A DNA stretch of 64,000 nt from an uncultured Dyadobacter sp. (GTDB lineage Bacteria > Bacteroidota > Bacteroidia > Cytophagales > Spirosomataceae). Each line of letters begins with the position of its first letter. The stretch's first letter is position 1. Positions 1 to 64,000 of this stretch are shown one piece after another. The stretch is taken from assembly GCF_946482605.1 (NCBI RefSeq), contig NZ_CAMLSE010000013.1:124001-188000 (forward strand), given 5' to 3'. A model generated the notes under the pieces. That model saw only the letters and a list, made by a program, of their open reading frames with translations, was not told the DNA's origin and searched no databases. The translations under genes were made by a program, and so were the position numbers.

Positions 1-51
1 TTTTGACTTTGCAATGTCGGGGACGGCAGTGTGTCGGGCCTTTTCCAGCAT
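1..51 (-). CDS. Partial CDS, N-terminal 17 codons only
   Basis: An ATG at 51-49 opens a frame with no stop to the window edge (MLEKARHTAVPDIAKSK). An AGGA lies about 8 bases upstream, and the start is 13 bases after the stop of the DUF1365 gene, so it looks like the next gene of the same operon. In related clusters this slot is often a second cyclopropane-fatty-acid-synthase-like methyltransferase, but 17 residues are too few to recognise a family. Confidence 0.5.
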   Translation of the reverse strand, partial: MLEKARHTAVPDIAKSK

Positions 52-64
52 GGTTTGTTCCTGA

Positions 65-928
65 TTAGGGTTTGTAGGGCCTGAAAACCTGTTTCTGCAT
101 GAAAGGGTTATCGGCTTTCCGTATGAAACGCAGTCTGCGCGTCCAGAGCAGGAACGCCTGCCAGTGGATCATCGCGATGACTTTGAGGGTGATCAATGGA
201 AATGAGAAAAAGAAATACAGCAGATTTGCATCTGTCAATTGCTTTCGCTGGCCTTTCAGCGAGCTTAAAAACAGCAGGTTACCGTCCTGGTCATAGTCGT
301 TGATATGCACATGGAGGGCTTCATCGGGTATCGAAAGTTTGAAATGGAAACGGGTATCCAGAGCCATGAAGGGTGAAACGAAAAATTCCTTGGGCGTATT
401 TAGTTCAAAGCGTTGGTTGTTCAGCTGTCCGGCGCCGAGGAAATAGGGCTTCATTTCTCCGAATGTGTTACCCACCTCCACGACGGCACATAACGGGCGT
501 TCGTACTCGTCGTAGCAATAATAGAAAGAGACGGGATTGAACTGATAGCCGAGTGTGCAAAGGTTGGTCAGCACCATGATACGCCCTGTCCCGATCGCAA
601 CGCCATTCTCGGCCAGGTAGGTGGTCAGCTGTTCCCGGATGTTCCGGCTGCGGTCCGGCTTTTCCCTCGGCAGCTGCAAATGGTCCTTGTCCCGGAAATT
701 GAAAATATTGAAACGGTTCCGGCTCATCCACCAAAGCTTCCGGTGCAGGTGGTCCAATTCCTCCAGATTCAGGTAAAACAGGAATATATTGTACTGAAAG
801 TAATGCGCCTTCGGGCTTAGCCGCTTGTGCATTACAGTGGCCTTGTATAAGCATGAATGGAGTGCTGTCGCTTTCATATCCTGATATACGATGTTCGCAT
901 TTCTTTGGATGAGAGCCTTAGAGAACAT
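65..928 (-). CDS. DUF1365 family protein
   Basis: The 287-residue product matches my recollection of DUF1365: a KATVMHKRL segment near the start, a GYQFNPVSFYYCYD stretch in the middle, then VEVGNTFGEMKPY and an FFVSPFM block. DUF1365 proteins have no settled biochemical role. They are nearly always encoded beside an FAD/NAD(P)-binding oxidoreductase and a cyclopropane-fatty-acid-synthase-like methyltransferase, as here. The start overlaps the end of the FAD oxidoreductase gene by 11 bases, which suggests translational coupling. A hydrophobic segment near residues 240-265 could associate with the membrane. Involvement in membrane lipid modification is inferred from context only. Confidence 0.88.
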   Translation of the reverse strand: MFSKALIQRNANIVYQDMKATALHSCLYKATVMHKRLSPKAHYFQYNIFLFYLNLEELDHLHRKLWWMSRNRFNIFNFRDKDHLQLPREKPDRSRNIREQLTTYLAENGVAIGTGRIMVLTNLCTLGYQFNPVSFYYCYDEYERPLCAVVEVGNTFGEMKPYFLGAGQLNNQRFELNTPKEFFVSPFMALDTRFHFKLSIPDEALHVHINDYDQDGNLLFLSSLKGQRKQLTDANLLYFFFSFPLITLKVIAMIHWQAFLLWTRRLRFIRKADNPFMQKQVFRPYKP

Positions 929-2177
929 TTTTGCCGGTTAATTGCGAGCAGAGGTTCACTGCGCTTGCAAACGCATCTTCATGAAAGCCGTACTTGAAAT
1001 AACTGCCGCAGAAGTAGATCGGCCCGCCGGCATTCAATACGTTGAGCTCCGCTTGTGCGTTAATGGCCGGAATGTCGAACAGCGGGTGTTCATAGTCGAT
1101 TTCACGAATGATTTTCCGGTGATCCAGGTCGTCCTGCGGGTTAATGGACAGGAAGTAGTTTTCCTGATCTGAAACGTTCTGGAGGCGGTTCATCCAATAA
1201 ATGGTGCTGGGTCTCAGACGCTCGTTTTCGCGGGTAATGCGGTAGTTCCAGCTGCTCCATGCCAGCTTTTTCCCGGGCATTATCGCCGCATCGGTGTGCA
1301 GGACGGCTTTGTTGTGCTGGTATTTAAAGCAGGACAGGAGGCGCTGTTCAGCATCTGTGGGAACGTCGAGCAGGCGCAGCGCCTGGTCTCCATGGGTGGC
1401 CACGATCACCCGGTCGTAGCGCTCAGAGGTTCCGTCCGTGCATTGTACGATCACGCGACCGTCCGCACGAACCAGTTTCGCGACTTTTGCATGGGTCCGT
1501 ATCTTGTCCCGGAAAGGTGCGATCAGCAGCTCGCGGTACGACTGGCTGCCCTGATGAAGCGTATACCACTGATGCTGTGTGTCGAGTCCTAGAAATCCGT
1601 GATTTTTGAAAAACCGGACCAGTGTAACAACCGGAAAATCGAGCATTTCTTCCATCGGGGTCGACCATACTGCCGAGCTCATCGGTATCAGGTACTTCCA
1701 GAGCATATCGTCACCATATCCTTTTTCGCGTATGTACCTGCCCAGTGAATGGCCGGCGTATTCGGGGGCGTCGAGGATGGCGATGCTCTCCCGGTTGAAG
1801 CGGGCGATCTGGGCCAGCATTTTCAGGTAGGGGATGTTGAACAGGTTTTTGCGCTGCGCAAACAGGTGATTAATGCTGGTACCGCTGTATTCCAGCCCGC
1901 TGGGCTTGTGCTGCACGCTGAACGACATGTCGGTTTTCCGGATCGGGGCGTGGATCCGATCAAAAAGCTTGCACAGGAGCGGATAAGTCTGGAAACTAAA
2001 AACCATAAAACCGGTATCAATGTAAACGGGCTTGCCCCGCTCGTCGACGGTGACGGTATTGGTGTGCCCGCCTACATAGTCATTTTGTTCATAAAGGGTG
2101 ATGTCGTCGTGTGCGTTCAGGAAATGGCCGCAGCCCATTCCGGCGATTCCGGTACCTATGATCGCTGTTCTCAGCAT
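918..2177 (-). CDS. FAD-dependent oxidoreductase (amine-oxidase fold)
   Basis: The 419-residue protein begins with a Rossmann dinucleotide motif (IIGTGIAGMGCG, residues 6-17), followed by YEQNDYVGGHTNTV, the typical GG-containing flavin motif of NAD(P)-binding amine-oxidase-like proteins. The C-terminus has a GPIYFCGSYFKYGFHEDA segment typical of the second flavin contact. The family includes protoporphyrinogen-oxidase-like and fatty-acid-modifying flavoproteins. The gene lies one base after the alpha/beta hydrolase gene and overlaps the DUF1365 gene. This FAD protein plus DUF1365 plus CFA-like methyltransferase set is widely conserved. Oxidation or desaturation of an acyl chain is a reasonable guess, but the substrate is not visible in the sequence. 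Confidence 0.9.
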   Translation of the reverse strand: MLRTAIIGTGIAGMGCGHFLNAHDDITLYEQNDYVGGHTNTVTVDERGKPVYIDTGFMVFSFQTYPLLCKLFDRIHAPIRKTDMSFSVQHKPSGLEYSGTSINHLFAQRKNLFNIPYLKMLAQIARFNRESIAILDAPEYAGHSLGRYIREKGYGDDMLWKYLIPMSSAVWSTPMEEMLDFPVVTLVRFFKNHGFLGLDTQHQWYTLHQGSQSYRELLIAPFRDKIRTHAKVAKLVRADGRVIVQCTDGTSERYDRVIVATHGDQALRLLDVPTDAEQRLLSCFKYQHNKAVLHTDAAIMPGKKLAWSSWNYRITRENERLRPSTIYWMNRLQNVSDQENYFLSINPQDDLDHRKIIREIDYEHPLFDIPAINAQAELNVLNAGGPIYFCGSYFKYGFHEDAFASAVNLCSQLTGKNVL

Positions 2178-2178
2178 G

Positions 2179-3309
2179 TTATCGGGTGACTGTATTTAGA
2201 AAATAGGATACGGCGTAGGTGGAAAGTTGTCCACCCGGGCCATTGATGCTGTAATCGAAGCCGTGCGTCGCCCAGGGGAGCGTCAGCAGGTAATGCCTTA
2301 CGTGGTGCCCTGCCAGTTTCTGATTCAGCCGTCGGCTGTGCTCATAGTCGACGAGCACGTCGTTTTTGCCGTGAATGAGTAAGGTAGGCGGTGATAGCGG
2401 TGTGACGAAACGAATGGGGGAGCTGTCTTCGTATTGCTTCACAAAGCGGTCGTAAGGCCCGCCCAGATAGTCTTCCATTACCTTTCTGGAATCCATGATC
2501 AGCGGATTCGATGGAATGGAATACCCCCAGACCATATCGGCAGGCCCGTAAAAGTCAATTACACCTTTGATTGACGGATCATGCAGCGTATAAGCAGCGA
2601 GTAATGCGATCTGCGCCCCCGCGGAACGTCCGAGCAGGACAAATCGGCTGGTGTCGATCTGCCAGGCTTCCGATTGGGTGCGAAGAAACCGGATGGCCTG
2701 CTTCACATCTTCCACAGGTGCGGGTGACTGCGCTTGTGGTGCCAGCCGGTAGTTGATCGCCGCCACATGATACCCCTGCATAGCCAGAATGCTGTTCAAT
2801 TCGGGTAGTTGCGTGTTGTCCCCGCTTTTCCATGAACCCCCATGCACCACGATGACACACGGCTTCGGACCTTTATACACCGACGGATAGAAATCGAGTG
2901 AAAGTGGTTTTACGCTGTCATTACAGTATATTTTACGTTGATAAGGGAAAGGTTTAACATTGTTAAATAATCTAACAATATCAAATGGACTTGTCGAAAG
3001 CAGGCGTACTGGTCTGAGCGCCGGGCCGAATGCCTCTGACAACCCATGAGTTAGCGTCCGCTTCATCATACCGGCGCGTATTACCGGCGTGCAGAAAAGG
3101 ATCAGCGCTCCCGCCAGCAGGATCATGCATGCAAACGGGTAAGTACTGCTCCGGATGTTCAGAAGCAGCAACACGACCGTGATCGCAACCGGGAGCCAGG
3201 GAAATTCATCGATCATGATCGCAAGCAGCCAGAACGGGTAAGCCGGTGCAGGGAATATCGTGAGCAGCGATATGAGGAAAAGCGCGACGCAGAGAATCAG
3301 CTTAGGCAT
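2179..3309 (-). CDS. Membrane-anchored alpha/beta hydrolase (esterase/lipase-like)
   Basis: Residues 1-80 contain about three hydrophobic segments, so the protein is probably membrane anchored. The rest is an alpha/beta hydrolase of the BD-FAE/hormone-sensitive-lipase type: an HGGSW oxyanion-hole motif near residue 156, the nucleophile elbow GRSAG near 227 (Ser 229), an Asp in HGKNDVLVDY, and a His in WATHGFDY near the end. All three catalytic residues are therefore present. The start overlaps the end of the CFA-like methyltransferase gene by 8 bases, and the stop is one base from the FAD gene. It may act on an ester-linked lipid in the membrane, but no substrate can be read from the sequence. 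Confidence 0.88.
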   Translation of the reverse strand: MPKLILCVALFLISLLTIFPAPAYPFWLLAIMIDEFPWLPVAITVVLLLLNIRSSTYPFACMILLAGALILFCTPVIRAGMMKRTLTHGLSEAFGPALRPVRLLSTSPFDIVRLFNNVKPFPYQRKIYCNDSVKPLSLDFYPSVYKGPKPCVIVVHGGSWKSGDNTQLPELNSILAMQGYHVAAINYRLAPQAQSPAPVEDVKQAIRFLRTQSEAWQIDTSRFVLLGRSAGAQIALLAAYTLHDPSIKGVIDFYGPADMVWGYSIPSNPLIMDSRKVMEDYLGGPYDRFVKQYEDSSPIRFVTPLSPPTLLIHGKNDVLVDYEHSRRLNQKLAGHHVRHYLLTLPWATHGFDYSINGPGGQLSTYAVSYFLNTVTR

Positions 3310-4342
3310 AGGAATGGGGTTTTTCGAACAGATAGTGGCTCACGATCCACTCATTCCCCGCGTTGAAGCTCCACAGCTCGGCGCAGGACATGAAGAACAC
3401 CCGCCAGTAAACCCACCACTTCAGGGCCTGCGATTTGCCGTAAGTCGTCTCGAAAACAGGCATGATCTGTTTTTTGTGCAGGTCCATGTTAGCCAGCCAG
3501 GCTTCCGCCGTTTTTCCATAGTGGTTGCCGCTCACATGCCAATGGTTTTTCACCGTCAGATCGTCGTTGAAATAGAACATGAGATCGTCGCTGGGCATGA
3601 CACCGCCGGTAAAGAAGTATTTGCTCATCCAGTCTGTTTCATCCACCACCTCGAAAAGATAAGCATATGCACGATGCGTGAAGATGTGAATGAAAAGCTT
3701 ACCGTCGGGTTTCAGGAAAGAGGCGACCTTGGCGAGCAACAGCTGATAATTACGCATGTGCTCAAACATTTCCACCGAAACAACCCTGTCGAAGCGTTGG
3801 TCGGTCTGGAAAGCATTCATGTCGGCAGTCAGCACGGTGAGGTTCGTGATGTCCCGCTCCGCAGCCTGGCCATCGATGTATTGTTTCTGAGTCCGGGAGT
3901 TAGAGACGACTGTGAAATTACTTTGCGGATATCGCGCAGCCATAAACAGTGAAAGGGAGCCCCACCCGCAACCGAGTTCGAGTACCTGCTGACCGTCGGC
4001 TAGTCCGGCCCGTTCACAGGTGAGTTCAAGCATATCTTTTTCGGCCGTGTGGAGATCAGCGACGCCAGGTTTCCAGTACCCGGATGAGTATTTGAGATGT
4101 TTGCCAAGGCAGTATTGATAGAATTCTGTTGGTACCTCGTAATGCTGTTCGTTGGCATCGGCGGTGTTGACCGCAATGGGGGATGCTTTGAGTTTTTCGA
4201 TGAATGAAGCTAAATGTTCCTGCTGCTGTTCCACATTGTCCTTATGCTCGCTGTCCAGCCGTTGTTGCAGGAGTTGCCTTATCCGCATTCGGATAAGGAA
4301 GTCCGGGATCAGGTCTTTTTCCAGCATGCTGTCGAGCCACAT
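3302..4342 (-). CDS. Cyclopropane-fatty-acyl-phospholipid synthase family methyltransferase
   Basis: The 346-residue class I SAM-dependent methyltransferase has motif I LELGCGWGSL (residues 121-130), an SNSRTQKQYI block, SVEMFEHM near 189-196, and the conserved YFFTGGVMPSDD segment near 235-250. These mark the CFA synthase family, which adds a methylene or methyl carbon from SAM across an acyl-chain double bond of membrane phospholipids. The N-terminal part before the methyltransferase domain is about 65 residues, shorter than in the E. coli enzyme, as is usual for this operon-type subgroup. It lies 41 bases after the DUF1295 gene and overlaps the hydrolase gene. Whether the product is a cyclopropane or a methylated acyl chain cannot be decided. 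Confidence 0.9.
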   Translation of the reverse strand: MWLDSMLEKDLIPDFLIRMRIRQLLQQRLDSEHKDNVEQQQEHLASFIEKLKASPIAVNTADANEQHYEVPTEFYQYCLGKHLKYSSGYWKPGVADLHTAEKDMLELTCERAGLADGQQVLELGCGWGSLSLFMAARYPQSNFTVVSNSRTQKQYIDGQAAERDITNLTVLTADMNAFQTDQRFDRVVSVEMFEHMRNYQLLLAKVASFLKPDGKLFIHIFTHRAYAYLFEVVDETDWMSKYFFTGGVMPSDDLMFYFNDDLTVKNHWHVSGNHYGKTAEAWLANMDLHKKQIMPVFETTYGKSQALKWWVYWRVFFMSCAELWSFNAGNEWIVSHYLFEKPHSYA

Positions 4343-4383
4343 AGATGTCGGAGGGAAATTGGTTTTTAACCTACGATGGAAGG

Positions 4384-5310
4384 TTATTGTTTGGATTGAA
4401 AATCGGGGAGATTACTCGCCTCAGTCCGCGGGAACCAGGGAATGAATGCGCTGGTTTCACGCTGGTACTGTTTGTAAAGCTCCCCCTTGGATCTGATGGC
4501 TTGTTCCTCGGTGGCGGGGATACCTGTTACGCGAAGCAGCAGGTAGAGGATGATCGCAGGACTGACTAGGCCCAGATAGCCTAATGGCGAGCTCAATGCA
4601 AACCCGGCGAAGGAAACCCATATCAACCATTCGAAAAAGTAGTTGGGGTGACGGGAATAACGCCATAGCCCGACGTTGCAAACTTTTCCCCTGTTTCCCG
4701 GATCCATTTTGAAATGTTCCAGCTGCCAGTCCGCCAGGGCTTCACCTCCGAGGGCTACCAGCCATAAGGCAGTTGCAATGTATTCAAAAACGGAGAGCTC
4801 CGCTGCCTGGTTGGCCGTTGCGATGAAAAATGGGGTGGCTAGCAGCACGTTGGACAAGCCCTGTGCCTGAAAGAACCAGAAAAGCCGTCGGTCGGCGTGC
4901 GGCGCCCAATCCTTCCGCAACTGCGCGTAGCGTCCTTCCTCTTCGTGTATGTGGGCAAGCACGCGCCTTCCCAGGTGCGTACCTAACCGTAATCCCCATA
5001 CGATCACCATCCCGCACAAAAGCCAGACGCGCTGCGGAAAGCCGTTGGCAAACCCCAGTAGCAGTAATGCGATAACCGGGAAATTGTAGGACCAGAAAAT
5101 ATCCACCACACCGCCGTTCCGGATACGGTATGCCCAAATCCAGACTACCGCCATAATCGCTGCACACGCCAGCAGGCTGAGCACAACCGGCAGCATCGCA
5201 CCAGAAAGCCCCAATGCCGCGGAAAGATTGATTGCCATGCCGGTTGTCGCAACGAGATAACCCGTGCCGATGGGGATGATACTGAAACTGGTTTGGAGGG
5301 CGGCGGTCAT
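4384..5310 (-). CDS. DUF1295 / steroid 5-alpha-reductase-like membrane protein
   Basis: The 308-residue polytopic membrane protein ends with the DUF1295 signature: LWRYSRHPNYFFEW near residue 215, and GIPATEEQAIRSKG followed by YQRETSAFIPWFP near the C-terminus. The family is related to steroid 5-alpha reductases and isoprenylcysteine methyltransferases, and members often lie beside CFA-synthase-like genes, as here. It is the first gene of the minus-strand lipid operon. Homologues often start closer to the first membrane helix, so an internal Met about 25 codons downstream (near 5235) is an alternative start. Reduction of an acyl-chain double bond is plausible by family but unproven. Confidence 0.88.
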   Translation of the reverse strand: MTAALQTSFSIIPIGTGYLVATTGMAINLSAALGLSGAMLPVVLSLLACAAIMAVVWIWAYRIRNGGVVDIFWSYNFPVIALLLLGFANGFPQRVWLLCGMVIVWGLRLGTHLGRRVLAHIHEEEGRYAQLRKDWAPHADRRLFWFFQAQGLSNVLLATPFFIATANQAAELSVFEYIATALWLVALGGEALADWQLEHFKMDPGNRGKVCNVGLWRYSRHPNYFFEWLIWVSFAGFALSSPLGYLGLVSPAIILYLLLRVTGIPATEEQAIRSKGELYKQYQRETSAFIPWFPRTEASNLPDFQSKQ

Positions 5311-5444
5311 ATTTAAGTTCTCGGCCTAAAACAGGAACATAATTTGCTATTCTGTTAATGTATACGAATTTTGGGTTCAACAAGATTGATCAAAACCCGG
5401 ATTGTGCGGACAATGCCCGGATTATCGCCTGTAACCGACTGATT

Positions 5445-7292
5445 GTGAATAAAAGCAGCGTTAAAAAGTTTTATAATTTCCTCAGATTCCGTCGGGACTT
5501 CACCCGATACAGTCTGCGGAAGGCCCGGAGCTACGAAATCATCATATTCTGGCTTAAAAGTATCCTGACCCGCACACAGTTCCTGATCTTTTCGGGTGTG
5601 CTGGTGGGCATTACCTGCGGACTGGCGGGCGTGCTGCTCAAATCGCTGGTGCATTACATCCATTACGTGATCACCTACAAGGTGCATTTCGAAGAACAGG
5701 TATTCTTCTACATTCTGTTTCCCTTTTTGGGCATTGTGTTGACCACTTTGGTGGTGATCTTCGTATTTCAGGGGCAGGACCGGAAGGGTATTCCGGCGAT
5801 CCTGTATGAAATTGCAAGAAATTCGAGTGTCGTGTCATCTGTGAAAATGTACTCGCAGATCGTCCAGAGTGCCATTACCGTCGGGCTGGGAGGGTCGGCC
5901 GGACTCGAAAGCCCCATTGCTGTCACCGGCGCCGCGATCGGGTCCAATTTTGCCCAGACCTATAAGCTCGACTATCGGGAAAGGACGTTGCTGCTGGCGG
6001 CGGGTGCCACAGCGGGTATCGCATCGGCATTCAATGCGCCCATTGCCGGGATGATGTTTGCATTCGAAATATTACTCACCGGAGTGGTTTTTTCGGATTT
6101 CTTACCGTTGGTCGTGGCCGCGGTATGCGGCAGTCTCACCTCCAAGATCCTGCTCAAAGAGTCGGTGCTTTTTCAATTCAAGACCCGTAACCCGTTCGAT
6201 TATCACAACATCCTGTTTTACCTGATCCTGGGCATTCTTTGCGGATTGTATGCCCGCTATTACGTGACGATCGCACGGTACGTTGACCAGGGTTTTCATC
6301 ATCTCAAACTCAGCCGCATTCAAAAAGCCATGCTGGGCGGAGCGGTTTTGTCTGTTTTGTGCGTCCTCTATCCGCCGCTTTTCGGGGAAGGTTACGACAC
6401 CATTAAAGCCATCACCAACGGCCAGATGCAGGAAGTGCTCCGGAACAGTTTCTTCCGGTTTATAGGGTATCACGAATGGGTGGTGATCGTGTTCGTTTTG
6501 GTGATTTGTCTGCTCAAAGCCTTTTCGGCATCCATCACGATTTTCGCTGGCGGCAATGGTGGTAACTTCGCGCCTTCGCTATTCGCGGGCGGACTCGTCG
6601 GTTATGCTTTTGCACTTCTTTGCGTACAGTTGGGGGTGACAAATGTGCCGGTCAACAACCTCGTGATCGTAGGTATGGCGGGTGTGATGAGCGGCGTACT
6701 TTACGCTCCGCTGACCGCCGTTTTCCTCATCGCGGAATCCACTTCCGGTTACGACCTTTTTATTCCGCTCATGATGGTCTCGGTCATTTCCTTTTCGATG
6801 GCCAAATGGTTCTCGTCCGTTTCTCCCGACCTGGCAAATCTCACGAGGGAGGGGAAGATCTTCACCCGCGAGCATGACCGTAATCTGCTTTCGCTCCTCC
6901 ATATCCCCGAGCTTATCGATAAGGACTTTCAGGTGATCGGCGTGCACGCGCCGGCGGAAGAACTTGCCGATCTGGTGCGTACCGGCAGGCGGAATATCAT
7001 CTCGGTTTTGGACGAAAGCGGCAAGCTGGCCGGCATCATTTCCATGGATGACATACGCCCGCTGCTGTTCAATGCAGACGCGCACAAACTGCTCACCATT
7101 TCCAACCTGACCAGGCCGCCCGTCGTAGTCATCAACGAGTTCGAGGATGTGATGAGTATCGTCAAAAAGTTCGACGAATCCGGTGCGTGGAATTTGCCTG
7201 TCGTGAAAGCGGATGGCGTGTTCGTTGGTTTCATTTCCAAGTCGGGCGTCCTCGAACGTTACCGGCAACTGCTCCGCTCGCATTCCGGCTAG
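5445..7292 (+). CDS. ClC-family chloride channel/antiporter with CBS pair
   Basis: This is a voltage-gated ClC-type protein with many membrane helices. It has a GKGIP stretch corresponding to the selectivity loop, GGSAGLESP with the gating glutamate position (about residue 155), and GGNGGNFAPS corresponding to GxFxP. The last 130 residues form two CBS domains that usually sense adenine nucleotides. A longer frame opens at an ATG at 5358, but its first 29 residues look non-coding and would leave only 47 bases for two divergent promoters. A GTG at 5445 gives an N-terminus running directly into FYNFLRFRRDF, so it was chosen, with moderate certainty. A likely hairpin terminator follows. Confidence 0.9.
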   Translation: MNKSSVKKFYNFLRFRRDFTRYSLRKARSYEIIIFWLKSILTRTQFLIFSGVLVGITCGLAGVLLKSLVHYIHYVITYKVHFEEQVFFYILFPFLGIVLTTLVVIFVFQGQDRKGIPAILYEIARNSSVVSSVKMYSQIVQSAITVGLGGSAGLESPIAVTGAAIGSNFAQTYKLDYRERTLLLAAGATAGIASAFNAPIAGMMFAFEILLTGVVFSDFLPLVVAAVCGSLTSKILLKESVLFQFKTRNPFDYHNILFYLILGILCGLYARYYVTIARYVDQGFHHLKLSRIQKAMLGGAVLSVLCVLYPPLFGEGYDTIKAITNGQMQEVLRNSFFRFIGYHEWVVIVFVLVICLLKAFSASITIFAGGNGGNFAPSLFAGGLVGYAFALLCVQLGVTNVPVNNLVIVGMAGVMSGVLYAPLTAVFLIAESTSGYDLFIPLMMVSVISFSMAKWFSSVSPDLANLTREGKIFTREHDRNLLSLLHIPELIDKDFQVIGVHAPAEELADLVRTGRRNIISVLDESGKLAGIISMDDIRPLLFNADAHKLLTISNLTRPPVVVINEFEDVMSIVKKFDESGAWNLPVVKADGVFVGFISKSGVLERYRQLLRSHSG

Positions 7293-7300
7293 CAGGACGG

Positions 7301-7323
7301 GCGTGCAGGCATTACCTGCGCGC
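7301..7323 (+). terminator. Stem-loop terminator after the ClC gene
   Basis: GCGTGCAGG (7301-7309) pairs with CCTGCGCGC (7315-7323), including one T-G wobble, around a 5-base loop. A short TTT follows. It begins 8 bases after the ClC stop codon. Confidence 0.55.
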
Positions 7324-7498
7324 TTTACAGATATGCATTAATACGGAGCAATACAGCCCGATAGCTAGCCTCGGTCATGCTGGCTTGCGACACATTCTGC
7401 TTTCATTCCACAATTATCTCAAAACTAAATTTATTCAACAAGTTGTTTTGTAATGAATTAGCTATCTATTATTATTGCATAATACTTGATGAATCAAA

Positions 7499-7545
7499 TA
7501 TATGTCAACTATAAATCAAATACATTTCAATTATATGTCAACTAT
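7499..7545 (+). promoter_or_regulatory. Paired direct repeat in the MarR 5' region (candidate operator)
   Basis: The 14-mer TATATGTCAACTAT occurs at 7499-7512 and again at 7532-7545, 33 bases apart, about three helical turns. A second short repeat, AATCAAATA, occurs at 7492-7500 and 7514-7522. The sequence is AT-rich and lies at the start of a MarR-type regulator gene, so it may be an autoregulatory operator. Both 14-mers contain an ATG in the gene's frame. Confidence 0.45.
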
Positions 7546-7969
7546 TTCTCAGGAACTCAGGCTTTTTTTGAACCTTACCATGATCCAGACTTTGACGGCG
7601 AAACGCTTCGATGCAAAGCTGGGAAGTCACGGCATAAGCCTGAACGAGTTTATGATTTTGCACCATCTGGCCAATGCCCAGGACGAAAAATTGAGGCGTA
7701 CGGATGTGGCTGAAAAGGTCGGTTTGACGGCATCCGGAATCACCAGAATGCTGTCACCGTTAGAGAAACTGGGGTATGTGAAAAGGGAGGCGAACAGCCG
7801 GGATGCCCGCGTATCGTATGTGAAACTGGCTAACGCAGGCAAGAAGATTTACCTCGAAGCCATTGCTACGGCGGAGGCGACAACGGAGCAGATCCTGGCG
7901 CCGGTGAAGACGAAAAAGCTCGACGAACTGCAAAAATTACTGGTCGAACTCGGCGCGACAATTGAATAG
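7535..7969 (+). CDS. MarR family transcriptional regulator
   Basis: The roughly 144-residue winged-helix protein has a typical MarR layout: an N-terminal dimerisation helix, a helix-turn-helix segment LRRTDVAEKVGLTASGITRML, a wing NSRDARVSYVKLANAGKK carrying the D-x-R signature, and a C-terminal helix pair. The frame could start 11 codons earlier at 7502, but that stretch is made of the direct repeat described above. The second ATG (MSTISQEL) gives a complete first helix and was preferred. No metabolic partner gene is adjacent: upstream is the ClC channel and downstream a convergent operon, so it may act elsewhere or on its own promoter. Confidence 0.88.
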   Translation: MSTISQELRLFLNLTMIQTLTAKRFDAKLGSHGISLNEFMILHHLANAQDEKLRRTDVAEKVGLTASGITRMLSPLEKLGYVKREANSRDARVSYVKLANAGKKIYLEAIATAEATTEQILAPVKTKKLDELQKLLVELGATIE

Positions 7970-8010
7970 CCGGGAACGGCGGCGGGAGATTTTCGTACAG
8001 GCCAATAAAA

Positions 8011-8041
8011 AGCCCCTGACGCGGGAAATCCGTCAGGGGCT
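8011..8041 (-). terminator. Rho-independent terminator of the sigma/GIN operon
   Basis: AGCCCCTGACG (8011-8021) pairs perfectly with CGTCAGGGGCT (8031-8041). Read on the minus strand, the hairpin is followed by TTTTTATT. It lies 24 bases after the last gene of the operon. Confidence 0.85.
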
Positions 8042-8064
8042 CGGGGGCTTAGGGGGCAGGGGGA

Positions 8065-8892
8065 TTACTTGGCCTTCCTGACGAAAATATCGCCGTTCAT
8101 ATTCTTCATCATGATCTCGCTGCCGCCGCCATTGACCTTGCCCTTTACCCAATCCTCGACGCTGACTTTATACATGCCGTCCTTGGCGGAACGGACCGCC
8201 TGCGGCACGGATTTGTCGACATCCACATCGAAGTCGCTGTAAATCTCGCCGCGGTCCGATTTGAGTTTGACATCAAACTTTGCCGTGGGCGGAAGCGTCA
8301 CATCCACGTTGCCGTTGAGGGTCGAGAATGCCATGGGCGACTTGGCATCGACCGTCTTGAAATTGGCTTTCAGCAAGCCGTTCACGGTGTTGGCAACGGC
8401 CGATCCCGAAACGTTGTTGAGCCGGATATCGCCGTTCACGTTCGTGATCTCCATTTCACCATCCACGTTCTCGATCAGGATATCGCCGTCGTTAACGGTT
8501 CCTACATTCAACGCGAATTTCATGGGCACTTTGATGTTCAACTCCATATTCGTGTTGAAGAGCTTCGAGGTAACTTTTACGACGTTTTTTTCCTCTGTTG
8601 CGGTAATGTCCAGCGAACCGTTTTTCGAGATACGTTTCATACCGTCGGCATTCTCTTTCGGTTTTTCAGGTTTGTCCTGCTTCGTGCTGGCATCGATCAC
8701 TACCTGGTTTCCATTGTACCCGGTGACGCGGATGGAGCCGCGGACGAGGTTTACTCTCAGGGTACCGGGTTTGGCGGGATCGGTTAGGGGTACGGTCAGT
8801 TGTTCTTTGAGATCGTTTTGCGCCAGCACGGGAACCGTCAGGGCAGTGCCTGCGACGATGGTAACGAGGGTCAGAATACGCGGGGTTTTCAT
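8065..8892 (-). CDS. Secreted DUF4097/GIN-domain putative adhesin, copy 2
   Basis: The frame extends upstream to 9027, but the ATG at 8892 gives a proper Sec signal peptide (MKTPRILTLVTIVAGTALTV...VLAQ), 4 bases after the stop of the preceding gene. That makes a protein of about 275 residues. After residue 90 come short beta-strand repeats with the turns G-D-I, V-N-G-D-I and L-N-G-N-V-D. This right-handed parallel beta-helix-like pattern is typical of DUF4097/GIN putative autotransporter-head adhesins. A Lys/Glu-rich insert (KQDKPEKPKENADG) lies before it. The family is periplasmic or surface exposed and of unknown function. It is last in the operon with its paralogue and an ECF sigma/anti-sigma pair. 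Confidence 0.85.
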   Translation of the reverse strand: MKTPRILTLVTIVAGTALTVPVLAQNDLKEQLTVPLTDPAKPGTLRVNLVRGSIRVTGYNGNQVVIDASTKQDKPEKPKENADGMKRISKNGSLDITATEEKNVVKVTSKLFNTNMELNIKVPMKFALNVGTVNDGDILIENVDGEMEITNVNGDIRLNNVSGSAVANTVNGLLKANFKTVDAKSPMAFSTLNGNVDVTLPPTAKFDVKLKSDRGEIYSDFDVDVDKSVPQAVRSAKDGMYKVSVEDWVKGKVNGGGSEIMMKNMNGDIFVRKAK

Positions 8893-8896
8893 TTTG

Positions 8897-9760
8897 CTAT
8901 GATTGTTTTTTAAGATAGATATTGCCATTGAAAGTTTCGAATTTGTAGGTGGGACCTCCTTTGCCGATGCGGATGAAGGTTTCCGTACTGAGCTTATAAA
9001 CAGTTTTGTTCTCATGATTCTCTGCATTTTTGACCACCCTGACAGGCAGGTTTTCTACGTTGGGGAAGTCGGTGTAAAAATCGCCGTGGAATGTCTTGAA
9101 CTGGCAATCGACGGAAAGGGATGCGGGATAGGTGATCTTAATGTCCCCGTTCAGCGTCTTGAAATCTGATTCGCCCGGCGGCAGTGTCACATAGTTCACA
9201 TCCACATTGCCGTTGATGGTACGCACATTGGCCGGGCCTTTGGCATTGACGATTTTGATCGCTCCATTGACATTGTGTACGCCCAGGGAACCGGTTACGT
9301 TGTTGACGTTGATGTCGCCGCCATTCACCGTGGAAATATGGAGATTGAGCGAATAGGGCACTTTGACGGTAAAATCCAATTCAAAATTGTAGTGGATCTT
9401 CGGGCCATCCCAGTTCCTGCGCTCGCGGTTGGGACGGGAATCGAAAGGATTGGTGATGTAGGCGATAATGCTGTCCGCTGCCTGGTCGATTTCCAGTCTG
9501 AATTCCTGTTTGCCCTGATCGAGTACTTCCTGGGTCTTGGCCGAAATCTTTTTGTCGATTTCCAGCATGACTTTGTCGCCGTCGTAGCCCTCCACTTTAA
9601 TGGACCCGTTGATGTTATAAATGGCGAGCGTGTTTTGGGTGGCGTTCCCATTCATGGAAAACGATTTGCTGACATGCTCCTTGAATTCCAGCTTCTGGGC
9701 CGGGGCCTGGGTGCAGCAGAGCACTGCTCCCGCCAGCAGGGGGATTGCAAAATACTTCAT
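8897..9760 (-). CDS. Secreted DUF4097/GIN-domain putative adhesin, copy 1
   Basis: The 287-residue protein has a Sec signal peptide (MKYFAIPLLAGAVLCCTQAPAQ). A Cys pair in the hydrophobic core leaves a lipoprotein possible but without a clean lipobox. The mature part shows the same repeated turns as the next gene (NGGDINV, NGAIKIV, NGNVDVN, NGDIKIT), typical of DUF4097 beta-solenoid domains. Its similarity to the downstream gene suggests tandem duplication. It lies 21 bases after the anti-sigma gene, so the envelope proteins are probably targets of the sigma factor encoded at the head of the operon. Adhesion or envelope-stress roles are guesses from the family name. Confidence 0.85.
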   Translation of the reverse strand: MKYFAIPLLAGAVLCCTQAPAQKLEFKEHVSKSFSMNGNATQNTLAIYNINGSIKVEGYDGDKVMLEIDKKISAKTQEVLDQGKQEFRLEIDQAADSIIAYITNPFDSRPNRERRNWDGPKIHYNFELDFTVKVPYSLNLHISTVNGGDINVNNVTGSLGVHNVNGAIKIVNAKGPANVRTINGNVDVNYVTLPPGESDFKTLNGDIKITYPASLSVDCQFKTFHGDFYTDFPNVENLPVRVVKNAENHENKTVYKLSTETFIRIGKGGPTYKFETFNGNIYLKKQS

Positions 9761-9781
9761 GGCTAATAGTTGATTATGGTT

Positions 9782-10603
9782 TTATGATAGGTCTTTGATC
9801 GTTTGCTCGATTTTCACTTTCACGAGGTCATTCAGGTCCTCTTTCTGTAACAATGTCCGCAATGCTTTCACGGAGCGTTTTTCCTGCAACTTTACCATCA
9901 GGTCGGCGAGGGCTACCTGCACCATCGGAGAGTCCTGCGAGGTGAGCGATTTCACCAGCCCTTCGCGAACAGCCGCATTTCCGGCATACTGCGTCAGCGC
10001 TTCCAGCGTAACCAGCCTCACATTTACATTAGGATCGTTATTTAAGGTGGCAAACAGCGCCTCTAAGACGCGATCGTCTGCTTGTGCGATCTCACTTGTG
10101 TATCCGACTGCGCGAAGGCGCTCAGTAGCCGAAGGGTTTTCCAGGAGCGTCAGCATCATGGTGCTTTTCATGTCCTGTACCTGGGAGGCCAGCGTTTCGA
10201 TCTGTTGCTGATAGGCGGTTGCGGAGGTCTTGCTGCGGCTGGTCCTGTTGCCGATCACCCAGCCCAGGCCCACAAGCAGCAGACTGAATGCAACCTGGAC
10301 GGTCCATTGCGGCATTACAAATCCGCGGATGCTCTCCATCATGCTCTCGAAAGAGAAGCGCACCGCCGCCTTTTCCTTTTCTTTGAAATCATCGAGCATT
10401 GCATAGAAATTGTCGCGCATTGCCGCCGACGGCTCCGGTACCCTTATTTTCTCAAAGTTGTTCCAGATCTGCCTGTCGGCCTCGAATGCTTCCTGGCAAT
10501 CAGGGCATTGTGCCAGATGCTGGTTCACTTCGATCTGTTCGGCTTTGCTGAGGTTGTTGTTCAGCCATTCGGTCATCCGGTCTCGTGTATATTCGCAGTT
10601 CAT
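9782..10603 (-). CDS. Zinc-finger anti-sigma factor with HEAT-like repeats
   Basis: The N-terminus (MNCEYTRDRMTEWLNNNL...HLAQCPDCQEAF) is an anti-sigma zinc-finger domain with the H-x3-C-x2-C signature of ZAS/RsrA-like proteins. One transmembrane segment follows (TVQVAFSLLLVGLGWVIG, about residues 103-120), and the C-terminal half carries HEAT-like helical repeats (DPNVNVRLVTLEALTQY and following), presumably outside the membrane. An ATG six codons upstream (10621) would overlap the sigma gene by 14 bases. The ATG at 10603 leaves a 4-base gap and was chosen. It probably holds the upstream sigma factor at the membrane until the HEAT part receives a signal. That combination is less common than a plain zinc-finger anti-sigma. 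Confidence 0.85.
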   Translation of the reverse strand: MNCEYTRDRMTEWLNNNLSKAEQIEVNQHLAQCPDCQEAFEADRQIWNNFEKIRVPEPSAAMRDNFYAMLDDFKEKEKAAVRFSFESMMESIRGFVMPQWTVQVAFSLLLVGLGWVIGNRTSRSKTSATAYQQQIETLASQVQDMKSTMMLTLLENPSATERLRAVGYTSEIAQADDRVLEALFATLNNDPNVNVRLVTLEALTQYAGNAAVREGLVKSLTSQDSPMVQVALADLMVKLQEKRSVKALRTLLQKEDLNDLVKVKIEQTIKDLS

Positions 10604-10607
10604 GCCG

Positions 10608-11159
10608 TTATCTTCTTTCATTTGTAAAAAACCTTTTTTTCAATTCTCCCAATGCCCGGTGCACACGCACTTTGACGGTCCCTTCATTGATGTTCAGTAC
10701 CCTGGCAATCTCTTCGTACTTCATTTCCTGGAACCGGCTCAGAATCAGCACTTCCCTGTACTCGGGACTCAACGCGCCCATTGCTTCGTGCAGGAAATCC
10801 TTATCCTGTTGCCTTTCCAGGCTTTCGTCGGCAAGGGCACCGCCTGCGATCCGGTCTGCGACTTCGTTGACATCATAGAAGTTGAACGACCTGTTTTGTT
10901 TGACCCAATCATTGAGTGCATTTCTGCCCAGGTGATACATCCATGTCCTGAATTCACCATCTCCCGTAAAAGTGTGTTTGTATTTAAGCATTCTGTAAAA
11001 CACATTCTGAACCAGGTCTTCGCTCGCATCCCGCTTATGTGTCATGTGGTAAAAGAATGCGAACAACGGCCGGTTGTACCGCTCAAAGAGCAAACCCATC
11101 TTATCGAGGTCCCCGGCTTTTACCCGGAGCATTAGCGAATTGTCGGTCAACGTATTCAA
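10608..11159 (-). CDS. ECF-type RNA polymerase sigma factor
   Basis: The 183-residue protein has sigma region 2 (LFERYNRPLFAFFYHMTHKRDASEDLVQNVFYRML...EFRTWMYHLGRNALND) and region 4 (LSPEYREVLILSRFQEMKYEEIARVLNINEGTVKVRVHRALGELKK). No ATG is available at the conserved N-terminus. The frame starts with TTG at 11159 (giving MNTLTDNSLMLRVK), and the first ATG is at 11132. TTG keeps the full helix and was chosen. It heads a minus-strand operon with its anti-sigma and two secreted GIN proteins, which are therefore likely targets together with its own promoter. Confidence 0.9.
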   Translation of the reverse strand: MNTLTDNSLMLRVKAGDLDKMGLLFERYNRPLFAFFYHMTHKRDASEDLVQNVFYRMLKYKHTFTGDGEFRTWMYHLGRNALNDWVKQNRSFNFYDVNEVADRIAGGALADESLERQQDKDFLHEAMGALSPEYREVLILSRFQEMKYEEIARVLNINEGTVKVRVHRALGELKKRFFTNERR

Positions 11160-11357
11160 TGGCTTGCTCTTTGCGGTGATTTTGATGTGGTAACCCGGCG
11201 GATTGGAAAAGGTTACAGGAATTTAGAAAAAAGTTGAAAGAAAATAATTTGCCGTAAGCGGTTTCACGCGATGCCGGTATGAAAATGGCTTTTTAAGGTC
11301 GGGAAATATGGGGGAAAGCAGGTAAGAGTATTCCGAAAACCTGCCTCCCTGAAACAG

Positions 11358-11383
11358 AAAAAAGGCCGGTGAAGGCCTTTTTT
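11358..11383. terminator. Bidirectional hairpin terminator
   Basis: AAAAAAGGCC (11358-11367) pairs with GGCCTTTTTT (11374-11383) around GGTGAA. It begins directly after the stop codon of the minus-strand DUF2383 gene and has T-tracts on both strands. The 225-base gap from here to the sigma gene holds nothing else I can recognise. Confidence 0.8.
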
Positions 11384-11384
11384 G

Positions 11385-11864
11385 CTAAGTAGTGAGCGGA
11401 TATTTCGACACGTCGCGCTGTCGGTCGCGTTCCTGCCTGATCGTGTCGTGTGCCGAGCGGATATGGACTTGCTGCTGTTCGATTACCTGCCGGATGTCGG
11501 CCGGTAAGCTGGTCTGTAATGCCTCCTCGTAAGCAGTTTTGGCCGCATCTTCACCCGCCTCCGCGTTTTCAAGAACGGCCTTGCGGTTGTCGGAAGTGAA
11601 TGTGGCGCGGATGTCCATCCAAACCCGGTACAATTTCCCGGAAAGCATTGTGCCGGTGGCCGGCTCCCCGCCCAGGGCGCTTACCAGGGTTTTCAGCTCG
11701 GCTGCGTGTCCGCGACTTTCGTCGGCAAGTTTATGAAAAAGCACACGGAGGTCGCTTTCCAGTTCATTGGTCTCGGCTTCCGCTTTCTCGTATCCTGCAA
11801 TGCGATCGTTATTGATGAGGATGAGATCGTTCAGGGTCTCTATCGTTTCTGAATTTTGTGCCAT
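11385..11864 (-). CDS. DUF2383 / PA2169 family four-helix-bundle protein
   Basis: The 159-residue, strongly helical, acidic protein begins ETIETLNDLILINNDRIAGYEKA and continues with LFHKLADESRGHAAELKTLV. This is the pattern of the ferritin-like DUF2383 (PA2169) family, which carries Glu/His residues along a four-helix bundle. Family members are often stress-associated, and their function is not settled. It appears to be a single-gene unit with a hairpin terminator directly after its stop. It has no signal peptide, so it should be cytoplasmic. Confidence 0.82.
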   Translation of the reverse strand: MAQNSETIETLNDLILINNDRIAGYEKAEAETNELESDLRVLFHKLADESRGHAAELKTLVSALGGEPATGTMLSGKLYRVWMDIRATFTSDNRKAVLENAEAGEDAAKTAYEEALQTSLPADIRQVIEQQQVHIRSAHDTIRQERDRQRDVSKYPLTT

Positions 11865-11920
11865 GTTGATGTATTTTGATGGAGACGGTGCTCATCAATA
11901 ACCGTTCCAAAGGCATTTCG

Positions 11921-13027
11921 TCAGTAGAGAATGCTGATGGAATTGGAATAAATCTTATAGCTGCACCCCGGCGCGCGGTCCCGTATGACCTGCTCGCACA
12001 GGAATGTCAGGATCTCGTCCCTTCTGGACAATGGAGTCCCCGTTCGCGGTTCCCAGTACGTTAACTCTGGTATGTAGATGATCACCACCGCATTACCACC
12101 GCCGAACTCCCAATCGAAATGAATGACTATTTCGCCTTCCTTGTAGTAAATGCTTCCGCCTCGACCGTCCTGCGTGTATTCCAGCCTGCGGGTGAACCGG
12201 GCAAAAATCTCTTGCTTCAATTTCCCGTGATCGAACCCGGAATCCATTGCAACGCCGTTCGAATCATACAACCGGTATTCCTGATCGTTTTGCACCATAC
12301 GCACATTGCCGGGAGGTGAAACATAGCCTTCCTCAGGCTTGGGACGAATGCTGCCGGGCGACGGTATGGGTGCCGGTTCTTCCGGTTGCGGTGTAAGTAA
12401 ATGCACTTCTTCCCCGCGTATGGCGCGGAGTACATGCGCAGGCGGGTCGGGATAGCCTGATTTGGGAAAACCTTCATTGAACTTAATAAACCTGATACGG
12501 TGCGTCCAGCCGTCCGGCCAATCCACTTCAATTTCATAGCAACCGGGAAGGTAGGGCAGCGTGTTGATCAGCAACATCGTACTGCCATTGAGCCTGCTGC
12601 CGACCGTGCAGGCTTCGATCGCTTCGCCCGAAGCACGGTTGGTGATCCGAAACGTGTCTGCGTCGCGGGCGTTCTCGGGCATATGGAAAACAAGTTGCTG
12701 GCAATCAGGGTAATGGATGACCCGAACGTTTTCAGGCTTCACAATGCCATGCGCTGCTGTATCCGCAGGACCGGTATTTTTGGAGAAGTTCGTAACGGAC
12801 GTGAGGAGGCATTTGCCATAGCTGGCTTCTGCGGCAAGATTGAAATCGGGTAGCGGGCTGGCGGCGTCGAAAGGGATAGCACCGGGTAAGCCGTAGCCTG
12901 TGTCGGCGATGAGGTAGCCCTCATCCGCCTGTCTTTTTTCAGTGACCCTTTTCCGTACCTCGACGATGGTACCGGATTGGAAAACGTAAGTATGCCGTGT
13001 GATCCGGCAATGCATGGTGGTGTGCAT
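11921..13027 (-). CDS. Hypothetical protein, no recognised family
   Basis: The 368-residue protein has no signal peptide or membrane segment. The middle has a beta-rich stretch with a Pro-rich linker (TPQPEEPAPIPSPGSIRPKPEEG, roughly residues 225-250). The C-terminus has several Tyr/Trp-containing strands (GGSIYYKEGEIVIHFDWEFGGG) and a Cys pair near the end. The start could be the ATG at 13027 or the one four codons later. Codon use looks ordinary. It stands alone between the DUF2383 gene and the ABC permease, so context gives no function. Confidence 0.65.
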   Translation of the reverse strand: MHTTMHCRITRHTYVFQSGTIVEVRKRVTEKRQADEGYLIADTGYGLPGAIPFDAASPLPDFNLAAEASYGKCLLTSVTNFSKNTGPADTAAHGIVKPENVRVIHYPDCQQLVFHMPENARDADTFRITNRASGEAIEACTVGSRLNGSTMLLINTLPYLPGCYEIEVDWPDGWTHRIRFIKFNEGFPKSGYPDPPAHVLRAIRGEEVHLLTPQPEEPAPIPSPGSIRPKPEEGYVSPPGNVRMVQNDQEYRLYDSNGVAMDSGFDHGKLKQEIFARFTRRLEYTQDGRGGSIYYKEGEIVIHFDWEFGGGNAVVIIYIPELTYWEPRTGTPLSRRDEILTFLCEQVIRDRAPGCSYKIYSNSISILY

Positions 13028-13126
13028 GTGAACGGTGGCTGGTTTTTATGCCTGCTGACAGCCACTGGCGCGCAAGGTAGCAACTTCACCGCAATGCGCT
13101 TATTATTCGCTTAATAACTGATTGAA

Positions 13127-13163
13127 CGCACCTTACGGATCCGGAAACGGTCCGTAAGGTGCG
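13127..13163 (-). terminator. Strong stem-loop after the ABC permease gene
   Basis: CGCACCTTACGGA (13127-13139) pairs perfectly with TCCGTAAGGTGCG (13151-13163), with an inner CCG-GAAA-CGG stem. No long T-tract follows on the minus strand. Its place just after the permease stop suggests a terminator or an mRNA 3' protector. Confidence 0.65.
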
Positions 13164-13176
13164 TCGGTTGAAAGTG

Positions 13177-15612
13177 CTATTCAGAACGGAGGGATTTAAC
13201 CGGGTTCATCAGGGCAGCTTTGACAGACTGGTAAGAGATCGTGAAGAGTGCCACCAGGATCGACAAGGCCCCTGCCACCGCAAACACCCACCATGATATG
13301 CTGATCTTGTAGGCAAATTCCTGCAACCACTTGTCCATGAGCCACCATGCAGCTGGTACAGCCACGATCAGCGCAATGCCCACGAGTTTGAGAAAATCTC
13401 TGGAAAGCAGGGTCACAATGCCGGCTACCGATGCGCCCAGCACTTTCCGTACGCCTATTTCCTTCGTTCTTTGCTCCGCAGTGAAGGTTGCTAGCCCAAA
13501 TAGCCCCAGGCAAGCCACAAAGATGGTTAGCCCTGCAAAGGTGCCCAGGATCTGCCCGGTCTTTTGCTCTGCTTTGTAAGTCTCATTGAAACGTTCATCC
13601 AGGAAGGAGTAGCTGAACGGCATATCCGTCCGGAAGCCGTCCCAATTCTGCTTCATAGTCGCCAGGAGACCGGAAACTTCGCGGCTCCGCGTCTTGACCA
13701 GCACCCATCCCCACCCATTGCTCAATGTCATCACCAGCGGTGTAATCTTTTCATGCATCGATTGGAAATGGAAGTCCTTCACGACGCCGATGATGTGGTA
13801 GGTAGCTTTCTTACCCTCGTTACTGTTACGGGTAAGGGTCTGGTTGATGGCTTTTTCAGGTTTCCAGCCAAAAGTCTTAGCGGCCGTCTCGTTGATGATA
13901 ATCGCTGAGGAATCGGTGCCATAAGCTTTTGAGAAGTTTCGCCCGACAGCCATTTCCATGCCAAGGGTCGCCATGTAATTGTAGTCGACTTCATAGCGCA
14001 GCGTTTTGACGAACTGGTCCGGATTTCCGTTGGGATTGACAGTGAAATTGTTGTTGCTGGAAGGCCCCGCCGGCACATATCCTGAAAGGCTGACCTCCGC
14101 CACGCGCGCATCATTCGCCAGTGACTCGCGGAAAGCAGCTTCGTTTTTACCCAGTGACCAGGACGGGACCACGATAACCTGATCCTTGTTATAACCCAGT
14201 TTTTTGTTCCGGATAAATTGCAATTGCTGGTAAACCACCGTTGTGCCGATCATCAGCGTAATGGAGATGAAGAACTGGAAAACGACCAACCCGCTTCGCA
14301 GGTTGATGTTTCTGCCCGAGGAACTCAGTTTCAGGGTCGACGCGCTGCCTTTCAAAACGGCGACCGGTTTGAAGGACGACAGGAAGAATGCGGGATAACT
14401 TCCCGCAAAAATGCCGACGAACAGGCCGAACAGTAGCAATGCCGGGACCAGTCCGGGAATGCTGTCCCATTTCAGGCTGAGCGTTTTGCCGGAGAGCTCG
14501 TTGAACATTGGCAGCGCTGCAATGCACAGAACCGTTGCCAGTACCAGCGCAAGTGATGTCAGCAAGATAGACTCTATTAAGAATTGTGCCACCAGTTCGA
14601 TCTTTTCGGAGCCCATTACTTTGCGTACACCCACCTCGCGTGCTCGCTTGGATGAGCCGGCTGTGGACAGGTTCATGAAATTAATGCAGGCGATCAGGAG
14701 CATAATTACGGCTACGGCCCCGAAAATGTATACGTAGTTTACATCGCCATTGGCGCTGAGATCATACTGAAAATCCGAATGAAGATGAATGTCCGTCAAT
14801 GGCTGAAGGTGAAGGGCCAGGTCGTTACCTTTTTTCCGGAATTCGGTCAGTGTTACACCCATCGCCTGTTTTAATTGCGGGCTCATGTATTTTTCGACGG
14901 TCCGGGGCAGTTTGGCTTCCAGTTTCTGGTAATCGTAACCTTTCGGCAGCAAGAGATACGTGAAAAATTCCGATATCATCCAGGAGGTCGATTTGGCATC
15001 GTCGACGGTGGCCATAGCACCCAGCATATCGAACTGGAAGTGGGAATTGGCCGGAATATCCTTCATGACCCCGGTGACGCGATAGGTCGCCTTCCAGTCT
15101 TTCAGCATAATGGTTTTCCCGAGGACATTGGTGTTGCCGAAATATTTGATCGCCGTCGCTTCGGAAATGACCACCGTGTTCGGTTCGAGCAAGGCTTTCT
15201 GAGGCGAGCCCTGGATAAAAGGCATTGTAAAAACCCGGAAAAAGTTGGAATCCACGAATGCCAGCTTTTCGCTGTTGTAGATTTTGTTATTCAGCAAAAC
15301 GATCGGGGAGCCTCCCTGCCGTAGCCTGGTCGCTTCCACGATTTCCGGATAGTCATTTTTCAATGCTGCTGCGGTGGGAGGCATCACATGGGCCTCTTTG
15401 ATCTCGCCGCCCTGCATGTTTGCCTTGAAGAAAACACGCACAATGCGGTCCGAATGCTCGTTGAAACGATCGAAACTGAGCTCGTCGATCACGTAAAGGC
15501 TAATCAGCATGCAGGAAGCCAGACCGATAGCCAGACCAGAGATATTGATGGCGGAGAAAGTGCGGTTCCGGCGAAGGCTGCGCCAGGCAATTTTGAAATA
15601 GTTCTTGATCAT
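13177..15612 (-). CDS. ABC transporter permease, MacB/FtsX type
   Basis: The open frame reaches 15813, but the ATG at 15612 gives the usual Bacteroidetes N-terminus MIKNYFKIAWRSLRRNRTFSAINISGLAIGLA and a protein of about 811 residues. It has two halves, each a MacB-type periplasmic core followed by an FtsX domain, with coupling motifs REVGVRKVMGSEK in the middle and KEIGVRKVLGAS near the C-terminus. Such large permeases pair with LolD/MacB-like ATPases for efflux or lipoprotein/peptide handling. No ATPase gene is adjacent, so the partner must be encoded elsewhere. It is transcribed away from a Crp/Fnr regulator gene. Confidence 0.9.
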   Translation of the reverse strand: MIKNYFKIAWRSLRRNRTFSAINISGLAIGLASCMLISLYVIDELSFDRFNEHSDRIVRVFFKANMQGGEIKEAHVMPPTAAALKNDYPEIVEATRLRQGGSPIVLLNNKIYNSEKLAFVDSNFFRVFTMPFIQGSPQKALLEPNTVVISEATAIKYFGNTNVLGKTIMLKDWKATYRVTGVMKDIPANSHFQFDMLGAMATVDDAKSTSWMISEFFTYLLLPKGYDYQKLEAKLPRTVEKYMSPQLKQAMGVTLTEFRKKGNDLALHLQPLTDIHLHSDFQYDLSANGDVNYVYIFGAVAVIMLLIACINFMNLSTAGSSKRAREVGVRKVMGSEKIELVAQFLIESILLTSLALVLATVLCIAALPMFNELSGKTLSLKWDSIPGLVPALLLFGLFVGIFAGSYPAFFLSSFKPVAVLKGSASTLKLSSSGRNINLRSGLVVFQFFISITLMIGTTVVYQQLQFIRNKKLGYNKDQVIVVPSWSLGKNEAAFRESLANDARVAEVSLSGYVPAGPSSNNNFTVNPNGNPDQFVKTLRYEVDYNYMATLGMEMAVGRNFSKAYGTDSSAIIINETAAKTFGWKPEKAINQTLTRNSNEGKKATYHIIGVVKDFHFQSMHEKITPLVMTLSNGWGWVLVKTRSREVSGLLATMKQNWDGFRTDMPFSYSFLDERFNETYKAEQKTGQILGTFAGLTIFVACLGLFGLATFTAEQRTKEIGVRKVLGASVAGIVTLLSRDFLKLVGIALIVAVPAAWWLMDKWLQEFAYKISISWWVFAVAGALSILVALFTISYQSVKAALMNPVKSLRSE

Positions 15613-15849
15613 GATAACGGCACGGAAAGGGTAATGGTTTTCAAATGAATTTTCATGGCTAACAGACGGTACATTGCATTGCATAGTACATTGTATAAAA
15701 TACATGCCACAAATATAATAGTTTGTTTTACAGTTGTTTGATAGGCGTCCTTGGTTTCCGGTTGTTCGGATGCGGACACTTTTGTTCGGTATTGACCGTC
15801 TGAGCCCACGCATTGTTTGCTACATTTATGCCTGGTTTAGCCTGCAATC

Positions 15850-16419
15850 ATGACAGAACTCGAACATTACCTGCATACCTATTTCGATTTTAACCAGGGT
15901 GACCTGGCGACGGTAGCTTCTTTTTTTAAACCTGAGATCGTCCGGAAAGGCGACTATTTCCTGAAAACCGGCAGACAATGCAACAGGCTCAGCTTCATCC
16001 GTTCGGGCTTGTTAAGGGTGTTCGTCGACCTTGAAGACCGGGAAGTAACACAGTGGATTTGTACGCAGGGGTATTTTGTGACCGACTTATCGAGCCTCAT
16101 ATTTGAAAAACCTGCCCGCTGGAACATCCAGGCGCTGACGGATACGGAAGTATATACAATCGATCGGGCCGATTACAACCGCATAGGGGACCATATTTCA
16201 AAATGGCCGGTGACCGAGAAACTGTTTATCGCCCATTGCTTTACGACCCTGGAAGACCGGGTGTTTTCATTCCTTTCCATGACAGCCGAGCAGCGTTACA
16301 ACCTGCTGTTCGAGAACCACCGCGACATTTTTAACCAGGTACCCTTGCAGTACATCGCCTCAATGTTAGGCATGACGCCCGAAACCATCAGCCGGATCCG
16401 CCGGAAACAACTGAACTGA
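15850..16419 (+). CDS. Crp/Fnr family transcriptional regulator
   Basis: The 189-residue protein has an N-terminal cyclic-nucleotide-binding-like beta barrel (VRKGDYFLKTGRQCNRLSFIRSGLLRVF) and a C-terminal helix-turn-helix (VPLQYIASMLGMTPETISRIRRKQ). The canonical phosphate-binding cassette residues of CRP are not evident, so it may not bind cAMP, as with most small Bacteroidetes members of this family. It is divergent from the ABC permease with a 237-base shared upstream region. An FNR-like palindrome lies just after its stop codon and before the next gene. Confidence 0.9.
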   Translation: MTELEHYLHTYFDFNQGDLATVASFFKPEIVRKGDYFLKTGRQCNRLSFIRSGLLRVFVDLEDREVTQWICTQGYFVTDLSSLIFEKPARWNIQALTDTEVYTIDRADYNRIGDHISKWPVTEKLFIAHCFTTLEDRVFSFLSMTAEQRYNLLFENHRDIFNQVPLQYIASMLGMTPETISRIRRKQLN

Positions 16420-16423
16420 TTTC

Positions 16424-16437
16424 TTGATCTAGGTCAA
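16424..16437 (+). promoter_or_regulatory. FNR/CRP-like palindromic box
   Basis: TTGATctagGTCAA matches the FNR consensus TTGAT-N4-ATCAA except for one base. It lies 4 bases after the stop of a Crp/Fnr family gene and 23 bases upstream of a -7 element. A local regulatory link is an inference. Confidence 0.5.
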
Positions 16438-16459
16438 GTGGCTTGGTAAATGGCCCGGA

Positions 16460-16467
16460 TACCTTTG
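16460..16467 (+). promoter_or_regulatory. Bacteroidetes -7 promoter element
   Basis: TACCTTTG is an exact match to TAnnTTTG. Transcription would begin near 16473, about 20 bases before the ATG at 16495, which supports that start over the longer frame opening at 16450. No good -33 element is seen at the usual spacing, as expected if an activator such as a Crp/Fnr protein helps. Confidence 0.45.
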
Positions 16468-16494
16468 CAGGGTCATTCATCAAATCGCATTGTT

Positions 16495-17151
16495 ATGTTT
16501 TTAGGTCACTATGGTTTGGCGTTCGGGGCGAAGAAAGCAGCTCCGAGGGTATCGCTCCCCATTCTTTTTGTCGCTGTTGAATTTGTAGATGTTCTCTGGC
16601 CGTTCCTGCTTTTGGCAGATGTTGAAAAAGTGAGGATCCATCCGGGTTTCACGGAAGTCACACCATTCGAATTCGTGCATTATCCCTACACGCACAGCCT
16701 TGTAATGGGAGTGGTGTGGGGCTTGATTTGCGGAGTTATTTATTGGTTATTTCAAAAAGACCACCGTGGGGCACTCGTGGTCGGCCTGGCTGTCCTCAGT
16801 CACTGGTTTCTGGATTTTGTGGTACATGTTCCCGACCTTCCTTTGACGCCATTCGGAGAAACAAAAGTAGGTATGGGGTTGTGGAACTCGCTGCCGCTCA
16901 CCGTGCTCACAGAATCACTTCTGTTTATTGCCGGCGTTTGGGTTTATGTGAAAAACACACGGGCCATCAACGGCAAAGGCAAGTGGGGGCTCGTCGCACT
17001 GATCGTCTTCTTCATTATCGCCGAACTTTTTAACATGTTCGGACCACCGCCCGAAGATTCAATCCCGGCTTTGCTCGGCTCGTTTGTGGTTTTGCAGGCA
17101 ATCGTTCTTTCATTGGCGCATATCACCGATAAGAACAGGCGGGAGCGGTGA
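16495..17151 (+). CDS. Polytopic membrane protein, DUF457/YdjM-like (putative metal-dependent hydrolase)
   Basis: The roughly 218-residue integral membrane protein has five or six hydrophobic segments. Conserved polar spots within or next to them fit the YdjM/DUF457 family, whose members are annotated as membrane-bound metal-dependent hydrolases: GHYGLAFGAKK at the N-terminus, VEFVDVLWPF, HYPYTHSLVMG, and SHWFLDFVVHVPD. His and Asp in these motifs are the likely metal ligands. The start was taken as the ATG at 16495 because it begins the conserved GHYG motif and follows a -7 element. The substrate is unknown. It ends convergently with the methyltransferase gene. Confidence 0.75.
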   Translation: MFLGHYGLAFGAKKAAPRVSLPILFVAVEFVDVLWPFLLLADVEKVRIHPGFTEVTPFEFVHYPYTHSLVMGVVWGLICGVIYWLFQKDHRGALVVGLAVLSHWFLDFVVHVPDLPLTPFGETKVGMGLWNSLPLTVLTESLLFIAGVWVYVKNTRAINGKGKWGLVALIVFFIIAELFNMFGPPPEDSIPALLGSFVVLQAIVLSLAHITDKNRRER

Positions 17152-17214
17152 CAGACACCCCGTCGTTCATGGTGGCGGAAATCACCACCTATGGCCCGCA
17201 TTGATCGGCGAAGG

Positions 17215-18189
17215 TTATTTTCGCTGGAACCCTTTGTAATGCCTTACAATGTCCTTATCGCTGAACTGGTGATCCGGGTCTTTGCTACCGAGGAAGTACA
17301 CACCGCTGGCGGTGTCTATATTGAATGAATGCGGTACGAGATAGTCAAAGAACCTGAGCCAGCCGAATGCGATGGCGGCGAGTATCCCGACTTTTTTGCT
17401 GCGCGTAATGCCCCATGCCGCATACCGGACGTTCCAGGCCAGAACCGTGCCGATACCATTCAGAAATCCTGAATCCAGTAATTTGAAGTCTTTGAAAAGC
17501 AATCGGTGGCCGCTTTCCGTAAAACGTGTGAAGTCGTACGGTCCCTCGTGAACGTGTTGTTGAAACGGGGTTTCGGCATAAACGACGCCTCCGGATTGGA
17601 GTACGCGATGAATTTCGCCCGCCACGCGCTGCGGATACATGACATGTTCCAGCACCGCCTGGATCCAGACGCCATCGATACTATTGTTGGCAATGGGCAA
17701 TGAATGACCGTCGGCGATGAAATCAGTGTTGGAAGATGCGTAAATGTCGAATGAAAGGACATTAATATCCATTGCATTGTAAATCCCGCCGGCCCCGTTC
17801 CCGATTGCACCTCCGCCAATGATCAGTACCGTCGATTTTTTGTCCGGATATCTCGGAACGGCGTTCAGGAATTGCGCGAGGTTTCGTTTCGTTTTACCGT
17901 CGCCTCCCAAAAATATCCTTTTGATCAGGCCATATTTATTTCCATTTCTCGGAATAAGGCTTTCACCGCCTGTCGCCAGCAGCGCCTCCTTACTCAGGAT
18001 GGTTTTCTCAAAGTTGACGAGTACAGGTATTTTTTTTTGTATTAATGGTACTTCGGTAGTGGTATGCAGGCAGGAAGGGCCGGTACAGAAAATGCTGTCG
18101 CCGTTGAATTTCAGAGAGGACAGGCATATGGGACAGGCTAGCGTCCCTTGTCGGACGTGCTCGGCAAGGGACGGATTCAGTAATGTCAT
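17215..18189 (-). CDS. SAM-dependent methyltransferase with N-terminal zinc-ribbon
   Basis: Residues 15-45 contain ACPIC...FCTGPSCLH, a Trm112/zinc-ribbon-like Cys cluster. The remainder is a class I methyltransferase with LIIGGGAIGNGAGGIYNA (SAM motif I), DIYASSNTDFIADGHSLPIANNSIDGVW and QAVLEHVMYPQRVAGEIHRVLQSGGVVYAETPF. This layout resembles methyltransferases encoded in glycan or lipid biosynthesis gene groups. It stands alone between a convergent membrane protein gene and a divergent AraC regulator, so the substrate cannot be inferred. Confidence 0.85.
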   Translation of the reverse strand: MTLLNPSLAEHVRQGTLACPICLSSLKFNGDSIFCTGPSCLHTTTEVPLIQKKIPVLVNFEKTILSKEALLATGGESLIPRNGNKYGLIKRIFLGGDGKTKRNLAQFLNAVPRYPDKKSTVLIIGGGAIGNGAGGIYNAMDINVLSFDIYASSNTDFIADGHSLPIANNSIDGVWIQAVLEHVMYPQRVAGEIHRVLQSGGVVYAETPFQQHVHEGPYDFTRFTESGHRLLFKDFKLLDSGFLNGIGTVLAWNVRYAAWGITRSKKVGILAAIAFGWLRFFDYLVPHSFNIDTASGVYFLGSKDPDHQFSDKDIVRHYKGFQRK

Positions 18190-18360
18190 CGTGATATATA
18201 GTTAAAGTTATTAAAGCTGGCAGTAAGGGTTTCAATGCAATTAAATCTTTTAAAGATACCAAATATTTTATGTCTCTTGTGGTTATTTAATCATTGAATG
18301 AGCAAACGGTTATATATTCATGACCAATGACTAAATACTTTTTTTACTATTTGATTTTCG

Positions 18361-18368
18361 TAAGTTTG
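18361..18368 (+). promoter_or_regulatory. Bacteroidetes -7 promoter element, possibly leaderless
   Basis: TAAGTTTG matches TAnnTTTG exactly and ends 4 bases before the ATG of the AraC-type gene. The predicted start of transcription falls at or next to the start codon, so the mRNA may be leaderless. The alternative is that the true start codon lies further downstream. Confidence 0.4.
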
Positions 18369-18372
18369 CATC

Positions 18373-19275
18373 ATGGAAAGGCCGGAATCACTCGAAGAAT
18401 TCTATCAGTATAAATTCAATTGGCTGCCCGAGAACCTGCAACAGGATATCGGGCATTTCAATGTTTTCTCGATGGGGGAGAATTACATGACCAACCCGGT
18501 ACAAGCCCGGTACAGCCGTCGGGATTTTTACAAGATCGCGCTCATCCGCGGAAAGAATGTGTACCATTACGCTGATAAGAGCCTCGAATTGGACGGGACG
18601 GCGCTGATGTTCTTCAATCCGGTGGTACCCTATACGTGGGAAGCTGCCTGTGATACGGTAACGGGCTATTTTTGCATTTTCAAAGAAGGCTTTTTTTCTG
18701 AAAAACTCAGGGGAAGCATTGCCGAATTGCCCATGTTCGCGATCGGGGGGAAGCCATCCTACATTCTTAACGGCGCCCAGGATACGCATGTGAGCCAGAT
18801 TTTTGACAAAATGCTGGAAGAAATTGCTTCCGATTATCCCTTTAAATATGATCTCTTACGGAACTATGTGACCGAACTGGTTCACTATGCGCTCAAAATG
18901 CAGCCCAGCGAGGCTCTGTATCAGCATCCGAATGCGAATTCACGCATCACTGCGGTTTTTACGGAGCTCCTCGAACGCCAGTTCCCGATCGAATCGCCTT
19001 CACAGCGGTTTGGATTGCGTTCGGCGAATGACTTTGCACAGCAGCTGTCGATGCACGTAAACCATTTGAACCGGGCCATCCGCGAAACGACCGGCAAAAC
19101 GACTACGACCCATATTGCCGATCGCGTCACTGTCGAGGCCAGGGCGCTGTTGCGGCATACCAACTGGAATATTTCAGAAATCAGCTATTGTCTTGGTTTC
19201 GAAGAACCTTCTCATTTCAATAACTTTTTCAAAAAACAAACCAACCAAACGCCATCATCTTTCCGGACTGTTTGA
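18373..19275 (+). CDS. AraC family transcriptional regulator
   Basis: The 300-residue protein has an N-terminal cupin-like sensor region (LALIRGKNVYHYADKS-type strands, ALMFFNPVVPYTWE) and a C-terminal AraC HTH pair (FAQQLSMHVNHLNRAIRETTGKTTTTHIADRVTVEARALL, then NISEISYCLGFEEPSHFNNFFKKQTNQTPSSFR). The N-terminal layout is that of Bacteroidetes AraC regulators found next to short-chain dehydrogenase genes, and the next gene here is an SDR on the same strand. Control of that SDR gene is a reasonable expectation. Confidence 0.92.
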   Translation: MERPESLEEFYQYKFNWLPENLQQDIGHFNVFSMGENYMTNPVQARYSRRDFYKIALIRGKNVYHYADKSLELDGTALMFFNPVVPYTWEAACDTVTGYFCIFKEGFFSEKLRGSIAELPMFAIGGKPSYILNGAQDTHVSQIFDKMLEEIASDYPFKYDLLRNYVTELVHYALKMQPSEALYQHPNANSRITAVFTELLERQFPIESPSQRFGLRSANDFAQQLSMHVNHLNRAIRETTGKTTTTHIADRVTVEARALLRHTNWNISEISYCLGFEEPSHFNNFFKKQTNQTPSSFRTV

Positions 19276-19327
19276 ATTTTGCAAGTATCTGTTTGAACCG
19301 CGCAATGCGGGCGCGTTCCGGCCATGT

Positions 19328-19335
19328 TACCTTTG
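19328..19335 (+). promoter_or_regulatory. Bacteroidetes -7 promoter element before the SDR gene
   Basis: TACCTTTG matches TAnnTTTG exactly, 27 bases upstream of the SDR start codon. A TTTG at 19292-19295 lies further upstream than the usual -33 spacing. Confidence 0.45.
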
Positions 19336-19362
19336 TCATGTTAAAACAATCAACAAAGAACA

Positions 19363-20208
19363 ATGGAAAACAGAAAAGTATGGTTTGTTACCGGCGCCTC
19401 CAAAGGCCTGGGCCTGGCACTTGTGCAAAAATTATTGGCAAACGGTTTTGACGTAGCCGCAACATCTCGCTCCATCGATGAGCTGAAAACTGCCGTAGGA
19501 GCCACGGGAGACCACTTTTTACCCCTCAGTGTATCGCTTACCGACGAGCAAAGCGTAGCTAGGGCGATCGCCGATACATTGGCGGCATTCGGCCGTATAG
19601 ACGTGGTGGTGAACAATGCGGGCTATGGGTTGGCGGGCAGCCTGGAAGAGCTTTCGGATGCTGAATCGCGCGGGAATTTCGATGTGAATGTCTTTGGTAC
19701 GCTCAATGTGATCCGCGCCGTGATGCCGCATTTGCGTGAGCAGCAAGCGGGGCATATCCTCAACATTTCGTCGATAGCCGGAATCACGGGCGCATTTCCG
19801 GGCTTCGGGATCTATTGCGCGACCAAATTTGCCGTTAACGGGCTTTCTGAGTCGCTTGCAGCAGAGGTGGCTGATTTTGGAGTGAAAGTGACGATCGTTG
19901 AGCCGGGTTATTTCCGCACCGATTTCCTTACTGCAGGATCATTTGTTACACCGAAAAACGGTATTGCGGATTATCAAAAGGTGCGCGATTCGGAGGCGTT
20001 GCACCAGCAGCAAATTAACGGCCAGCAGCCGGGCGATCCCGATAAGGCGGCCGATGCGATGATCCGTATTGCAGGCGAGGCCAATCCGCCGCTGCATCTG
20101 ATCCTCGGGGAAGATGCCTATGGTTTGGCAAAAACAAAAATGGCTACTTTTTCGGAAGAGCTGGAAAACTGGAAATCAGTGTCTCTTTCCACGAATTTCG
20201 ACGCGTAA
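19363..20208 (+). CDS. Short-chain dehydrogenase/reductase (classical SDR)
   Basis: The 281-residue NAD(P)-dependent oxidoreductase has all classical SDR motifs: TGASKGLGLAL (TGxxxGxG, residues 10-17), NNAG near residue 85, the catalytic Ser in ILNISSIAG, and YCATK (YxxxK) near 155. An Arg in the second strand region (TSRSIDEL) suggests a preference for NADPH. It has its own promoter and follows an AraC-type regulator on the same strand. The substrate is not evident. Confidence 0.92.
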   Translation: MENRKVWFVTGASKGLGLALVQKLLANGFDVAATSRSIDELKTAVGATGDHFLPLSVSLTDEQSVARAIADTLAAFGRIDVVVNNAGYGLAGSLEELSDAESRGNFDVNVFGTLNVIRAVMPHLREQQAGHILNISSIAGITGAFPGFGIYCATKFAVNGLSESLAAEVADFGVKVTIVEPGYFRTDFLTAGSFVTPKNGIADYQKVRDSEALHQQQINGQQPGDPDKAADAMIRIAGEANPPLHLILGEDAYGLAKTKMATFSEELENWKSVSLSTNFDA

Positions 20209-20266
20209 GTAGCTTTAAAATATCCTTATCTTGCGGCATTAACAGCATTCCAAAATCAAGCAAACT

Positions 20267-20950
20267 ATGGCCGTTGAAGGAAAAATCAGGGCAATCGTAA
20301 CCGGGACGACGGGTATGGTAGGTGAGGGGGTACTGTTCGAGTGTCTGGAAAACCCGGACGTCGAGTCGGTACTCATTATCAACCGGCGTCCACTTGGAAT
20401 AGATCACCCCAAGCTTACAGAGATCATACACCAGGACTTTCACAACATTTCACCGATAGAGAGCCAATTGAAAGGGTATAATGCCTGCTATTTCTGTCTG
20501 GGCGTGTCGTCGGTAGGGATGAAAGAGCCGGAATACCGGCGCATCACCTATGACCTGACCCTTCACGTAGCCGAAGTGCTCAGCCGTCAAAATCCGGACA
20601 TGACTTTTTGCTACGTTTCGGGAGCCAGTACAGACAGCACCGAAAAAGGCAGTTCCATGTGGGCGAGAGTGAAAGGGAAAACCGAAAATGATTTGCGTAA
20701 ACTGCCTTTTGATCAGGTGTTTGCATTTCGCCCTGGATTTATGAAGGCCACCGAGGGACAGAAAAACCTTTTGAGCTTGTACAAATATTTGGGCTGGCTG
20801 TACCCGGTGTTAAAGGCGCTTTTCCCAAACAGCGCGTCGACGCTGGCGCAGGTTGCGAGGGCGATGATCAATGTCACAAAATACGGTTACGACAAAGCAA
20901 TCCTGGAAGTTAAGGATATCAACCTGGTAGGAGACCGGCAATACGTGTAA
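20267..20950 (+). CDS. Atypical SDR / NAD(P)-binding epimerase-like protein
   Basis: The 227-residue protein has an N-terminal TGTTGMVGEGVLFECL motif, the TGxxGxxG nucleotide-binding pattern of extended or atypical SDRs (HTATIP2/TIP30-like and NAD(P)H-binding NmrA-like proteins), and YVSGASTDSTEKGSSMWARVKGKTE with the Ser and K of the active-site region but no clear YxxxK Tyr. It lies 58 bases after the classical SDR gene on the same strand and may be co-transcribed. Its stop codon directly abuts that of the convergent next gene. Confidence 0.85.
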   Translation: MAVEGKIRAIVTGTTGMVGEGVLFECLENPDVESVLIINRRPLGIDHPKLTEIIHQDFHNISPIESQLKGYNACYFCLGVSSVGMKEPEYRRITYDLTLHVAEVLSRQNPDMTFCYVSGASTDSTEKGSSMWARVKGKTENDLRKLPFDQVFAFRPGFMKATEGQKNLLSLYKYLGWLYPVLKALFPNSASTLAQVARAMINVTKYGYDKAILEVKDINLVGDRQYV

Positions 20951-21586
20951 TCACTTCATTTTTTCATACGAAAATGCATCGCCTTTGAGTAACGGGTGTT
21001 CGCCGGTGAGCCCTTTTTTAGCGGGTTTGAGGGTGATGTTTTCGACAAAGATCTCGATGATCCACGGTTCAATGCGGAACTCGAAGTAATTGTCTTCGGA
21101 AGTAACCGGGAAGGATGAATAGCGCTCGGGTGCAAGGGTGAAGAAGAGATCGATACCGGTAGCTTTTATTTTGGGAATCCGAACTATGCCTTCCTGATTC
21201 ATTTTAGCGTATTTTTCTCCTTCACTGCTGCGGATCAGGGTTTCGAAAAATGGAAGGACCTGCTGGTTGCTGTCGACAATCCTGACTGTCATGAAGCTAT
21301 CCGCCTCCGTTTTGCTTGCTACCAACGCGAAATCACGCTCCGGGCGGGGGCGGCTGTTCAATACGACGTTCCCATTTTGAAAGGTCCACTTCCCGTGTCC
21401 TTGCCGGTCCATAGCGCCGTAAGTGAAATACAGTTCGAAGGTACTGTCGGGTTTCAGCAGGATAGCCGAAGCGGTTTCCATCACACCTTGCAAATGGTAT
21501 TCGCCCGCGATGGTGGGAATCTTTTGTGCAATAACGGATTGGCCTGAGAGGAGGAGGAGCGCAAAGAGGTAGAGCTTTTGCTTCAT
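20951..21586 (-). CDS. Secreted hypothetical protein
   Basis: The 211-residue protein starts with a Sec signal peptide (MKQKLYLFALLLLSGQSVIAQ). The mature part is beta-rich, with the strand pattern GEYHLQGVMETASAILLKPDSTFELYFTYGAMDRQGHGKWTFQNGNVVL, as seen in small Bacteroidetes secreted lipocalin-like proteins. I do not recognise a named family. Its stop codon abuts the stop of the plus-strand gene with no gap. Confidence 0.7.
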   Translation of the reverse strand: MKQKLYLFALLLLSGQSVIAQKIPTIAGEYHLQGVMETASAILLKPDSTFELYFTYGAMDRQGHGKWTFQNGNVVLNSRPRPERDFALVASKTEADSFMTVRIVDSNQQVLPFFETLIRSSEGEKYAKMNQEGIVRIPKIKATGIDLFFTLAPERYSSFPVTSEDNYFEFRIEPWIIEIFVENITLKPAKKGLTGEHPLLKGDAFSYEKMK

Positions 21587-21724
21587 AGGAGCATAGTTTA
21601 AAGTGTATAGTTGAGTTTGCCGTATCCTGCCAAGGACATAAGACTTAGGAAATTTAACTAAAAACAGGCATTTATTCCACCGGATAATTATTATAAGGCT
21701 GAAATACTGAGTGTGCAGAACAAC

Positions 21725-21760
21725 GAAGCCGGACCCATCGCTGGGTCCGGCTTCACTTTT
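21725..21760 (+). terminator. Strong hairpin with T-tract
   Basis: GAAGCCGGACCCA (21725-21737) pairs perfectly with TGGGTCCGGCTTC (21742-21754) around TCGC, followed by ACTTTTTT on the plus strand. The nearest upstream plus-strand gene ends about 775 bases away. It lies 3' of the minus-strand DUF5618 gene and may serve that gene in reverse. Confidence 0.7.
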
Positions 21761-21778
21761 TTATCGGCAATGTGAAAT

Positions 21779-22165
21779 TTAGCAAGTGGCCGTGCGCTGT
21801 TCCACCCATTGGATGATTTCGTTGGCGCGTTTCAGGCCTAGCTGAGCTGTTTTAGTTTCTTGATTACCATCATAGCTCATTGAAAGGTGCAGTAATTGGT
21901 ACGCGCTTACGAAATTAGCTAGAACTTTTCTGTCGATTGAAGCCAGCTGCTCCTGATACCATCCTACGTCTTTCCGACCTTTCTTCTCAACATTAAACAG
22001 GCCGTCAAGTGCCACGAGGACACCCGTATAGGCGGCGTGGCCCGCTAATTTCACATATTTTGGATCTCTGTAGCGTTCATCTTCTTTAACCGCCTTTTCT
22101 CTCAAAATCGTCCGAGCATTTTCAAGATAGCGTTTCGCTTCCAGAACGGGGTTTTTATTTGGCAT
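21779..22165 (-). CDS. DUF5618 family protein
   Basis: The 128-residue helical protein has the features AKRYLENARTIL, DPKYVKLAGHAAYTGVLVALDGLF, GWYQEQLASIDRKVLANFVSAYQLLH and ANEIIQWVEQR. I associate these with DUF5618, a small Bacteroidetes family of unknown function, resembling the HEPN-like or helical partner proteins found in pairs. A second, broken copy lies directly upstream on the same strand, so this is a local duplication. It has no signal peptide. Confidence 0.75.
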   Translation of the reverse strand: MPNKNPVLEAKRYLENARTILREKAVKEDERYRDPKYVKLAGHAAYTGVLVALDGLFNVEKKGRKDVGWYQEQLASIDRKVLANFVSAYQLLHLSMSYDGNQETKTAQLGLKRANEIIQWVEQRTATC

Positions 22166-22313
22166 AGTCTGTGTTTTGATTTAGTTGAAAACTAAAACAA
22201 AAGTATACCTTTTATCAGCCCGTTCCAATTCCAGCAGCTTCCTCATATTCCGCACATTATCCCGAATTACCTCACAATTATTACGCGTTATTTATCCACC
22301 GGCAATCTGTCAA

Positions 22314-22699
22314 TTAGCACGCGGAATTACGGTTCTCCACCCACTGGATGATCTTGTCGGCGTTTTGGAAAGCCAGGGAGGCTATATCGACACTCGTAAC
22401 GCCCCTGCGGCCCATCGCATCGTATAGAAGCTGACGAGTGGTTTCGAAACTAACACATACATTTTTGTCTACTAATTCCAGTTGCTCTTCGTACCACCAA
22501 ATACCTCTTTTTTCCCTGCTCCTAAGCTTGAAGACACCCTTAGGGCAGTCAAAATGCCTTTAAATGCGGTGCGAGCTGCCATTTTCACAAAACCTGAGTG
22601 TTCGTAACATCCATCCTGCTCGTCAGCGTACTCAGCCAAAATTATCCGTGCGTTGGCAATGTGCCGCCTGGCATTTACAATTGGGTCGATCCTTTGCAT
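22314..22699 (-). pseudogene. Frameshifted DUF5618 paralogue
   Basis: The minus strand from the ATG at 22699 reads MQRIDPIVNARRHIANARIIL...VKMAARTAFKGILTAL in one frame, then runs out of frame. Skipping one base near 22538-22544 (CTAAGGGT on the minus strand) restores a reading that aligns with the intact neighbour: GVFKLRSREKRGIWWYEEQLELVDKNV, then FETTRQLLYDAM and ADKIIQWVENRNSAC, stopping at 22314. A single missing base therefore explains the break. The first frame alone would give a truncated protein ending near 22472. A true pseudogene, a sequencing error and a rare programmed shift are all possible. The first is most likely. Confidence 0.8.
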
Positions 22700-22748
22700 A
22701 GCGGTGTTTTTAGTTTTCGTTTTACCTGAAAATACATTTTCCACCTTT

Positions 22749-25700
22749 CTATTCCAATTCCAGCACCTCCCTGGTTTTCTGCGGTTTACGCCGCTTTTCA
22801 CTCCACAAATACAGCGGAGGAAGGAGTATCGGCGCGAAAAACAAGGTGCTTGTCAGGCCGCCGATGATCACTGTCGCGAGCGGCCGCTGCACGTCGGAAC
22901 CGATGCCGGAGGAGATGGCAGCGGGGACCAGACCGATGATGGCTACCACGAGAATGGAGAGCATGGCGCGTAATTGCTCCGAGGAAGCTTCCAGTACATG
23001 GGTTTGGAGGTCGCCCTCATTGCTTTGTGTTGCGCGGTTCAACGCCGATACGAGCAGGACACCTGCCATCACCGAAATGCCGAATATGCTCACGAAACCA
23101 ACCCCGGCGGACACGTTGAAGTAATACCCCCGCATCAGCAACGCCACAATGCCGCCGCCCAGCGCAAAGAGAATGCAGCTCATGGTTACCATCGTGTGCG
23201 GGAGGTTTTTAAACAGCATGAAAAGGAACAGGAATACCATCACGATCGTCAGCGGAATGGTGAATGCCAGCTGTTTACCGGCACGTTCCAGGTTTTCGTA
23301 CTGGCCGCCGTAGATAATGCTGTAACCTTTTGGCACATGAACCTGGGCATTCAGTTTTTTCTGCAATTCTTTCACGAAACCGCCCTGATCGCGGCCGCGG
23401 ATATTGGTCCGGACGGTCACCATCCGTTTGCTGCCGTAGCGATAGATATTGGTCTGACCTTCAATGAAATGAATGTCCGCTAATTGACTCATGGGTATGA
23501 GCGCACCCGTGAGCGAAGGCACCTGTACGCTCTTGATGGCGTCGATGGAGTTACGGTATTTGGGCAGAAAGCGGATCACGATATCATAACGTTTGGTACC
23601 GTCATAGAGGGTGGAAATAGTCTTGCCGCCAATGGCCGCTTCGATCATGTTCTGAATGTCGGCTACATTGATGCCGAACCGGGCCGCTGCCTGGCGGTTG
23701 ATATTGATAGCGAGCTGTTCCTGTGGGCCTTCCTGCTCGATATTCACATTGTCGGCACCCGGTGTAGCCTTCACGATCTTTGCAATGGCCTCGGCCTTTT
23801 TACGCATCATATTCAAATCATCACCTACCACAGACACCGCCAAATCGGCCGCGCTGCCGGTTACGATCTCCATTACCTGGTCGATAATGGGCTGGCCGGA
23901 CGAGAAGGCGACAGCGGGAAGCTGCGCTTGCAAATCAGCTTTGATCTTTTCTACCAGTTCCTTTTTAGTAATGGTGTGGCTCCAAAGGTCATAGTCCTTC
24001 AAACCGATGAGAATTTCGTTTCGGTTGGCAGGGAATGGGTCGGTGCCGTCGTCGTTGCGGCCGGTTTGGGTGATCACGAACGATATCTGCGGGTATTTGG
24101 CGATGATTTTGCGAATTTTCGGGGCATAACTGGCATTTTCCTGAATGGTAATGCCGGCCGGAAAATTGCCGCGAAGGAATATCGAGCCTTCGTCGAGTGT
24201 CGGTAAAAACTCGGTCCCCAGTTTGATCCCGAACAGAACAAGTACCGTTACCACACTGAAACCAATGAGCACCGTGGCTTTGTAATTCTTCAAAAAGCCT
24301 TCCAAAGTTTTGGTATAGGATCTTGTAAGGAAATCCAAAACAAAGTTTTTATGCTCTTTCATCGGCTTGTCGGGATTGGACAGCGCTTTTTTGTAAGCAA
24401 ATGAAATGAGCACAGGAATGAATGTCAGTGCCGCGAGCATGGAACCGATCACGGCAAATGCGAGCGTGAGGGCCATAGGAGAGAAGAGCTTGCCTTCCAC
24501 GCGGGTCATGAGTAGGATAGGCATGTACGCGAGGATGATAATCGTTACCGAGAAGAAGATCTCCCGGCCCACTTCCTGCGCTGACAAAAGGGTGATTTTG
24601 ACGATCCCTTGTTGCTTTTCTTCCGGACTCGCGGTGCGGTATTTGCGGATCAAATGCTCGGCCATTACGCAGGCACCGTCAACAATGATACCGAAGTCGA
24701 TTGCGCCGAGAGACAGCAAATTGGCCGGAATACCGGTCAAACGCATTAATATAAACGCAAACAACAGCGAGAACGGAATGGTGAGCGCCACCACCAATGC
24801 GCTGCGAATGCTGCCCAGGAAGAATATCAACAGGATCACCACAATGGATATCCCTTCAAAAAGGGTATGCGCCACAGTTTCAAGCGAATGGTCGATGAGG
24901 AAGCTGCGGTCGTAAAGCGCCTTCAAATGGACTCCTTCGGGCAGTTCGCTGGTTTCGAGTTCTGTGATTCGTTCTTTTAATACTTTCAAAACCTCGCTCG
25001 GGTTTTCGTAGCGGCGGAGCAGGATAATGCCTTCCACGCCGCTGCTGACATCCACTTTATCAGCAGTAATGGTATAACCCATCACCCCGCTTGGAGGTGG
25101 AGGCGTGATCTCGACCGTGGCGACATCCCTTACAAACACAGGCACGCCATTTTCTGATTTCAACACAATATTTTGAATATCCTGCTCATTCTTGATCGCC
25201 CCGAGCCCGCGGATTGCGAAGCCTTGTCCGCCGCGCGCGATCACATTTCCGCCGGTGTTCTGGTTGTTTGCATTGATGGCGTCGATTACATTCTGCATCG
25301 ACAAGCCATATTTCACCAGCTTTTCAGGCGAGGTAATGATGTGGAACTGTTTCAATGGCCCGCCGAATGTGGTCACATCGGCAATGCCCGGCACTTGCAG
25401 CAATGCAGGCTTGATCACCCAGTCCTGCAAATCGCGGAGCTGGGTAGGGCTGTAACTGGATGGGGCCTCCACCACGTAACGAAGGATCTCGCCAACAGCG
25501 GTGGATAATGGAGCGAGTTCGGGTGCTACCCCATCCGGCAGCTCAGCCGAAGCTAGCCGTTCGGTCACTTGCTGGCGGGCGAAATAATCGTCTGTGCCGT
25601 CTTTAAATGTCAGCTGCACTACCGACAGCCCGAATATAGTCCGGCTGCGTCTGTCGAGCACATTAGGGGTGTTTTGGAGGGCTCTTTCGATAGGAACAGT

Positions 25701-25895
25701 CACTTGCTGCTCCACTTCCTCGGCGGCGCGGCCGGGATATTGGGCTACCACTATTACATTGGTGTCGGCAATATCGGGGTAGGCCTCTATTTTGAGCTGT
25801 GTGAAGCACCAGAATCCGGCGCCCATCAGCACTACGCTCACAGCGATCACGACCCACCGGTTGCGAAGGCTGAAAAAAAGCAGGTTCTTGATCAT
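22749..25895 (-). CDS. Heavy-metal efflux RND pump (CusA/CzcA type)
   Basis: The 1048-residue protein has the RND layout: an N-terminal helix (MIKNLLFFSLRNRWVVIAVSVVLMGAG), a large periplasmic loop starting PDIADTNVIVVAQYPGRAAEEVEQQVTVPIE, a second half with the same topology, and about 12 membrane helices. The helix-IV motif AIDFGIIVDGACVMAEH is the HME-RND signature, with the proton-relay Asp in DFG and DG. Length and signature fit CusA/CzcA/CncA proteins that export metal cations with an adaptor and TolC. It is last in the operon tolC-adaptor-DUF190-pump. Metal specificity cannot be read. Confidence 0.93.
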   Translation of the reverse strand: MIKNLLFFSLRNRWVVIAVSVVLMGAGFWCFTQLKIEAYPDIADTNVIVVAQYPGRAAEEVEQQVTVPIERALQNTPNVLDRRSRTIFGLSVVQLTFKDGTDDYFARQQVTERLASAELPDGVAPELAPLSTAVGEILRYVVEAPSSYSPTQLRDLQDWVIKPALLQVPGIADVTTFGGPLKQFHIITSPEKLVKYGLSMQNVIDAINANNQNTGGNVIARGGQGFAIRGLGAIKNEQDIQNIVLKSENGVPVFVRDVATVEITPPPPSGVMGYTITADKVDVSSGVEGIILLRRYENPSEVLKVLKERITELETSELPEGVHLKALYDRSFLIDHSLETVAHTLFEGISIVVILLIFFLGSIRSALVVALTIPFSLLFAFILMRLTGIPANLLSLGAIDFGIIVDGACVMAEHLIRKYRTASPEEKQQGIVKITLLSAQEVGREIFFSVTIIILAYMPILLMTRVEGKLFSPMALTLAFAVIGSMLAALTFIPVLISFAYKKALSNPDKPMKEHKNFVLDFLTRSYTKTLEGFLKNYKATVLIGFSVVTVLVLFGIKLGTEFLPTLDEGSIFLRGNFPAGITIQENASYAPKIRKIIAKYPQISFVITQTGRNDDGTDPFPANRNEILIGLKDYDLWSHTITKKELVEKIKADLQAQLPAVAFSSGQPIIDQVMEIVTGSAADLAVSVVGDDLNMMRKKAEAIAKIVKATPGADNVNIEQEGPQEQLAININRQAAARFGINVADIQNMIEAAIGGKTISTLYDGTKRYDIVIRFLPKYRNSIDAIKSVQVPSLTGALIPMSQLADIHFIEGQTNIYRYGSKRMVTVRTNIRGRDQGGFVKELQKKLNAQVHVPKGYSIIYGGQYENLERAGKQLAFTIPLTIVMVFLFLFMLFKNLPHTMVTMSCILFALGGGIVALLMRGYYFNVSAGVGFVSIFGISVMAGVLLVSALNRATQSNEGDLQTHVLEASSEQLRAMLSILVVAIIGLVPAAISSGIGSDVQRPLATVIIGGLTSTLFFAPILLPPLYLWSEKRRKPQKTREVLELE

Positions 25896-25896
25896 T

Positions 25897-26196
25897 TTAA
25901 ATCCACTTGTCTACATGGTTGGTAACTATAAACCCGCTTTTCACCTCTCTCCGAAGTAATGTCAATGCGGATTTGACTTTTTCTTCCTCGTCGATGAAGG
26001 AAATGACCATGGGCGTTTCGTCGAAACTGAACAGGTCGTTGGGGCGGCTCAGGTGCTTGCCGTCGAAGCCGAGCCGGCCGCGGTACACCGTCGCTCCCTG
26101 CACTTTCTGTCTCACCAGAAACTGCATAATGTATTCAAATAGCGGTATTTCGTCCTTCCAGTGGTCGGCACTGATGAAGATCTGGGCTTGAAGCAT
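25897..26196 (-). CDS. DUF190 family protein in RND operon
   Basis: The 99-residue protein has QAQIFISADHWKDEIPLFEYIMQFLVRQKVQGATVYRGRLGFDGK followed by PMVISFIDEEEKV, the pattern of DUF190. That family adopts a ferredoxin-like fold related to PII and CutA1 trimeric proteins. It lies one base upstream of the pump gene and 12 bases after the adaptor gene, so it is part of the same transcript. A signal-sensing or metal-binding accessory role in the efflux operon is an inference from the fold and context. Confidence 0.8.
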   Translation of the reverse strand: MLQAQIFISADHWKDEIPLFEYIMQFLVRQKVQGATVYRGRLGFDGKHLSRPNDLFSFDETPMVISFIDEEEKVKSALTLLRREVKSGFIVTNHVDKWI

Positions 26197-26208
26197 ATCC
26201 GGAGGGGG

Positions 26209-27219
26209 TTAGTAGCCGAACGATAAACCTTTGAGTTGCATGACGCCTTTCGTTACCACATCTTCGCCGCCTTTCAGCCCGCTGAATGCAACGATGCGGT
26301 CGCCGATCTGGTCGCCGATGTTCACTTCGCGACGCTCAAAAACCTGAGGTGCTGTTTTCAGAAACACATAGTTGCGGCCCTGGACGGTCACCAATGCATC
26401 TTTGTTGATACTGATTTTCTGGCCTTCGCTCAAACCGAACGCGACCGTTCCGAACATCCCCGCTTTCAGCTTTCCATTGGAGTTGTTGATGCTCACACGC
26501 AGCTTGATCATCCTGGTGGTCTGGTCCACGAGGTCGGCAATGTCGTCGATAGTCCCGGTGAAGTTTTCGTTCGGGAATGCTGTGAACTGGATGGTGCATT
26601 TGCTGCCTTTTTTGACCTGGCTAATCTCGCTCTCGGGCACGTCGCATATGATGTACGCGGTGCCTGCCGGCGCATTGCGGAGCTGTTTAGGTTCGAAACC
26701 ACCCGCTTTCAGCTTGGTTTCGTGCTCAATAATGGCCGCGCGCTCGTTGATGAGGTTCGTTTCTTCCATCGACAATGCAGTTTGCGATTCAAGCAGGTCC
26801 TTGCCGGTAGCCGCTCCATGTTCCTGCAAATCCTTGATGCGCGAGAGTTCTGTTTTACGTTGGCGGATATTGATGTTCTGGATCTGGCTGATCATCGTCA
26901 GATGTTGCAAGAGCTGGGTATAGTTACCCGCCAGTTCGGGATTATCGAAGAGCACGATATTGCCCGAAGCGCCTTCATCCGAGCGCAAAACAGTGGCCGA
27001 CACTTTCGCCGGGGCGGTCACATTTGCGATGAGCGAAGAGCTGGAAATCTTTTCAGTCTGGAAAAAATTCGCGCTCTCGGCCAGCGGAAAGGATATTTTG
27101 GTGCCTGATGTATTCACAACCGGTGTGGAATTGTCCAGCACGGGTTTGTTGGCAGCCTTATTTTTGCAGCCTGCGATCAATGTCATGGCGAGGCAGGTGC
27201 AAACGAGTAGGTTCTTCAT
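26209..27219 (-). CDS. RND efflux periplasmic adaptor (CusB/CzcB type) lipoprotein
   Basis: The 336-residue protein has a lipoprotein signal peptide ending LIAGC (Cys about residue 18). It shows the adaptor pattern: a coiled-coil hairpin in the centre (HLTMISQIQNINIRQRKTELSRIKDLQEHGAATGKDLLESQTALSMEETNLINER), flanked by barrel-type strands (AYIICDVPESEISQVKKGSKCTIQF) and a C-terminal RREVNIGDQIGDRIVAFSGLKGGEDVVTKG segment. It joins the pump to the outer-membrane channel encoded 2 bases upstream. Confidence 0.9.
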   Translation of the reverse strand: MKNLLVCTCLAMTLIAGCKNKAANKPVLDNSTPVVNTSGTKISFPLAESANFFQTEKISSSSLIANVTAPAKVSATVLRSDEGASGNIVLFDNPELAGNYTQLLQHLTMISQIQNINIRQRKTELSRIKDLQEHGAATGKDLLESQTALSMEETNLINERAAIIEHETKLKAGGFEPKQLRNAPAGTAYIICDVPESEISQVKKGSKCTIQFTAFPNENFTGTIDDIADLVDQTTRMIKLRVSINNSNGKLKAGMFGTVAFGLSEGQKISINKDALVTVQGRNYVFLKTAPQVFERREVNIGDQIGDRIVAFSGLKGGEDVVTKGVMQLKGLSFGY

Positions 27220-27221
27220 GA

Positions 27222-28478
27222 TTATTGCGCGATTTGATTGATCATTCCGGATGCGTAAAGGAGGTCGACGTAGCTCTGGCGGTACTGCCCGAGGACGTCG
27301 TAATACTGCTGCTGCGTATCGAGCCAGCTGCGCTGGGCTTCCAGGAAGTCGATGATCGTGGTGCCGCCGCGGAGGTAAGAATATTTAACACTGTTCAGGA
27401 TTGTTTGGGATTGAGTTAACAACTGGTTGAAATTCTGTAAGTTCTGTTTGTGGGTGACGTAACTCTTGTAAGCGGTCAGGATTTCGGTCTGTACCTGCGT
27501 TTCCGTTGCGCGGAGATCTTGCTCGGCCTGTTGTTTCAGTACCTGCGACTTTTTGATCTCTCCCTGGTTTCTTGAAAAAATGGGTATCTCAATCGTCCCG
27601 TACACGCCCATGTAGTGTGCCTTGTTCTGTGGGTTGTAGATCAGGCCGAGCTCCGGTACCGGCAATGCGCTCGACTTTTGCAGTTTGATATTCGCATCGG
27701 CCACGTCCATGGTCGACTTGATAGCCTGGATATCGGTACGGTTTTGCAATGCCTGCTCCACGATAGCGTCCATCTGATCGGGGAATGCGAATGCGAACTG
27801 ATCGGTGGTGTCGATCCGGATCGAGTCCTGCACGCCCATGAGAAATTTCAGGTTCGACAGCTGGTTGCGGTATTCCTGCGATGCCGATTTGAGCTGAATG
27901 TCGTACTGGTTGGCAAGAAGCTCCGTGCGCGCGAGGTCGGTGGTGGTAATCACCTGATTTTTCAGGCGCAGGCGGTTGATATTGGCCAGCGAATCGATAT
28001 TTGCCTTCGCAGTGCCCAATAAATCGAGTTGCTTACGTGCTGCCCAGACATCCAGCCATTTCTGCGCAACTGTCTGAAACAGATGTCGTTCCGTGTCTGC
28101 ATATTGCTTTTGGGTCAGTCTTACGTTTTGCTGTGCGAAATTGATCTTGTTCTCTCGCTGTACAGGCAGCTGAAAAGGCTTGGTAACCTGCCACCATACC
28201 TGCCGGTTGGCGCCATTGAACCAGCCGGTATTTTCAGGGAACTTGGACGTCTGCACGAGTTGCAACGACTGGTTGTTCAGGATCACATTCGGGCGGAGCT
28301 GCGCGGTGGTGATGTCGGCCTGGGAAATGTCGACATTGAATTGCTCTCGTTTCAGGATGGGGTTATTGGACTTTGCCGTTTGCAGGGCTTGCTGCAAATT
28401 GTAGGTTGTCTGGGCCCTTGCCGACGCCATTCCCACCAGAAACAGGATGAGAACCCGCTTAAAAACTGGATAGCACAT
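27222..28478 (-). CDS. TolC family outer membrane efflux protein
   Basis: The 418-residue protein has a signal peptide (MCYPVFKRVLILFLVGMASARAQ) and the TolC repeat pattern: YNLQQALQTAKSNNPILKREQ early, long amphipathic helices, and YSYLRGGTTIIDFLEAQRSWLDTQQQYYDVLGQYRQSYVDLLYASG near the end. This is the outer-membrane component of the tripartite metal efflux system. It is the first gene of the operon and is divergent from the histidine kinase gene with 219 bases between. Confidence 0.9.
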   Translation of the reverse strand: MCYPVFKRVLILFLVGMASARAQTTYNLQQALQTAKSNNPILKREQFNVDISQADITTAQLRPNVILNNQSLQLVQTSKFPENTGWFNGANRQVWWQVTKPFQLPVQRENKINFAQQNVRLTQKQYADTERHLFQTVAQKWLDVWAARKQLDLLGTAKANIDSLANINRLRLKNQVITTTDLARTELLANQYDIQLKSASQEYRNQLSNLKFLMGVQDSIRIDTTDQFAFAFPDQMDAIVEQALQNRTDIQAIKSTMDVADANIKLQKSSALPVPELGLIYNPQNKAHYMGVYGTIEIPIFSRNQGEIKKSQVLKQQAEQDLRATETQVQTEILTAYKSYVTHKQNLQNFNQLLTQSQTILNSVKYSYLRGGTTIIDFLEAQRSWLDTQQQYYDVLGQYRQSYVDLLYASGMINQIAQ

Positions 28479-28697
28479 GTTCGTTTAGTTTGAATTACTT
28501 GCGGGCAAAGGTTCTCAGCTGTGCTAAAAATGGTATTAAAACTGTTTTATAATTGCATTAAAAATCGGTTAGAAATAAATTAGAGGAATGCAAATGTGCC
28601 CGTTCCCGCCCGGAACTGAATTTTCGGGGAAAATGCCTACTTTGCTGGTTCAACCGGTTACCGGCCCGAATCGAACAAGTATAGACGGAATTCCTGC

Positions 28698-30059
28698 ATG
28701 CATTTTATCGTAGCCTTCTTTCTCGTCCAATTTGCCCAGCAAGCGATGCAGCATGACGACAAGCTGCCGAAATGGGCCAATTTCTTTAAATACGCGCGTT
28801 ATTACGTGTTTATATTGCTTGGCGTGTACTATGCTGCAAGGCAGCCTGAAATGTTTACGTGGGTCTGGAACGTCTCGCTGCTCGGGTTCCTCGGGTTCTT
28901 TTACAAGGAAGAGGATTTCAGGCCCATCCGGTCCACGGTCCAGTCCATTGTGCCGTTCGTGGGCGTGTCTATGCTCAGCGACTTTGTCGAACTGGTTTTG
29001 CCAAAATTTTACAAAAGCTATGGCGATTTCTTCGGCGTGGCCACTATGTTTGCCTGGATATTCTGTTTCGTCATATGGTTTTATGCCAAAAAGCAGCAGA
29101 AAATTCTGGCGCAGGAGCGCCGCGACCGGCTGCGCGACGAAGAGATCGCCAAAGAGCAGAAACAGTCATTGGAATACCTGGTGGCCGAACGCACACAGGA
29201 ACTGACCCAGCAAAAGGAAGAGTTACAAAAGGCGATCGAAGAGCTGAAAGCGACCCAGAACCAGCTCATTCAGAGCGAAAAAATGGCTTCTTTGGGCGAG
29301 CTGACCGCCGGTATCGCGCATGAGATCCAGAACCCGTTAAACTTTGTCAATAATTTCTCGGAAGTGTCTGTGGAGCTGTGCCAGGAGCTGGAAGAAGAGA
29401 TCGACAAGACGGATATTACGGATAACGACAAGGATTATATCAAAGGTATTATCAGCGATCTGAGCCAGAACCAGCAGAAAATCACGCACCACGGTAAACG
29501 TGCCGATTCAATCGTGAAAGGAATGCTGCAACATTCGAGGGCTTCGTCGGGGGAAAAGGAGCTTGTGGAGGTGAATGCGCTCGCGGATGAGTACATGCGC
29601 CTCGCATACCATGGTCTGCGCGCGAAGGATAAGGAGTTTAATGCGGCATTAGTCACTGATTTTGACCCGTCGATCGGGGCCGTCAATGTGCTGCCACAAG
29701 ACCTGGGCCGTGTTTTTCTCAATCTTTTTACCAATGCATTCTATGCGGTTGCGGAAAAGAAGCGAAAATTGACCGAATCCGGCCAGTTGGGCGACTATAA
29801 GCCGGAAGTGAGGATTAGCACCAAGAAATTTGATAACAAACTATATATCAGGGTTTCTGATAATGGGACGGGTATGCCTGAACACGTAAAGGCAAAGATA
29901 TTTCAACCATTTTTTACGACGAAACCAACCGGACAGGGTACGGGCCTGGGCCTTTCGATGAGCTACGACATCATCACCAACGCCCACGGCGGTGTGCTGG
30001 AAGTGGATACCGAGGAAGGTAAAAAAACGGAGTTCCGCATTACCATACCCATCGCCTGA
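28698..30059 (+). CDS. Membrane sensor histidine kinase
   Basis: The 453-residue protein has about four N-terminal hydrophobic segments (residues 1-130), with no periplasmic sensor domain of any size. A coiled coil follows (residues 140-195), then the phosphoacceptor box GELTAGIAHEIQNPLNFVNNF (His 208), N-box NLFTNAFYAV, G1 VSDNGTGMP and G2 GQGTGLGLSMSYDI. All catalytic motifs are intact. A TACTTTG near 28637 resembles a -7 element. It heads an operon with two response regulators and an HD protein. Confidence 0.92.
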   Translation: MHFIVAFFLVQFAQQAMQHDDKLPKWANFFKYARYYVFILLGVYYAARQPEMFTWVWNVSLLGFLGFFYKEEDFRPIRSTVQSIVPFVGVSMLSDFVELVLPKFYKSYGDFFGVATMFAWIFCFVIWFYAKKQQKILAQERRDRLRDEEIAKEQKQSLEYLVAERTQELTQQKEELQKAIEELKATQNQLIQSEKMASLGELTAGIAHEIQNPLNFVNNFSEVSVELCQELEEEIDKTDITDNDKDYIKGIISDLSQNQQKITHHGKRADSIVKGMLQHSRASSGEKELVEVNALADEYMRLAYHGLRAKDKEFNAALVTDFDPSIGAVNVLPQDLGRVFLNLFTNAFYAVAEKKRKLTESGQLGDYKPEVRISTKKFDNKLYIRVSDNGTGMPEHVKAKIFQPFFTTKPTGQGTGLGLSMSYDIITNAHGGVLEVDTEEGKKTEFRITIPIA

Positions 30060-30074
30060 TTAACGCAATCCAAC

Positions 30075-30449
30075 ATGAAAATACTGGTTGTAGACGACGA
30101 GGAAGACGTCAAATCGCTTTTTGAGCAGAAGTTCCGGCGCGAAATCCGCGGCGGCCAATTCGAGTTTTCGTTCGCCTTTTCGGGTGAAGAAGCGCTGGAA
30201 TATATGCATGACCATCCGTCGGAGGTAGTGATGATCTTATCGGACATCAACATGCCCGGCATGAGCGGGATCGAACTCCTCAAAAGGATCCGCGCCGACT
30301 ACCCGGCAGCGCCTCCGCAGGTCATGATGATCACCGCTTACGGAGATAGTGCTAACCACGACCAGGCGATACAGCTCGGTGCCGACGATTTCCTGACCAA
30401 GCCGGTCAATTTTAATGAACTGAAAGAGAAACTGCTCCATATTTTATGA
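30075..30449 (+). CDS. Receiver-only response regulator
   Basis: The 124-residue protein is a bare CheY-like receiver: acidic pair VVDDEED (residues 5-11), phosphoacceptor Asp 57 in [11 protein letters not shown], and conserved Thr/Lys in MITAYGDS and FLTKPVN. No output domain is present, so it probably passes phosphate or acts by protein contact. It lies 15 bases after the kinase gene and overlaps the next gene by 4 bases (ATGA), which implies coupled translation. The two receivers of this operon are alike in sequence. Confidence 0.92.
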
Positions 30450-31492
30450 AAGCCAAGATCCTGGTAGTGGATGATGAGGCAGATCTGCAACTGTTGATCA
30501 AGCAGAAATTCAGGCGGCAGATCCGTGAACAGCAATACGAATTCATTTTTGCGGAAAACGGCCTGAAAGCGCTGGAAACGCTTGGGGAACATCCCGATGT
30601 GGACATGGTGCTGAGCGATATCAATATGCCTGAAATGGATGGGCTTACACTGCTGGTCAGGCTGGGCGAAATGAGCCCCATCCTGAAATCGGTGATCGTT
30701 TCAGCCTACGGCGACATGGATAATATCCGTACGGCCATGAACCGCGGCGCGTTTGATTTTCTGACCAAGCCCATTGACTTTAAGGACCTGGAAGTCACGA
30801 TGGAGAAAACGCTGCAATACGTCTCGCAGTTGAAGGACACATTGAAGGCAGTGCGGGAAAACGATATTTTGCGGATGTACGTCGATGCTTCGGTATTGCA
30901 GTTCATGACGCAGGAAACCTTCGAGAAATCCCTCATGACAAGCGAGAACATTGAGGGAACGGTCGTTTTTATGGATATGTGCGGGTTCACAGCCATCTCC
31001 GAAAAGGAGCGGCCCGACGTGGTGGTGAAGCTTATTAACAAGTATTTCGATGTAATGGTCAAAGAGATCATTGCCCAGGGCGGGCATGTCGACAAGTTCA
31101 TGGGCGATGCCGTAATGGCCGTGTTCCGGGGCGATTACCACCTCGACAGGGCCGTGGAATGCTCTCTGGCCGTGCGGAATCACATCAATGGTTTTCATGA
31201 GGAGCTGTCCGACCAGTCCGGCTATTTTCCAAAGGTTTCAATCGGCATTAATTCAGGGGAAATGGTGTCGGGCAACATCGGATCGGCGGCATTGAAACGC
31301 CTGGACTATACCGTGATCGGCGATGTGGTGAATATCGCGCAGCGGTTGCAGTCAATCGCCAAGCCGGGCCAGGTAGTCGTATCCGAGTCGGGCTATGAAC
31401 AGCTGAAAGAGGCATTTCAGTGCACAGTCGTGGGCGAAGTCAACCTTAAAAACAAATCGAACCCGGTTTTGGTGTACGAAGTGCTCGAATAG
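30446..31492 (+). CDS. Response regulator fused to a class III adenylate/guanylate cyclase
   Basis: The 348-residue protein has an N-terminal receiver (Asp 58 in [11 protein letters not shown]) and a C-terminal class III cyclase. The metal-binding Asp residues are 177 (FMDMCGFT) and 221 ([12 protein letters not shown]). The purine-selecting positions are Lys 217 and Thr 289 ([11 protein letters not shown]), the pair found in many bacterial adenylate cyclases, and the transition-state Asn 296 and Arg 300 (NIAQRLQ) are present. It should therefore make cAMP when phosphorylated, though the nucleotide is inferred. The neighbouring convergent gene encodes a protein with a complete cyclic-nucleotide-binding domain. 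Confidence 0.92.
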
Positions 31493-31494
31493 CC

Positions 31495-32082
31495 ATGGAA
31501 ATCGAAAAGGCTCAGGATTACATTATCGCGAGGCTGGAAAGCCAGCTGGACCCTACATTGTTTTACCACGGGATCCATCATACGATCGACGTCGTTCATG
31601 CAGCAATGGACATCGCAAGGCTGGAAGGGCTGATGGATGAAGAATCGATACGGTTATTGTGGACGGCCGCTCTGTATCACGACAGCGGCTTCCTGACCAC
31701 CTATCAGGGCCATGAGGAGGCCGGTTGCGCGCTGGTACGGGCCGTTTTGCCCGGATTTGGATACAGCGGAACCCAAATTGAAACCATATGCGGGATGATC
31801 ATGGCCACGAAGATCCCGCAAAGCCCGCAAAATGCCCTGGAAATGATACTTTGCGACGCGGACCTGGATTACCTGGGCCGGGGCGATTTTGAAAGCATTG
31901 CGGCCACATTATTCGAAGAATTGAAAGCAAGGGATATGGTGAAGGACATTCCCGCATGGGATGCCGTGCAGGTCCGGTTCCTGGAAGCGCACGCTTACTG
32001 GACCGCCTCGCAGCGGAAGCGCCGGGGTGCCGCCAAGCAACGGCGTCTCCGGCGCCTCAAAAAGACTACACGAAAGTTATAA
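31495..32082 (+). CDS. HD-domain phosphohydrolase-like protein
   Basis: The 195-residue protein has an HD metal-binding set: His pair in YHGIHHTIDVV (residues 24-34), HD in ALYHDSGF (62-63) and Asp in LCDADLDYLGR. A basic C-terminal tail (SQRKRRGAAKQRRLRRLKKTTRKL) is unusual and might bind nucleic acid or membrane. It lies 2 bases after the cyclase gene and is last in the operon. Hydrolysis of a nucleotide is a plausible role, possibly clearing the signal made by the cyclase, but HD proteins are diverse. Confidence 0.85.
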   Translation: MEIEKAQDYIIARLESQLDPTLFYHGIHHTIDVVHAAMDIARLEGLMDEESIRLLWTAALYHDSGFLTTYQGHEEAGCALVRAVLPGFGYSGTQIETICGMIMATKIPQSPQNALEMILCDADLDYLGRGDFESIAATLFEELKARDMVKDIPAWDAVQVRFLEAHAYWTASQRKRRGAAKQRRLRRLKKTTRKL

Positions 32083-35000
32083 CTGGCGCATTTTCTCGTT
32101 CTGCACGCGTATACGCTGGCACAGAATGCGAAGCACATTGCGCAGGATCTCGTCGCGTTCTTCCATCAGTTCAAAGAAATCTTCCTGATCGATACGGAAT
32201 ACCAGTGCGTCGGTTTCAGCTACCGTCGTAGCCGAGCGCGGCTCGGTGTCGAGCAATGCCAGCTCGCCGAAAATTTCTCCCTTATCGAACAATGCAAGTT
32301 GTTTCGGTCCGTCGTAAATACCTACCTGGCCGGTGTAAATGATATACATCGAATCTCCGATATCTCCTTTGGCAAATATTTGTTGGCCGTCGCTGTAAGT
32401 CACCTCCTTCATGATGGGGGCAATGGAGCTCAGTACGTTCTCAGGGGTTTGCTCAAAAAGCCTTGTGTTTTTGAGTACGATCACCCTTTCCATTTCGGAA
32501 ATCTGCTGGGTAGGTTCGGCGTGTTTCATAGGTATTCGAAGCGAAAATTGAAGATCGGGCCGCTGGGCCAGTAAGGAGTATTTTTCATAAACAGCCTCCC
32601 GGATCAGGCGGGAAGGATGGGTCGCTAGTTTTTCGAGATAGCCCAGGTCGGACTCCGCCACGGAACAGTTGCGGACAGCGAGTGCGATGGTCCAGGTCGT
32701 GAACGATCGTTCATGCTGGGACAGTATGCAGGTGATCAGCGACAGGCCCGGGTCTGCATTGCCCATGTACTGGCGGAGTGCATCGCGCTTGCGTTGGATG
32801 GATATGTTTTCAAACAATGCATGGAGCGAAGGGTACAACATGCGCGGCAGCAGGCTCTCGATCAGTTCGAGCGAATTGGCGCGTTTTTCCTTGCTTGCAT
32901 GGCGGATTCCTTTCCATGCGCTTTGCACCGCATCCTTATCGTACTGCATCATGAAGAGATAAAACAGCCGCTGGGCCGTCAGTTCCAGTTCGTATTCCAG
33001 TGCGTTATTCCAGATCAGATCCGATTCAGAGGCGTCCATGCCATTCAGAAGCTGACCTGCATGGATGAGTTCTTTTTCTACAAATTCAGGGATAAGTGTT
33101 TTATAATCAGTTATTAATGTGTAGTTGCTGAGCGCCTTCAATGCAGCGATATGGGTGTAACTATCTATATTTTCAATATGGTTTATTCTCTCTTTTCTTT
33201 TAGTACTATCTATACTTTCAATACTAATCAATAGTTTAGTTTGGTAAATATTTTTAATAAGGTTAAAAAGTATTTGAAGTATAAATTCATGCCGACCTTT
33301 TTCAGCCATTTTGATGAAGGTCTTAATGCGATCACCGCGGGTATCCTGCTGCAACCACTCCTCGATAATGCGAATGCCAAGGTCGCCGGAATGGATCATC
33401 GCATGAATGGTTTCGGGCGTGAGTGTGCCCGTGAGCACGAGGCGCAGGTCGCGCAGCAGGGCAGGGGAGCCCACCGTCGCCGCTACCTCGATCGCGTAGT
33501 TGCGCACACGCTGTGAGCCATTGTGAATGCAGCTTTTGAGGAGGTTTTCGTATGAATTGATGCCGGTCACTTTGAGACAGTCGAGCGCGGCCATCTGGTC
33601 GCTTTCCTGCTCGGAACCGAATAGCCGTTGCAACGTGCCGTGGATCAGCGGCAGCGACTTTCCGGCGTCCCAGCAGCCGATAATCGTACCCTTTACAATG
33701 TCGAGGTCGTGGTGGGCGAGGAAGCGGGCGGTTTGTTCGTCGTTCAGGCGGCCGTTCGCACAGGCCAGGCGCACGGCCAGCACCTGGCAGGCCGCGTCGG
33801 GTTCGTTTTCGATGTACTGGATAAATGTGCCCGAAAGCTCCGGTTTTTCGAGTGTTGAAAGGGTTTGCAAAGTTTTGAGTCTGACCTGCACGAAAGGGCT
33901 TTTCAGTAACTCGTCGGCGTGCTTGCGGAAGAGCGACACCTTGTTCCGTGCGAGCCAATCGATCGCATTCAGAACCTCTTCCCTGCGGTCGCTTTGCAGG
34001 TTTTCGGTGATGATCGGCAATGCTTCGGCAGGGGTGGCCATTTCACCGCTGCGGATAAACCGCTTACTGATCGCCGATTTCAGTTCGAGCATATAATGGC
34101 GGTACGTTTTCCGGAAAACCAGCAATGCGGCAACCGCAAACAGCAGCGACAGGTCGAATGTAAGACTGATATCGCTCCAATGCTGCGTATAAACTACCCA
34201 GAGCATGGCGCCGGCAATGAGCATGCCCAGCGGCTCAAAAAGGCCTTTCGCGAGGGTATGCCCTTTCAAACGGGTTTTGGTAGAAAGCGGTTGGAATAAA
34301 ACAAGGAAAACCGGGTCGAAAATGGTGCGCCTTACCAGCTCGAAAAGCAGGTACGCAATGCAATAATAAACGAGCAGCGAAGGCTCGTCTTTGCGGAAAT
34401 AGGAAGATACGAGCAGCCCGAGCGAAATGGCGATGGTCGTCAGCGGGAGCAGGTATAATGTGAGTTTTATGCCAAAACGTTCTACGGTTTTACTCGAAAA
34501 CAGCATTTTTACAAACGTCGAAATCACGTAAGTGAGCGTCAGCAGCGAGCCTACAAAAACGATCACATCGTGCTGGCTGTGGAATTTGTATTTGACATTA
34601 ACAAAAAAGTGGTACTCAATCCAGGTCGCGGTGGCCGCAATGGCCACCATTCCGATGCACAACGACGTGAGCAGCTTGTTCCCGCCAAAGTATTTCTGGA
34701 TAATGCGCGAGTCGGACTCCGTCGTGCGGGTCCGGGCGTGATGCGGATTGGGAATGTCGGTGTGGCGGAAGGTCAGTATCTGCGTGTAGAAAGCCAATGC
34801 AAAGAATACCAGTGAGATAGCGAGCAAAATTGCGAGCACCGAGGGTGAATGGATGAGCACGGCCAGCACGGCCCCTAATGCCTTGGCAGGCATGTCCCCC
34901 GAACCGATCACGCTGAACAGCCTTTTACTCTGCCGCACATCGAAAACCAATGCGGATAACCCCCAGAATTCCAGGTTGATAAGCAGGTAAATGATCCGGT

Positions 35001-35349
35001 AACCAACCATTACGGCAATGGCAGTAGCGACCCCGTGTCCCACCAGCAACAGCCCCATCACCACAACCACCATAAACAGCGAGGCCATCATCGTGCCGAG
35101 GCTCAGCTTTCTCAGCAAAAGGTGATGTTCAAAATACTCATAGATCTTCCCGGAGGCCATTACGGCCAGGGCGGCGGCGATGTAAGCAAGCGGCAGCGAA
35201 TATTCGGGGTGGTTTTCGAGCAGGAGCACGTTGGCGGAGACATACACCAGCGTGGTACCGACATTCGTGAAGAAGTTATGAAAGAAAAAAAGGATCGTTT
35301 GCGGGTTAATGGACTTCGTAAAGCGGTTTTGGCTTAAAAATGGGATCAT
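32077..35349 (-). CDS. Nucleotide-transporter-like membrane protein with HEAT repeats and cNMP-binding domain
   Basis: The frame extends to 35433, but the ATG at 35349 (MIPFLSQNRFTKSINPQ) directly precedes the first helix, giving about 1090 residues. Residues 1-430 form about 12 helices resembling the MFS/ATP-ADP-carrier (Npt/NTT) type, with RLFSVIGSGDMPAKALGAVLAVL as a landmark. Residues 450-930 are helical HEAT-like repeats. Residues 960-1085 form a cyclic-nucleotide-binding domain with a full phosphate-binding cassette (FGELALLDTEPRSATTVA), so it should bind cAMP or cGMP. It overlaps the end of the HD gene by 6 bases, tail to tail. Residues about 687-730 are encoded by an AT-rich insert. 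Transport itself is unproven. Confidence 0.88.
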   Translation of the reverse strand: MIPFLSQNRFTKSINPQTILFFFHNFFTNVGTTLVYVSANVLLLENHPEYSLPLAYIAAALAVMASGKIYEYFEHHLLLRKLSLGTMMASLFMVVVVMGLLLVGHGVATAIAVMVGYRIIYLLINLEFWGLSALVFDVRQSKRLFSVIGSGDMPAKALGAVLAVLIHSPSVLAILLAISLVFFALAFYTQILTFRHTDIPNPHHARTRTTESDSRIIQKYFGGNKLLTSLCIGMVAIAATATWIEYHFFVNVKYKFHSQHDVIVFVGSLLTLTYVISTFVKMLFSSKTVERFGIKLTLYLLPLTTIAISLGLLVSSYFRKDEPSLLVYYCIAYLLFELVRRTIFDPVFLVLFQPLSTKTRLKGHTLAKGLFEPLGMLIAGAMLWVVYTQHWSDISLTFDLSLLFAVAALLVFRKTYRHYMLELKSAISKRFIRSGEMATPAEALPIITENLQSDRREEVLNAIDWLARNKVSLFRKHADELLKSPFVQVRLKTLQTLSTLEKPELSGTFIQYIENEPDAACQVLAVRLACANGRLNDEQTARFLAHHDLDIVKGTIIGCWDAGKSLPLIHGTLQRLFGSEQESDQMAALDCLKVTGINSYENLLKSCIHNGSQRVRNYAIEVAATVGSPALLRDLRLVLTGTLTPETIHAMIHSGDLGIRIIEEWLQQDTRGDRIKTFIKMAEKGRHEFILQILFNLIKNIYQTKLLISIESIDSTKRKERINHIENIDSYTHIAALKALSNYTLITDYKTLIPEFVEKELIHAGQLLNGMDASESDLIWNNALEYELELTAQRLFYLFMMQYDKDAVQSAWKGIRHASKEKRANSLELIESLLPRMLYPSLHALFENISIQRKRDALRQYMGNADPGLSLITCILSQHERSFTTWTIALAVRNCSVAESDLGYLEKLATHPSRLIREAVYEKYSLLAQRPDLQFSLRIPMKHAEPTQQISEMERVIVLKNTRLFEQTPENVLSSIAPIMKEVTYSDGQQIFAKGDIGDSMYIIYTGQVGIYDGPKQLALFDKGEIFGELALLDTEPRSATTVAETDALVFRIDQEDFFELMEERDEILRNVLRILCQRIRVQNEKMRQL
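33160..33223. repeat. Degenerate direct repeat in an AT-rich coding insert
   Basis: ACTATCTATATTTTCAATA (33160-33178) recurs at 33205-33223 with one mismatch, 45 bases apart and so in frame. On the minus strand it encodes the paired peptides IESIDS and IENIDS. The surrounding 33110-33290 stretch is far more AT-rich than the rest of the gene. Confidence 0.6.
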
Positions 35350-35513
35350 AGGAGTTGGAATGCTAGCGTCGCTACTGTAAAATAAACACTTATTATTCCT
35401 TTTAAAAACCCGTTGGGGTCGATGACATATCAAATAGAATCAAAGTGGCACTTATGTCTGCCCGGTTCGCTCAACATGACAGTGAAGGTGCATTTGGACG
35501 TAAGCCCTGCTCC

Positions 35514-37781
35514 TCAGCCGCGAATGATCAGCACCGAGGGAGAATTGGACAGCCATACACTGTGCGATTCGACCGCTTTGATCCAGCTTTCGAGGCTGAT
35601 CACCATCAGGTCCTGGCCTTGGAGAAAGTCTTTTTCCAGCACGTTTTCGTAAAGCAGCGTCACGTTTTCAGGCGAATGCGACTGTAATGCGTGCAATGCT
35701 TCGCCGGTCTCGACATGCTGGCTCACCGTCTGCGACGGGTCCATGATCGTCAGTTGCAGCCCGCTGACGCCCAAAAGGCGTTCGCCGAAAGGAAGCAGGC
35801 GACGGTCTTCTGGCGTGAACAGCGGCATGAATACCTGCTGCACCTGTTCGAGGTTTTTCTCGATCAGAATGCCGACGGGCACTTTTACCGACCGGATGAT
35901 GTGGGTCGTGCGTTCGTCGAAAACGTCGGAATGGAAGAGTTTTTCCTTGCCGGTAATGGTATCGAAAAGGCGTTCGCGGCTCACGAACTTCGAAGTGAAA
36001 CCCAATATTTTACCCAAAAACGTACCCTCGAAAACCGACTTGCCGATCCCGATCATCAGCATGTCGAACTCGCCTTCGTTGGCGGTTTCGATAATGTCGT
36101 GCTCGATGCTCTGCGAAGGTTTGAACAGCGAAGTGAAAGACATCTTCAACTCATGCGCCTCTTCGTTGATGGGGCGGAAAGTTTCGTACTGGTATTCTTC
36201 GGTATTGACCTGGTTGAGGTAGCTGCTGGGCGAAAGATGCAATGCGGTAATGTGCTGTTCATCAGGCTGGCCGGACACCAGCTTGTCGGCCACACGAAGC
36301 ATTTTGCGACCTCCCTGCGGACTGGCGAAAGCGATCAGGACCGAAAAACGGGACGGTTCGTGTACCGGGTGCAATTCTTCTTTGGGTGCAGGCAGGAATC
36401 TGTCGATCAGATCAAGCGCGGGGCCGGTCATACAAGTCGTTGCCAAGGCCATGATCACCATCATCGTGAAGATCTCCGGAGAAAGCACGCCAATGTCGTA
36501 GCCGATATTGAGCACCACCAGTTCCACCAGTCCCCGGGTATTCATCAGCGAGCCGATGATCAGACTGTCACGCCAGGATTGCTTGACAAACAATGCGGCT
36601 ACCGTACTTCCTACGAACTTGCCGATCACCGCCGCTGAGATGATCAGTCCGGTGACGAACCACAGATGAGGATCGTTCAGCAGCCCTATTTGTGTTCTTA
36701 AACCTGTAAATACAAAGAATAGGGGCAGCAGCAATACCAGTGAGACGTCTTCTACTTTTTCAATAAAAATATTGCGGAAACGCTGGTTGTCGGGCATGAT
36801 CACCCCGGCCATAAAAGCCCCGAAAAGCGCGTGGATGCCGATTACCTCTGTACAATAGGAGGAGACGAGCAGCACCAGAAAGAATAGCGCAACCACAGGC
36901 TTCGTAAGCCCCTCGCGGTATGCATAATGGTCACCGATGCGTTTCAGCATTGGCTTGACGACTTGCAGCATCACCAGCACATAAGCGACCGAAAGGAGGA
37001 TGGTGTAGATCGAACTCATAAACTCGCCCGCCTTCACGATCGCGATCACGGCGGCGAGGATACACCAGGCGGTGATGTCGTCGGTAGCGGCGCAGGTAAT
37101 GACCATCATGCCCAGGCGGGTGCGGGAGAGTCCGCGCTCCTGCACTATACGCGCGAGGACCGGAAATGCAGTGATACTCAATGCGATACCGGTAAACAGG
37201 GCAAACGAAAGGAAACTGATGCCTTCGGGTGCAAACTCGGTGTACATATATAATGCAAGCCCGACACCGAGCGCGAAAGGAAGGATAATGCTGGCGTGAC
37301 TGATTACGATCGCCTCCTGCGCCTTGGTTTTCAGCACTTTCAGGTCCAGCTCCATGCCGATGATGAACATGAAGAGAATCAGTCCTACCTGGCTGAGAAA
37401 CTGCAAATTGCTTAACGAAGTCTTAGGGAAAATGAACCCGGATGCCTCTGGAAAGAACATTCCGAGCACGGAGGGCCCCAGGAAAATTCCGGCTGCGATT
37501 TCCCCGATCACGGTCGGTTGCCCGATGGCCTTGCAAATCCAGCCAAACAGCCGGGCAACGATGATAATGGTGACGATTTGAGCGAGGAGCGTGGCGAGCG
37601 GGTGGGTGAGGTTGTGCCCGAAGGTATCTGTAAATTGCTCCCAGGAAGAGGCAGTTTGTACTTTTTGGGTAATCTGGCCGGCGTTTTCGAGAAGTGTGCC
37701 CTGTCGGATAAAGAAGTAAAGCAGGGCTGCGAAAACTCCGATGGTAATGCAGTAAAAGAGTACATTGCGAATGTTCTTCAT
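35514..37781 (-). CDS. CPA2 monovalent cation/proton antiporter with C-terminal cytoplasmic region
   Basis: The protein has about 755 residues from the ATG at 37781; an ATG nine codons upstream is the alternative. After a first helix, residues 65-450 form the Na+/H+ exchanger domain with about 12 helices. Landmarks are PTVIGEIAAGIFLGPSVLG, MELDLKVLKTKAQEA and CAATDDITAWCILA, the latter carrying the paired Asp of CPA2 transporters. The last 270 residues (FSVLIAFASPQGGRKMLRVADKL and later MIGIGKSVFEGTF) resemble a universal-stress-protein-like soluble domain. It is a monovalent cation/H+ antiporter of the KefB/NapA group. It lies 164 bases downstream of the cNMP-binding protein start, both on the minus strand. 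Confidence 0.88.
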   Translation of the reverse strand: MKNIRNVLFYCITIGVFAALLYFFIRQGTLLENAGQITQKVQTASSWEQFTDTFGHNLTHPLATLLAQIVTIIIVARLFGWICKAIGQPTVIGEIAAGIFLGPSVLGMFFPEASGFIFPKTSLSNLQFLSQVGLILFMFIIGMELDLKVLKTKAQEAIVISHASIILPFALGVGLALYMYTEFAPEGISFLSFALFTGIALSITAFPVLARIVQERGLSRTRLGMMVITCAATDDITAWCILAAVIAIVKAGEFMSSIYTILLSVAYVLVMLQVVKPMLKRIGDHYAYREGLTKPVVALFFLVLLVSSYCTEVIGIHALFGAFMAGVIMPDNQRFRNIFIEKVEDVSLVLLLPLFFVFTGLRTQIGLLNDPHLWFVTGLIISAAVIGKFVGSTVAALFVKQSWRDSLIIGSLMNTRGLVELVVLNIGYDIGVLSPEIFTMMVIMALATTCMTGPALDLIDRFLPAPKEELHPVHEPSRFSVLIAFASPQGGRKMLRVADKLVSGQPDEQHITALHLSPSSYLNQVNTEEYQYETFRPINEEAHELKMSFTSLFKPSQSIEHDIIETANEGEFDMLMIGIGKSVFEGTFLGKILGFTSKFVSRERLFDTITGKEKLFHSDVFDERTTHIIRSVKVPVGILIEKNLEQVQQVFMPLFTPEDRRLLPFGERLLGVSGLQLTIMDPSQTVSQHVETGEALHALQSHSPENVTLLYENVLEKDFLQGQDLMVISLESWIKAVESHSVWLSNSPSVLIIRG

Positions 37782-37824
37782 CAGTACGTATGAGAGTGAA
37801 GCGCGCAAAATACTGAAATAAGCC

Positions 37825-37859
37825 GAAAGATGGTAGGACTTGGGGCCCTACCATCTTTC
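37825..37859 (-). terminator. Stem-loop terminator of the SusCD/enolase operon
   Basis: GAAAGATGGTAGG (37825-37837) pairs perfectly with CCTACCATCTTTC (37847-37859), 6 bases after the stop of the enolase-superfamily gene. The T-tract after it on the minus strand is weak. Confidence 0.65.
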
Positions 37860-37865
37860 AAAAAC

Positions 37866-39350
37866 CTAGCTCCAAAGCCGGTCGTGCGAACGTTTTTCGT
37901 TCCAGTCGGGGGTTGGCGCGAAGAAGCTTTTGTCCTTCGGATGCAGGTGTTTTTTAACCTCTTCCTCGTTGAGCTCGATGCCGAGGCCTGGCGCTTCCAG
38001 GGGCACAGGCGCATAGCCTTTGTCGATCAGCTTACGACCATCGGTAGTTTTCACCAGGCTTTCCCACCAGGGTACATCCACGGAATGGTGTTCCAATGCG
38101 AGGAAGTTCTGGGTGGCGGCGGCGCAATGTACGTTGGCCATGAAGCTCACCGGCGTACCCGCGAAGTGCATCGCCATCGCGATGCCGTGATCTTCGGCGT
38201 AGTCTCCAATGCGTTTCGTTTCGAGCAAGCCACCCGACGATGCGAGGTCAGGATGAACGATATCCACCGCACGCTGCTCGATCAAGGCCTTGAAACCTTC
38301 TTTGAGGTAGATATCTTCGCCGGTAAGGGTGGGTGTTTCCAATGCGTCGGAGATGGTCTTCCATTGGTCGGTATACTCCCAGGGCACCATATCCTCGAAC
38401 CACGCGAGGCGGTATTTGTCGAGTGCCTTGCCGAGGCGAATGCCGTTATTAAGGTCAAAATGGCCATAATGGTCGGATGACAATGGAATTTCGTATCCTA
38501 CCACACCACGTACTTCCTCTACAACCTTTGCCATTTCGTCCAGGCCTTTCGGAGTGATCTGGATCGCTGTGAAAGGGTGCTTGGTGTTTGCATAGGAATG
38601 GTAATCTCCCGCCCATTGCGAGAAGCCGCCTCCCCACACCTTGTTGTTCACGACGCTGCCTTCACTGTTGCGCAACATACCGATCGAAATATCCATTTTA
38701 AGCCAGGTATAACCCTGGTCCTGCGTACGGTATTTGATCTTTTGCTTAAACTCGTTGATATCGTTCGACTCCGGCGTATCCGCGTACAAGCGAACCTTAT
38801 CTCGGTAACGCCCGCCGAGCAGCTGCCAGCAAGGCACGCCGTAGGCTTTTCCGCAGAGATCCCAAAGAGCCATTTCCACACCGCACACACCACCCGCCTG
38901 GCGGCCATGGTAACCAAATTGCTTGATCGATTTGAACAGCTGCTCCACATTGCAGGGGTTTTGTCCGATCAAATGGCTTTTGAGGAACAATGCATAACGC
39001 TCGTCGGCACCGTCGCGCACCTCGCCGAGGCCGTAAATGCCCTGGTTGGTATCAATGCGGATAATGGGTGTACGGCCCACATTCTGCACAATGCAATAGC
39101 GCAAGTCGGTGATTTTCAATTCCGAAGGCTTAGATGCTCGGCTCACTTTGGAGGTAGCCTGTGCAATGGTGTCTTCGGTCGACATCGACATGAAACCGCC
39201 CAAAGCAATCCCGCCGACCGCGGTTTTGCGCAGGAAGTTCCGGCGGCTATCTTTGGTAGAAGGGCTCGCAATTTCCGCCGCAGCAGCCGCTTTTTCAGCG
39301 CTTTCAACCTGCTTATTAGATTCAATGATTTGTTTGAGTATGTTTTTCAT
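37866..39350 (-). CDS. Tat-exported enolase-superfamily (mandelate racemase/muconate lactonizing type) protein
   Basis: The 494-residue protein has a twin-arginine signal (SRRNFLRKTAVGGIALGGFMSM, Arg 36-37) after a long polar N-terminus. The catalytic part has the mandelate racemase/MLE pattern: YGLGEVRDGADERYA, WDLCGKAYGVPCWQLLGGRYRDKVRLYAD, the LKMDIS strand, metal ligands near SSDHYGHFD, WFEDM and TGEDIY, and a possible catalytic His in AMAMHFAGTPVS. Relatives are sugar-acid dehydratases or epimerases, usually cytoplasmic. Here export is predicted. It is last in the SusCD operon, with a REP-like repeat in the 152-base gap before it. The exact substrate is unknown. Confidence 0.88.
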   Translation of the reverse strand: MKNILKQIIESNKQVESAEKAAAAAEIASPSTKDSRRNFLRKTAVGGIALGGFMSMSTEDTIAQATSKVSRASKPSELKITDLRYCIVQNVGRTPIIRIDTNQGIYGLGEVRDGADERYALFLKSHLIGQNPCNVEQLFKSIKQFGYHGRQAGGVCGVEMALWDLCGKAYGVPCWQLLGGRYRDKVRLYADTPESNDINEFKQKIKYRTQDQGYTWLKMDISIGMLRNSEGSVVNNKVWGGGFSQWAGDYHSYANTKHPFTAIQITPKGLDEMAKVVEEVRGVVGYEIPLSSDHYGHFDLNNGIRLGKALDKYRLAWFEDMVPWEYTDQWKTISDALETPTLTGEDIYLKEGFKALIEQRAVDIVHPDLASSGGLLETKRIGDYAEDHGIAMAMHFAGTPVSFMANVHCAAATQNFLALEHHSVDVPWWESLVKTTDGRKLIDKGYAPVPLEAPGLGIELNEEEVKKHLHPKDKSFFAPTPDWNEKRSHDRLWS

Positions 39351-39382
39351 TGGGATTTTCTTGGTTATGTTTTTTTAATGCC

Positions 39383-39496
39383 GTCACCCTGAGCGGAGTC
39401 GAAGGGCGTCTCTGGTTAGGCACGGCGCGCTTTTTGCGTAATGCTTATCGGTACCGGCCTTCGACCGCCCGGCGGCCCGGTCCGCTCAGGCTGACA
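39383..39496. repeat. REP-like imperfect inverted repeat
   Basis: Arm one, GTCACCCTGAGCGGAGTCG plus AAGG, lies at 39383-39405. Its reverse complement occurs at 39458-39496, interrupted by a 15-base GC-rich insert (CGCCCGGCGGCCCGG, 39466-39480) and with one other mismatch. It fills the gap between two operon genes. Sequences of this CCTGAGCGGAGTCGAAGG type are known to me as interspersed intergenic repeats in many bacteria. Confidence 0.65.
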
Positions 39497-39502
39497 CCGC
39501 CA

Positions 39503-40435
39503 TCAATAATTTCTCTCCTTCAAATAATCGTCCAGCTCTTTCTTCGTCATCGGCAGCTTGCCGGGGTAGTTGTTTACCCAATTGAGAAAATCTTTCTGGA
39601 TCGCGTCGGACCATTTGGTATCCACTTCGCCGGGCGTGTACTTGCCCTCGCGGAGGCGCAGGTGGCCGAACTCGTCGCGCAGGGCAGTCACTTCCGAGGT
39701 AATGACCAGCTCTTCCACCAAATGTGCCGGAATGAAGATTGTGCCGTATTTTTTAGCCAGCACCACATCCCCGGGAAGTACCACCGCACGGCCGATACGG
39801 ATCGGCGTGTTGATGTTCGTAAGCATCATTTGCTGGATGTATGACGGATCCTGCCCCTTGATCCAGGCGTTAAAGCCTTTGATCTCGCTCAAACCTTCCA
39901 CATCGCGTACCGAGCCGTAAAAGATCACCCCGCGCTTGGATTTGGCATAAATGGAGTTGCCCAGGTTGTCGCCGATGAGCGTACCGTCGGCGATTTTGCC
40001 GTAGCCGTCGGCCACGTACACATCGCCTTCTTTGAGCACATCGATGGGCCAGGAATTGGTACCGCCGGTTTGCACACGGCCTTCCTTTTTACCGGTTTCC
40101 TTCACGAGATCCTGCAAATCGGGGCGGGCGGGCATGTACTGCGCCGTTACCACGCGGCCGGTCATGGTGCTGTCATTGTGGATCAGCTGCCATTCGCCTT
40201 CGAACTGGTTGTGGTAGCCCTTGTTGCGCAGCACGCCCCAGGCTTCTTCCATGGAAATGTTTTTCAGGCGGGCCAGGATCGCGTCCGAAACGTGTGGACG
40301 ACCATCCGGCGACCGTGCGCCCTTCCAGCCGGAGGTGTACGCTTTAATCTGGTCGGGAGTGGGCGAGATCGCCTGTGCATGGGAAGCGAAGCCTCCCAGC
40401 ACAAACGCTCCCGCTAGCAAGGTTTGTTTAAGCAT
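39503..40435 (-). CDS. Secreted RraA-family protein (aldolase/demethylmenaquinone-methyltransferase fold)
   Basis: The 310-residue protein has a Sec signal peptide (MLKQTLLAGAFVLGGFASHAQA). Its C-terminal two-thirds has the RraA-fold signature: DVYVADGYGKIADGTLIGDNLGNSIYAKSKRGVIFYGSVRDVEGL. This carries the GDN and RG-x-x-x-x-G-x-x-RD residues of class II 4-hydroxy-4-methyl-2-oxoglutarate aldolase relatives. Family members cleave or decarboxylate oxoacids with a divalent metal. A secreted version next to an exported enolase-family protein suggests extracytoplasmic handling of a sugar acid or similar compound. It lies 30 bases after the SusD gene. Confidence 0.85.
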   Translation of the reverse strand: MLKQTLLAGAFVLGGFASHAQAISPTPDQIKAYTSGWKGARSPDGRPHVSDAILARLKNISMEEAWGVLRNKGYHNQFEGEWQLIHNDSTMTGRVVTAQYMPARPDLQDLVKETGKKEGRVQTGGTNSWPIDVLKEGDVYVADGYGKIADGTLIGDNLGNSIYAKSKRGVIFYGSVRDVEGLSEIKGFNAWIKGQDPSYIQQMMLTNINTPIRIGRAVVLPGDVVLAKKYGTIFIPAHLVEELVITSEVTALRDEFGHLRLREGKYTPGEVDTKWSDAIQKDFLNWVNNYPGKLPMTKKELDDYLKERNY

Positions 40436-40465
40436 AAAAAAGTAATTAAGGGTTGGTATTAATTG

Positions 40466-41998
40466 TTATTTATCCCAAAAAACGGGTGTTCCAAGCTCAT
40501 CCGGGCCCATTCTGGCTATGGCCTCCTTGTAGTTGGCCTCGTTCACAGAGCGCTCGCGGACCGGGTACACCAATCTCTTGATGAAATCTTTCACGGACGG
40601 GTCTTTGCCGGGGTAAGTATTGACCGGTAGCGCCGGGAAGCCGCTTCTGCGGAAGTTTGACCAGGCTTCGGAGCCATTCAGGAACGACGAGACCCAGTAT
40701 TGTTCGTTGATCTGCTGCAATGCTTTCGCAGGGACGAATGGATTGGCCGTAAGGAATGCGTCCTGGCTCGCTGCCGGAATGGTCGCCAGCACATCGTAGG
40801 TGGCCATCTGGTTCATATGCGCTTTCACTGCGGCTTCGTATAATGCCTTCACGTCGCCGGTGGCCCAGCCGCGCTGCACCGCTTCTGCAAGCAACAGGTT
40901 GGTTTGCGAATAGGTAATGAAGAACTCCGGCGCGTCGATCTTGCCCAGCGTGCGACGGTTGATCTGCGAATATTTGAATGCGGACCCGATCTTGCCGGGA
41001 AAACCAGGCGCATTCGCGATGGTCGATTCGTTGTAGCCATACGGCATTCCTTCCTGGCTGGCTGGCGTGGTATCCTCAGCTCCGGCAGTTGCGAGCGGAT
41101 TCCCCGGCGTCTCATATTTCACAGCGATCACCCGTAGCCGCGGATCGTTCGTTCCTTTGAGAAAATCCACCAGTGCCTTGCCCAGGTACACATTGCCGCG
41201 CTCGGTACCCTGGAAGTAGTTGGCGAGCGGGTGGTTGAACGTGCTGTTGAATGCGATCAGCGCATTGTCGGCATTGGAGTTTTGCAGGCCGCCATTTGCA
41301 GGATCTACGGCCACCGCTACATATTGCTTCGCCTTTGCCATATCGACTTTGGAATAGCGCATCGCAGCGCGGAGCAGCAGTGAGTTACCCAGCTTCTTCC
41401 ATTGCGGGATATTTCCTTTGAAAAACAGGTCACCAGCTTCGATAGCCTTCGTGGCATCGAGCCCTTTGGTACCTTCCTGCAACTCTTTCAGGATGTCGTC
41501 GTAGATCAGCTTCTGGTCGTCGTATTTGGGCAGGTTGATGCCTTCCAGAAATGCCTTTCCGGCCTGGAAATAGGGCACATCGCCATAAGTATCAACCAAA
41601 ACCATAAATACATACGCTTTCCAGATCCGCGACATGTTGTACAGGTTGCTGCGCGCGGGGTTGTCCTTCGTTTGAGAAATTACGGTCGTCAGGAGGTTCA
41701 CGGGCCCGTTTTGCAGGTACAGCGAGTTAAAGTTTGCATTGGAGTTGGGATCGGAAACCGCATTGTGGTTGCCGCCTTCCAGTACGCCCGTGTAAGGCGT
41801 GTTGATCTGCTGCACGATCTGCAACTGGTAGTTCTGAGTGGCAATAGCCGAGCCGAACTCCGCATTGGAAAACAGGTAAATAGGATCGATGCTCGTAGCA
41901 AGCACCGGGTTTTTGTTTACCTCCTCAAAACCGCTGTCGCAGGAATTAGCGCCAATGAGCATTGCGAGCGCTGCGGCGTATATGAATAATCGCTTCAT
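40466..41998 (-). CDS. SusD/RagB family nutrient-binding lipoprotein
   Basis: The 510-residue protein has a lipoprotein signal peptide (MKRLFIYAAALAMLIGANSC, Cys about 20) and the SusD layout: DSGFEEVNKNP, TPR-like helices (YNMSRIWKAYVFMVLVDTYGDVPYF), and the C-terminal NYKEAIARMGPDELGTPVFW. It is a surface ligand-binding lid of a SusCD importer. It follows the SusC gene with a 163-base gap occupied by a tandem repeat. It belongs to the SusD_2-like branch, judged by WKAYVFMVLVDTYGDVPY. Confidence 0.9.
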   Translation of the reverse strand: MKRLFIYAAALAMLIGANSCDSGFEEVNKNPVLATSIDPIYLFSNAEFGSAIATQNYQLQIVQQINTPYTGVLEGGNHNAVSDPNSNANFNSLYLQNGPVNLLTTVISQTKDNPARSNLYNMSRIWKAYVFMVLVDTYGDVPYFQAGKAFLEGINLPKYDDQKLIYDDILKELQEGTKGLDATKAIEAGDLFFKGNIPQWKKLGNSLLLRAAMRYSKVDMAKAKQYVAVAVDPANGGLQNSNADNALIAFNSTFNHPLANYFQGTERGNVYLGKALVDFLKGTNDPRLRVIAVKYETPGNPLATAGAEDTTPASQEGMPYGYNESTIANAPGFPGKIGSAFKYSQINRRTLGKIDAPEFFITYSQTNLLLAEAVQRGWATGDVKALYEAAVKAHMNQMATYDVLATIPAASQDAFLTANPFVPAKALQQINEQYWVSSFLNGSEAWSNFRRSGFPALPVNTYPGKDPSVKDFIKRLVYPVRERSVNEANYKEAIARMGPDELGTPVFWDK

Positions 41999-42020
41999 AA
42001 TTTTTAATGATTGAATGACT

Positions 42021-42118
42021 GAATGAGTGAATTTTGAATGAGTGAATTTTGAATGAGTGAATGGGTCGCCGGAGCGATGAGCCGCCGTGGAACGGGGAAT
42101 TTCGAATGAGTGAATTTT
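42021..42118. repeat. Interspersed repeat, copy A (between SusC and SusD genes)
   Basis: The 15-mer GAATGAGTGAATTTT is perfectly tandem at 42021-42035 and 42036-42050, partly repeated at 42051, and repeated again at 42104-42118. Between lies a core containing GGGTCGCCGGAGCG (42063-42076) and GAGCCGCCGTGGAACGGGG. The same core recurs near 47228-47260 (minus orientation) and 63839-63862. Confidence 0.85.
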
Positions 42119-42161
42119 CTCCCTTTCCTCCTTCTTCCCTTTCTTCCCTTATCTTCATCCT

Positions 42162-45100
42162 CTACAATTTAATGTTCAAATTCACCCCGTAACTCCTTGT
42201 CGTTGGCAGCGTGTGCGTCTCGATTCCTTGGAGGTTATCGGAGGCGGACACTGCTGCTTCGGGATCAAGGTTGTCGATGTACTTTTTAATCATCAGCACG
42301 TTGTTGCACATCAGCGACAGGCTCAGGCCTTTGACGAAGGTCTTGTCACGTACGAAACGCGAAAAGTCGTAGCTAACAGAGATGTTTCTCCACCGGACGA
42401 ATGCACCGTTGTACACAAATGGCGTCGCAAGGTTGGTGCTGCGGTATTGGGTATAAAATTGCTGCGCTTCGACCCGGGTCGTGTTGGGTGCTCCTTCGGC
42501 GGTAACCCCGTCCAGCAACACACCTCCCTCACGACCTACGAGCGACGGTTTGGAAATACCTTCACGCAGGAAGTTCAGGTTGGAGTTCGAAAGGATTTTG
42601 TTACCTGCTTTGAAATCGATCTGCGTGCCGATGCGGATGCCCTTCACATTGATTGTATTGACCCACGCGCCCACCCAGGTAGGGATCGCGCTGCCGAATG
42701 TGGTGAGGTTACCTTGCTGGAACAACCCGCCCGAAGTGATAATGCGGCCCTGCGCATCTCTTTTGTAATCAAAACCACGCAGAGACGCCAGCGGCTTGTC
42801 CACCTCGTGCGATACAATCCCGAAAAACTCACCCTGGCCCACATCAAAGCGAGGCTGACGCGGAGGTCCTGCCGCGAGCTCGATCACCTTGCTGATGTTG
42901 TAACTGCCATTGAAGCTGGTTTCCCAGGTGAAATTGTCGTTGCGAACCGGCACGACGGTTAGCAGAAACTCGATACCCTGGTTGCGGAGTTTACCCACAT
43001 TCACTTTCGTTTGACTGAAACCGGAAGTGTTGGAAATGTCTACGTTCAGGATTTCGTCCACGGTGTTTTTGCGGTACAGCGACAGGTCGAGGTTCAGGCG
43101 GCTGTCGAACGTCTTCAGTTCCAGACCCACTTCTGTTTCTTTCACTTTAAGCGGACGAAGATTCGCATTCGGGCTCACGGTTGATGGCAGGTTACCCAAT
43201 GCGGTTCCATTGAATGGGTTGGCATTGATACCATAATAGAGGTTGTTTGAATATGGGTCGGTATCGCCTCCCACCTCGGCATAGGCAGCGCGGAGTTTAC
43301 CGTAAGTAAGCCACTGGGGTGCATTGGCGAATGCCTGGCTGAACACGAAGCTACCGCTCACGGAAGGGTATAGGTAGCTGTTGGACTCTGGATTGAGAGT
43401 CGAGAACCAGTCGTTGCGGCCCGTTACGTTTACAAAAAGGAAGTTTTTGTAGGAAAATTCAGCGGCTCCGTAGATGGAGTTCACCTTCTTTTTGCTGTAA
43501 CCGTAATTCGGGTTTTTGACCTGGCCGTTGGCGATCGTGTACAGGTCGCGCACGTAGAAATTGGTGACGGCAGTGGAGACATTATCGTTGACCTGCAGCA
43601 TCTGGTTGCCACCCAATGTAATGTCGATACCAAAGTCGCCGAAGGTTTTGTTGGCGCCGATGAGGATGTCGAGGTTACGCTCGCGGAAGGTCGCTACGTC
43701 CTGGTAGTAATAGCCATTGAAACCCGTCGCCACCGCGCCGATCGAACGCGTTCCGGTAGGACGGTTGTAGTTGTACGGGCGGGTGTAGTAATCCTGACCA
43801 ATGCGGCCCTGAACGAACAACCAGTCTGTGAAATCGTAACGAACCGATGTATTACCGAAAATCCGGTCGCGCCGCACGTTCTCGAAGCGGTCGTAGGCTA
43901 CCCAGTACGGGTTGTTGCGATTGGTAAAACGCGCCAGGGGCATTTCGTTGCCGTTGGCATCCTTACGGTTTTTGAGCCAGTCGGTGTCGATACTCGTGGC
44001 GAGGGTATAAATGGTTGTATTGGCATTCATATCCTGGATACCGATCTGGGGCGGGTTCTTGTTGTACTCGTTGGAGTAGTTCGCGTTCAGCTGGGCCGAC
44101 AGTTTCTTGGTAAACTTATAATTCAAGCCCAGGTTGAAGATTTTTTTGTGATATGCCGAGTTAGGCATGATCGCATTGGCATCCGTATTCGCGAAGGAAA
44201 GGCGGAAATTCCCTTTTTCGTTGCCGCCTGATAATGCAACCGAATTGGTAAAACTCGTACCCGTGCGGTAAAACTGCTTAATGCGGTCTTTATGAGCGAT
44301 ATAGGGCTGTGTGCTTCCGTCAAACTGCGGTGTAGGTTTACCGTCCAGTTTTTCCCCGAATGCAAAAACGCCGGAGCTTTGGGCCTCGGCTACACTCGTT
44401 GGGCGCTTTCCGAACTCTCCCTGGCCGTATTCGTATTGGAAATCGGTGTAATCCAGTGCTTCCTGCGCCTGGAAATTCGAGTTCAGCTCCACACCGATGC
44501 CGGTGGTTTTGCTGCCGCTTTTCGTCGTAATGATGATCGCCCCGTCCTTCGCACGGAAACCGTACAATGCAGCTGCCGCGGCGCCTTTGAGCACGGTCAT
44601 CGATTCGATATCGTCCTGGTTGATGCTTTGCAGACCATCACCCGCATCGGACGAACCGCCTGTTGGGTTACCCGTGCCATTTCCACTTGATCCGCCCGCC
44701 GAAACGCTGCTGTTGTTGATCGGAATGCCGTTCACGATGATCAGCGGGGAGTTGTTGCCGCCGAAAGAAGACTGGCCGCGGATACGGATCTTGGTCGACC
44801 CACCCGGACCGCTCGCAGGCGGAGTCACATTCAAACCGGCTACTTTTCCCTGCAAGCTGTTACCGAGGTTGGTCGTACGGTTGGTTGTTAGCTCTTCCGT
44901 ATTTACCGTGGCTGTCGAATAGCCCAGTTTTTTGGCATCACGCTTGATCCCTAATGCAGTCACAACCACCATTTCGAGGTTGCGGACGTCGGGTACCATG
45001 GAGATGTCATAGCTGGATTGGTTACCGAGAGGAATCTCCTGCGACGTGAAACCAACGGAGGAAAAGATCAGGACGCCACCTGCATCGGGCACGCTAAGCT

Positions 45101-45629
45101 GGAATGCACCTTCGGCATCGGTTGCCGTACCGAGTTTGGTACCTTTGACAATAATGCTTACTCCGGGCAAGGGAAGCCCTTTTTCATCGGTCACTTTACC
45201 CGTAACGTTATGGTCGATGCTGCCCTGGGTGCGGATCATTTCGGGAAGAGCGCTACCCGGCTCACCCTCGTTCTTGATCAGGATCACCTGTTTACCGTCG
45301 ATTTTGTAGGTGATGTTCACGGGTTTGAACAAATCGTCCAGAATATCGCCCAACGGCTTGTCCACAGCGTGGAGGGAGACCTTTCGCTGTGATTTGACCA
45401 GTGAAGAACTGTACGTAAAACGGAGCTGAGTCAGCTTGTTGAGTTTGGCAAGTACAGATTTCATTTCCAGGTTGTTAACCTGTATTGTAATCTTCTGATT
45501 CAGGATATCCTGAGCACCAACGGTGCCTGCGGAGGCGACACTCGCGAAGATAAGGACAAGAAATAATTGGTAAAGTGATATTTTCATAGCCCTGTAAAGT
45601 AGCCGGGATTGGTATCGGTGTTTTTTCAT
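42162..45629 (-). CDS. SusC/RagA TonB-dependent transporter with STN domain
   Basis: The roughly 1155-residue protein starts at the ATG at 45629; the frame opens 13 codons earlier and another Met lies 14 codons later. A signal peptide follows (MKISLYQLFLVLIFASVASA). An STN domain (residues about 45-125) points to sigma/anti-sigma signalling. Then come a carboxypeptidase-like beta-sandwich (VTGKVTDEKGLPLPGVSIIVKGTKLGTATD), the TonB-linked plug (TTNRTTNLGNSLQGKVAGLNV...GSTKIRIRGQSSFGGNNSPLIIVNG) and a 22-strand barrel. Next to it lie FecR and ECF sigma genes. The substrate is unknown, probably a glycan or sugar acid. Confidence 0.93.
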   Translation of the reverse strand: MKKHRYQSRLLYRAMKISLYQLFLVLIFASVASAGTVGAQDILNQKITIQVNNLEMKSVLAKLNKLTQLRFTYSSSLVKSQRKVSLHAVDKPLGDILDDLFKPVNITYKIDGKQVILIKNEGEPGSALPEMIRTQGSIDHNVTGKVTDEKGLPLPGVSIIVKGTKLGTATDAEGAFQLSVPDAGGVLIFSSVGFTSQEIPLGNQSSYDISMVPDVRNLEMVVVTALGIKRDAKKLGYSTATVNTEELTTNRTTNLGNSLQGKVAGLNVTPPASGPGGSTKIRIRGQSSFGGNNSPLIIVNGIPINNSSVSAGGSSGNGTGNPTGGSSDAGDGLQSINQDDIESMTVLKGAAAAALYGFRAKDGAIIITTKSGSKTTGIGVELNSNFQAQEALDYTDFQYEYGQGEFGKRPTSVAEAQSSGVFAFGEKLDGKPTPQFDGSTQPYIAHKDRIKQFYRTGTSFTNSVALSGGNEKGNFRLSFANTDANAIMPNSAYHKKIFNLGLNYKFTKKLSAQLNANYSNEYNKNPPQIGIQDMNANTTIYTLATSIDTDWLKNRKDANGNEMPLARFTNRNNPYWVAYDRFENVRRDRIFGNTSVRYDFTDWLFVQGRIGQDYYTRPYNYNRPTGTRSIGAVATGFNGYYYQDVATFRERNLDILIGANKTFGDFGIDITLGGNQMLQVNDNVSTAVTNFYVRDLYTIANGQVKNPNYGYSKKKVNSIYGAAEFSYKNFLFVNVTGRNDWFSTLNPESNSYLYPSVSGSFVFSQAFANAPQWLTYGKLRAAYAEVGGDTDPYSNNLYYGINANPFNGTALGNLPSTVSPNANLRPLKVKETEVGLELKTFDSRLNLDLSLYRKNTVDEILNVDISNTSGFSQTKVNVGKLRNQGIEFLLTVVPVRNDNFTWETSFNGSYNISKVIELAAGPPRQPRFDVGQGEFFGIVSHEVDKPLASLRGFDYKRDAQGRIITSGGLFQQGNLTTFGSAIPTWVGAWVNTINVKGIRIGTQIDFKAGNKILSNSNLNFLREGISKPSLVGREGGVLLDGVTAEGAPNTTRVEAQQFYTQYRSTNLATPFVYNGAFVRWRNISVSYDFSRFVRDKTFVKGLSLSLMCNNVLMIKKYIDNLDPEAAVSASDNLQGIETHTLPTTRSYGVNLNIKL

Positions 45630-45857
45630 ACTTTTGATTGTTTGTTCAGTATTGAAATGACGGGACAAAATGCTTCTGTTTCGAAACAGTAATGCTCGAT
45701 CGGAGGCGTAGGGTCAGTGATGGCGCAATCATCACTGGCTCTTTATCATTCAAGGGTAAGCAGAGTCAACTATCTCATAGGCATAAAGAGGGATTAATGG
45801 TAGGTGATTTTAGTCCAAAAAAGGGTTTAGAGTTTCAAGCAGGCTGTGTTTCAGCCC

Positions 45858-46958
45858 TTAATTACAACCTTTGGAACTGATCACGACGCGACCATCCTCC
45901 ATATCATACCCGGCCCCGATGGCCTGGCATATTGCATTCAACCGTTGTTTAAGGTTTTCATCATTGAACTGCGCACTGACCATGCAGTTTGAAAGCGATT
46001 CGGCATTGTACATGATGCTGATGCCGTAAGTCTTCGCCAATGCATTGAAAACTTCCGATACCGGCTTGTCGTCGAATACCTGTTCTTTATGTATCGCTGA
46101 TTCCGTCAGTATGCCGGGGTTAGCTACGACGCCTTTTTCCAGCCTGTTATCCTTTCGGTTGAACACCGCCTGCTGGTTAGGATCAAGAATAACGCCGGTC
46201 AGTTTTGCATCGGCTTTGCCGTTCTGCATTTCGTATTCTTTTTTGGGATATACCGAAACCCGGCCTGTCTTCACAGCGACCATCACAGTGCCTTCGTTGT
46301 CGAATGCCTTGACCCTGAAACTGGTGCCAAGTACCTTGGTTACCGTCTCATTGGTGTATACCAGGAAGGGTTGAGATGGATTTTTAGCTACATCGAAAAA
46401 CGCTTCTCCTGTGAGGTGAACCTTCCGTTCGTTAGCTGCAAACTGCCTGGGATAGCTGATACTGCTGCCTTTTGATAATGTAGCAACGCTGTTGTCGGAG
46501 AGTAAAACCGTCAGTTCGCTGCCGGTGTTGTTGACCCGGACAAGCATTTCCGTTTGGGAATCAGTGGCGATGGCCGGTTTACCGGCGTCGGTATGAACTG
46601 GCCGTGACGTGTAGTACAGCCAGCCGAGTCCGCCGGTGAGCAGGACTGCCGCCGCAGCGCGCCAGATCGTGCGCCCGTAACCGATCCTGTACGGGGGCGC
46701 GGATTTGCTGTCTTCCGCCCTCCGCGCGATTTCGTTGATTTCATAGCGAACGCTGTCTTCCGAGAGATCGTCCTTATAGATCTCATGGATAGACAGCACC
46801 AGCTCCCGGGCACGTCCGACGACGCCCGCCCGGTCGGGGTTATCTTGCAGCCACTGCTGCCAATAATGGTCGAGTTCCGGCGTAGGGGTCATCACCCAGA
46901 GACGGAATGTCTCATCCGTTGCCAGCTCTTCCACGGTAAAGGTTCGGTATAAACTCAT
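45858..46958 (-). CDS. FecR-family anti-sigma factor
   Basis: The 366-residue protein has an N-terminal cytoplasmic part, one membrane helix (TIWRAAAAVLLTGGLGWLYYTS, about residues 95-116), a FecR domain (VLLSDNSVATLSKGSSISYPRQF...FFDVAKNPSQPFLVYTNETVTKVLGTSFRVKAF) and a C-terminal DUF4974 domain (KPVSEVFNALAKTYGISIMYN). This is the anti-sigma partner of the ECF sigma factor upstream. It receives the signal from the STN domain of the SusC encoded downstream. Confidence 0.92.
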   Translation of the reverse strand: MSLYRTFTVEELATDETFRLWVMTPTPELDHYWQQWLQDNPDRAGVVGRARELVLSIHEIYKDDLSEDSVRYEINEIARRAEDSKSAPPYRIGYGRTIWRAAAAVLLTGGLGWLYYTSRPVHTDAGKPAIATDSQTEMLVRVNNTGSELTVLLSDNSVATLSKGSSISYPRQFAANERKVHLTGEAFFDVAKNPSQPFLVYTNETVTKVLGTSFRVKAFDNEGTVMVAVKTGRVSVYPKKEYEMQNGKADAKLTGVILDPNQQAVFNRKDNRLEKGVVANPGILTESAIHKEQVFDDKPVSEVFNALAKTYGISIMYNAESLSNCMVSAQFNDENLKQRLNAICQAIGAGYDMEDGRVVISSKGCN

Positions 46959-47196
46959 CTCAAATCAAAACAGACAGTTGCATGCGCCACGAGGCCCATT
47001 ATAGTAGTATGTCAGTCTTGAGATTGTTTATAACCAAAAAAATCAAAAAAAATTTGAAAAAGTTATAGAAAGGGAGAAAGGAGTAGGGAAAAGAGGGTAG
47101 GAAGGGGTGAATTAAAAAGTATTAAAAGCTTAAAAAGTATAAAAAGTTTGTAATGTTAAAATAGTAATATACATTTAGAAAGAATAATATCAAATG
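46959..47196. other. AT-rich intergenic stretch between sigma and FecR genes
   Basis: The gap between the sigma and FecR genes is about 345 bases, unusually long for the pair. No ORF is supported here. The stretch is very A/T-rich and contains AAAAAGTAT at 47114-47122 and 47132-47140. It may hold the FecR/SusC promoter, but no clear element was identified. Confidence 0.5.
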
Positions 47197-47298
47197 CCAA
47201 TAGTCGCTCATTCCAGTTCCACTGCGGCCCTTTCCACGGCGGCTCATCGCCCGGCGACCCGGTCAATCATTCGATTATTCGGTCATTCACTCATTAAG
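47197..47298 (-). repeat. Interspersed repeat, copy B
   Basis: On the minus strand this reads ATGAGTGAATGACCGAAT, then the core GGGTCGCCGGGCGATGAG and GCCGCCGTGGAAAGGG (47260-47228), then a second diverged GCCGCAGTGGAACTGGAATG. It begins about 5 bases after the sigma-factor stop codon. It matches copies A (42021-42118) and C (63814-63906). Confidence 0.75.
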
Positions 47299-47303
47299 TA
47301 CAC

Positions 47304-47915
47304 TCACAACCCCACAACCGCCAGCAACACCCAGAAGAATTCCGCGGGTATCCATATTTCCTTGATCTCCTTTAAGGTCCGGTAGAGTAGGTTGGAGACG
47401 CTTTGGCGTCCGAGGCCCATCACGCCGGCGATATCCTCATTGTCGAGGTTCTGATAAAAACGGAGGTAAATGATTTCCTGCTGACGTTTCGAAAGTGACG
47501 AAATGATGCGTTTGAGGTGGCCGTTCTGGAAGCGGATGTGTTCGTCTCTGATGATATCGGTCTCGATGGACGGGTCCGAATCATCGGTGTCAAAAACGGA
47601 ATGACCGGGCTCATGGAAGCGTTTGAGCCGGATGCTTTCCTTGATCAGCTTGTGACGAAGCGCTTTGAGAAGGTAGGATTTGACGAAAACAGTTTCGGAG
47701 AGGAAGTTTCTCCTTTCCCAGAGTTCCAGGTACAGTTCCTGGATCGAATCACGGATAAAATCGGGGTCGGAGGAGAACTTGGTGGCGTAGTTGTAGAGCG
47801 CCCGGTAGTGCAGCTGGGCGAGCCGGCCTAATGCGTCGGAATCCCCCGCCTTGAACCGGAGCCATAATGCGGCATGAATGTCGGCTGCATTCGATATAGT
47901 TTCTTCTTTGTTCAA
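47304..47915 (-). CDS. ECF sigma factor of the SusCD locus
   Basis: The 203-residue protein has sigma region 2 (LGRLAQLHYRALYNYATKFSSDPDFIRDSIQELYLELWERR) and region 4 (LSKRQQEIIYLRFYQNLDNEDIAGVMGLGRQSVSNLLYRTLKEIKEIW). It ends in a hydrophobic tail (FFWVLLAVVGL). No ATG exists upstream before an in-frame stop, so the start is TTG at 47915. It precedes the FecR and SusC genes and should drive them when the substrate is sensed, as in the Fec/SusCD surface-signalling pattern. Confidence 0.9.
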   Translation of the reverse strand: MNKEETISNAADIHAALWLRFKAGDSDALGRLAQLHYRALYNYATKFSSDPDFIRDSIQELYLELWERRNFLSETVFVKSYLLKALRHKLIKESIRLKRFHEPGHSVFDTDDSDPSIETDIIRDEHIRFQNGHLKRIISSLSKRQQEIIYLRFYQNLDNEDIAGVMGLGRQSVSNLLYRTLKEIKEIWIPAEFFWVLLAVVGL

Positions 47916-48037
47916 ATCTTTAATGCAACGGCAATGTTTTATTAAATCAATGAATTATACCAGTCAAAGCAATCCGCAATACCATTCTCCTTGTGATTGC
48001 CTGGTATTTATTGGAATGTAAATGTCCGGTGAAAAAG

Positions 48038-48067
48038 AACGCCGGGAGGGCTGGCCTGCCCGGCGTT
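48038..48067 (-). terminator. Hairpin terminator
   Basis: AACGCCGGG (48038-48046) pairs with CCCGGCGTT (48059-48067). On the minus strand CTTTTTC follows. It lies 8 bases after the stop of the blue-copper fusion gene. Confidence 0.75.
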
Positions 48068-48075
48068 TGCGGGAG

Positions 48076-50070
48076 CTATTTTACTACTTTCAGTTTTCCC
48101 TGCATGAGCGTGTAATGCCCGGGAAAAGTGCAGACGTACTGGTAGGTACCTGCCTGCTTCGGTGCAACGAAGTAAATGGATTCCGATTTTTCGGGCTCCA
48201 CGATATTGGTGTGGAAGAGGACATCGTTGGTTTTGGGGACATAGCTCAGCTCCGAACCTTTCAGGCCGAGGTTCAGTCCCGCTTCGCCAACCGCATTGGC
48301 AGTGCCCGGCTTGGTGATGACGAGGTTATGAAGCATATCGTCGTTGTTGTTGAAGACGATTTTGATCTTGCTCCCGGCTTTCACCTGTATCTCGGAAATA
48401 TCAAATTTAAGGCCCGGTACGGTTCCGATCGTGACCACCTGATCGGGTCCGTTGGTCCAGTCCGAAGGCATTTCCGTCACCCGTTTGGCAGAGGAAGCTG
48501 TGCTGGCAGCTTCGCCGGCAGCCATGCTATGCGCACTGTGATCGACGGCGGAGGCCTTTACGGTGGTCGTGAACTGTACTGCGGTGGCAGGGGAGCCTGC
48601 TGCTATCTCATTCAGGGTGTAATAACCGTTGGCGTGCAGCAAAGCATTGCCGTCAGGAGATTTGACGCCTTCCGCCTTGATTTCGTGGATATATCCTTTG
48701 CGCAGGGAGGATGGATCTACCACCAGACGCACGCGCAGGCGGTCCTCGGAAACAATAATGCCTTTGAGAGGAACCTCCTGGGTATTGATGATCGGACTTC
48801 CGTAGGTTTTGTGGTAGCGGTAGGTAAAGCTGCTCATTTTGTACGCATCCTGGTCGGCGGCCGCCTTTTTATCGACAGGGCTGGTGAAGGTGATTTCAAA
48901 ACCATCGGGCATGGAGCGGACGGTTTTCATTTCAAACGGCATCTTGCCGGTCCAGACAAGTCTCTGGATACCAAACTCTTCCTTGCCTGTTGCAGACCAT
49001 CCGCGGCTGGTTTGCCCAACGAACATCGAGCCATCGAGGCCCCATTCCATACGGAGGATACCGGACATAAATCCTTCACGGAATGGAAAAACAGTTCCCT
49101 GCCAAACCCCATTCACTTTTTCAAGATCTACGCGGGTGATAATGCTGTGCCCCTGGTCCCCCACAAACATCTGGCCGGTAAAAGGGCCGAATGCGCCGTT
49201 GGTGACATCTTCCTTGAAATCGGAAGTGGAGATACCGACCAATGTGTGCGGGAACCACACTGCGGGCGGTTTGATGCCGGGGATTTTCTTGGCTACGTCA
49301 TATAACGGCTCTCCGGTGCTGGGAACATCTTCCGGTGACAGTTTCACCGGTGATCCTTCTTCCTTGCTCCATCTCAAACCGGCCGGGTTACCGGCGAAAT
49401 CGCCTTTTTCGAGGTGTGTCATCCGACCCGAACCTACCCAGTCACCCTGGTTCTCGGTGTAGAAAATATCGCCTTTATAGGATCCGAAGCCGGAAGGGGA
49501 GCGGAGGCCGGTAGCCCAGGGGGTCAGTTTACCGTCCTGGCCGAGTTTGAGCATCCAGCCCCTCCATTTGGATTGACTTGCGCCGCGGCCCACCCAGTCG
49601 AGGTTCAGTGTAACGAGCATTTCGCCGTTGGGCATGGCTACTGGTCCGTAGGAGTACTGGTGATAATTGCCCGAAAGAGGCCAGCGCGTGAACGAGTCGT
49701 ACACATCCGCGACGCCGTCGTTGTTGGTGTCTTCCAGGCGGGTTACTTCGCCGCGCTGTGAGATCAGGAAGTCCTTTCCCCGGTACAGCAAACCAAGCGG
49801 CTCGTGCAGGCCGGAAGCGAAACGGTGAAACGATGGTTTGCCATCACCTTTCAGATAAGGATTGCCGATCATCCACACTTCACCCCGGCGGGTCGAAGTG
49901 GCCAGGCGGCCATCCGGCAGCACCTGCATTCCACCTACCTCCATTTTGATGTTTTCGGGGATCGGGATGGTGATGATCCGGTAGTAATCATCAATTTTAT
50001 TGGGTTTTGACTGCGCGAATGCACTTATACAGCCAGCGGAAATCAGCGTAGTTAAGAGAATATTTTTCAT
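48076..50070 (-). CDS. Secreted beta-propeller (sorbosone-dehydrogenase-like) protein fused to a blue-copper domain
   Basis: The 664-residue protein has a Sec signal (MKNILLTTLISAGCISAFAQ). Residues 40-400 read like a glucose/sorbosone-dehydrogenase-type beta-propeller: GGMQVLPDGRLATSTRRGEVWMIGNP, SGLHEPLGLLYRG, DTNNDGVADVYDSF and SGFGSYKGDIFYTENQGDW. A linker with His/Ala-rich sequence follows. The last 120 residues are a plastocyanin/azurin-like domain with apparent type 1 copper ligands His (DDMLHNLVI), Cys, His and Met (YVCTFPGHYTLMQGKL). An electron-transferring role in the periplasm is likely, with an unknown substrate. It lies 34 bases after the next upstream gene. Confidence 0.85.
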   Translation of the reverse strand: MKNILLTTLISAGCISAFAQSKPNKIDDYYRIITIPIPENIKMEVGGMQVLPDGRLATSTRRGEVWMIGNPYLKGDGKPSFHRFASGLHEPLGLLYRGKDFLISQRGEVTRLEDTNNDGVADVYDSFTRWPLSGNYHQYSYGPVAMPNGEMLVTLNLDWVGRGASQSKWRGWMLKLGQDGKLTPWATGLRSPSGFGSYKGDIFYTENQGDWVGSGRMTHLEKGDFAGNPAGLRWSKEEGSPVKLSPEDVPSTGEPLYDVAKKIPGIKPPAVWFPHTLVGISTSDFKEDVTNGAFGPFTGQMFVGDQGHSIITRVDLEKVNGVWQGTVFPFREGFMSGILRMEWGLDGSMFVGQTSRGWSATGKEEFGIQRLVWTGKMPFEMKTVRSMPDGFEITFTSPVDKKAAADQDAYKMSSFTYRYHKTYGSPIINTQEVPLKGIIVSEDRLRVRLVVDPSSLRKGYIHEIKAEGVKSPDGNALLHANGYYTLNEIAAGSPATAVQFTTTVKASAVDHSAHSMAAGEAASTASSAKRVTEMPSDWTNGPDQVVTIGTVPGLKFDISEIQVKAGSKIKIVFNNNDDMLHNLVITKPGTANAVGEAGLNLGLKGSELSYVPKTNDVLFHTNIVEPEKSESIYFVAPKQAGTYQYVCTFPGHYTLMQGKLKVVK

Positions 50071-50104
50071 TGATGGAAATCAAATGGTTAAGTATTTGCC
50101 AAGC

Positions 50105-51832
50105 CTACCAGAAAAGGGAGTAGCTCGTCTGATTGGAAACGGGCAGGATCAGCTCCTTCATCTCACCCGCGGGACGCACAGTCGCTTTTGCTTTTTTGTC
50201 CACCTGGACGTAAAAACGGTCGTCGACCTGGTATAGCCCTTTTTCGATTTCAACGATCTGCTTTCCGCTGGCGAGCAGTGAATACAAAGCACTTGTGGCA
50301 GACCCATCGACTCGGAATGTCCGGGTAAGGCTGTTTCCGCCGGATTGCAGCTCATCGCTCACAGTTGCGCCGCCGATCGCGTAACGGAAGACGGGGTATC
50401 CCTTTTGATCGATCTTGTAACCAAGGTAATTGATGTTGGAAGAGTCGGGCCACGCAGCCGATGCATTGTCGAGTGCAGCCACGCTGCTTCTGCCCGACAC
50501 ATGTACTTTCAGTCCTGCTGGAAAAAGCAATTGCGGCTCACCCCGTTCATACCACATTTCGGTCACGTCGGCGAATTGTCCGCGCCATGCCTGTACGAGC
50601 GCACCGCGGTTCAGGTCTACGGTGTAGTTCCAGCCGTCGGGGCTGCCTACCGAAATGCAATGGGTGCGTTTGTATTTTTCACCTTCTACCAGAATGAACG
50701 AGCGCACCATTTCGGGCCGCATTTCGGGGGTTACGCTGATGTATGGCTTAGGTTCGGGCTCCGGAAGGGAGGATAACGAATGCAGGTCGTAAGGACGAAC
50801 CCCTGCTTTTTCGACACGCAGACCAAGTGCCGGTTGCCTCCATGGGAAGCGGGAATAGTAAATCCTGAACTTATGCTTGCCCTGGGTAAGGTTCGCCGAG
50901 CCGGTATGTGTCTCCTGAGAAGTGCTTTCGCCGCCCGAAAAGACATTTTTGCCATCCACATCCAGCGACAGGACGGGGCCCGAATAGATGGTTGTAAAAA
51001 TATAGTCGCCGGCCTGGGTTACATCCATTTCACCTTCATAAACAAGGTGGAACTCTCGCATGCCGTTGGTCACTTCCTGGGTCAAAGCAGGTGATTTGCC
51101 TTCGTGATCAAGCTTGCTGTATTCTTTGGCATCCCATTTATCACCATACACCTTGTAGCTCAGGTTGCCGATCGACAGGGGTTTGAGGTTGGCCAGCAGC
51201 TGATAGCCGACATGACGGAATGCGATACTGCCTTTGGTTACTTCCAATGCAAGCGGCTGGCCGTCTCCGGTGGTTTTGGAATTGGGCAGATACACGGTTT
51301 CCAGAACGGTCACGCCATTCAGGACGAGTGCATTGAGCTTTGCGGAATTGGCAACTTGTGCCACGGATGCATCATAGGAAAGTTCGAGGGTCTGCCAGAG
51401 ACCCGCCGACTTGGCTGCGTTCTGGGTAGGGAATTGTCCCACATACCCGGAAGTAGACGCGTCGGTTGTCTTTTGTTTGCTGCTGTCCGAGATCTTCACT
51501 TTCTGACCGCCCGGCAGGATAATGAAGCCTTCTGCGCCAGGCGAAACATTGAATTCCACATAAAGACGGAGGTCACTCGCCTTCAGACGGGTCACCAGCG
51601 CTTTACCGGCGTTGCCCACCAGCACACCGTCGCCGGGCAGGGACTTGGGTTTTACGGTACCGGCCGGATGTATGGCAATGCCACCCTGGATAGACCAGTT
51701 GGTGGCGGCACTTTCAAACGCACTGAGGTCTTTGAGAGGAAGAGGAGCGTAATTTCCCTTCGCTGTCTGGCCCATTACCATTGCCGGGCACGCCAGGAAA
51801 AGGAGGGAGACTTTCTGAAACAAATGATGCAT
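50105..51832 (-). CDS. Secreted multi-domain protein with PA14-like middle
   Basis: The 575-residue protein has a signal peptide (MHHLFQKVSLLFLACPAMVMGQ). Residues 60-220 look like a DUF1080/LamG-type beta-sandwich (LYVEFNVSPGAEGFIILP...GYVGQFP...LWQTLELSYDA). Residues 265-350 look like a PA14 domain (VYEGEMDVTQAGDYIFTTIYSGPVLSLDVDGKNVF). The C-terminal 200 residues are beta-rich and unrecognised. This type often accompanies propeller proteins in carbohydrate-related secreted gene pairs. It is the first gene of a two-gene minus-strand operon with the copper fusion protein. Confidence 0.75.
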   Translation of the reverse strand: MHHLFQKVSLLFLACPAMVMGQTAKGNYAPLPLKDLSAFESAATNWSIQGGIAIHPAGTVKPKSLPGDGVLVGNAGKALVTRLKASDLRLYVEFNVSPGAEGFIILPGGQKVKISDSSKQKTTDASTSGYVGQFPTQNAAKSAGLWQTLELSYDASVAQVANSAKLNALVLNGVTVLETVYLPNSKTTGDGQPLALEVTKGSIAFRHVGYQLLANLKPLSIGNLSYKVYGDKWDAKEYSKLDHEGKSPALTQEVTNGMREFHLVYEGEMDVTQAGDYIFTTIYSGPVLSLDVDGKNVFSGGESTSQETHTGSANLTQGKHKFRIYYSRFPWRQPALGLRVEKAGVRPYDLHSLSSLPEPEPKPYISVTPEMRPEMVRSFILVEGEKYKRTHCISVGSPDGWNYTVDLNRGALVQAWRGQFADVTEMWYERGEPQLLFPAGLKVHVSGRSSVAALDNASAAWPDSSNINYLGYKIDQKGYPVFRYAIGGATVSDELQSGGNSLTRTFRVDGSATSALYSLLASGKQIVEIEKGLYQVDDRFYVQVDKKAKATVRPAGEMKELILPVSNQTSYSLFW

Positions 51833-51927
51833 TGGAATGTATTAAGTGTATTGTTTACAATTAAAGAGCGAAGTTCGGTATTTTTTCTACTATTATATCT
51901 TGAAATAGTATGAATTTTTAAAACGTC

Positions 51928-51960
51928 CAGCCCAAGCCTTGTTTAGCAGGGCTTGGGCTG
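51928..51960 (-). terminator. Hairpin terminator
   Basis: CAGCCCAAGCC (51928-51938) pairs with GGCTTGGGCTG (51950-51960). On the minus strand the hairpin is followed by GACGTTTTAAAAATT. It lies 36 bases after the stop of the small secreted protein gene. Confidence 0.75.
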
Positions 51961-51996
51961 CGGAGTCAGTCGGGGATTGACGGCCGTGCGTGGTTG

Positions 51997-52476
51997 TTAA
52001 TGGCGCGGGCAGGTTTTGAAATAAGTTGCAATCCCGATCGCATTGATACGTTTGTCCACATTCACTTGTCGGACATGGCTAGCAGAATCGGGGGCTGGCC
52101 GACCGATTTCGAATACAATCTTTTCGCCGGTTGTACGGTTAGTCAGGGTAAGGGCGGTGCCTGTGAAAAACAACTCATAGGTGCCTGTTGTCAGGCTTTG
52201 TAAATCCTCCGATTCGGGTTTCAGAAATACCTGTATTTCACGTTCGCGGGTGTGTGAGTTGCTGATTTCCAAATGGATTCTTAGTTGGCCGTTCGATGTA
52301 TCTTTGGCGATCGTGAGTTGTTCGTGTGGAAGATAAATGTGGCCTTCGGGAAGTTTGGCTTGCGTTCTCGGTATAATCATTTCTTTATTCTGAGTGGCCT
52401 GTGCAGATGCATGAGCAGTTGACAGTATTAATGCAGCTGGAATGAGTAATGCTTTGATCATACTTAAATGTTTCAT
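51997..52476 (-). CDS. Small secreted hypothetical protein
   Basis: The in-frame reading extends upstream to 52716, but the ATG at 52476 (MKHLSMIKALLIPAALILSTAHASAQ) gives a clean signal peptide, making a protein of about 159 residues. Its mature part is beta-rich, with HIYLPHEQLTIAKDTSNGQLRIHLEISNSHTREREIQVFL and TGTYELFFTGTALTLTNRTTGEKIVFEIG, and ends near TYFKTCPRH. No family is recognised. It is unusual in being joined in frame, without a stop, to an upstream LuxR-type helix-turn-helix segment. Confidence 0.65.
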   Translation of the reverse strand: MKHLSMIKALLIPAALILSTAHASAQATQNKEMIIPRTQAKLPEGHIYLPHEQLTIAKDTSNGQLRIHLEISNSHTREREIQVFLKPESEDLQSLTTGTYELFFTGTALTLTNRTTGEKIVFEIGRPAPDSASHVRQVNVDKRINAIGIATYFKTCPRH

Positions 52477-52641
52477 AGACAATACCTTGTAGTTTTTGCT
52501 GATGTAAAAAACATGACGCATCCGTTTACTGCGGTGCGACTTGACAATTTCTATGCTCACGCACAGGCGGTCGGCGATCACGCGTGAGGATAGTCCTTGC
52601 GCGATCAGCTGGATTATTTCATTTTCCCGGGAGGTAAACAT
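52477..52641 (-). pseudogene. LuxR-type helix-turn-helix remnant joined in frame to the secreted gene
   Basis: From a Met at 52641 the minus strand reads MFTSRENEIIQLIAQGLSSR, followed by VIADRLCVSIEIVKSHRSKR, a typical LuxR/GerE helix-turn-helix. The C-terminal helix that should follow is replaced by HVFYISKNYKVLS and then the signal peptide of the next gene, with no stop between. It is either a vestige of a truncated regulator or part of a fusion protein. A cytoplasmic HTH in front of a signal peptide makes a functional fusion unlikely. Confidence 0.6.
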
Positions 52642-52716
52642 GATGATCAATGTATGTTTGTTTGCCATCGATACGACATTTAGGGGAAATAGTAACAGAA
52701 GAATGATCCTGCGCAC

Positions 52717-53237
52717 GGCTTGGGAAAGTAAAAGTTTAACAGGGATGAATTATATCCGGTGAGCGTATAGCGGATAGAGTTGATGAGAGATGGCTTATGC
52801 TTTGATAAAGGGCGGTAGAACGGCCAGTGGAAGTTCTTGACGGATAGTCTTTTTTGAAGATTTTGCTGTATTATTTTAAAATGAATGGGAGTGTCTATTG
52901 CCTGTTGGATATGGGTTTTTATAAAATCTTGAAAAAGAGGTCAATAGGTTAACATCCCGTTGCCTGTTTTTTGAACCAAGTTTTGTAAATTAAACGGATT
53001 CAACGCCGGCATTTGTTCAGGCCGTTTGTGAGGCAGGCTATAAGGGAGCAGCAATTAGTGAGAATTCAGAGATGAGTGAGTGGTCGATACCGGCAGCTGT
53101 TGGTGTAACGCCGCAAGCCCGATTTGTTTATGGAATGTTAATAAATACTTAACAGAATAGACTTTAATTAACCGGATTTTTGCGTTTTAAAGGGCGTTTT
53201 TTGCCCCGTTCTATCTTTCTATCACCTAAATAACCTA
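52717..53237. other. Gene-free region upstream of SusC2
   Basis: About 520 bases without a supported ORF on either strand. It should hold the promoter of the plus-strand SusCD pair. TATCTTTC at 53211-53218 is one mismatch from TAnnTTTG and about 26 bases before the start codon. Nothing else was recognised. Confidence 0.45.
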
Positions 53238-53243
53238 GTGCTC

Positions 53244-56200
53244 ATGATCAAAAAAATTTACTTATGCTTCCGGCTGAGTATCTTCGGAAGAAGCGCGTTC
53301 CTTCCGGCCGTGCTGACGGGCCTGCTGGGCTCGTATACGGGGTTCGCACAGACGGCCATTACCGGCCAGGTCACATCGGATGACGACAAACTGCCCCTGG
53401 CGGGTGTCAGTGTTATTGAGAAAGGCACTACCAACGGCACCGTTACGGATGTCAACGGCAAGTACCAGCTCAATGTAAAAGGCAACGGTTCAGTACTGAC
53501 CTTTTCGTTTTTGGGATATGTATCACGCGATCTGAATGTGAGTGGCCGTTCTATCGCGGACGTGATCCTGCTCACGGACCAAAAGCAACTTCAGGAGGTG
53601 GTCGTCACTGCGTTGGGTATCAAAAAGGATGTCCGTAAACTGGGCTACGCCGTGCAGGAGCTGAAAGGCGAAAGCATTGTTACCGCGCGTGAGACCAACA
53701 TCGTGAATCAGCTGGCAGGCAAGGTGGCCGGTGTGACGGTCGTGGGGAGCCCTTCGGGTATCGGCGGTTCGGCGCGGGTTACGATCCGTGGAGAGCGGTC
53801 GGTGGATTTGAACAAAAACCAGCCCTTGTACGTGATCGACGGGGTGCCGATCAGCAACTCCATCACCGGCGGTTCGGGACAGGGCAACCTGGAAGTGGAT
53901 TTCGGGAATGGTGCGAGCTTCATCAACCCCGACGACGTGGAAACGATGAGCGTTTTGAAAGGACCCGCGGCTGCGGCTTTGTATGGTTCAAGAGCAGCCA
54001 ACGGGGTGATCCTGATCACCACCAAATCGGGTAAGGGTAACAAGGGTATCGGTGTGGAAGTGAATAGTAACACTACTTTTGAGCGCGCTTTGAAACTGCC
54101 TGAATATCAGAACAGATACGGACAAGGTAATGGCAACGGAGGCGACTTCGCATTTGTGAATGGCGCCGGCGGCGGTCTCACGGATGGTACCGACGAAGGT
54201 TGGGGGCCTGAATTCAAAGGCCAGAGCTACCCGCAATACAACTCGCCGCGTACCCTGAACGGACAGGCGATCCCTTTCCTGGGTGGCGATCTGAATGCCC
54301 CTGCGGGAAGTGTGATTACGCCTACTCCCTGGCTGCCGGATGTTGACGGGTTGAAAAACTTTTTGCAAACAGGCCGTACGCTGACAAACAACGTCGCATT
54401 GATCGGTAATAATGATCAGGGTAGCTTCCGTTTGTCGTACACGAACCTGGATCAGACCGGTATTGTGCCCAATACGGATCTGAAACGCCATACTGTTTCA
54501 TTGAGCGCGGGTTATAACCTGACGAAGAAGTTTTCGGCCAAGACATTCGTAAGCTACATCAAGAGCGCGAGCGGCAACCGCCCGTCGATCAGCTACGGTA
54601 CGGAAAGCATTATGTACCTGTTCAACTGCTGGCTGCCGCGTTCGGTGAAGGTTTCGGATATGGAACGTTTATGGATGAACGGACTGGAAGGCCGTCGTCA
54701 GTTTGGCTGGAACTATAACTACCACGATAACCCTTACCTGACGGTTTTCGAAAACACCAACGGACAGGATGTGAACCGCATTATCGGGAACGTCATATTG
54801 AAATACGACTTTACCGACTGGCTGAGCCTGCAAGTGCGTACCGCTACCGATTGGGGCAACGAGCGCCGCGAATACCGCCGCGCATTCAGTACGCAGCGTT
54901 TTCCATTCGGCCAGTTCCGCGAAACGAAGATCAACACAGAGGAACGTAACAGTGATTTCCTGTTATCTTTCAACAAGGATGTCAGCAAGGATTTCAACAT
55001 TTCGGCGACATTCGGTGGTAACCAGAACCGCCAGAGCTCTATTTATGACGAGGAAAATGCAGGCCAGCTGAACTTGCCGGGCATTTACAACCTGACCAAC
55101 TCCCGCATTGCACTCGTGGCTTCGCAGAGCAAAGTTGGCAAGCGCATCAACAGTTTGTACGGTTCCGCATCGGTTTCGTTCCGCAATTACCTGTTCCTGG
55201 ACGTTACCGCACGGAACGACTGGAGTAGCGCATTGACGCTCCCGACGGCATTGAAGCCATTCGGTTCTGAAAATAACTCATATTTCTATCCGTCGGTGGC
55301 ACTGAGTGCTGTGGTGAGCGATATGGTGAAGCTCCCGGAAGTGATTTCTTTTGCTAAGGCCCGTGCCAGTTTCGCGCAGGTAGGTAACGATACCGACCCA
55401 TTCACGTTCACACAAGCTTACAATCCAAGCACGCCTTACGGAAGCTCGCAAATCTACGGTGAAACCGATCGTTTGGCTAACCTGAACCTTAAACCGGAGA
55501 TTAGTACTGCTTACGAATTGGGTGCGGACCTGCGTTTCTTCAAGAACCGTGTAGGTCTGGATTTTACATACTATCAAAGCAAAACCAAGAACCAGATCCT
55601 GCAAATCCCGCTTTCGTCGACAACGGGCTACAATGGCCGTTTCTTCAATGCGGGTGAGATCAAAAACTGGGGCTTTGAAACCATGCTGAATGTAACACCG
55701 GTGGAAGTCAATGATTTCAAATGGAATATCGGGATCAACTTCTCCGCTAACCGCAGTAAAGTGCTCGAACTTTCCGACGGTATTACCAACTTCGTGATGG
55801 CGAGCAAGGGCGTAAGCATTGAGGCACGCGTGAACGAGCGGATGGGGGATATGTACGGTATCGCATTTGCGCGTGTACAAAATACCAACGCTTCGCTGCC
55901 TTACTATGATGCAACGGGCCAGAACGTAGGCCAGATCGTTTACAAAGACGGTCGCCCGGTGCCTACCACCAACGTTCAGAAAATGGGCAACTACAACCCC
56001 GACTGGCTGGCAGGTATTTCCAATCAGTTCAGCTACAAGAATGTGAAACTGAGCTTCCTTTTTGACATTCGTCACGGTGGAAAACTGTTCTCCGAAACGC
56101 AGGTTGTGGGACGTGAAGGCGGTATCATCAAAGAAACGCTGGAAGGACGCGCTGATGGCTACGACCTGACCAAAGCCGGCAATGGTGTGATCGGCGACGG

Positions 56201-56561
56201 TGTTGTGCAGAATGCAGATGGTTCTTTCTCCAAAAACGATGTGAAGCTGACAGCCCGCGCGTGGCATACCGCATTCACCGGTGGCCGTAATATCGCCGAA
56301 GGTGTGATGTACGACGCCTCATTCGTGAAGCTCCGCGAATTGCAGCTGGGTTACTCGATCCCTAACCGCCTCCTGGGCCGTTCGCCGATTAAGAACATCA
56401 CTATTTCTGTTGTAGGGCGTAACCTCGCATTGTGGTCGAAAGTACCTCACGTGGATCCCGAAACAATGTCTTACAACGGTGGAACCGCTTTGCCGGGTAT
56501 CGAATATATGTCGATCCCTTCGAGCCGCAGTTATGGTTTCAATGTGAGTTTCAAACTGTAA
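53244..56561 (+). CDS. SusC/RagA TonB-dependent transporter (no STN domain)
   Basis: The roughly 1105-residue protein starts at the ATG at 53244; a GTG two codons earlier is in frame. A signal segment leads to a carboxypeptidase-like domain (ITGQVTSDDDKLPLAGVSVIEKGTTNGTVTD), a TonB-box/plug start (QLQEVVVTALGIKKDVRKLGY), plug (NIVNQLAGKVAGVTVVGSPSGIGGSARVTIRGERSV) and barrel. Unlike the other SusC in the window it has no N-terminal STN domain, and no sigma or FecR gene is adjacent, so it is not expected to use surface signalling. The SusD gene follows 18 bases later. Its substrate is unknown. Confidence 0.93.
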   Translation: MIKKIYLCFRLSIFGRSAFLPAVLTGLLGSYTGFAQTAITGQVTSDDDKLPLAGVSVIEKGTTNGTVTDVNGKYQLNVKGNGSVLTFSFLGYVSRDLNVSGRSIADVILLTDQKQLQEVVVTALGIKKDVRKLGYAVQELKGESIVTARETNIVNQLAGKVAGVTVVGSPSGIGGSARVTIRGERSVDLNKNQPLYVIDGVPISNSITGGSGQGNLEVDFGNGASFINPDDVETMSVLKGPAAAALYGSRAANGVILITTKSGKGNKGIGVEVNSNTTFERALKLPEYQNRYGQGNGNGGDFAFVNGAGGGLTDGTDEGWGPEFKGQSYPQYNSPRTLNGQAIPFLGGDLNAPAGSVITPTPWLPDVDGLKNFLQTGRTLTNNVALIGNNDQGSFRLSYTNLDQTGIVPNTDLKRHTVSLSAGYNLTKKFSAKTFVSYIKSASGNRPSISYGTESIMYLFNCWLPRSVKVSDMERLWMNGLEGRRQFGWNYNYHDNPYLTVFENTNGQDVNRIIGNVILKYDFTDWLSLQVRTATDWGNERREYRRAFSTQRFPFGQFRETKINTEERNSDFLLSFNKDVSKDFNISATFGGNQNRQSSIYDEENAGQLNLPGIYNLTNSRIALVASQSKVGKRINSLYGSASVSFRNYLFLDVTARNDWSSALTLPTALKPFGSENNSYFYPSVALSAVVSDMVKLPEVISFAKARASFAQVGNDTDPFTFTQAYNPSTPYGSSQIYGETDRLANLNLKPEISTAYELGADLRFFKNRVGLDFTYYQSKTKNQILQIPLSSTTGYNGRFFNAGEIKNWGFETMLNVTPVEVNDFKWNIGINFSANRSKVLELSDGITNFVMASKGVSIEARVNERMGDMYGIAFARVQNTNASLPYYDATGQNVGQIVYKDGRPVPTTNVQKMGNYNPDWLAGISNQFSYKNVKLSFLFDIRHGGKLFSETQVVGREGGIIKETLEGRADGYDLTKAGNGVIGDGVVQNADGSFSKNDVKLTARAWHTAFTGGRNIAEGVMYDASFVKLRELQLGYSIPNRLLGRSPIKNITISVVGRNLALWSKVPHVDPETMSYNGGTALPGIEYMSIPSSRSYGFNVSFKL

Positions 56562-56579
56562 AACTTCAAGCGAAAAACA

Positions 56580-58106
56580 ATGAAAAAGCTAATTCCGATA
56601 TATATCATGGCCGCGCTGATCGTCTCAGGCGGGGCATGTACCAACGACTTTGAGGAAATCAATACCAACAATAACGTTCCGAACGACGTCACGCCCGATC
56701 TGCTGCTGGCCGGTGTGATCCGGAATATGGTCAACAGCCAGGTCAACGACGCGTGGGGCATCGGGAACATCGTGGTGCAGCACCATGCCAAGATCCAGTT
56801 CGTGAACGAGGACCGTTATTTGTGGGGACAGCAAAACAGTATCTGGGATAATGTGTATGGCAATATGCGTAACGTTAAAAACATCCTCGACCAGGTGGGT
56901 ACCGACGACGCCAATGCCTACAAGGGCATCGCGCTGATCCTGAAATCATGGATGTTCGCGCTGGCCACTGATGCTTACGGCGATATTCCTTATACCGAGG
57001 CGACGAAAGGAAAGACCGACGGCGTTTATCTGCCTAAGTACGACACGCAGGAGAGCGTTTATGCAGGTGTCCTGGCCGATCTTAAAACTGCCAACGATAT
57101 CCTCGCTACGAGCTCGACAGCTGTTTCGGGAGATATTCTTTTTGGCGGAGGTACAGGTTCGCTGATCAAATGGCGGAAACTGGCGAACTCTTTGCGCCTG
57201 CGTTACCTGATGCGCATTTCGAAGCAGAAAGATGTGAAGGCTGATATGCAGGCGATCCTTACAGATGCTGCGAAAAACCCGATTTTCGAAGGAATCCAGG
57301 ACAATGCTGAGCTGAAATACCTTGCGGCGGCTCCTAATCAATGGACGCTGTATGGCGCACGTGTGGGTTCATTCGACGAATTCCGTGTAAGCAAGACGCT
57401 GAGCGACCGCCTGAGTGCATTGAAAGACCCGCGCCTGACCGTATTCGGGCGCCCTTCACAATCGTCGGTAACGGCCGGCAAGCCGGTGATTGAAGGTGTA
57501 CCCAATGGATTGGGAGATGTGCCTGCATTGAACTACAATGGCGGTCCGCAAGGCGTTTCGCGCGTAGGCTACACGTTCGCATGCCTCGTGTGCAATGACC
57601 CCGGACAAGCAGCGCCGGACCCTTCTGCGCCACGCGGGATCATTATGAACTACTCCGAGTTGCAGTTCATCCTCGCCGAAGCGCGTGAAAAAGGAATGAT
57701 TACGACCGGAACGGCCGAGGGGTATTACACAAAAGGTGTCCAGAGCAATTTCGACTACTGGAAAAGTGTGGTACCATCGTCGTACGGCATTAACGTGACG
57801 CCGGACGCTTCTTACTATACGCAGGCGGGCGTCGCGTACACAGGTTCGAGCGCCGAGAAGCTGGGAAAAATCGCTTTGCAAAAATGGGTTGCCTACTATT
57901 TTAACGGACTGGAAGCGTGGTTCGATTGGCGCCGGACGGGCATGCCGGAGATTAAACCAGGCCCCGACAACCTGAATCAGAACAAAGTGCCGGTGCGTTT
58001 CATTTATCCATTGTCGGAGCAGTCGCTCAACGGCGCCAATCGTGAAGAAGCGGTGAAGCGGCAGGGTACGGATGATTTGAATACGCGGACATGGGTAGCT
58101 AAGTAG
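56580..58106 (+). CDS. SusD/RagB family nutrient-binding lipoprotein
   Basis: The 508-residue protein has a lipoprotein signal (MKKLIPIYIMAALIVSGGAC, Cys about 20) and SusD features: TNDFEEINTNNNVPNDVTPDLL, NILDQVGTDDANAYKGIALILKSWMFALATDAYGDIPYTEA, and a C-terminal VRFIYPLSEQSLNGANREEAVKRQGTDDLNTRTWW-like end. It pairs with the SusC just upstream as the extracellular substrate-binding component. A strong terminator lies 28 bases after the stop, ending the two-gene operon. Confidence 0.92.
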   Translation: MKKLIPIYIMAALIVSGGACTNDFEEINTNNNVPNDVTPDLLLAGVIRNMVNSQVNDAWGIGNIVVQHHAKIQFVNEDRYLWGQQNSIWDNVYGNMRNVKNILDQVGTDDANAYKGIALILKSWMFALATDAYGDIPYTEATKGKTDGVYLPKYDTQESVYAGVLADLKTANDILATSSTAVSGDILFGGGTGSLIKWRKLANSLRLRYLMRISKQKDVKADMQAILTDAAKNPIFEGIQDNAELKYLAAAPNQWTLYGARVGSFDEFRVSKTLSDRLSALKDPRLTVFGRPSQSSVTAGKPVIEGVPNGLGDVPALNYNGGPQGVSRVGYTFACLVCNDPGQAAPDPSAPRGIIMNYSELQFILAEAREKGMITTGTAEGYYTKGVQSNFDYWKSVVPSSYGINVTPDASYYTQAGVAYTGSSAEKLGKIALQKWVAYYFNGLEAWFDWRRTGMPEIKPGPDNLNQNKVPVRFIYPLSEQSLNGANREEAVKRQGTDDLNTRTWVAK

Positions 58107-58134
58107 GGAAGAAGGTAAAAGGCGCTCATAGTGA

Positions 58135-58165
58135 CGACAAAAGGCCCCACCGGGGCCTTTTGTCG
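58135..58165 (+). terminator. Strong terminator of the second SusCD operon
   Basis: CGACAAAAGGCCCC (58135-58148) pairs perfectly with GGGGCCTTTTGTCG (58152-58165) around a 3-base loop, followed by TATATTATT. It could act on both strands. Confidence 0.85.
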
Positions 58166-58184
58166 TATATTATTAACGTGTATT

Positions 58185-58318
58185 CTAGAAACAGGAGATG
58201 CCTCCGGCATCTTGCGCAGTGCGTGGTAGCAGAGTCGATCAGTTGCGGCGCTGGCCGCGGAGCGGCCTCCTGTTTATAGCAAGTATACATCGAAAGCTCA
58301 CACGACCCCAGCGGGGTC
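58185..58318. repeat. Multi-hairpin structured intergenic element
   Basis: An outer imperfect pair, CTAGAAACAGGAG (58185-58197) with CTCCTGTTTATAG (58267-58279), encloses AGATGCC-TCC-GGCATCT (58196-58212) and GGCCGC-GGA-GCGGCC (58253-58267). GACCCC-AGC-GGGGTC follows (58304-58318). Small hairpins with three-base loops inside a longer stem suggest a structured RNA or an interspersed repeat. The region contains no ORF. Confidence 0.6.
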
Positions 58319-58369
58319 TCCTGCTTCCGATGCCGATTTTCCCTTTGTCCTTTCCTCCTTCCTCCCTTT

Positions 58370-61249
58370 TTAATGCGCTTCCAGCCAGTTCGCGCCCACA
58401 CCAATCCCCGTTTCCATCCGCACGGCCATCGGGATCGCATTGCGCATGAGCTCATCGACCTTCTCTTTCAATAAGTCAATCTCGCTGTAATGCGCGTCAA
58501 AAACCAATTCATCGTGTACTTGCAGGATCATGCGTGATTTGAGTTTTTCAGCCTTCATCCAGTCGTGAATGTTGATCATCGCAACCTTGATCATATCGGC
58601 AGCAGAGCCCTGAATGGGGGCATTGATGGCGTTTCGCTCCGCATAGCCGCGGTTGGTCTGGTTGCGGGAGTTGATATCCGGCAGGTAGCGGCGACGGCCA
58701 AGGATGGTCTCGACATATTCCCGCTCGCGGGCGTCGTTCACGACCTTGTCCATATAACCCTTCACAGCCGGGAATTCTTCGAAATAAGCGCGGATGATCT
58801 CGCTCGCTTCCCCACGCGGAATGCTCAGTCGCTGCGCAAGACCGAATGCAGAAATACCGTAAATGATACCAAAGTTGACCATTTTGGACTTGCGGCGCAT
58901 ATCCGACGTCACTTCTTCCAACGGCACGGAAAACACTTTGCTCGCAGTGGTCGCGTGAATGTCGCGTCCCTGGTTGAATGCCTCCGTCATACTCGCATCG
59001 CCGCTGAAAGCCGCCATAATGCGGAGCTCGATCTGCGAATAATCCGCTGAAAGGATTTGGAAATCGCCATTGTCGGGCACAAATGCTTTCCGGATCTCAC
59101 GTCCGCGAGGCGTCCGGATGGGAATGTTTTGCAGGTTGGGGTTAGTAGAGCTCAAACGTCCGGTTGCTGCAACAGCCTGATTGTAAGAGGTATGAATGCG
59201 ACCGGTACGGCTGCTTACCATAGTCGGTAATGCATCCACATAGGTCGATTTCAGTTTTTGCAATTCACGATAATCAAGGATTTTACGTGCGATCAGGTGG
59301 TTGCTTTCGAGGTCGGAGAGAATTTCCTCTCCTGTTGCATACTGGCCCGTTTTGGTCTTCTTTGGTTTGTCGATCAGCTTCATTTTTTCGAACAGGACCT
59401 CACCGAGCTGCTTGGGCGAGCTGATATTGAAGGACTGACCGGCCGCTTCGTAGATTTCGCCTTCTGTTTGTCTCAGATCCAGTTCCAGCACCGCCGACAT
59501 ATCTTTCAACGCACCGATGTCCAGCCGCACGCCTGTATTCTCCATCGATGCCAGTACATTCAAGAGCGGCATTTCCACTTCCTGGAACAGCTTGGCGGCA
59601 TTTACTTTCGGCAGCTCCCTGCGGAAGATCGTGTTCAGCTGAAAGGTAATGTCTGCGTCTTCGCCTGCGTACTGGGCGATCTCGGGAATGGCTACGTCCC
59701 GCATATTTCCCTGCTTTCCCGCGCCTTTTTTGCCGATCAGCGTGGTGATCGACACCGGTTCGTAGTTGAGGTATGAAGCGGCCAGGATGTCCATTCCGTG
59801 GCGCTTGTCCGGTTCGAGCAGGTAGTGCGCGAGCATGGTGTCGCTCATTCTGCCCTTGACTTCCACACCATAGTTTTTGAGTACCAGCAGGTCATACTTG
59901 ATGTTCTGGCCTATTTTTTCGATGTTTTCATTTTCAAAAACACCTCTGAAATGTTCGACGATCTCCTGCGCTTTTTCGCGGTCGGCGGGCACCGGAATGT
60001 AGAATGCTTCACCGGCCAGATAGGAGAATGAAAGGCCTACCAGCTCGGCATCGATGGTATCGAGCGAGGTCGTCTCCGTGTCGAAGCAGAACGCGTCCTG
60101 CAAGCCCAGATAATGAGCCAGACTGGTCATAAGCTCGGGCGTATCCACGGTATGGTAGCGATGAAACGTGTTATCGATAGTCCGTTTGGTCGTTGGAATG
60201 CGGAGCTCTTCAAAGACATCCCCCCCAGGCTCCCCGTCGGAAAGGTCGCCGCTGACGGCAGCAGGCTGCTGGCCGATTTCTTCCGTGGGATTGCCGAACA
60301 GGTCCAGCTGGCCTTTGGTACTTTTGGCTGCGGCCGGACGGGCAATGGCGGGTGCAGCGGCGGATGCTGATGCGCCCAGAACGCGCGCTTTAAGTGTTTT
60401 GAATTCCAGCTCGTCAAAAAGCTCAGCGATCAGTTCCGCATTGGGTGCGCAGATCGTCAGATCTTCCGGGTCGAATGGGACGGGCACTTTGCAGTCGATG
60501 GTAGCGAGTTGCTTGCTGAGCACAGCCTTGTCAAAGTTCTCCCGGACCTTTTCACCCAGTTTTCCCTTGATCTCATCGGCGTGCGTGATCATGTTTTCGA
60601 TGGTATCGTACTCCTGGATCAGTTTCTGTGCCGTCTTTTCTCCGACACCCGGAATACCGGGAATGTTGTCGACGGCGTCCCCCATCAGTCCCAGGATATC
60701 GATCACCTGGTCGATGCGCTGAATCTGCCAGCGGTCAAGTATTTCCTGAACGCCCAGCACTTCGGCGCCTTTGCCGAGGAATGCGGGCTTGTACATGTGT
60801 ATGTATTGTTCAACTAATTGCCCGTAGTCCTTATCGGGTGTCATCATGAAAACCTCGAAGCCTTCCCGTGATGCTTCCTTGGCAATGGTACCGATGATAT
60901 CGTCGGCCTCGTAGCCGTCCAGTTCCAGAATGGGGATGCACATGCCTCTGAGCAACCGTTTCACAAGTGGGATGGCCACGGTGATATCCTCGGGCTGGGC
61001 TTCACGTTGTGCTTTGTAAGCCTCGAACTGAATGTGCCGGAAGGTAGGTGCAGCCGTATCGAATGCAACCCCGATGTGTGTGGGTTTTTCCTTTTGAAGT
61101 ACTTCCAGAAGGGTATTCGTAAAACCGAAAACAGCACTGGTATTCAGTCCCTTCGACGTGATACGGGGGGCTTTGATGAATGCGAAATGAGCCCTGTATA
61201 TCAACGCCATGGCGTCAAGAAGGAATAGCTTGTGAACGGGTTTTTCCAT
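58370..61249 (-). CDS. polA: DNA polymerase I
   Basis: The 959-residue protein has all three domains. Residues 1-290 are the 5'-3' exonuclease (LFLLDAMALIYRAHFAF, DGYEADDIIGTIA, PDKDYGQL, GDAVDNIPGIPGVGEKTA). Residues about 370-560 are the 3'-5' exonuclease with apparently intact motifs (FCFDTETTSLD, GQNIKYDLLVLKNYGV, YAGEDADITFQL). The rest is the polymerase (SSTNPNLQNIPIRTPRGREIR, LSADYSQIELRIMAAFSGD, MVNFGIIYGISAFGLAQ, LQVHDELVFDAH). It repairs DNA and processes Okazaki fragments. It stands alone on the minus strand with an AT-rich region upstream. Confidence 0.96.
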   Translation of the reverse strand: MEKPVHKLFLLDAMALIYRAHFAFIKAPRITSKGLNTSAVFGFTNTLLEVLQKEKPTHIGVAFDTAAPTFRHIQFEAYKAQREAQPEDITVAIPLVKRLLRGMCIPILELDGYEADDIIGTIAKEASREGFEVFMMTPDKDYGQLVEQYIHMYKPAFLGKGAEVLGVQEILDRWQIQRIDQVIDILGLMGDAVDNIPGIPGVGEKTAQKLIQEYDTIENMITHADEIKGKLGEKVRENFDKAVLSKQLATIDCKVPVPFDPEDLTICAPNAELIAELFDELEFKTLKARVLGASASAAAPAIARPAAAKSTKGQLDLFGNPTEEIGQQPAAVSGDLSDGEPGGDVFEELRIPTTKRTIDNTFHRYHTVDTPELMTSLAHYLGLQDAFCFDTETTSLDTIDAELVGLSFSYLAGEAFYIPVPADREKAQEIVEHFRGVFENENIEKIGQNIKYDLLVLKNYGVEVKGRMSDTMLAHYLLEPDKRHGMDILAASYLNYEPVSITTLIGKKGAGKQGNMRDVAIPEIAQYAGEDADITFQLNTIFRRELPKVNAAKLFQEVEMPLLNVLASMENTGVRLDIGALKDMSAVLELDLRQTEGEIYEAAGQSFNISSPKQLGEVLFEKMKLIDKPKKTKTGQYATGEEILSDLESNHLIARKILDYRELQKLKSTYVDALPTMVSSRTGRIHTSYNQAVAATGRLSSTNPNLQNIPIRTPRGREIRKAFVPDNGDFQILSADYSQIELRIMAAFSGDASMTEAFNQGRDIHATTASKVFSVPLEEVTSDMRRKSKMVNFGIIYGISAFGLAQRLSIPRGEASEIIRAYFEEFPAVKGYMDKVVNDAREREYVETILGRRRYLPDINSRNQTNRGYAERNAINAPIQGSAADMIKVAMINIHDWMKAEKLKSRMILQVHDELVFDAHYSEIDLLKEKVDELMRNAIPMAVRMETGIGVGANWLEAH

Positions 61250-61673
61250 GAGGTGATTTGATGATCGAAATTCAAATATAATGTAAGTGCGGTGACTGAA
61301 ACGGATTGCAGGCGGTTTTTTGTCGTTTTAGGAGAGAAGTATTAGACATTTTATATTATTAGTATTTATAAAAAGTATTATACTATTTAAAAGATACCAC
61401 CATATTAAAAAGCAATAGCGCTTGATTAGATATGATATGTATTCTACTAATTATAACATTTTAAAGTATATATATATATAGTACTTTTTATAAATTGAAA
61501 TGTATTTTATGTATAAAAAGTATAATATGATAGAATTATTTTAATGTATTCAATGGCTAAAAAGTTTAATATTTTTCATGCATATACTAATATTAAAAGT
61601 AAAATATTGTTTCCTGCTGCTTTTAATAGTTAACATATTGATAAACAATCTATTATAAACCAGCTGATGCCTT
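61250..61673. repeat. AT-rich gene-free region with inverted and direct repeats
   Basis: This 424-base gap lies between the divergent polA and S9 peptidase genes and is strongly AT-rich from about 61340 to 61660. TTTATAAAAAGTA (61365-61377) has a perfect inverted copy at 61482-61494, and AAAAAGTAT recurs at 61515-61523. A TATATATATATA run lies near 61468-61480. Both genes' promoters must lie here. No ORF is supported. Confidence 0.6.
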
Positions 61674-63818
61674 ATGAGAATTATTTTCTTACTTTTAGTT
61701 GTTGTCAATTTTTCTTGTAATCAAAATAAACCCGTGAAAGAAGCATATCAATGGCCGGGAGCCACGCCTCCCGTAGCAATAAAGAAAGACCATGAAACCG
61801 GAATGCATGGCGACAAAAGAAATGATGAATATTATTGGATGGGGGATTTTTTCCGCGAAGGACCCGATAGCGACAAGGTGGTCGACTATCTGAATGCGGA
61901 GAACGCCTACACCGATACGATGATGGCGGGTACGAAGGCATTTCAGGAAGTGCTGTTCAAAGAAATGAAAGGTCGGATCAAGGAAAAGGACGAATCGGTT
62001 CCGGTGTTCAGTAACGGCTATTGGTACTACACCCGGAGTGAGGAGGGCGAGCAGTACTTCAAATATTGCCGCAAAAAGGGAACGCTGGCGGCACCTGAGG
62101 AGATACTGCTGGATGTGGACCAGATGGCCGAAGGTCACTCGTATTATTCAGCGGCCGGTTTCAATGTGAGCCCCGACAACAAACTGCTCGCTTACGGCGT
62201 GGATACCGTATCCAGACGGCAGTATACGCTCTACATCAAAAACCTCGAAACAGGGGAACACTTTCCGGACAAAATCTACCCGGCTAGCGGCGGATCGGAA
62301 TGGGGAAATGATAACAGAACGCTTTTTTACACCGCTACCAATCCGAAAACACTCCTGAGCGAGAAGATCAAACGGCATACCTTGGGAACGGACGCCAAAA
62401 AGGACGTGGTGGTATATACGGAAAAGGATAAGAGCAACTATATCGGGGTCGGTAAGACCAAGTCTGACAAATACATCGTGATCGCTTCTTCCGCCACCAT
62501 GTCATCGGAATACCTGATCCTGGACGCGGACGAGCCGACAGGCAAATTTGAGGTGTTTCAGCCGCGTATGAAGGACGTGCTCTACGATGTGGACCACCAG
62601 GGTGATAAGTTTTTGATCGTGACCAATAAAGATGCATTGAATTTCAGGTTGATGGAAACGCCGCTTGACCAAACGGGCGTGGAGCACTGGAAGGAAGTGA
62701 TTTCCAACCGCACCGATGTCCTGCTGGAAGGCATCGATGTTTTCAGGGACTATCTGGTGATCACAGAGCGTAAAAACGGCCTTTTGCAGCTTCGGATCAG
62801 GAATATAGTCTCCGGCGGGGAGCACTATGTGGATTTCGGGGAGCCCGCCTACACCGCTTACGCCGGATCGAACCCAGAGTATAATACCGCGACATTGCGT
62901 TATGTATACACTTCGCTCACGACGCCGAGTTCTGTGTATGATTATGGCATGGAAACGAGAGAGAAGGAGTTGAAGAAGCGCCAGGAGGTGGTTGGAGGCT
63001 ATGACCCGGAGGAATATGTGACGGAACGTTTGTACGCGACCGTGCGCGATGGTGTGAAAGTGCCCATTTCGGTGGTTTACAAAAAAGATACACCTAAAAG
63101 TGCCGACACGCCGCTGTTGCTGTATGCCTACGGTTCTTATGGTAACAGCATGGATGCGGCATTCAGCAGCACGCGCCTGAGCCTGCTCAATCGCGGGTTC
63201 ATCTACGCGCTCGCACACATACGCGGCGGGCAGGAAATGGGCAGGCAGTGGTATGAGGATGGAAAAATGTTCAAGAAGAAGAACACCTTCAACGATTTCA
63301 TCGATTGCGCGGAATTTCTGATTAAAAAACAGTATACCTCACCGGCACATCTGTTTGCTGAGGGCGGCAGCGCGGGTGGTTTGCTCATGGGTGCGGTCGC
63401 CAACCTGCGGCCGGATCTGTGGCGGGGCATTATCGCCGACGTGCCTTTTGTAGATGTAGTGACAACTATGCTCGATGAAAGCATTCCGTTGACTACCAAC
63501 GAGTTCGACGAATGGGGCAACCCAAAGAACAAGGACTCATACGATTACATGAAATCCTATTCGCCTTATGACAACGTAGAGAAAAAAGCATATCCGAATA
63601 TGCTCATTACCACCGGCTTACACGACAGTCAGGTCCAGTATTTCGAACCCGCCAAGTGGATAGCCCGCCTCAGAACGCATAAAACCGACCAGAATGTCCT
63701 GTTACTTAAAACAAATATGGAAGCCGGGCACGGCGGAGCTTCGGGACGGTTTGACTATTTAAAGGAAATCGCGTTGCAGTTCGCATTCATGTTCGCCTTG
63801 GAGGGCGTTGGGGAATGA
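61674..63818 (+). CDS. S9A prolyl oligopeptidase/oligopeptidase B-like lipoprotein
   Basis: The 714-residue protein has a short lipoprotein-like leader (MRIIFLLLVVVNFSC, Cys about 15). Residues about 80-430 are a seven-bladed propeller, and the C-terminal third is an alpha/beta hydrolase with the S9A signature: LYAYGSYGNSMD, FIYALAHIRGGQEMGRQWYEDG, nucleophile motif EGGSAGGLLMG, Asp in TTGLHDSQVQYFEP, and His in MEAGHGGASGRF. All catalytic residues are present. The family cleaves short peptides after proline or basic residues. Its last codons and TGA stop (GG GAA TGA) lie inside an interspersed repeat. Confidence 0.92.
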   Translation: MRIIFLLLVVVNFSCNQNKPVKEAYQWPGATPPVAIKKDHETGMHGDKRNDEYYWMGDFFREGPDSDKVVDYLNAENAYTDTMMAGTKAFQEVLFKEMKGRIKEKDESVPVFSNGYWYYTRSEEGEQYFKYCRKKGTLAAPEEILLDVDQMAEGHSYYSAAGFNVSPDNKLLAYGVDTVSRRQYTLYIKNLETGEHFPDKIYPASGGSEWGNDNRTLFYTATNPKTLLSEKIKRHTLGTDAKKDVVVYTEKDKSNYIGVGKTKSDKYIVIASSATMSSEYLILDADEPTGKFEVFQPRMKDVLYDVDHQGDKFLIVTNKDALNFRLMETPLDQTGVEHWKEVISNRTDVLLEGIDVFRDYLVITERKNGLLQLRIRNIVSGGEHYVDFGEPAYTAYAGSNPEYNTATLRYVYTSLTTPSSVYDYGMETREKELKKRQEVVGGYDPEEYVTERLYATVRDGVKVPISVVYKKDTPKSADTPLLLYAYGSYGNSMDAAFSSTRLSLLNRGFIYALAHIRGGQEMGRQWYEDGKMFKKKNTFNDFIDCAEFLIKKQYTSPAHLFAEGGSAGGLLMGAVANLRPDLWRGIIADVPFVDVVTTMLDESIPLTTNEFDEWGNPKNKDSYDYMKSYSPYDNVEKKAYPNMLITTGLHDSQVQYFEPAKWIARLRTHKTDQNVLLLKTNMEAGHGGASGRFDYLKEIALQFAFMFALEGVGE

Positions 63819-63906
63819 GTGAATTTTGAATGAGTGAATGAGCCGCCGTGGAACGGGGAATGAGTGGATGAGTGGATGAGTGGATGAGTGAATGAGTGAA
63901 TTTTGA
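63814..63906. repeat. Interspersed repeat, copy C (at the S9 peptidase stop)
   Basis: GAATGAGTGAATTTT at 63814-63828 is followed by a second GAATGAGTGAAT, the core GAGCCGCCGTGGAACGGGG (63841-63859), several GGATGAGT units, and a last GAATGAGTGATTTTG-like unit. The core and 15-mer match copy A at 42021-42118. The repeat overlaps the end of the S9 gene. Confidence 0.8.
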
Positions 63907-63938
63907 TCGAGTGAATGAATCTGAATGACGGAATGGAC

Positions 63939-64000
63939 CGTAGAAAACGGATATCTCTGGTTGGAGTAATCGCGTAGCGATGTAATGTTGGTAGAAAACC
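63939..64000. repeat. Partial repeat element at the window edge
   Basis: GTAGAAAAC occurs twice, near 63940 and 63991, about 51 bases apart. Between them lies the small palindrome ATCGC-GTA-GCGAT (63969-63981). The unit may continue beyond the window. Confidence 0.4.

Follow-up and report, generated by a model that had tools for sequence, protein, structure and literature searches.

Response-regulator adenylate cyclases join a receiver to a class III catalytic domain. Class III adenylate cyclases are recognized by two metal-binding Asp residues and a transition-state Asn/Arg pair, together with the adenine-selecting Lys and Thr/Asp. Fusions of a nucleotide transporter (NTT) domain with HEAT repeats and a cyclic-nucleotide-binding domain (cNBD) were described by Major, Embley and Williams in 2017, who considered that cAMP from adenylate cyclase might adjust transport; in the part of their survey drawn on here, the functions of NTT fusion proteins are called unknown (PMC5381601). 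In Pycsar, a class III cyclase (PycC) is found beside a PycTM or PycTIR effector, and the portion of the account used here gives an Asn at PycTIR position 143 as the uracil reader and N143 as conserved in PycTIR only, among the proteins compared (PMC11224242).

The locus described here lies in a window of 64,000 nucleotides of DNA from an uncultured Dyadobacter sp., and all genome-wide statements concern relatives rather than the window's own genome. The locus is read, with a probability of about 0.58, as a self-contained second-messenger module in which a kinase-controlled cyclase acts on an NTT transporter.

Layout of the locus

On the plus strand, ORF calls and Pfam place a sensor histidine kinase of 453 aa at 28698..30059, a receiver-only response regulator of 124 aa (Response_reg) at 30075..30449, a receiver fused to a class III cyclase (Response_reg and Guanylate_cyc, 348 aa) at 30446..31492, and an HD protein of 195 aa (Pfam HD) at 31495..32082. 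The kinase and receiver genes are separated by 15 bases, the receiver and cyclase genes overlap by 4, and the HD gene follows the cyclase gene after 2, a spacing from which a single transcript of all four genes would be expected. The NTT-HEAT-cNBD fusion, likewise identified by ORF call and Pfam, is encoded on the minus strand, tail to tail with the HD gene and overlapping it by 6 bases, at 32077..35349 from an ATG (1090 aa) or to 35433 from a TTG (1118 aa). The ATG start at 35349 is favoured because close homologues are about 1090 aa long; residue numbers of the fusion count from the TTG at 35433. These ORFs agree with the preliminary description, which had proposed a four-gene operon with 2-15 base gaps or a 4-base overlap and a membrane cNMP protein meeting it tail to tail. 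The closest relatives belong to Dyadobacter, with the cyclase at 94% to that of locus L001 among the matches listed and the fusion at 92%.

Beyond the fusion, at 35514-39350, lie genes for a CPA2-type antiporter and an enolase-superfamily (MR/MLE) protein, a position kept in L001-L004. On the other side, at 25897-28478, DUF190, HlyD-type and outer-membrane efflux (OEP) genes run divergently from the kinase, and the HlyD and OEP genes are retained in L001.

Kinase, receiver and receiver-cyclase

The N-terminus of the kinase is hydrophobic, and an H-box (AHEIQNPLNF) and N and G boxes were seen by eye. HATPase_c was matched in Pfam, with HisKA marginal at 26.1 bits, slightly below the cut-off of 26.9. 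The histidine kinase with intact motifs that had been noted earlier is thereby recovered, as is the receiver-only regulator.

Relatives of the cyclase were found in at least 567 stretches of GTDB contigs, of which the best 80 were kept as loci. Kinase homologues, often in tandem, lie upstream of the cyclase in related loci, and in 73 of the 80 a receiver-only gene is found directly upstream, within 150 bases. At least two homologous histidine kinase genes precede one receiver-cyclase in 32 of the 80 loci, with a maximum of five (L014, L061, L066 and others), as if one cyclase were fed by many signals. Three kinases were checked: TPR repeats occur in one, and another has a 7TMR-DISM match slightly below cut-off. 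At L085, L095 and L099 the fusion gene is divergent from a run of three or four tandem kinase genes, with no intervening cyclase gene, and at L085 and L099 a PycTM gene lies close to the fusion/kinase array.

Within the receiver-cyclase, the REC domain extends over about 30458-30793 and the cyclase domain over about 30959-31462 (plus strand). The adenine-selecting K217 (31094-31096) and T289 (31310-31312) are accompanied by the metal-binding D177 and D221 and by N296 and R300, which completes the residue set of a class III adenylate cyclase. Across the window cyclase and 80 relatives, which were picked for similarity, D177, D221, K217, T289 and N296 occurred in 81 of 81 sequences and R300 in 80. 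The earlier call of a receiver fused to a class III cyclase with K217/T289 and both metal Asp residues stands on these domains and residues, and the product, judged by its invariant adenylate-type residues, would be cAMP.

PADLOC matched the cyclase domain to PycC models (best 4.5e-25), and none of the base-selecting signatures of BcPycC, EaPycC and AnPycC occurs in it, the 81 sequences being of adenylate cyclase type throughout. These signatures (PMC11224242) were placed on the cyclase by spacing from the metal Asp, the BcPycC placement assuming that this Asp is residue 98. Pycsar proper was ruled out for the window, given a cyclase without PycC signatures and without PycTM or PycTIR beside it, and the PADLOC match to PycC is not taken as Pycsar. 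PycTM models matched neither the HD protein nor the fusion of the window, and the fusion reaches PycTIR models through its cNBD only.

The nucleotide transporter fusion

The membrane protein had been singled out earlier for its complete cNMP-binding cassette, which is seen in the Pfam cNMP_binding match (E 6.7e-21) and in the cassette FGELALLDTEPRSA; that it is a nucleotide-transporter fusion had been missed. A transporter domain with an NTT fold (residues ~44-458, 34060..35304) is followed by a helical, HEAT-like repeat region (residues ~468-955, 32569..34032) and a C-terminal cNBD (residues ~986-1118, 32080..32478) with the cassette at residues 1055-1068 (32230..32271), all on the minus strand. 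HEAT_2 scored 23.8 bits in the window protein, under its cut-off of 27.7, and helical repeats are visible in the predicted structure, a model of middling confidence (mean pLDDT 72.6). All 16 aligned members, window included, matched PF00027, and all 16 matched HEAT_2 at E up to 1. Searched at E up to 1, Pfam gave no ATP/ADP translocase match for the fusion and its 15 aligned relatives, so the NTT identity rests on comparison of the NTT fold; MFS_1 was matched in 3 of the 16, and some JGI records label homologues of the fusion as ATP/ADP translocase.

The lack of a translocase match at this threshold, the three MFS_1 matches and the low sequence similarity to CpNTT1 would suit an NTT domain that no longer transports and acts as a membrane-anchored receptor or scaffold, and the HEAT repeats, which suggest protein contacts, would suit it as well. 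However, the membrane part keeps numerous polar and charged residues unchanged across 18 sequences, and this explanation is regarded as quite unlikely.

The cNBD has a CRP-type cassette with its Glu and Arg. At the positions of E. coli CRP residues 127/128 it has Gln/Asn instead of Thr/Ser, in an alignment that is gap-free in the C-helix. This Asn1112 (32098..32100, minus strand), which aligns with Ser128 of E. coli CRP and Asn143 of PsPycTIR, is shared by all 16 members of the alignment. Of 35 fusion ORFs taken from the loci, 34 have it, and L102 has Asp instead. The 35 ORFs comprise 29 chosen by cassette pattern and a length above 800 aa (Asn in 29 of 29) and six that this choice had missed (5 of 6). 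An Arg five residues ahead of the Asn and R-S in the cassette are further features that the window fusion has in common with PsPycTIR, and the PADLOC matches of the cNBD were PycTIR/TIR effectors (best E 2.6e-15) and one PycC model.

These likenesses, and the PycTM gene that follows the cyclase orthologue in 13 of 17 genomes of Flavobacteriaceae, favour the same module with a different messenger: cUMP or some other cNMP would be read by the effector, and the evolutionary tie would be to Pycsar-type rather than CRP-type cAMP signalling. The adenylate-type K217/T289 and the absence of all three PycC signatures from the cyclase count against such a messenger, which is judged rather unlikely. The cyclase points to cAMP, and the receptor is less clear, its Asn being treated as a caution and as grounds for the rival, not as a conclusion.

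The HD protein

The HD protein carries the motifs YHxxxH (H25, H29), H62-D63, H73-E74, A122-D123-L124 and Q159-V-x-F162. Its model has the class I phosphodiesterase fold, with a match covering nearly the full length at about 18-20% identity to class I phosphodiesterases (PDEs). Local hhalign with PDE4D brought the YHNxxH, HD, ADL and Q..F motifs into register at P 0.0077 and a probability of 5%, and the global mode gave no useful alignment for the HD protein. Pfam PDEase_I reached 10.8 bits in the window protein against a cut-off of 24.8, and at E up to 10 it matched 5 of 23 HD members (best E 0.0025). The generic HD hydrolase 2pq7 equals the PDEs in Z for the HD model and was its single Foldseek match at E <=0.001, with PDEs at about 0.01. 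Comparison of the HD profile with PDB sequences also placed HD hydrolases best (2pq7 at 4.3e-8), followed by PDE8A/PDE9A at E 0.26-0.98. From fold and motifs, the protein is likely a cyclic-nucleotide phosphodiesterase, a compact relative of class I, and the earlier suggestion that it removes the signal gains structural support from the predicted fold.

Linkage of cyclase and fusion in relatives

A whole-genome search of 101 genomes of the family found the fusion in 55, the cyclase in 68, the stronger HD matches in 63, and fusion and cyclase together in 53. Only the stronger HD matches (E <=8.2e-64, in 63 genomes) enter the HD counts, the weaker ones being for the most part frames of ~400 aa; six of those retained sit in long frames (494-500 aa, one 1903), and any HD match at 1e-25 was present in 71 of the 101 genomes. 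Cyclase and fusion lay within 15 kb of each other in 33 of the 53 genomes with both and within 6 kb in 26, against a chance expectation of about 0.25 of 53 by our own arithmetic (15 kb each way in a 6.5-Mb genome). The 33 close pairs were convergent in 16 genomes, codirectional in 12 and divergent in 5. The HD gene lay beside the fusion in 26 of 46 genomes of this sample, counting stronger HD matches; where fusion matches were split, the main segment alone gave 25 such HD-fusion cases and all segments 26, with the same counts at 6 and 15 kb. Two of the 55 fusion genomes were without the cyclase, and 15 of the 68 cyclase genomes were without the fusion.

The order sample comprised 241 genomes, with the family-sample genomes (G001-G101) left out of the counts and partial matches kept. 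The fusion model was matched in 45 genomes (in some by the HEAT-cNBD part only), the cyclase in 42 and both in 23, of which 18 had the two within 15 kb and 5 did not. Thirteen of the 23 pairs were at most 300 bases apart, all convergent; one of them, in G424, has a HEAT-cNBD frame without the NTT part. No cyclase was found in 22 of the 45 fusion-model genomes and no fusion in 19 of the 42 cyclase genomes. The genomes of these samples are related, so the linkage counts are not independent.

The preliminary description had looked to conservation of the whole six-gene neighbourhood, which holds in part: proximity of cyclase and fusion is frequent, but the exact order is not. The fusion lies near the cyclase in 6 of the best 80 loci, in the order cyclase-HD-fusion (five Dyadobacter, one Siphonobacter), and by coordinates exactly this arrangement occurs in 13 of the 53 family genomes that have both genes, the same parts being arranged otherwise elsewhere. 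The fusion may precede the genes for kinase, receiver and cyclase on the same strand, in some cases with intervening genes (L081, L084, L092, L100, L109), diverge from them (L083, L089, L090), or meet the cyclase tail to tail (L096, L101, L103, L105, L106, L107, L110). A neighbourhood by chance is very unlikely because gene order is kept in many genomes, and it was ruled out by conservation in several arrangements.

Proximity that survives rearrangement points to function, and the occurrence of cyclase and fusion together far above chance suggests that the transporter answers to a cyclic-nucleotide signal. Alternatively, the cyclase could serve housekeeping cAMP signalling next to an unrelated neighbour, with the fusion deaf to it and their proximity an inherited gene order. 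This would account for the 20 of 53 family genomes in which the genes are not within 15 kb (in 15 of the 20 they are on different contigs) and for the many order genomes with one gene only. It sits poorly, however, with proximity kept in three orientations, with varying intervening genes and in genomes of about 4-9 Mb, and with the gene inventory of G001, the metagenome-assembled genome of L001 and a close relative of the window's source. There, a class III family search gave one PF00211 match, the orthologue of the window receiver-cyclase. Of 33 PF00027 matches (32 above cut-off), the other 32 were aligned to the window cNBD and none had the Glu and Arg of FGELA..PRSA together, the nearest (G001:C9:179259) having Asp for Glu, with Arg-Ser in place when read gap-free. 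That genome has a single match for a class III cyclase and a single canonical cassette, and the reading as an unrelated neighbour is considered quite unlikely. The preferred cAMP module with two-component control and a local membrane effector, as first proposed, is instead supported: the two genes lie no more than 15 kb apart in 33 of 53 family and 18 of 23 order genomes, and the case named beforehand as refuting, relatives in which they are never neighbours, did not arise. G001 also has an HD-PycTM in one frame (G001:C9:1296039-1297247), alone and away from the cyclase, as a further candidate receptor.

Other effectors in the cyclase slot

Immediately behind the cyclase, on its strand and no more than 150 bases away, 23 of the best 80 loci carry an HD homologue, 13 a homologue of PycTM and 14 some other gene; seven PycTM homologues downstream of the cyclase were confirmed by Pfam. 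Among 120 genomes of Flavobacteriaceae, the family of L048, the cyclase was found in 17, with a PycTM domain downstream on the same strand in 13, at 340 bases or less in 12 and at 973 in one. Counts of stand-alone PycTM leave out frames of 380 aa or more. HD and PycTM shared one frame of ~390-490 aa in 38 of the 101 family-sample genomes (counted by eye), and PycTM frames of that length, by PycTM match alone, are common in Flavobacteriaceae too.

A broader scheme is tentative, possible rather than probable: kinase(s), receiver and receiver-cyclase may form a core common to Bacteroidota that is combined with interchangeable membrane effectors, namely NTT-HEAT-cNBD in Cytophagales and PycTM in Flavobacteriaceae, with HD-PycTM alongside them. 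On this view, Pycsar-type effectors would represent one application of a wider cyclic-nucleotide system, under kinase control, that gates membrane permeability, and NTT-HEAT-cNBD would be its regulated nucleotide gate, possibly with a pyrimidine or broad-range messenger.

A cNBD-patatin (NTE-like) phospholipase gene, a further possible effector, lies between the kinase and receiver of a Mongoliibacter cyclase operon (L068:8158-9930). A YitT-type membrane protein adjoins the cyclase or HD gene in L031 and L063 (cyclase strand) and L044 (opposite strand), and in 5 of 80 loci a YitT-type gene immediately follows the cyclase.

Proposed mechanism and comparison with known systems

In the proposed mechanism, the kinase would phosphorylate the stand-alone receiver, the one in the receiver-cyclase, or both, and the cyclase, with its adenylate-type K/T, would make cAMP. 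The messenger would bind the C-terminal cNBD of the fusion through its cassette, and the cNBD, via the HEAT repeats, may gate nucleotide exchange by the NTT domain. The small HD protein would hydrolyse the messenger, as its fold and motifs suggest. With a conserved cyclase and a likely phosphodiesterase next to the fusion, a control circuit can be put to the test for the regulation of nucleotide transport in free-living bacteria. The findings also connect a cyclase of adenylate type, probably driven by a phosphorelay, with effectors familiar from the antiphage system Pycsar; this is relevant to the origin of those effectors and may be relevant to automated Pycsar calls too.

Among the titles and abstract starts searched, nothing on a kinase-receiver-cyclase-HD operon was found for Bacteroidota receiver-cyclases, PMC5381601 alone was to the point for an NTT fusion with a cyclase gene, and no paper was found for DUF5706. 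The parts are of known kinds, and the linkage of cyclase, HD protein and fusion was not found in that literature.

The published NTT-HEAT-cNBD fusions have a three-part architecture equal to that of the window fusion; a link to a cyclase, kinase or HD gene, shown here across Cytophagales, is absent from the part of that survey drawn on (PMC5381601). Pycsar, as far as the portion of its account used here extends, is similar in its class III cyclase beside a membrane or cNBD effector, in the PycTM neighbour in Flavobacteriaceae and in the PycTIR-like Asn of the cNBD, but the window operon differs in its kinase and receiver genes, its adenylate-type cyclase residues and its lack of PycTM/PycTIR (PMC11224242). 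Class I PDEs (PDE4, PDE7, PDE10) resemble the HD protein in fold over nearly its full length and in catalytic motifs that are in register in the low-probability (5%) local alignment, whereas the HD protein has 195 aa, a PDEase_I score below cut-off and about 18-20% identity to them. Response-regulator adenylate cyclases have the same domain order and catalytic residues as the window cyclase; the group studied here differs from them in the separate receiver gene that immediately precedes the cyclase in 73 of 80 loci, and many loci also have an effector or HD gene after the cyclase or next to it.
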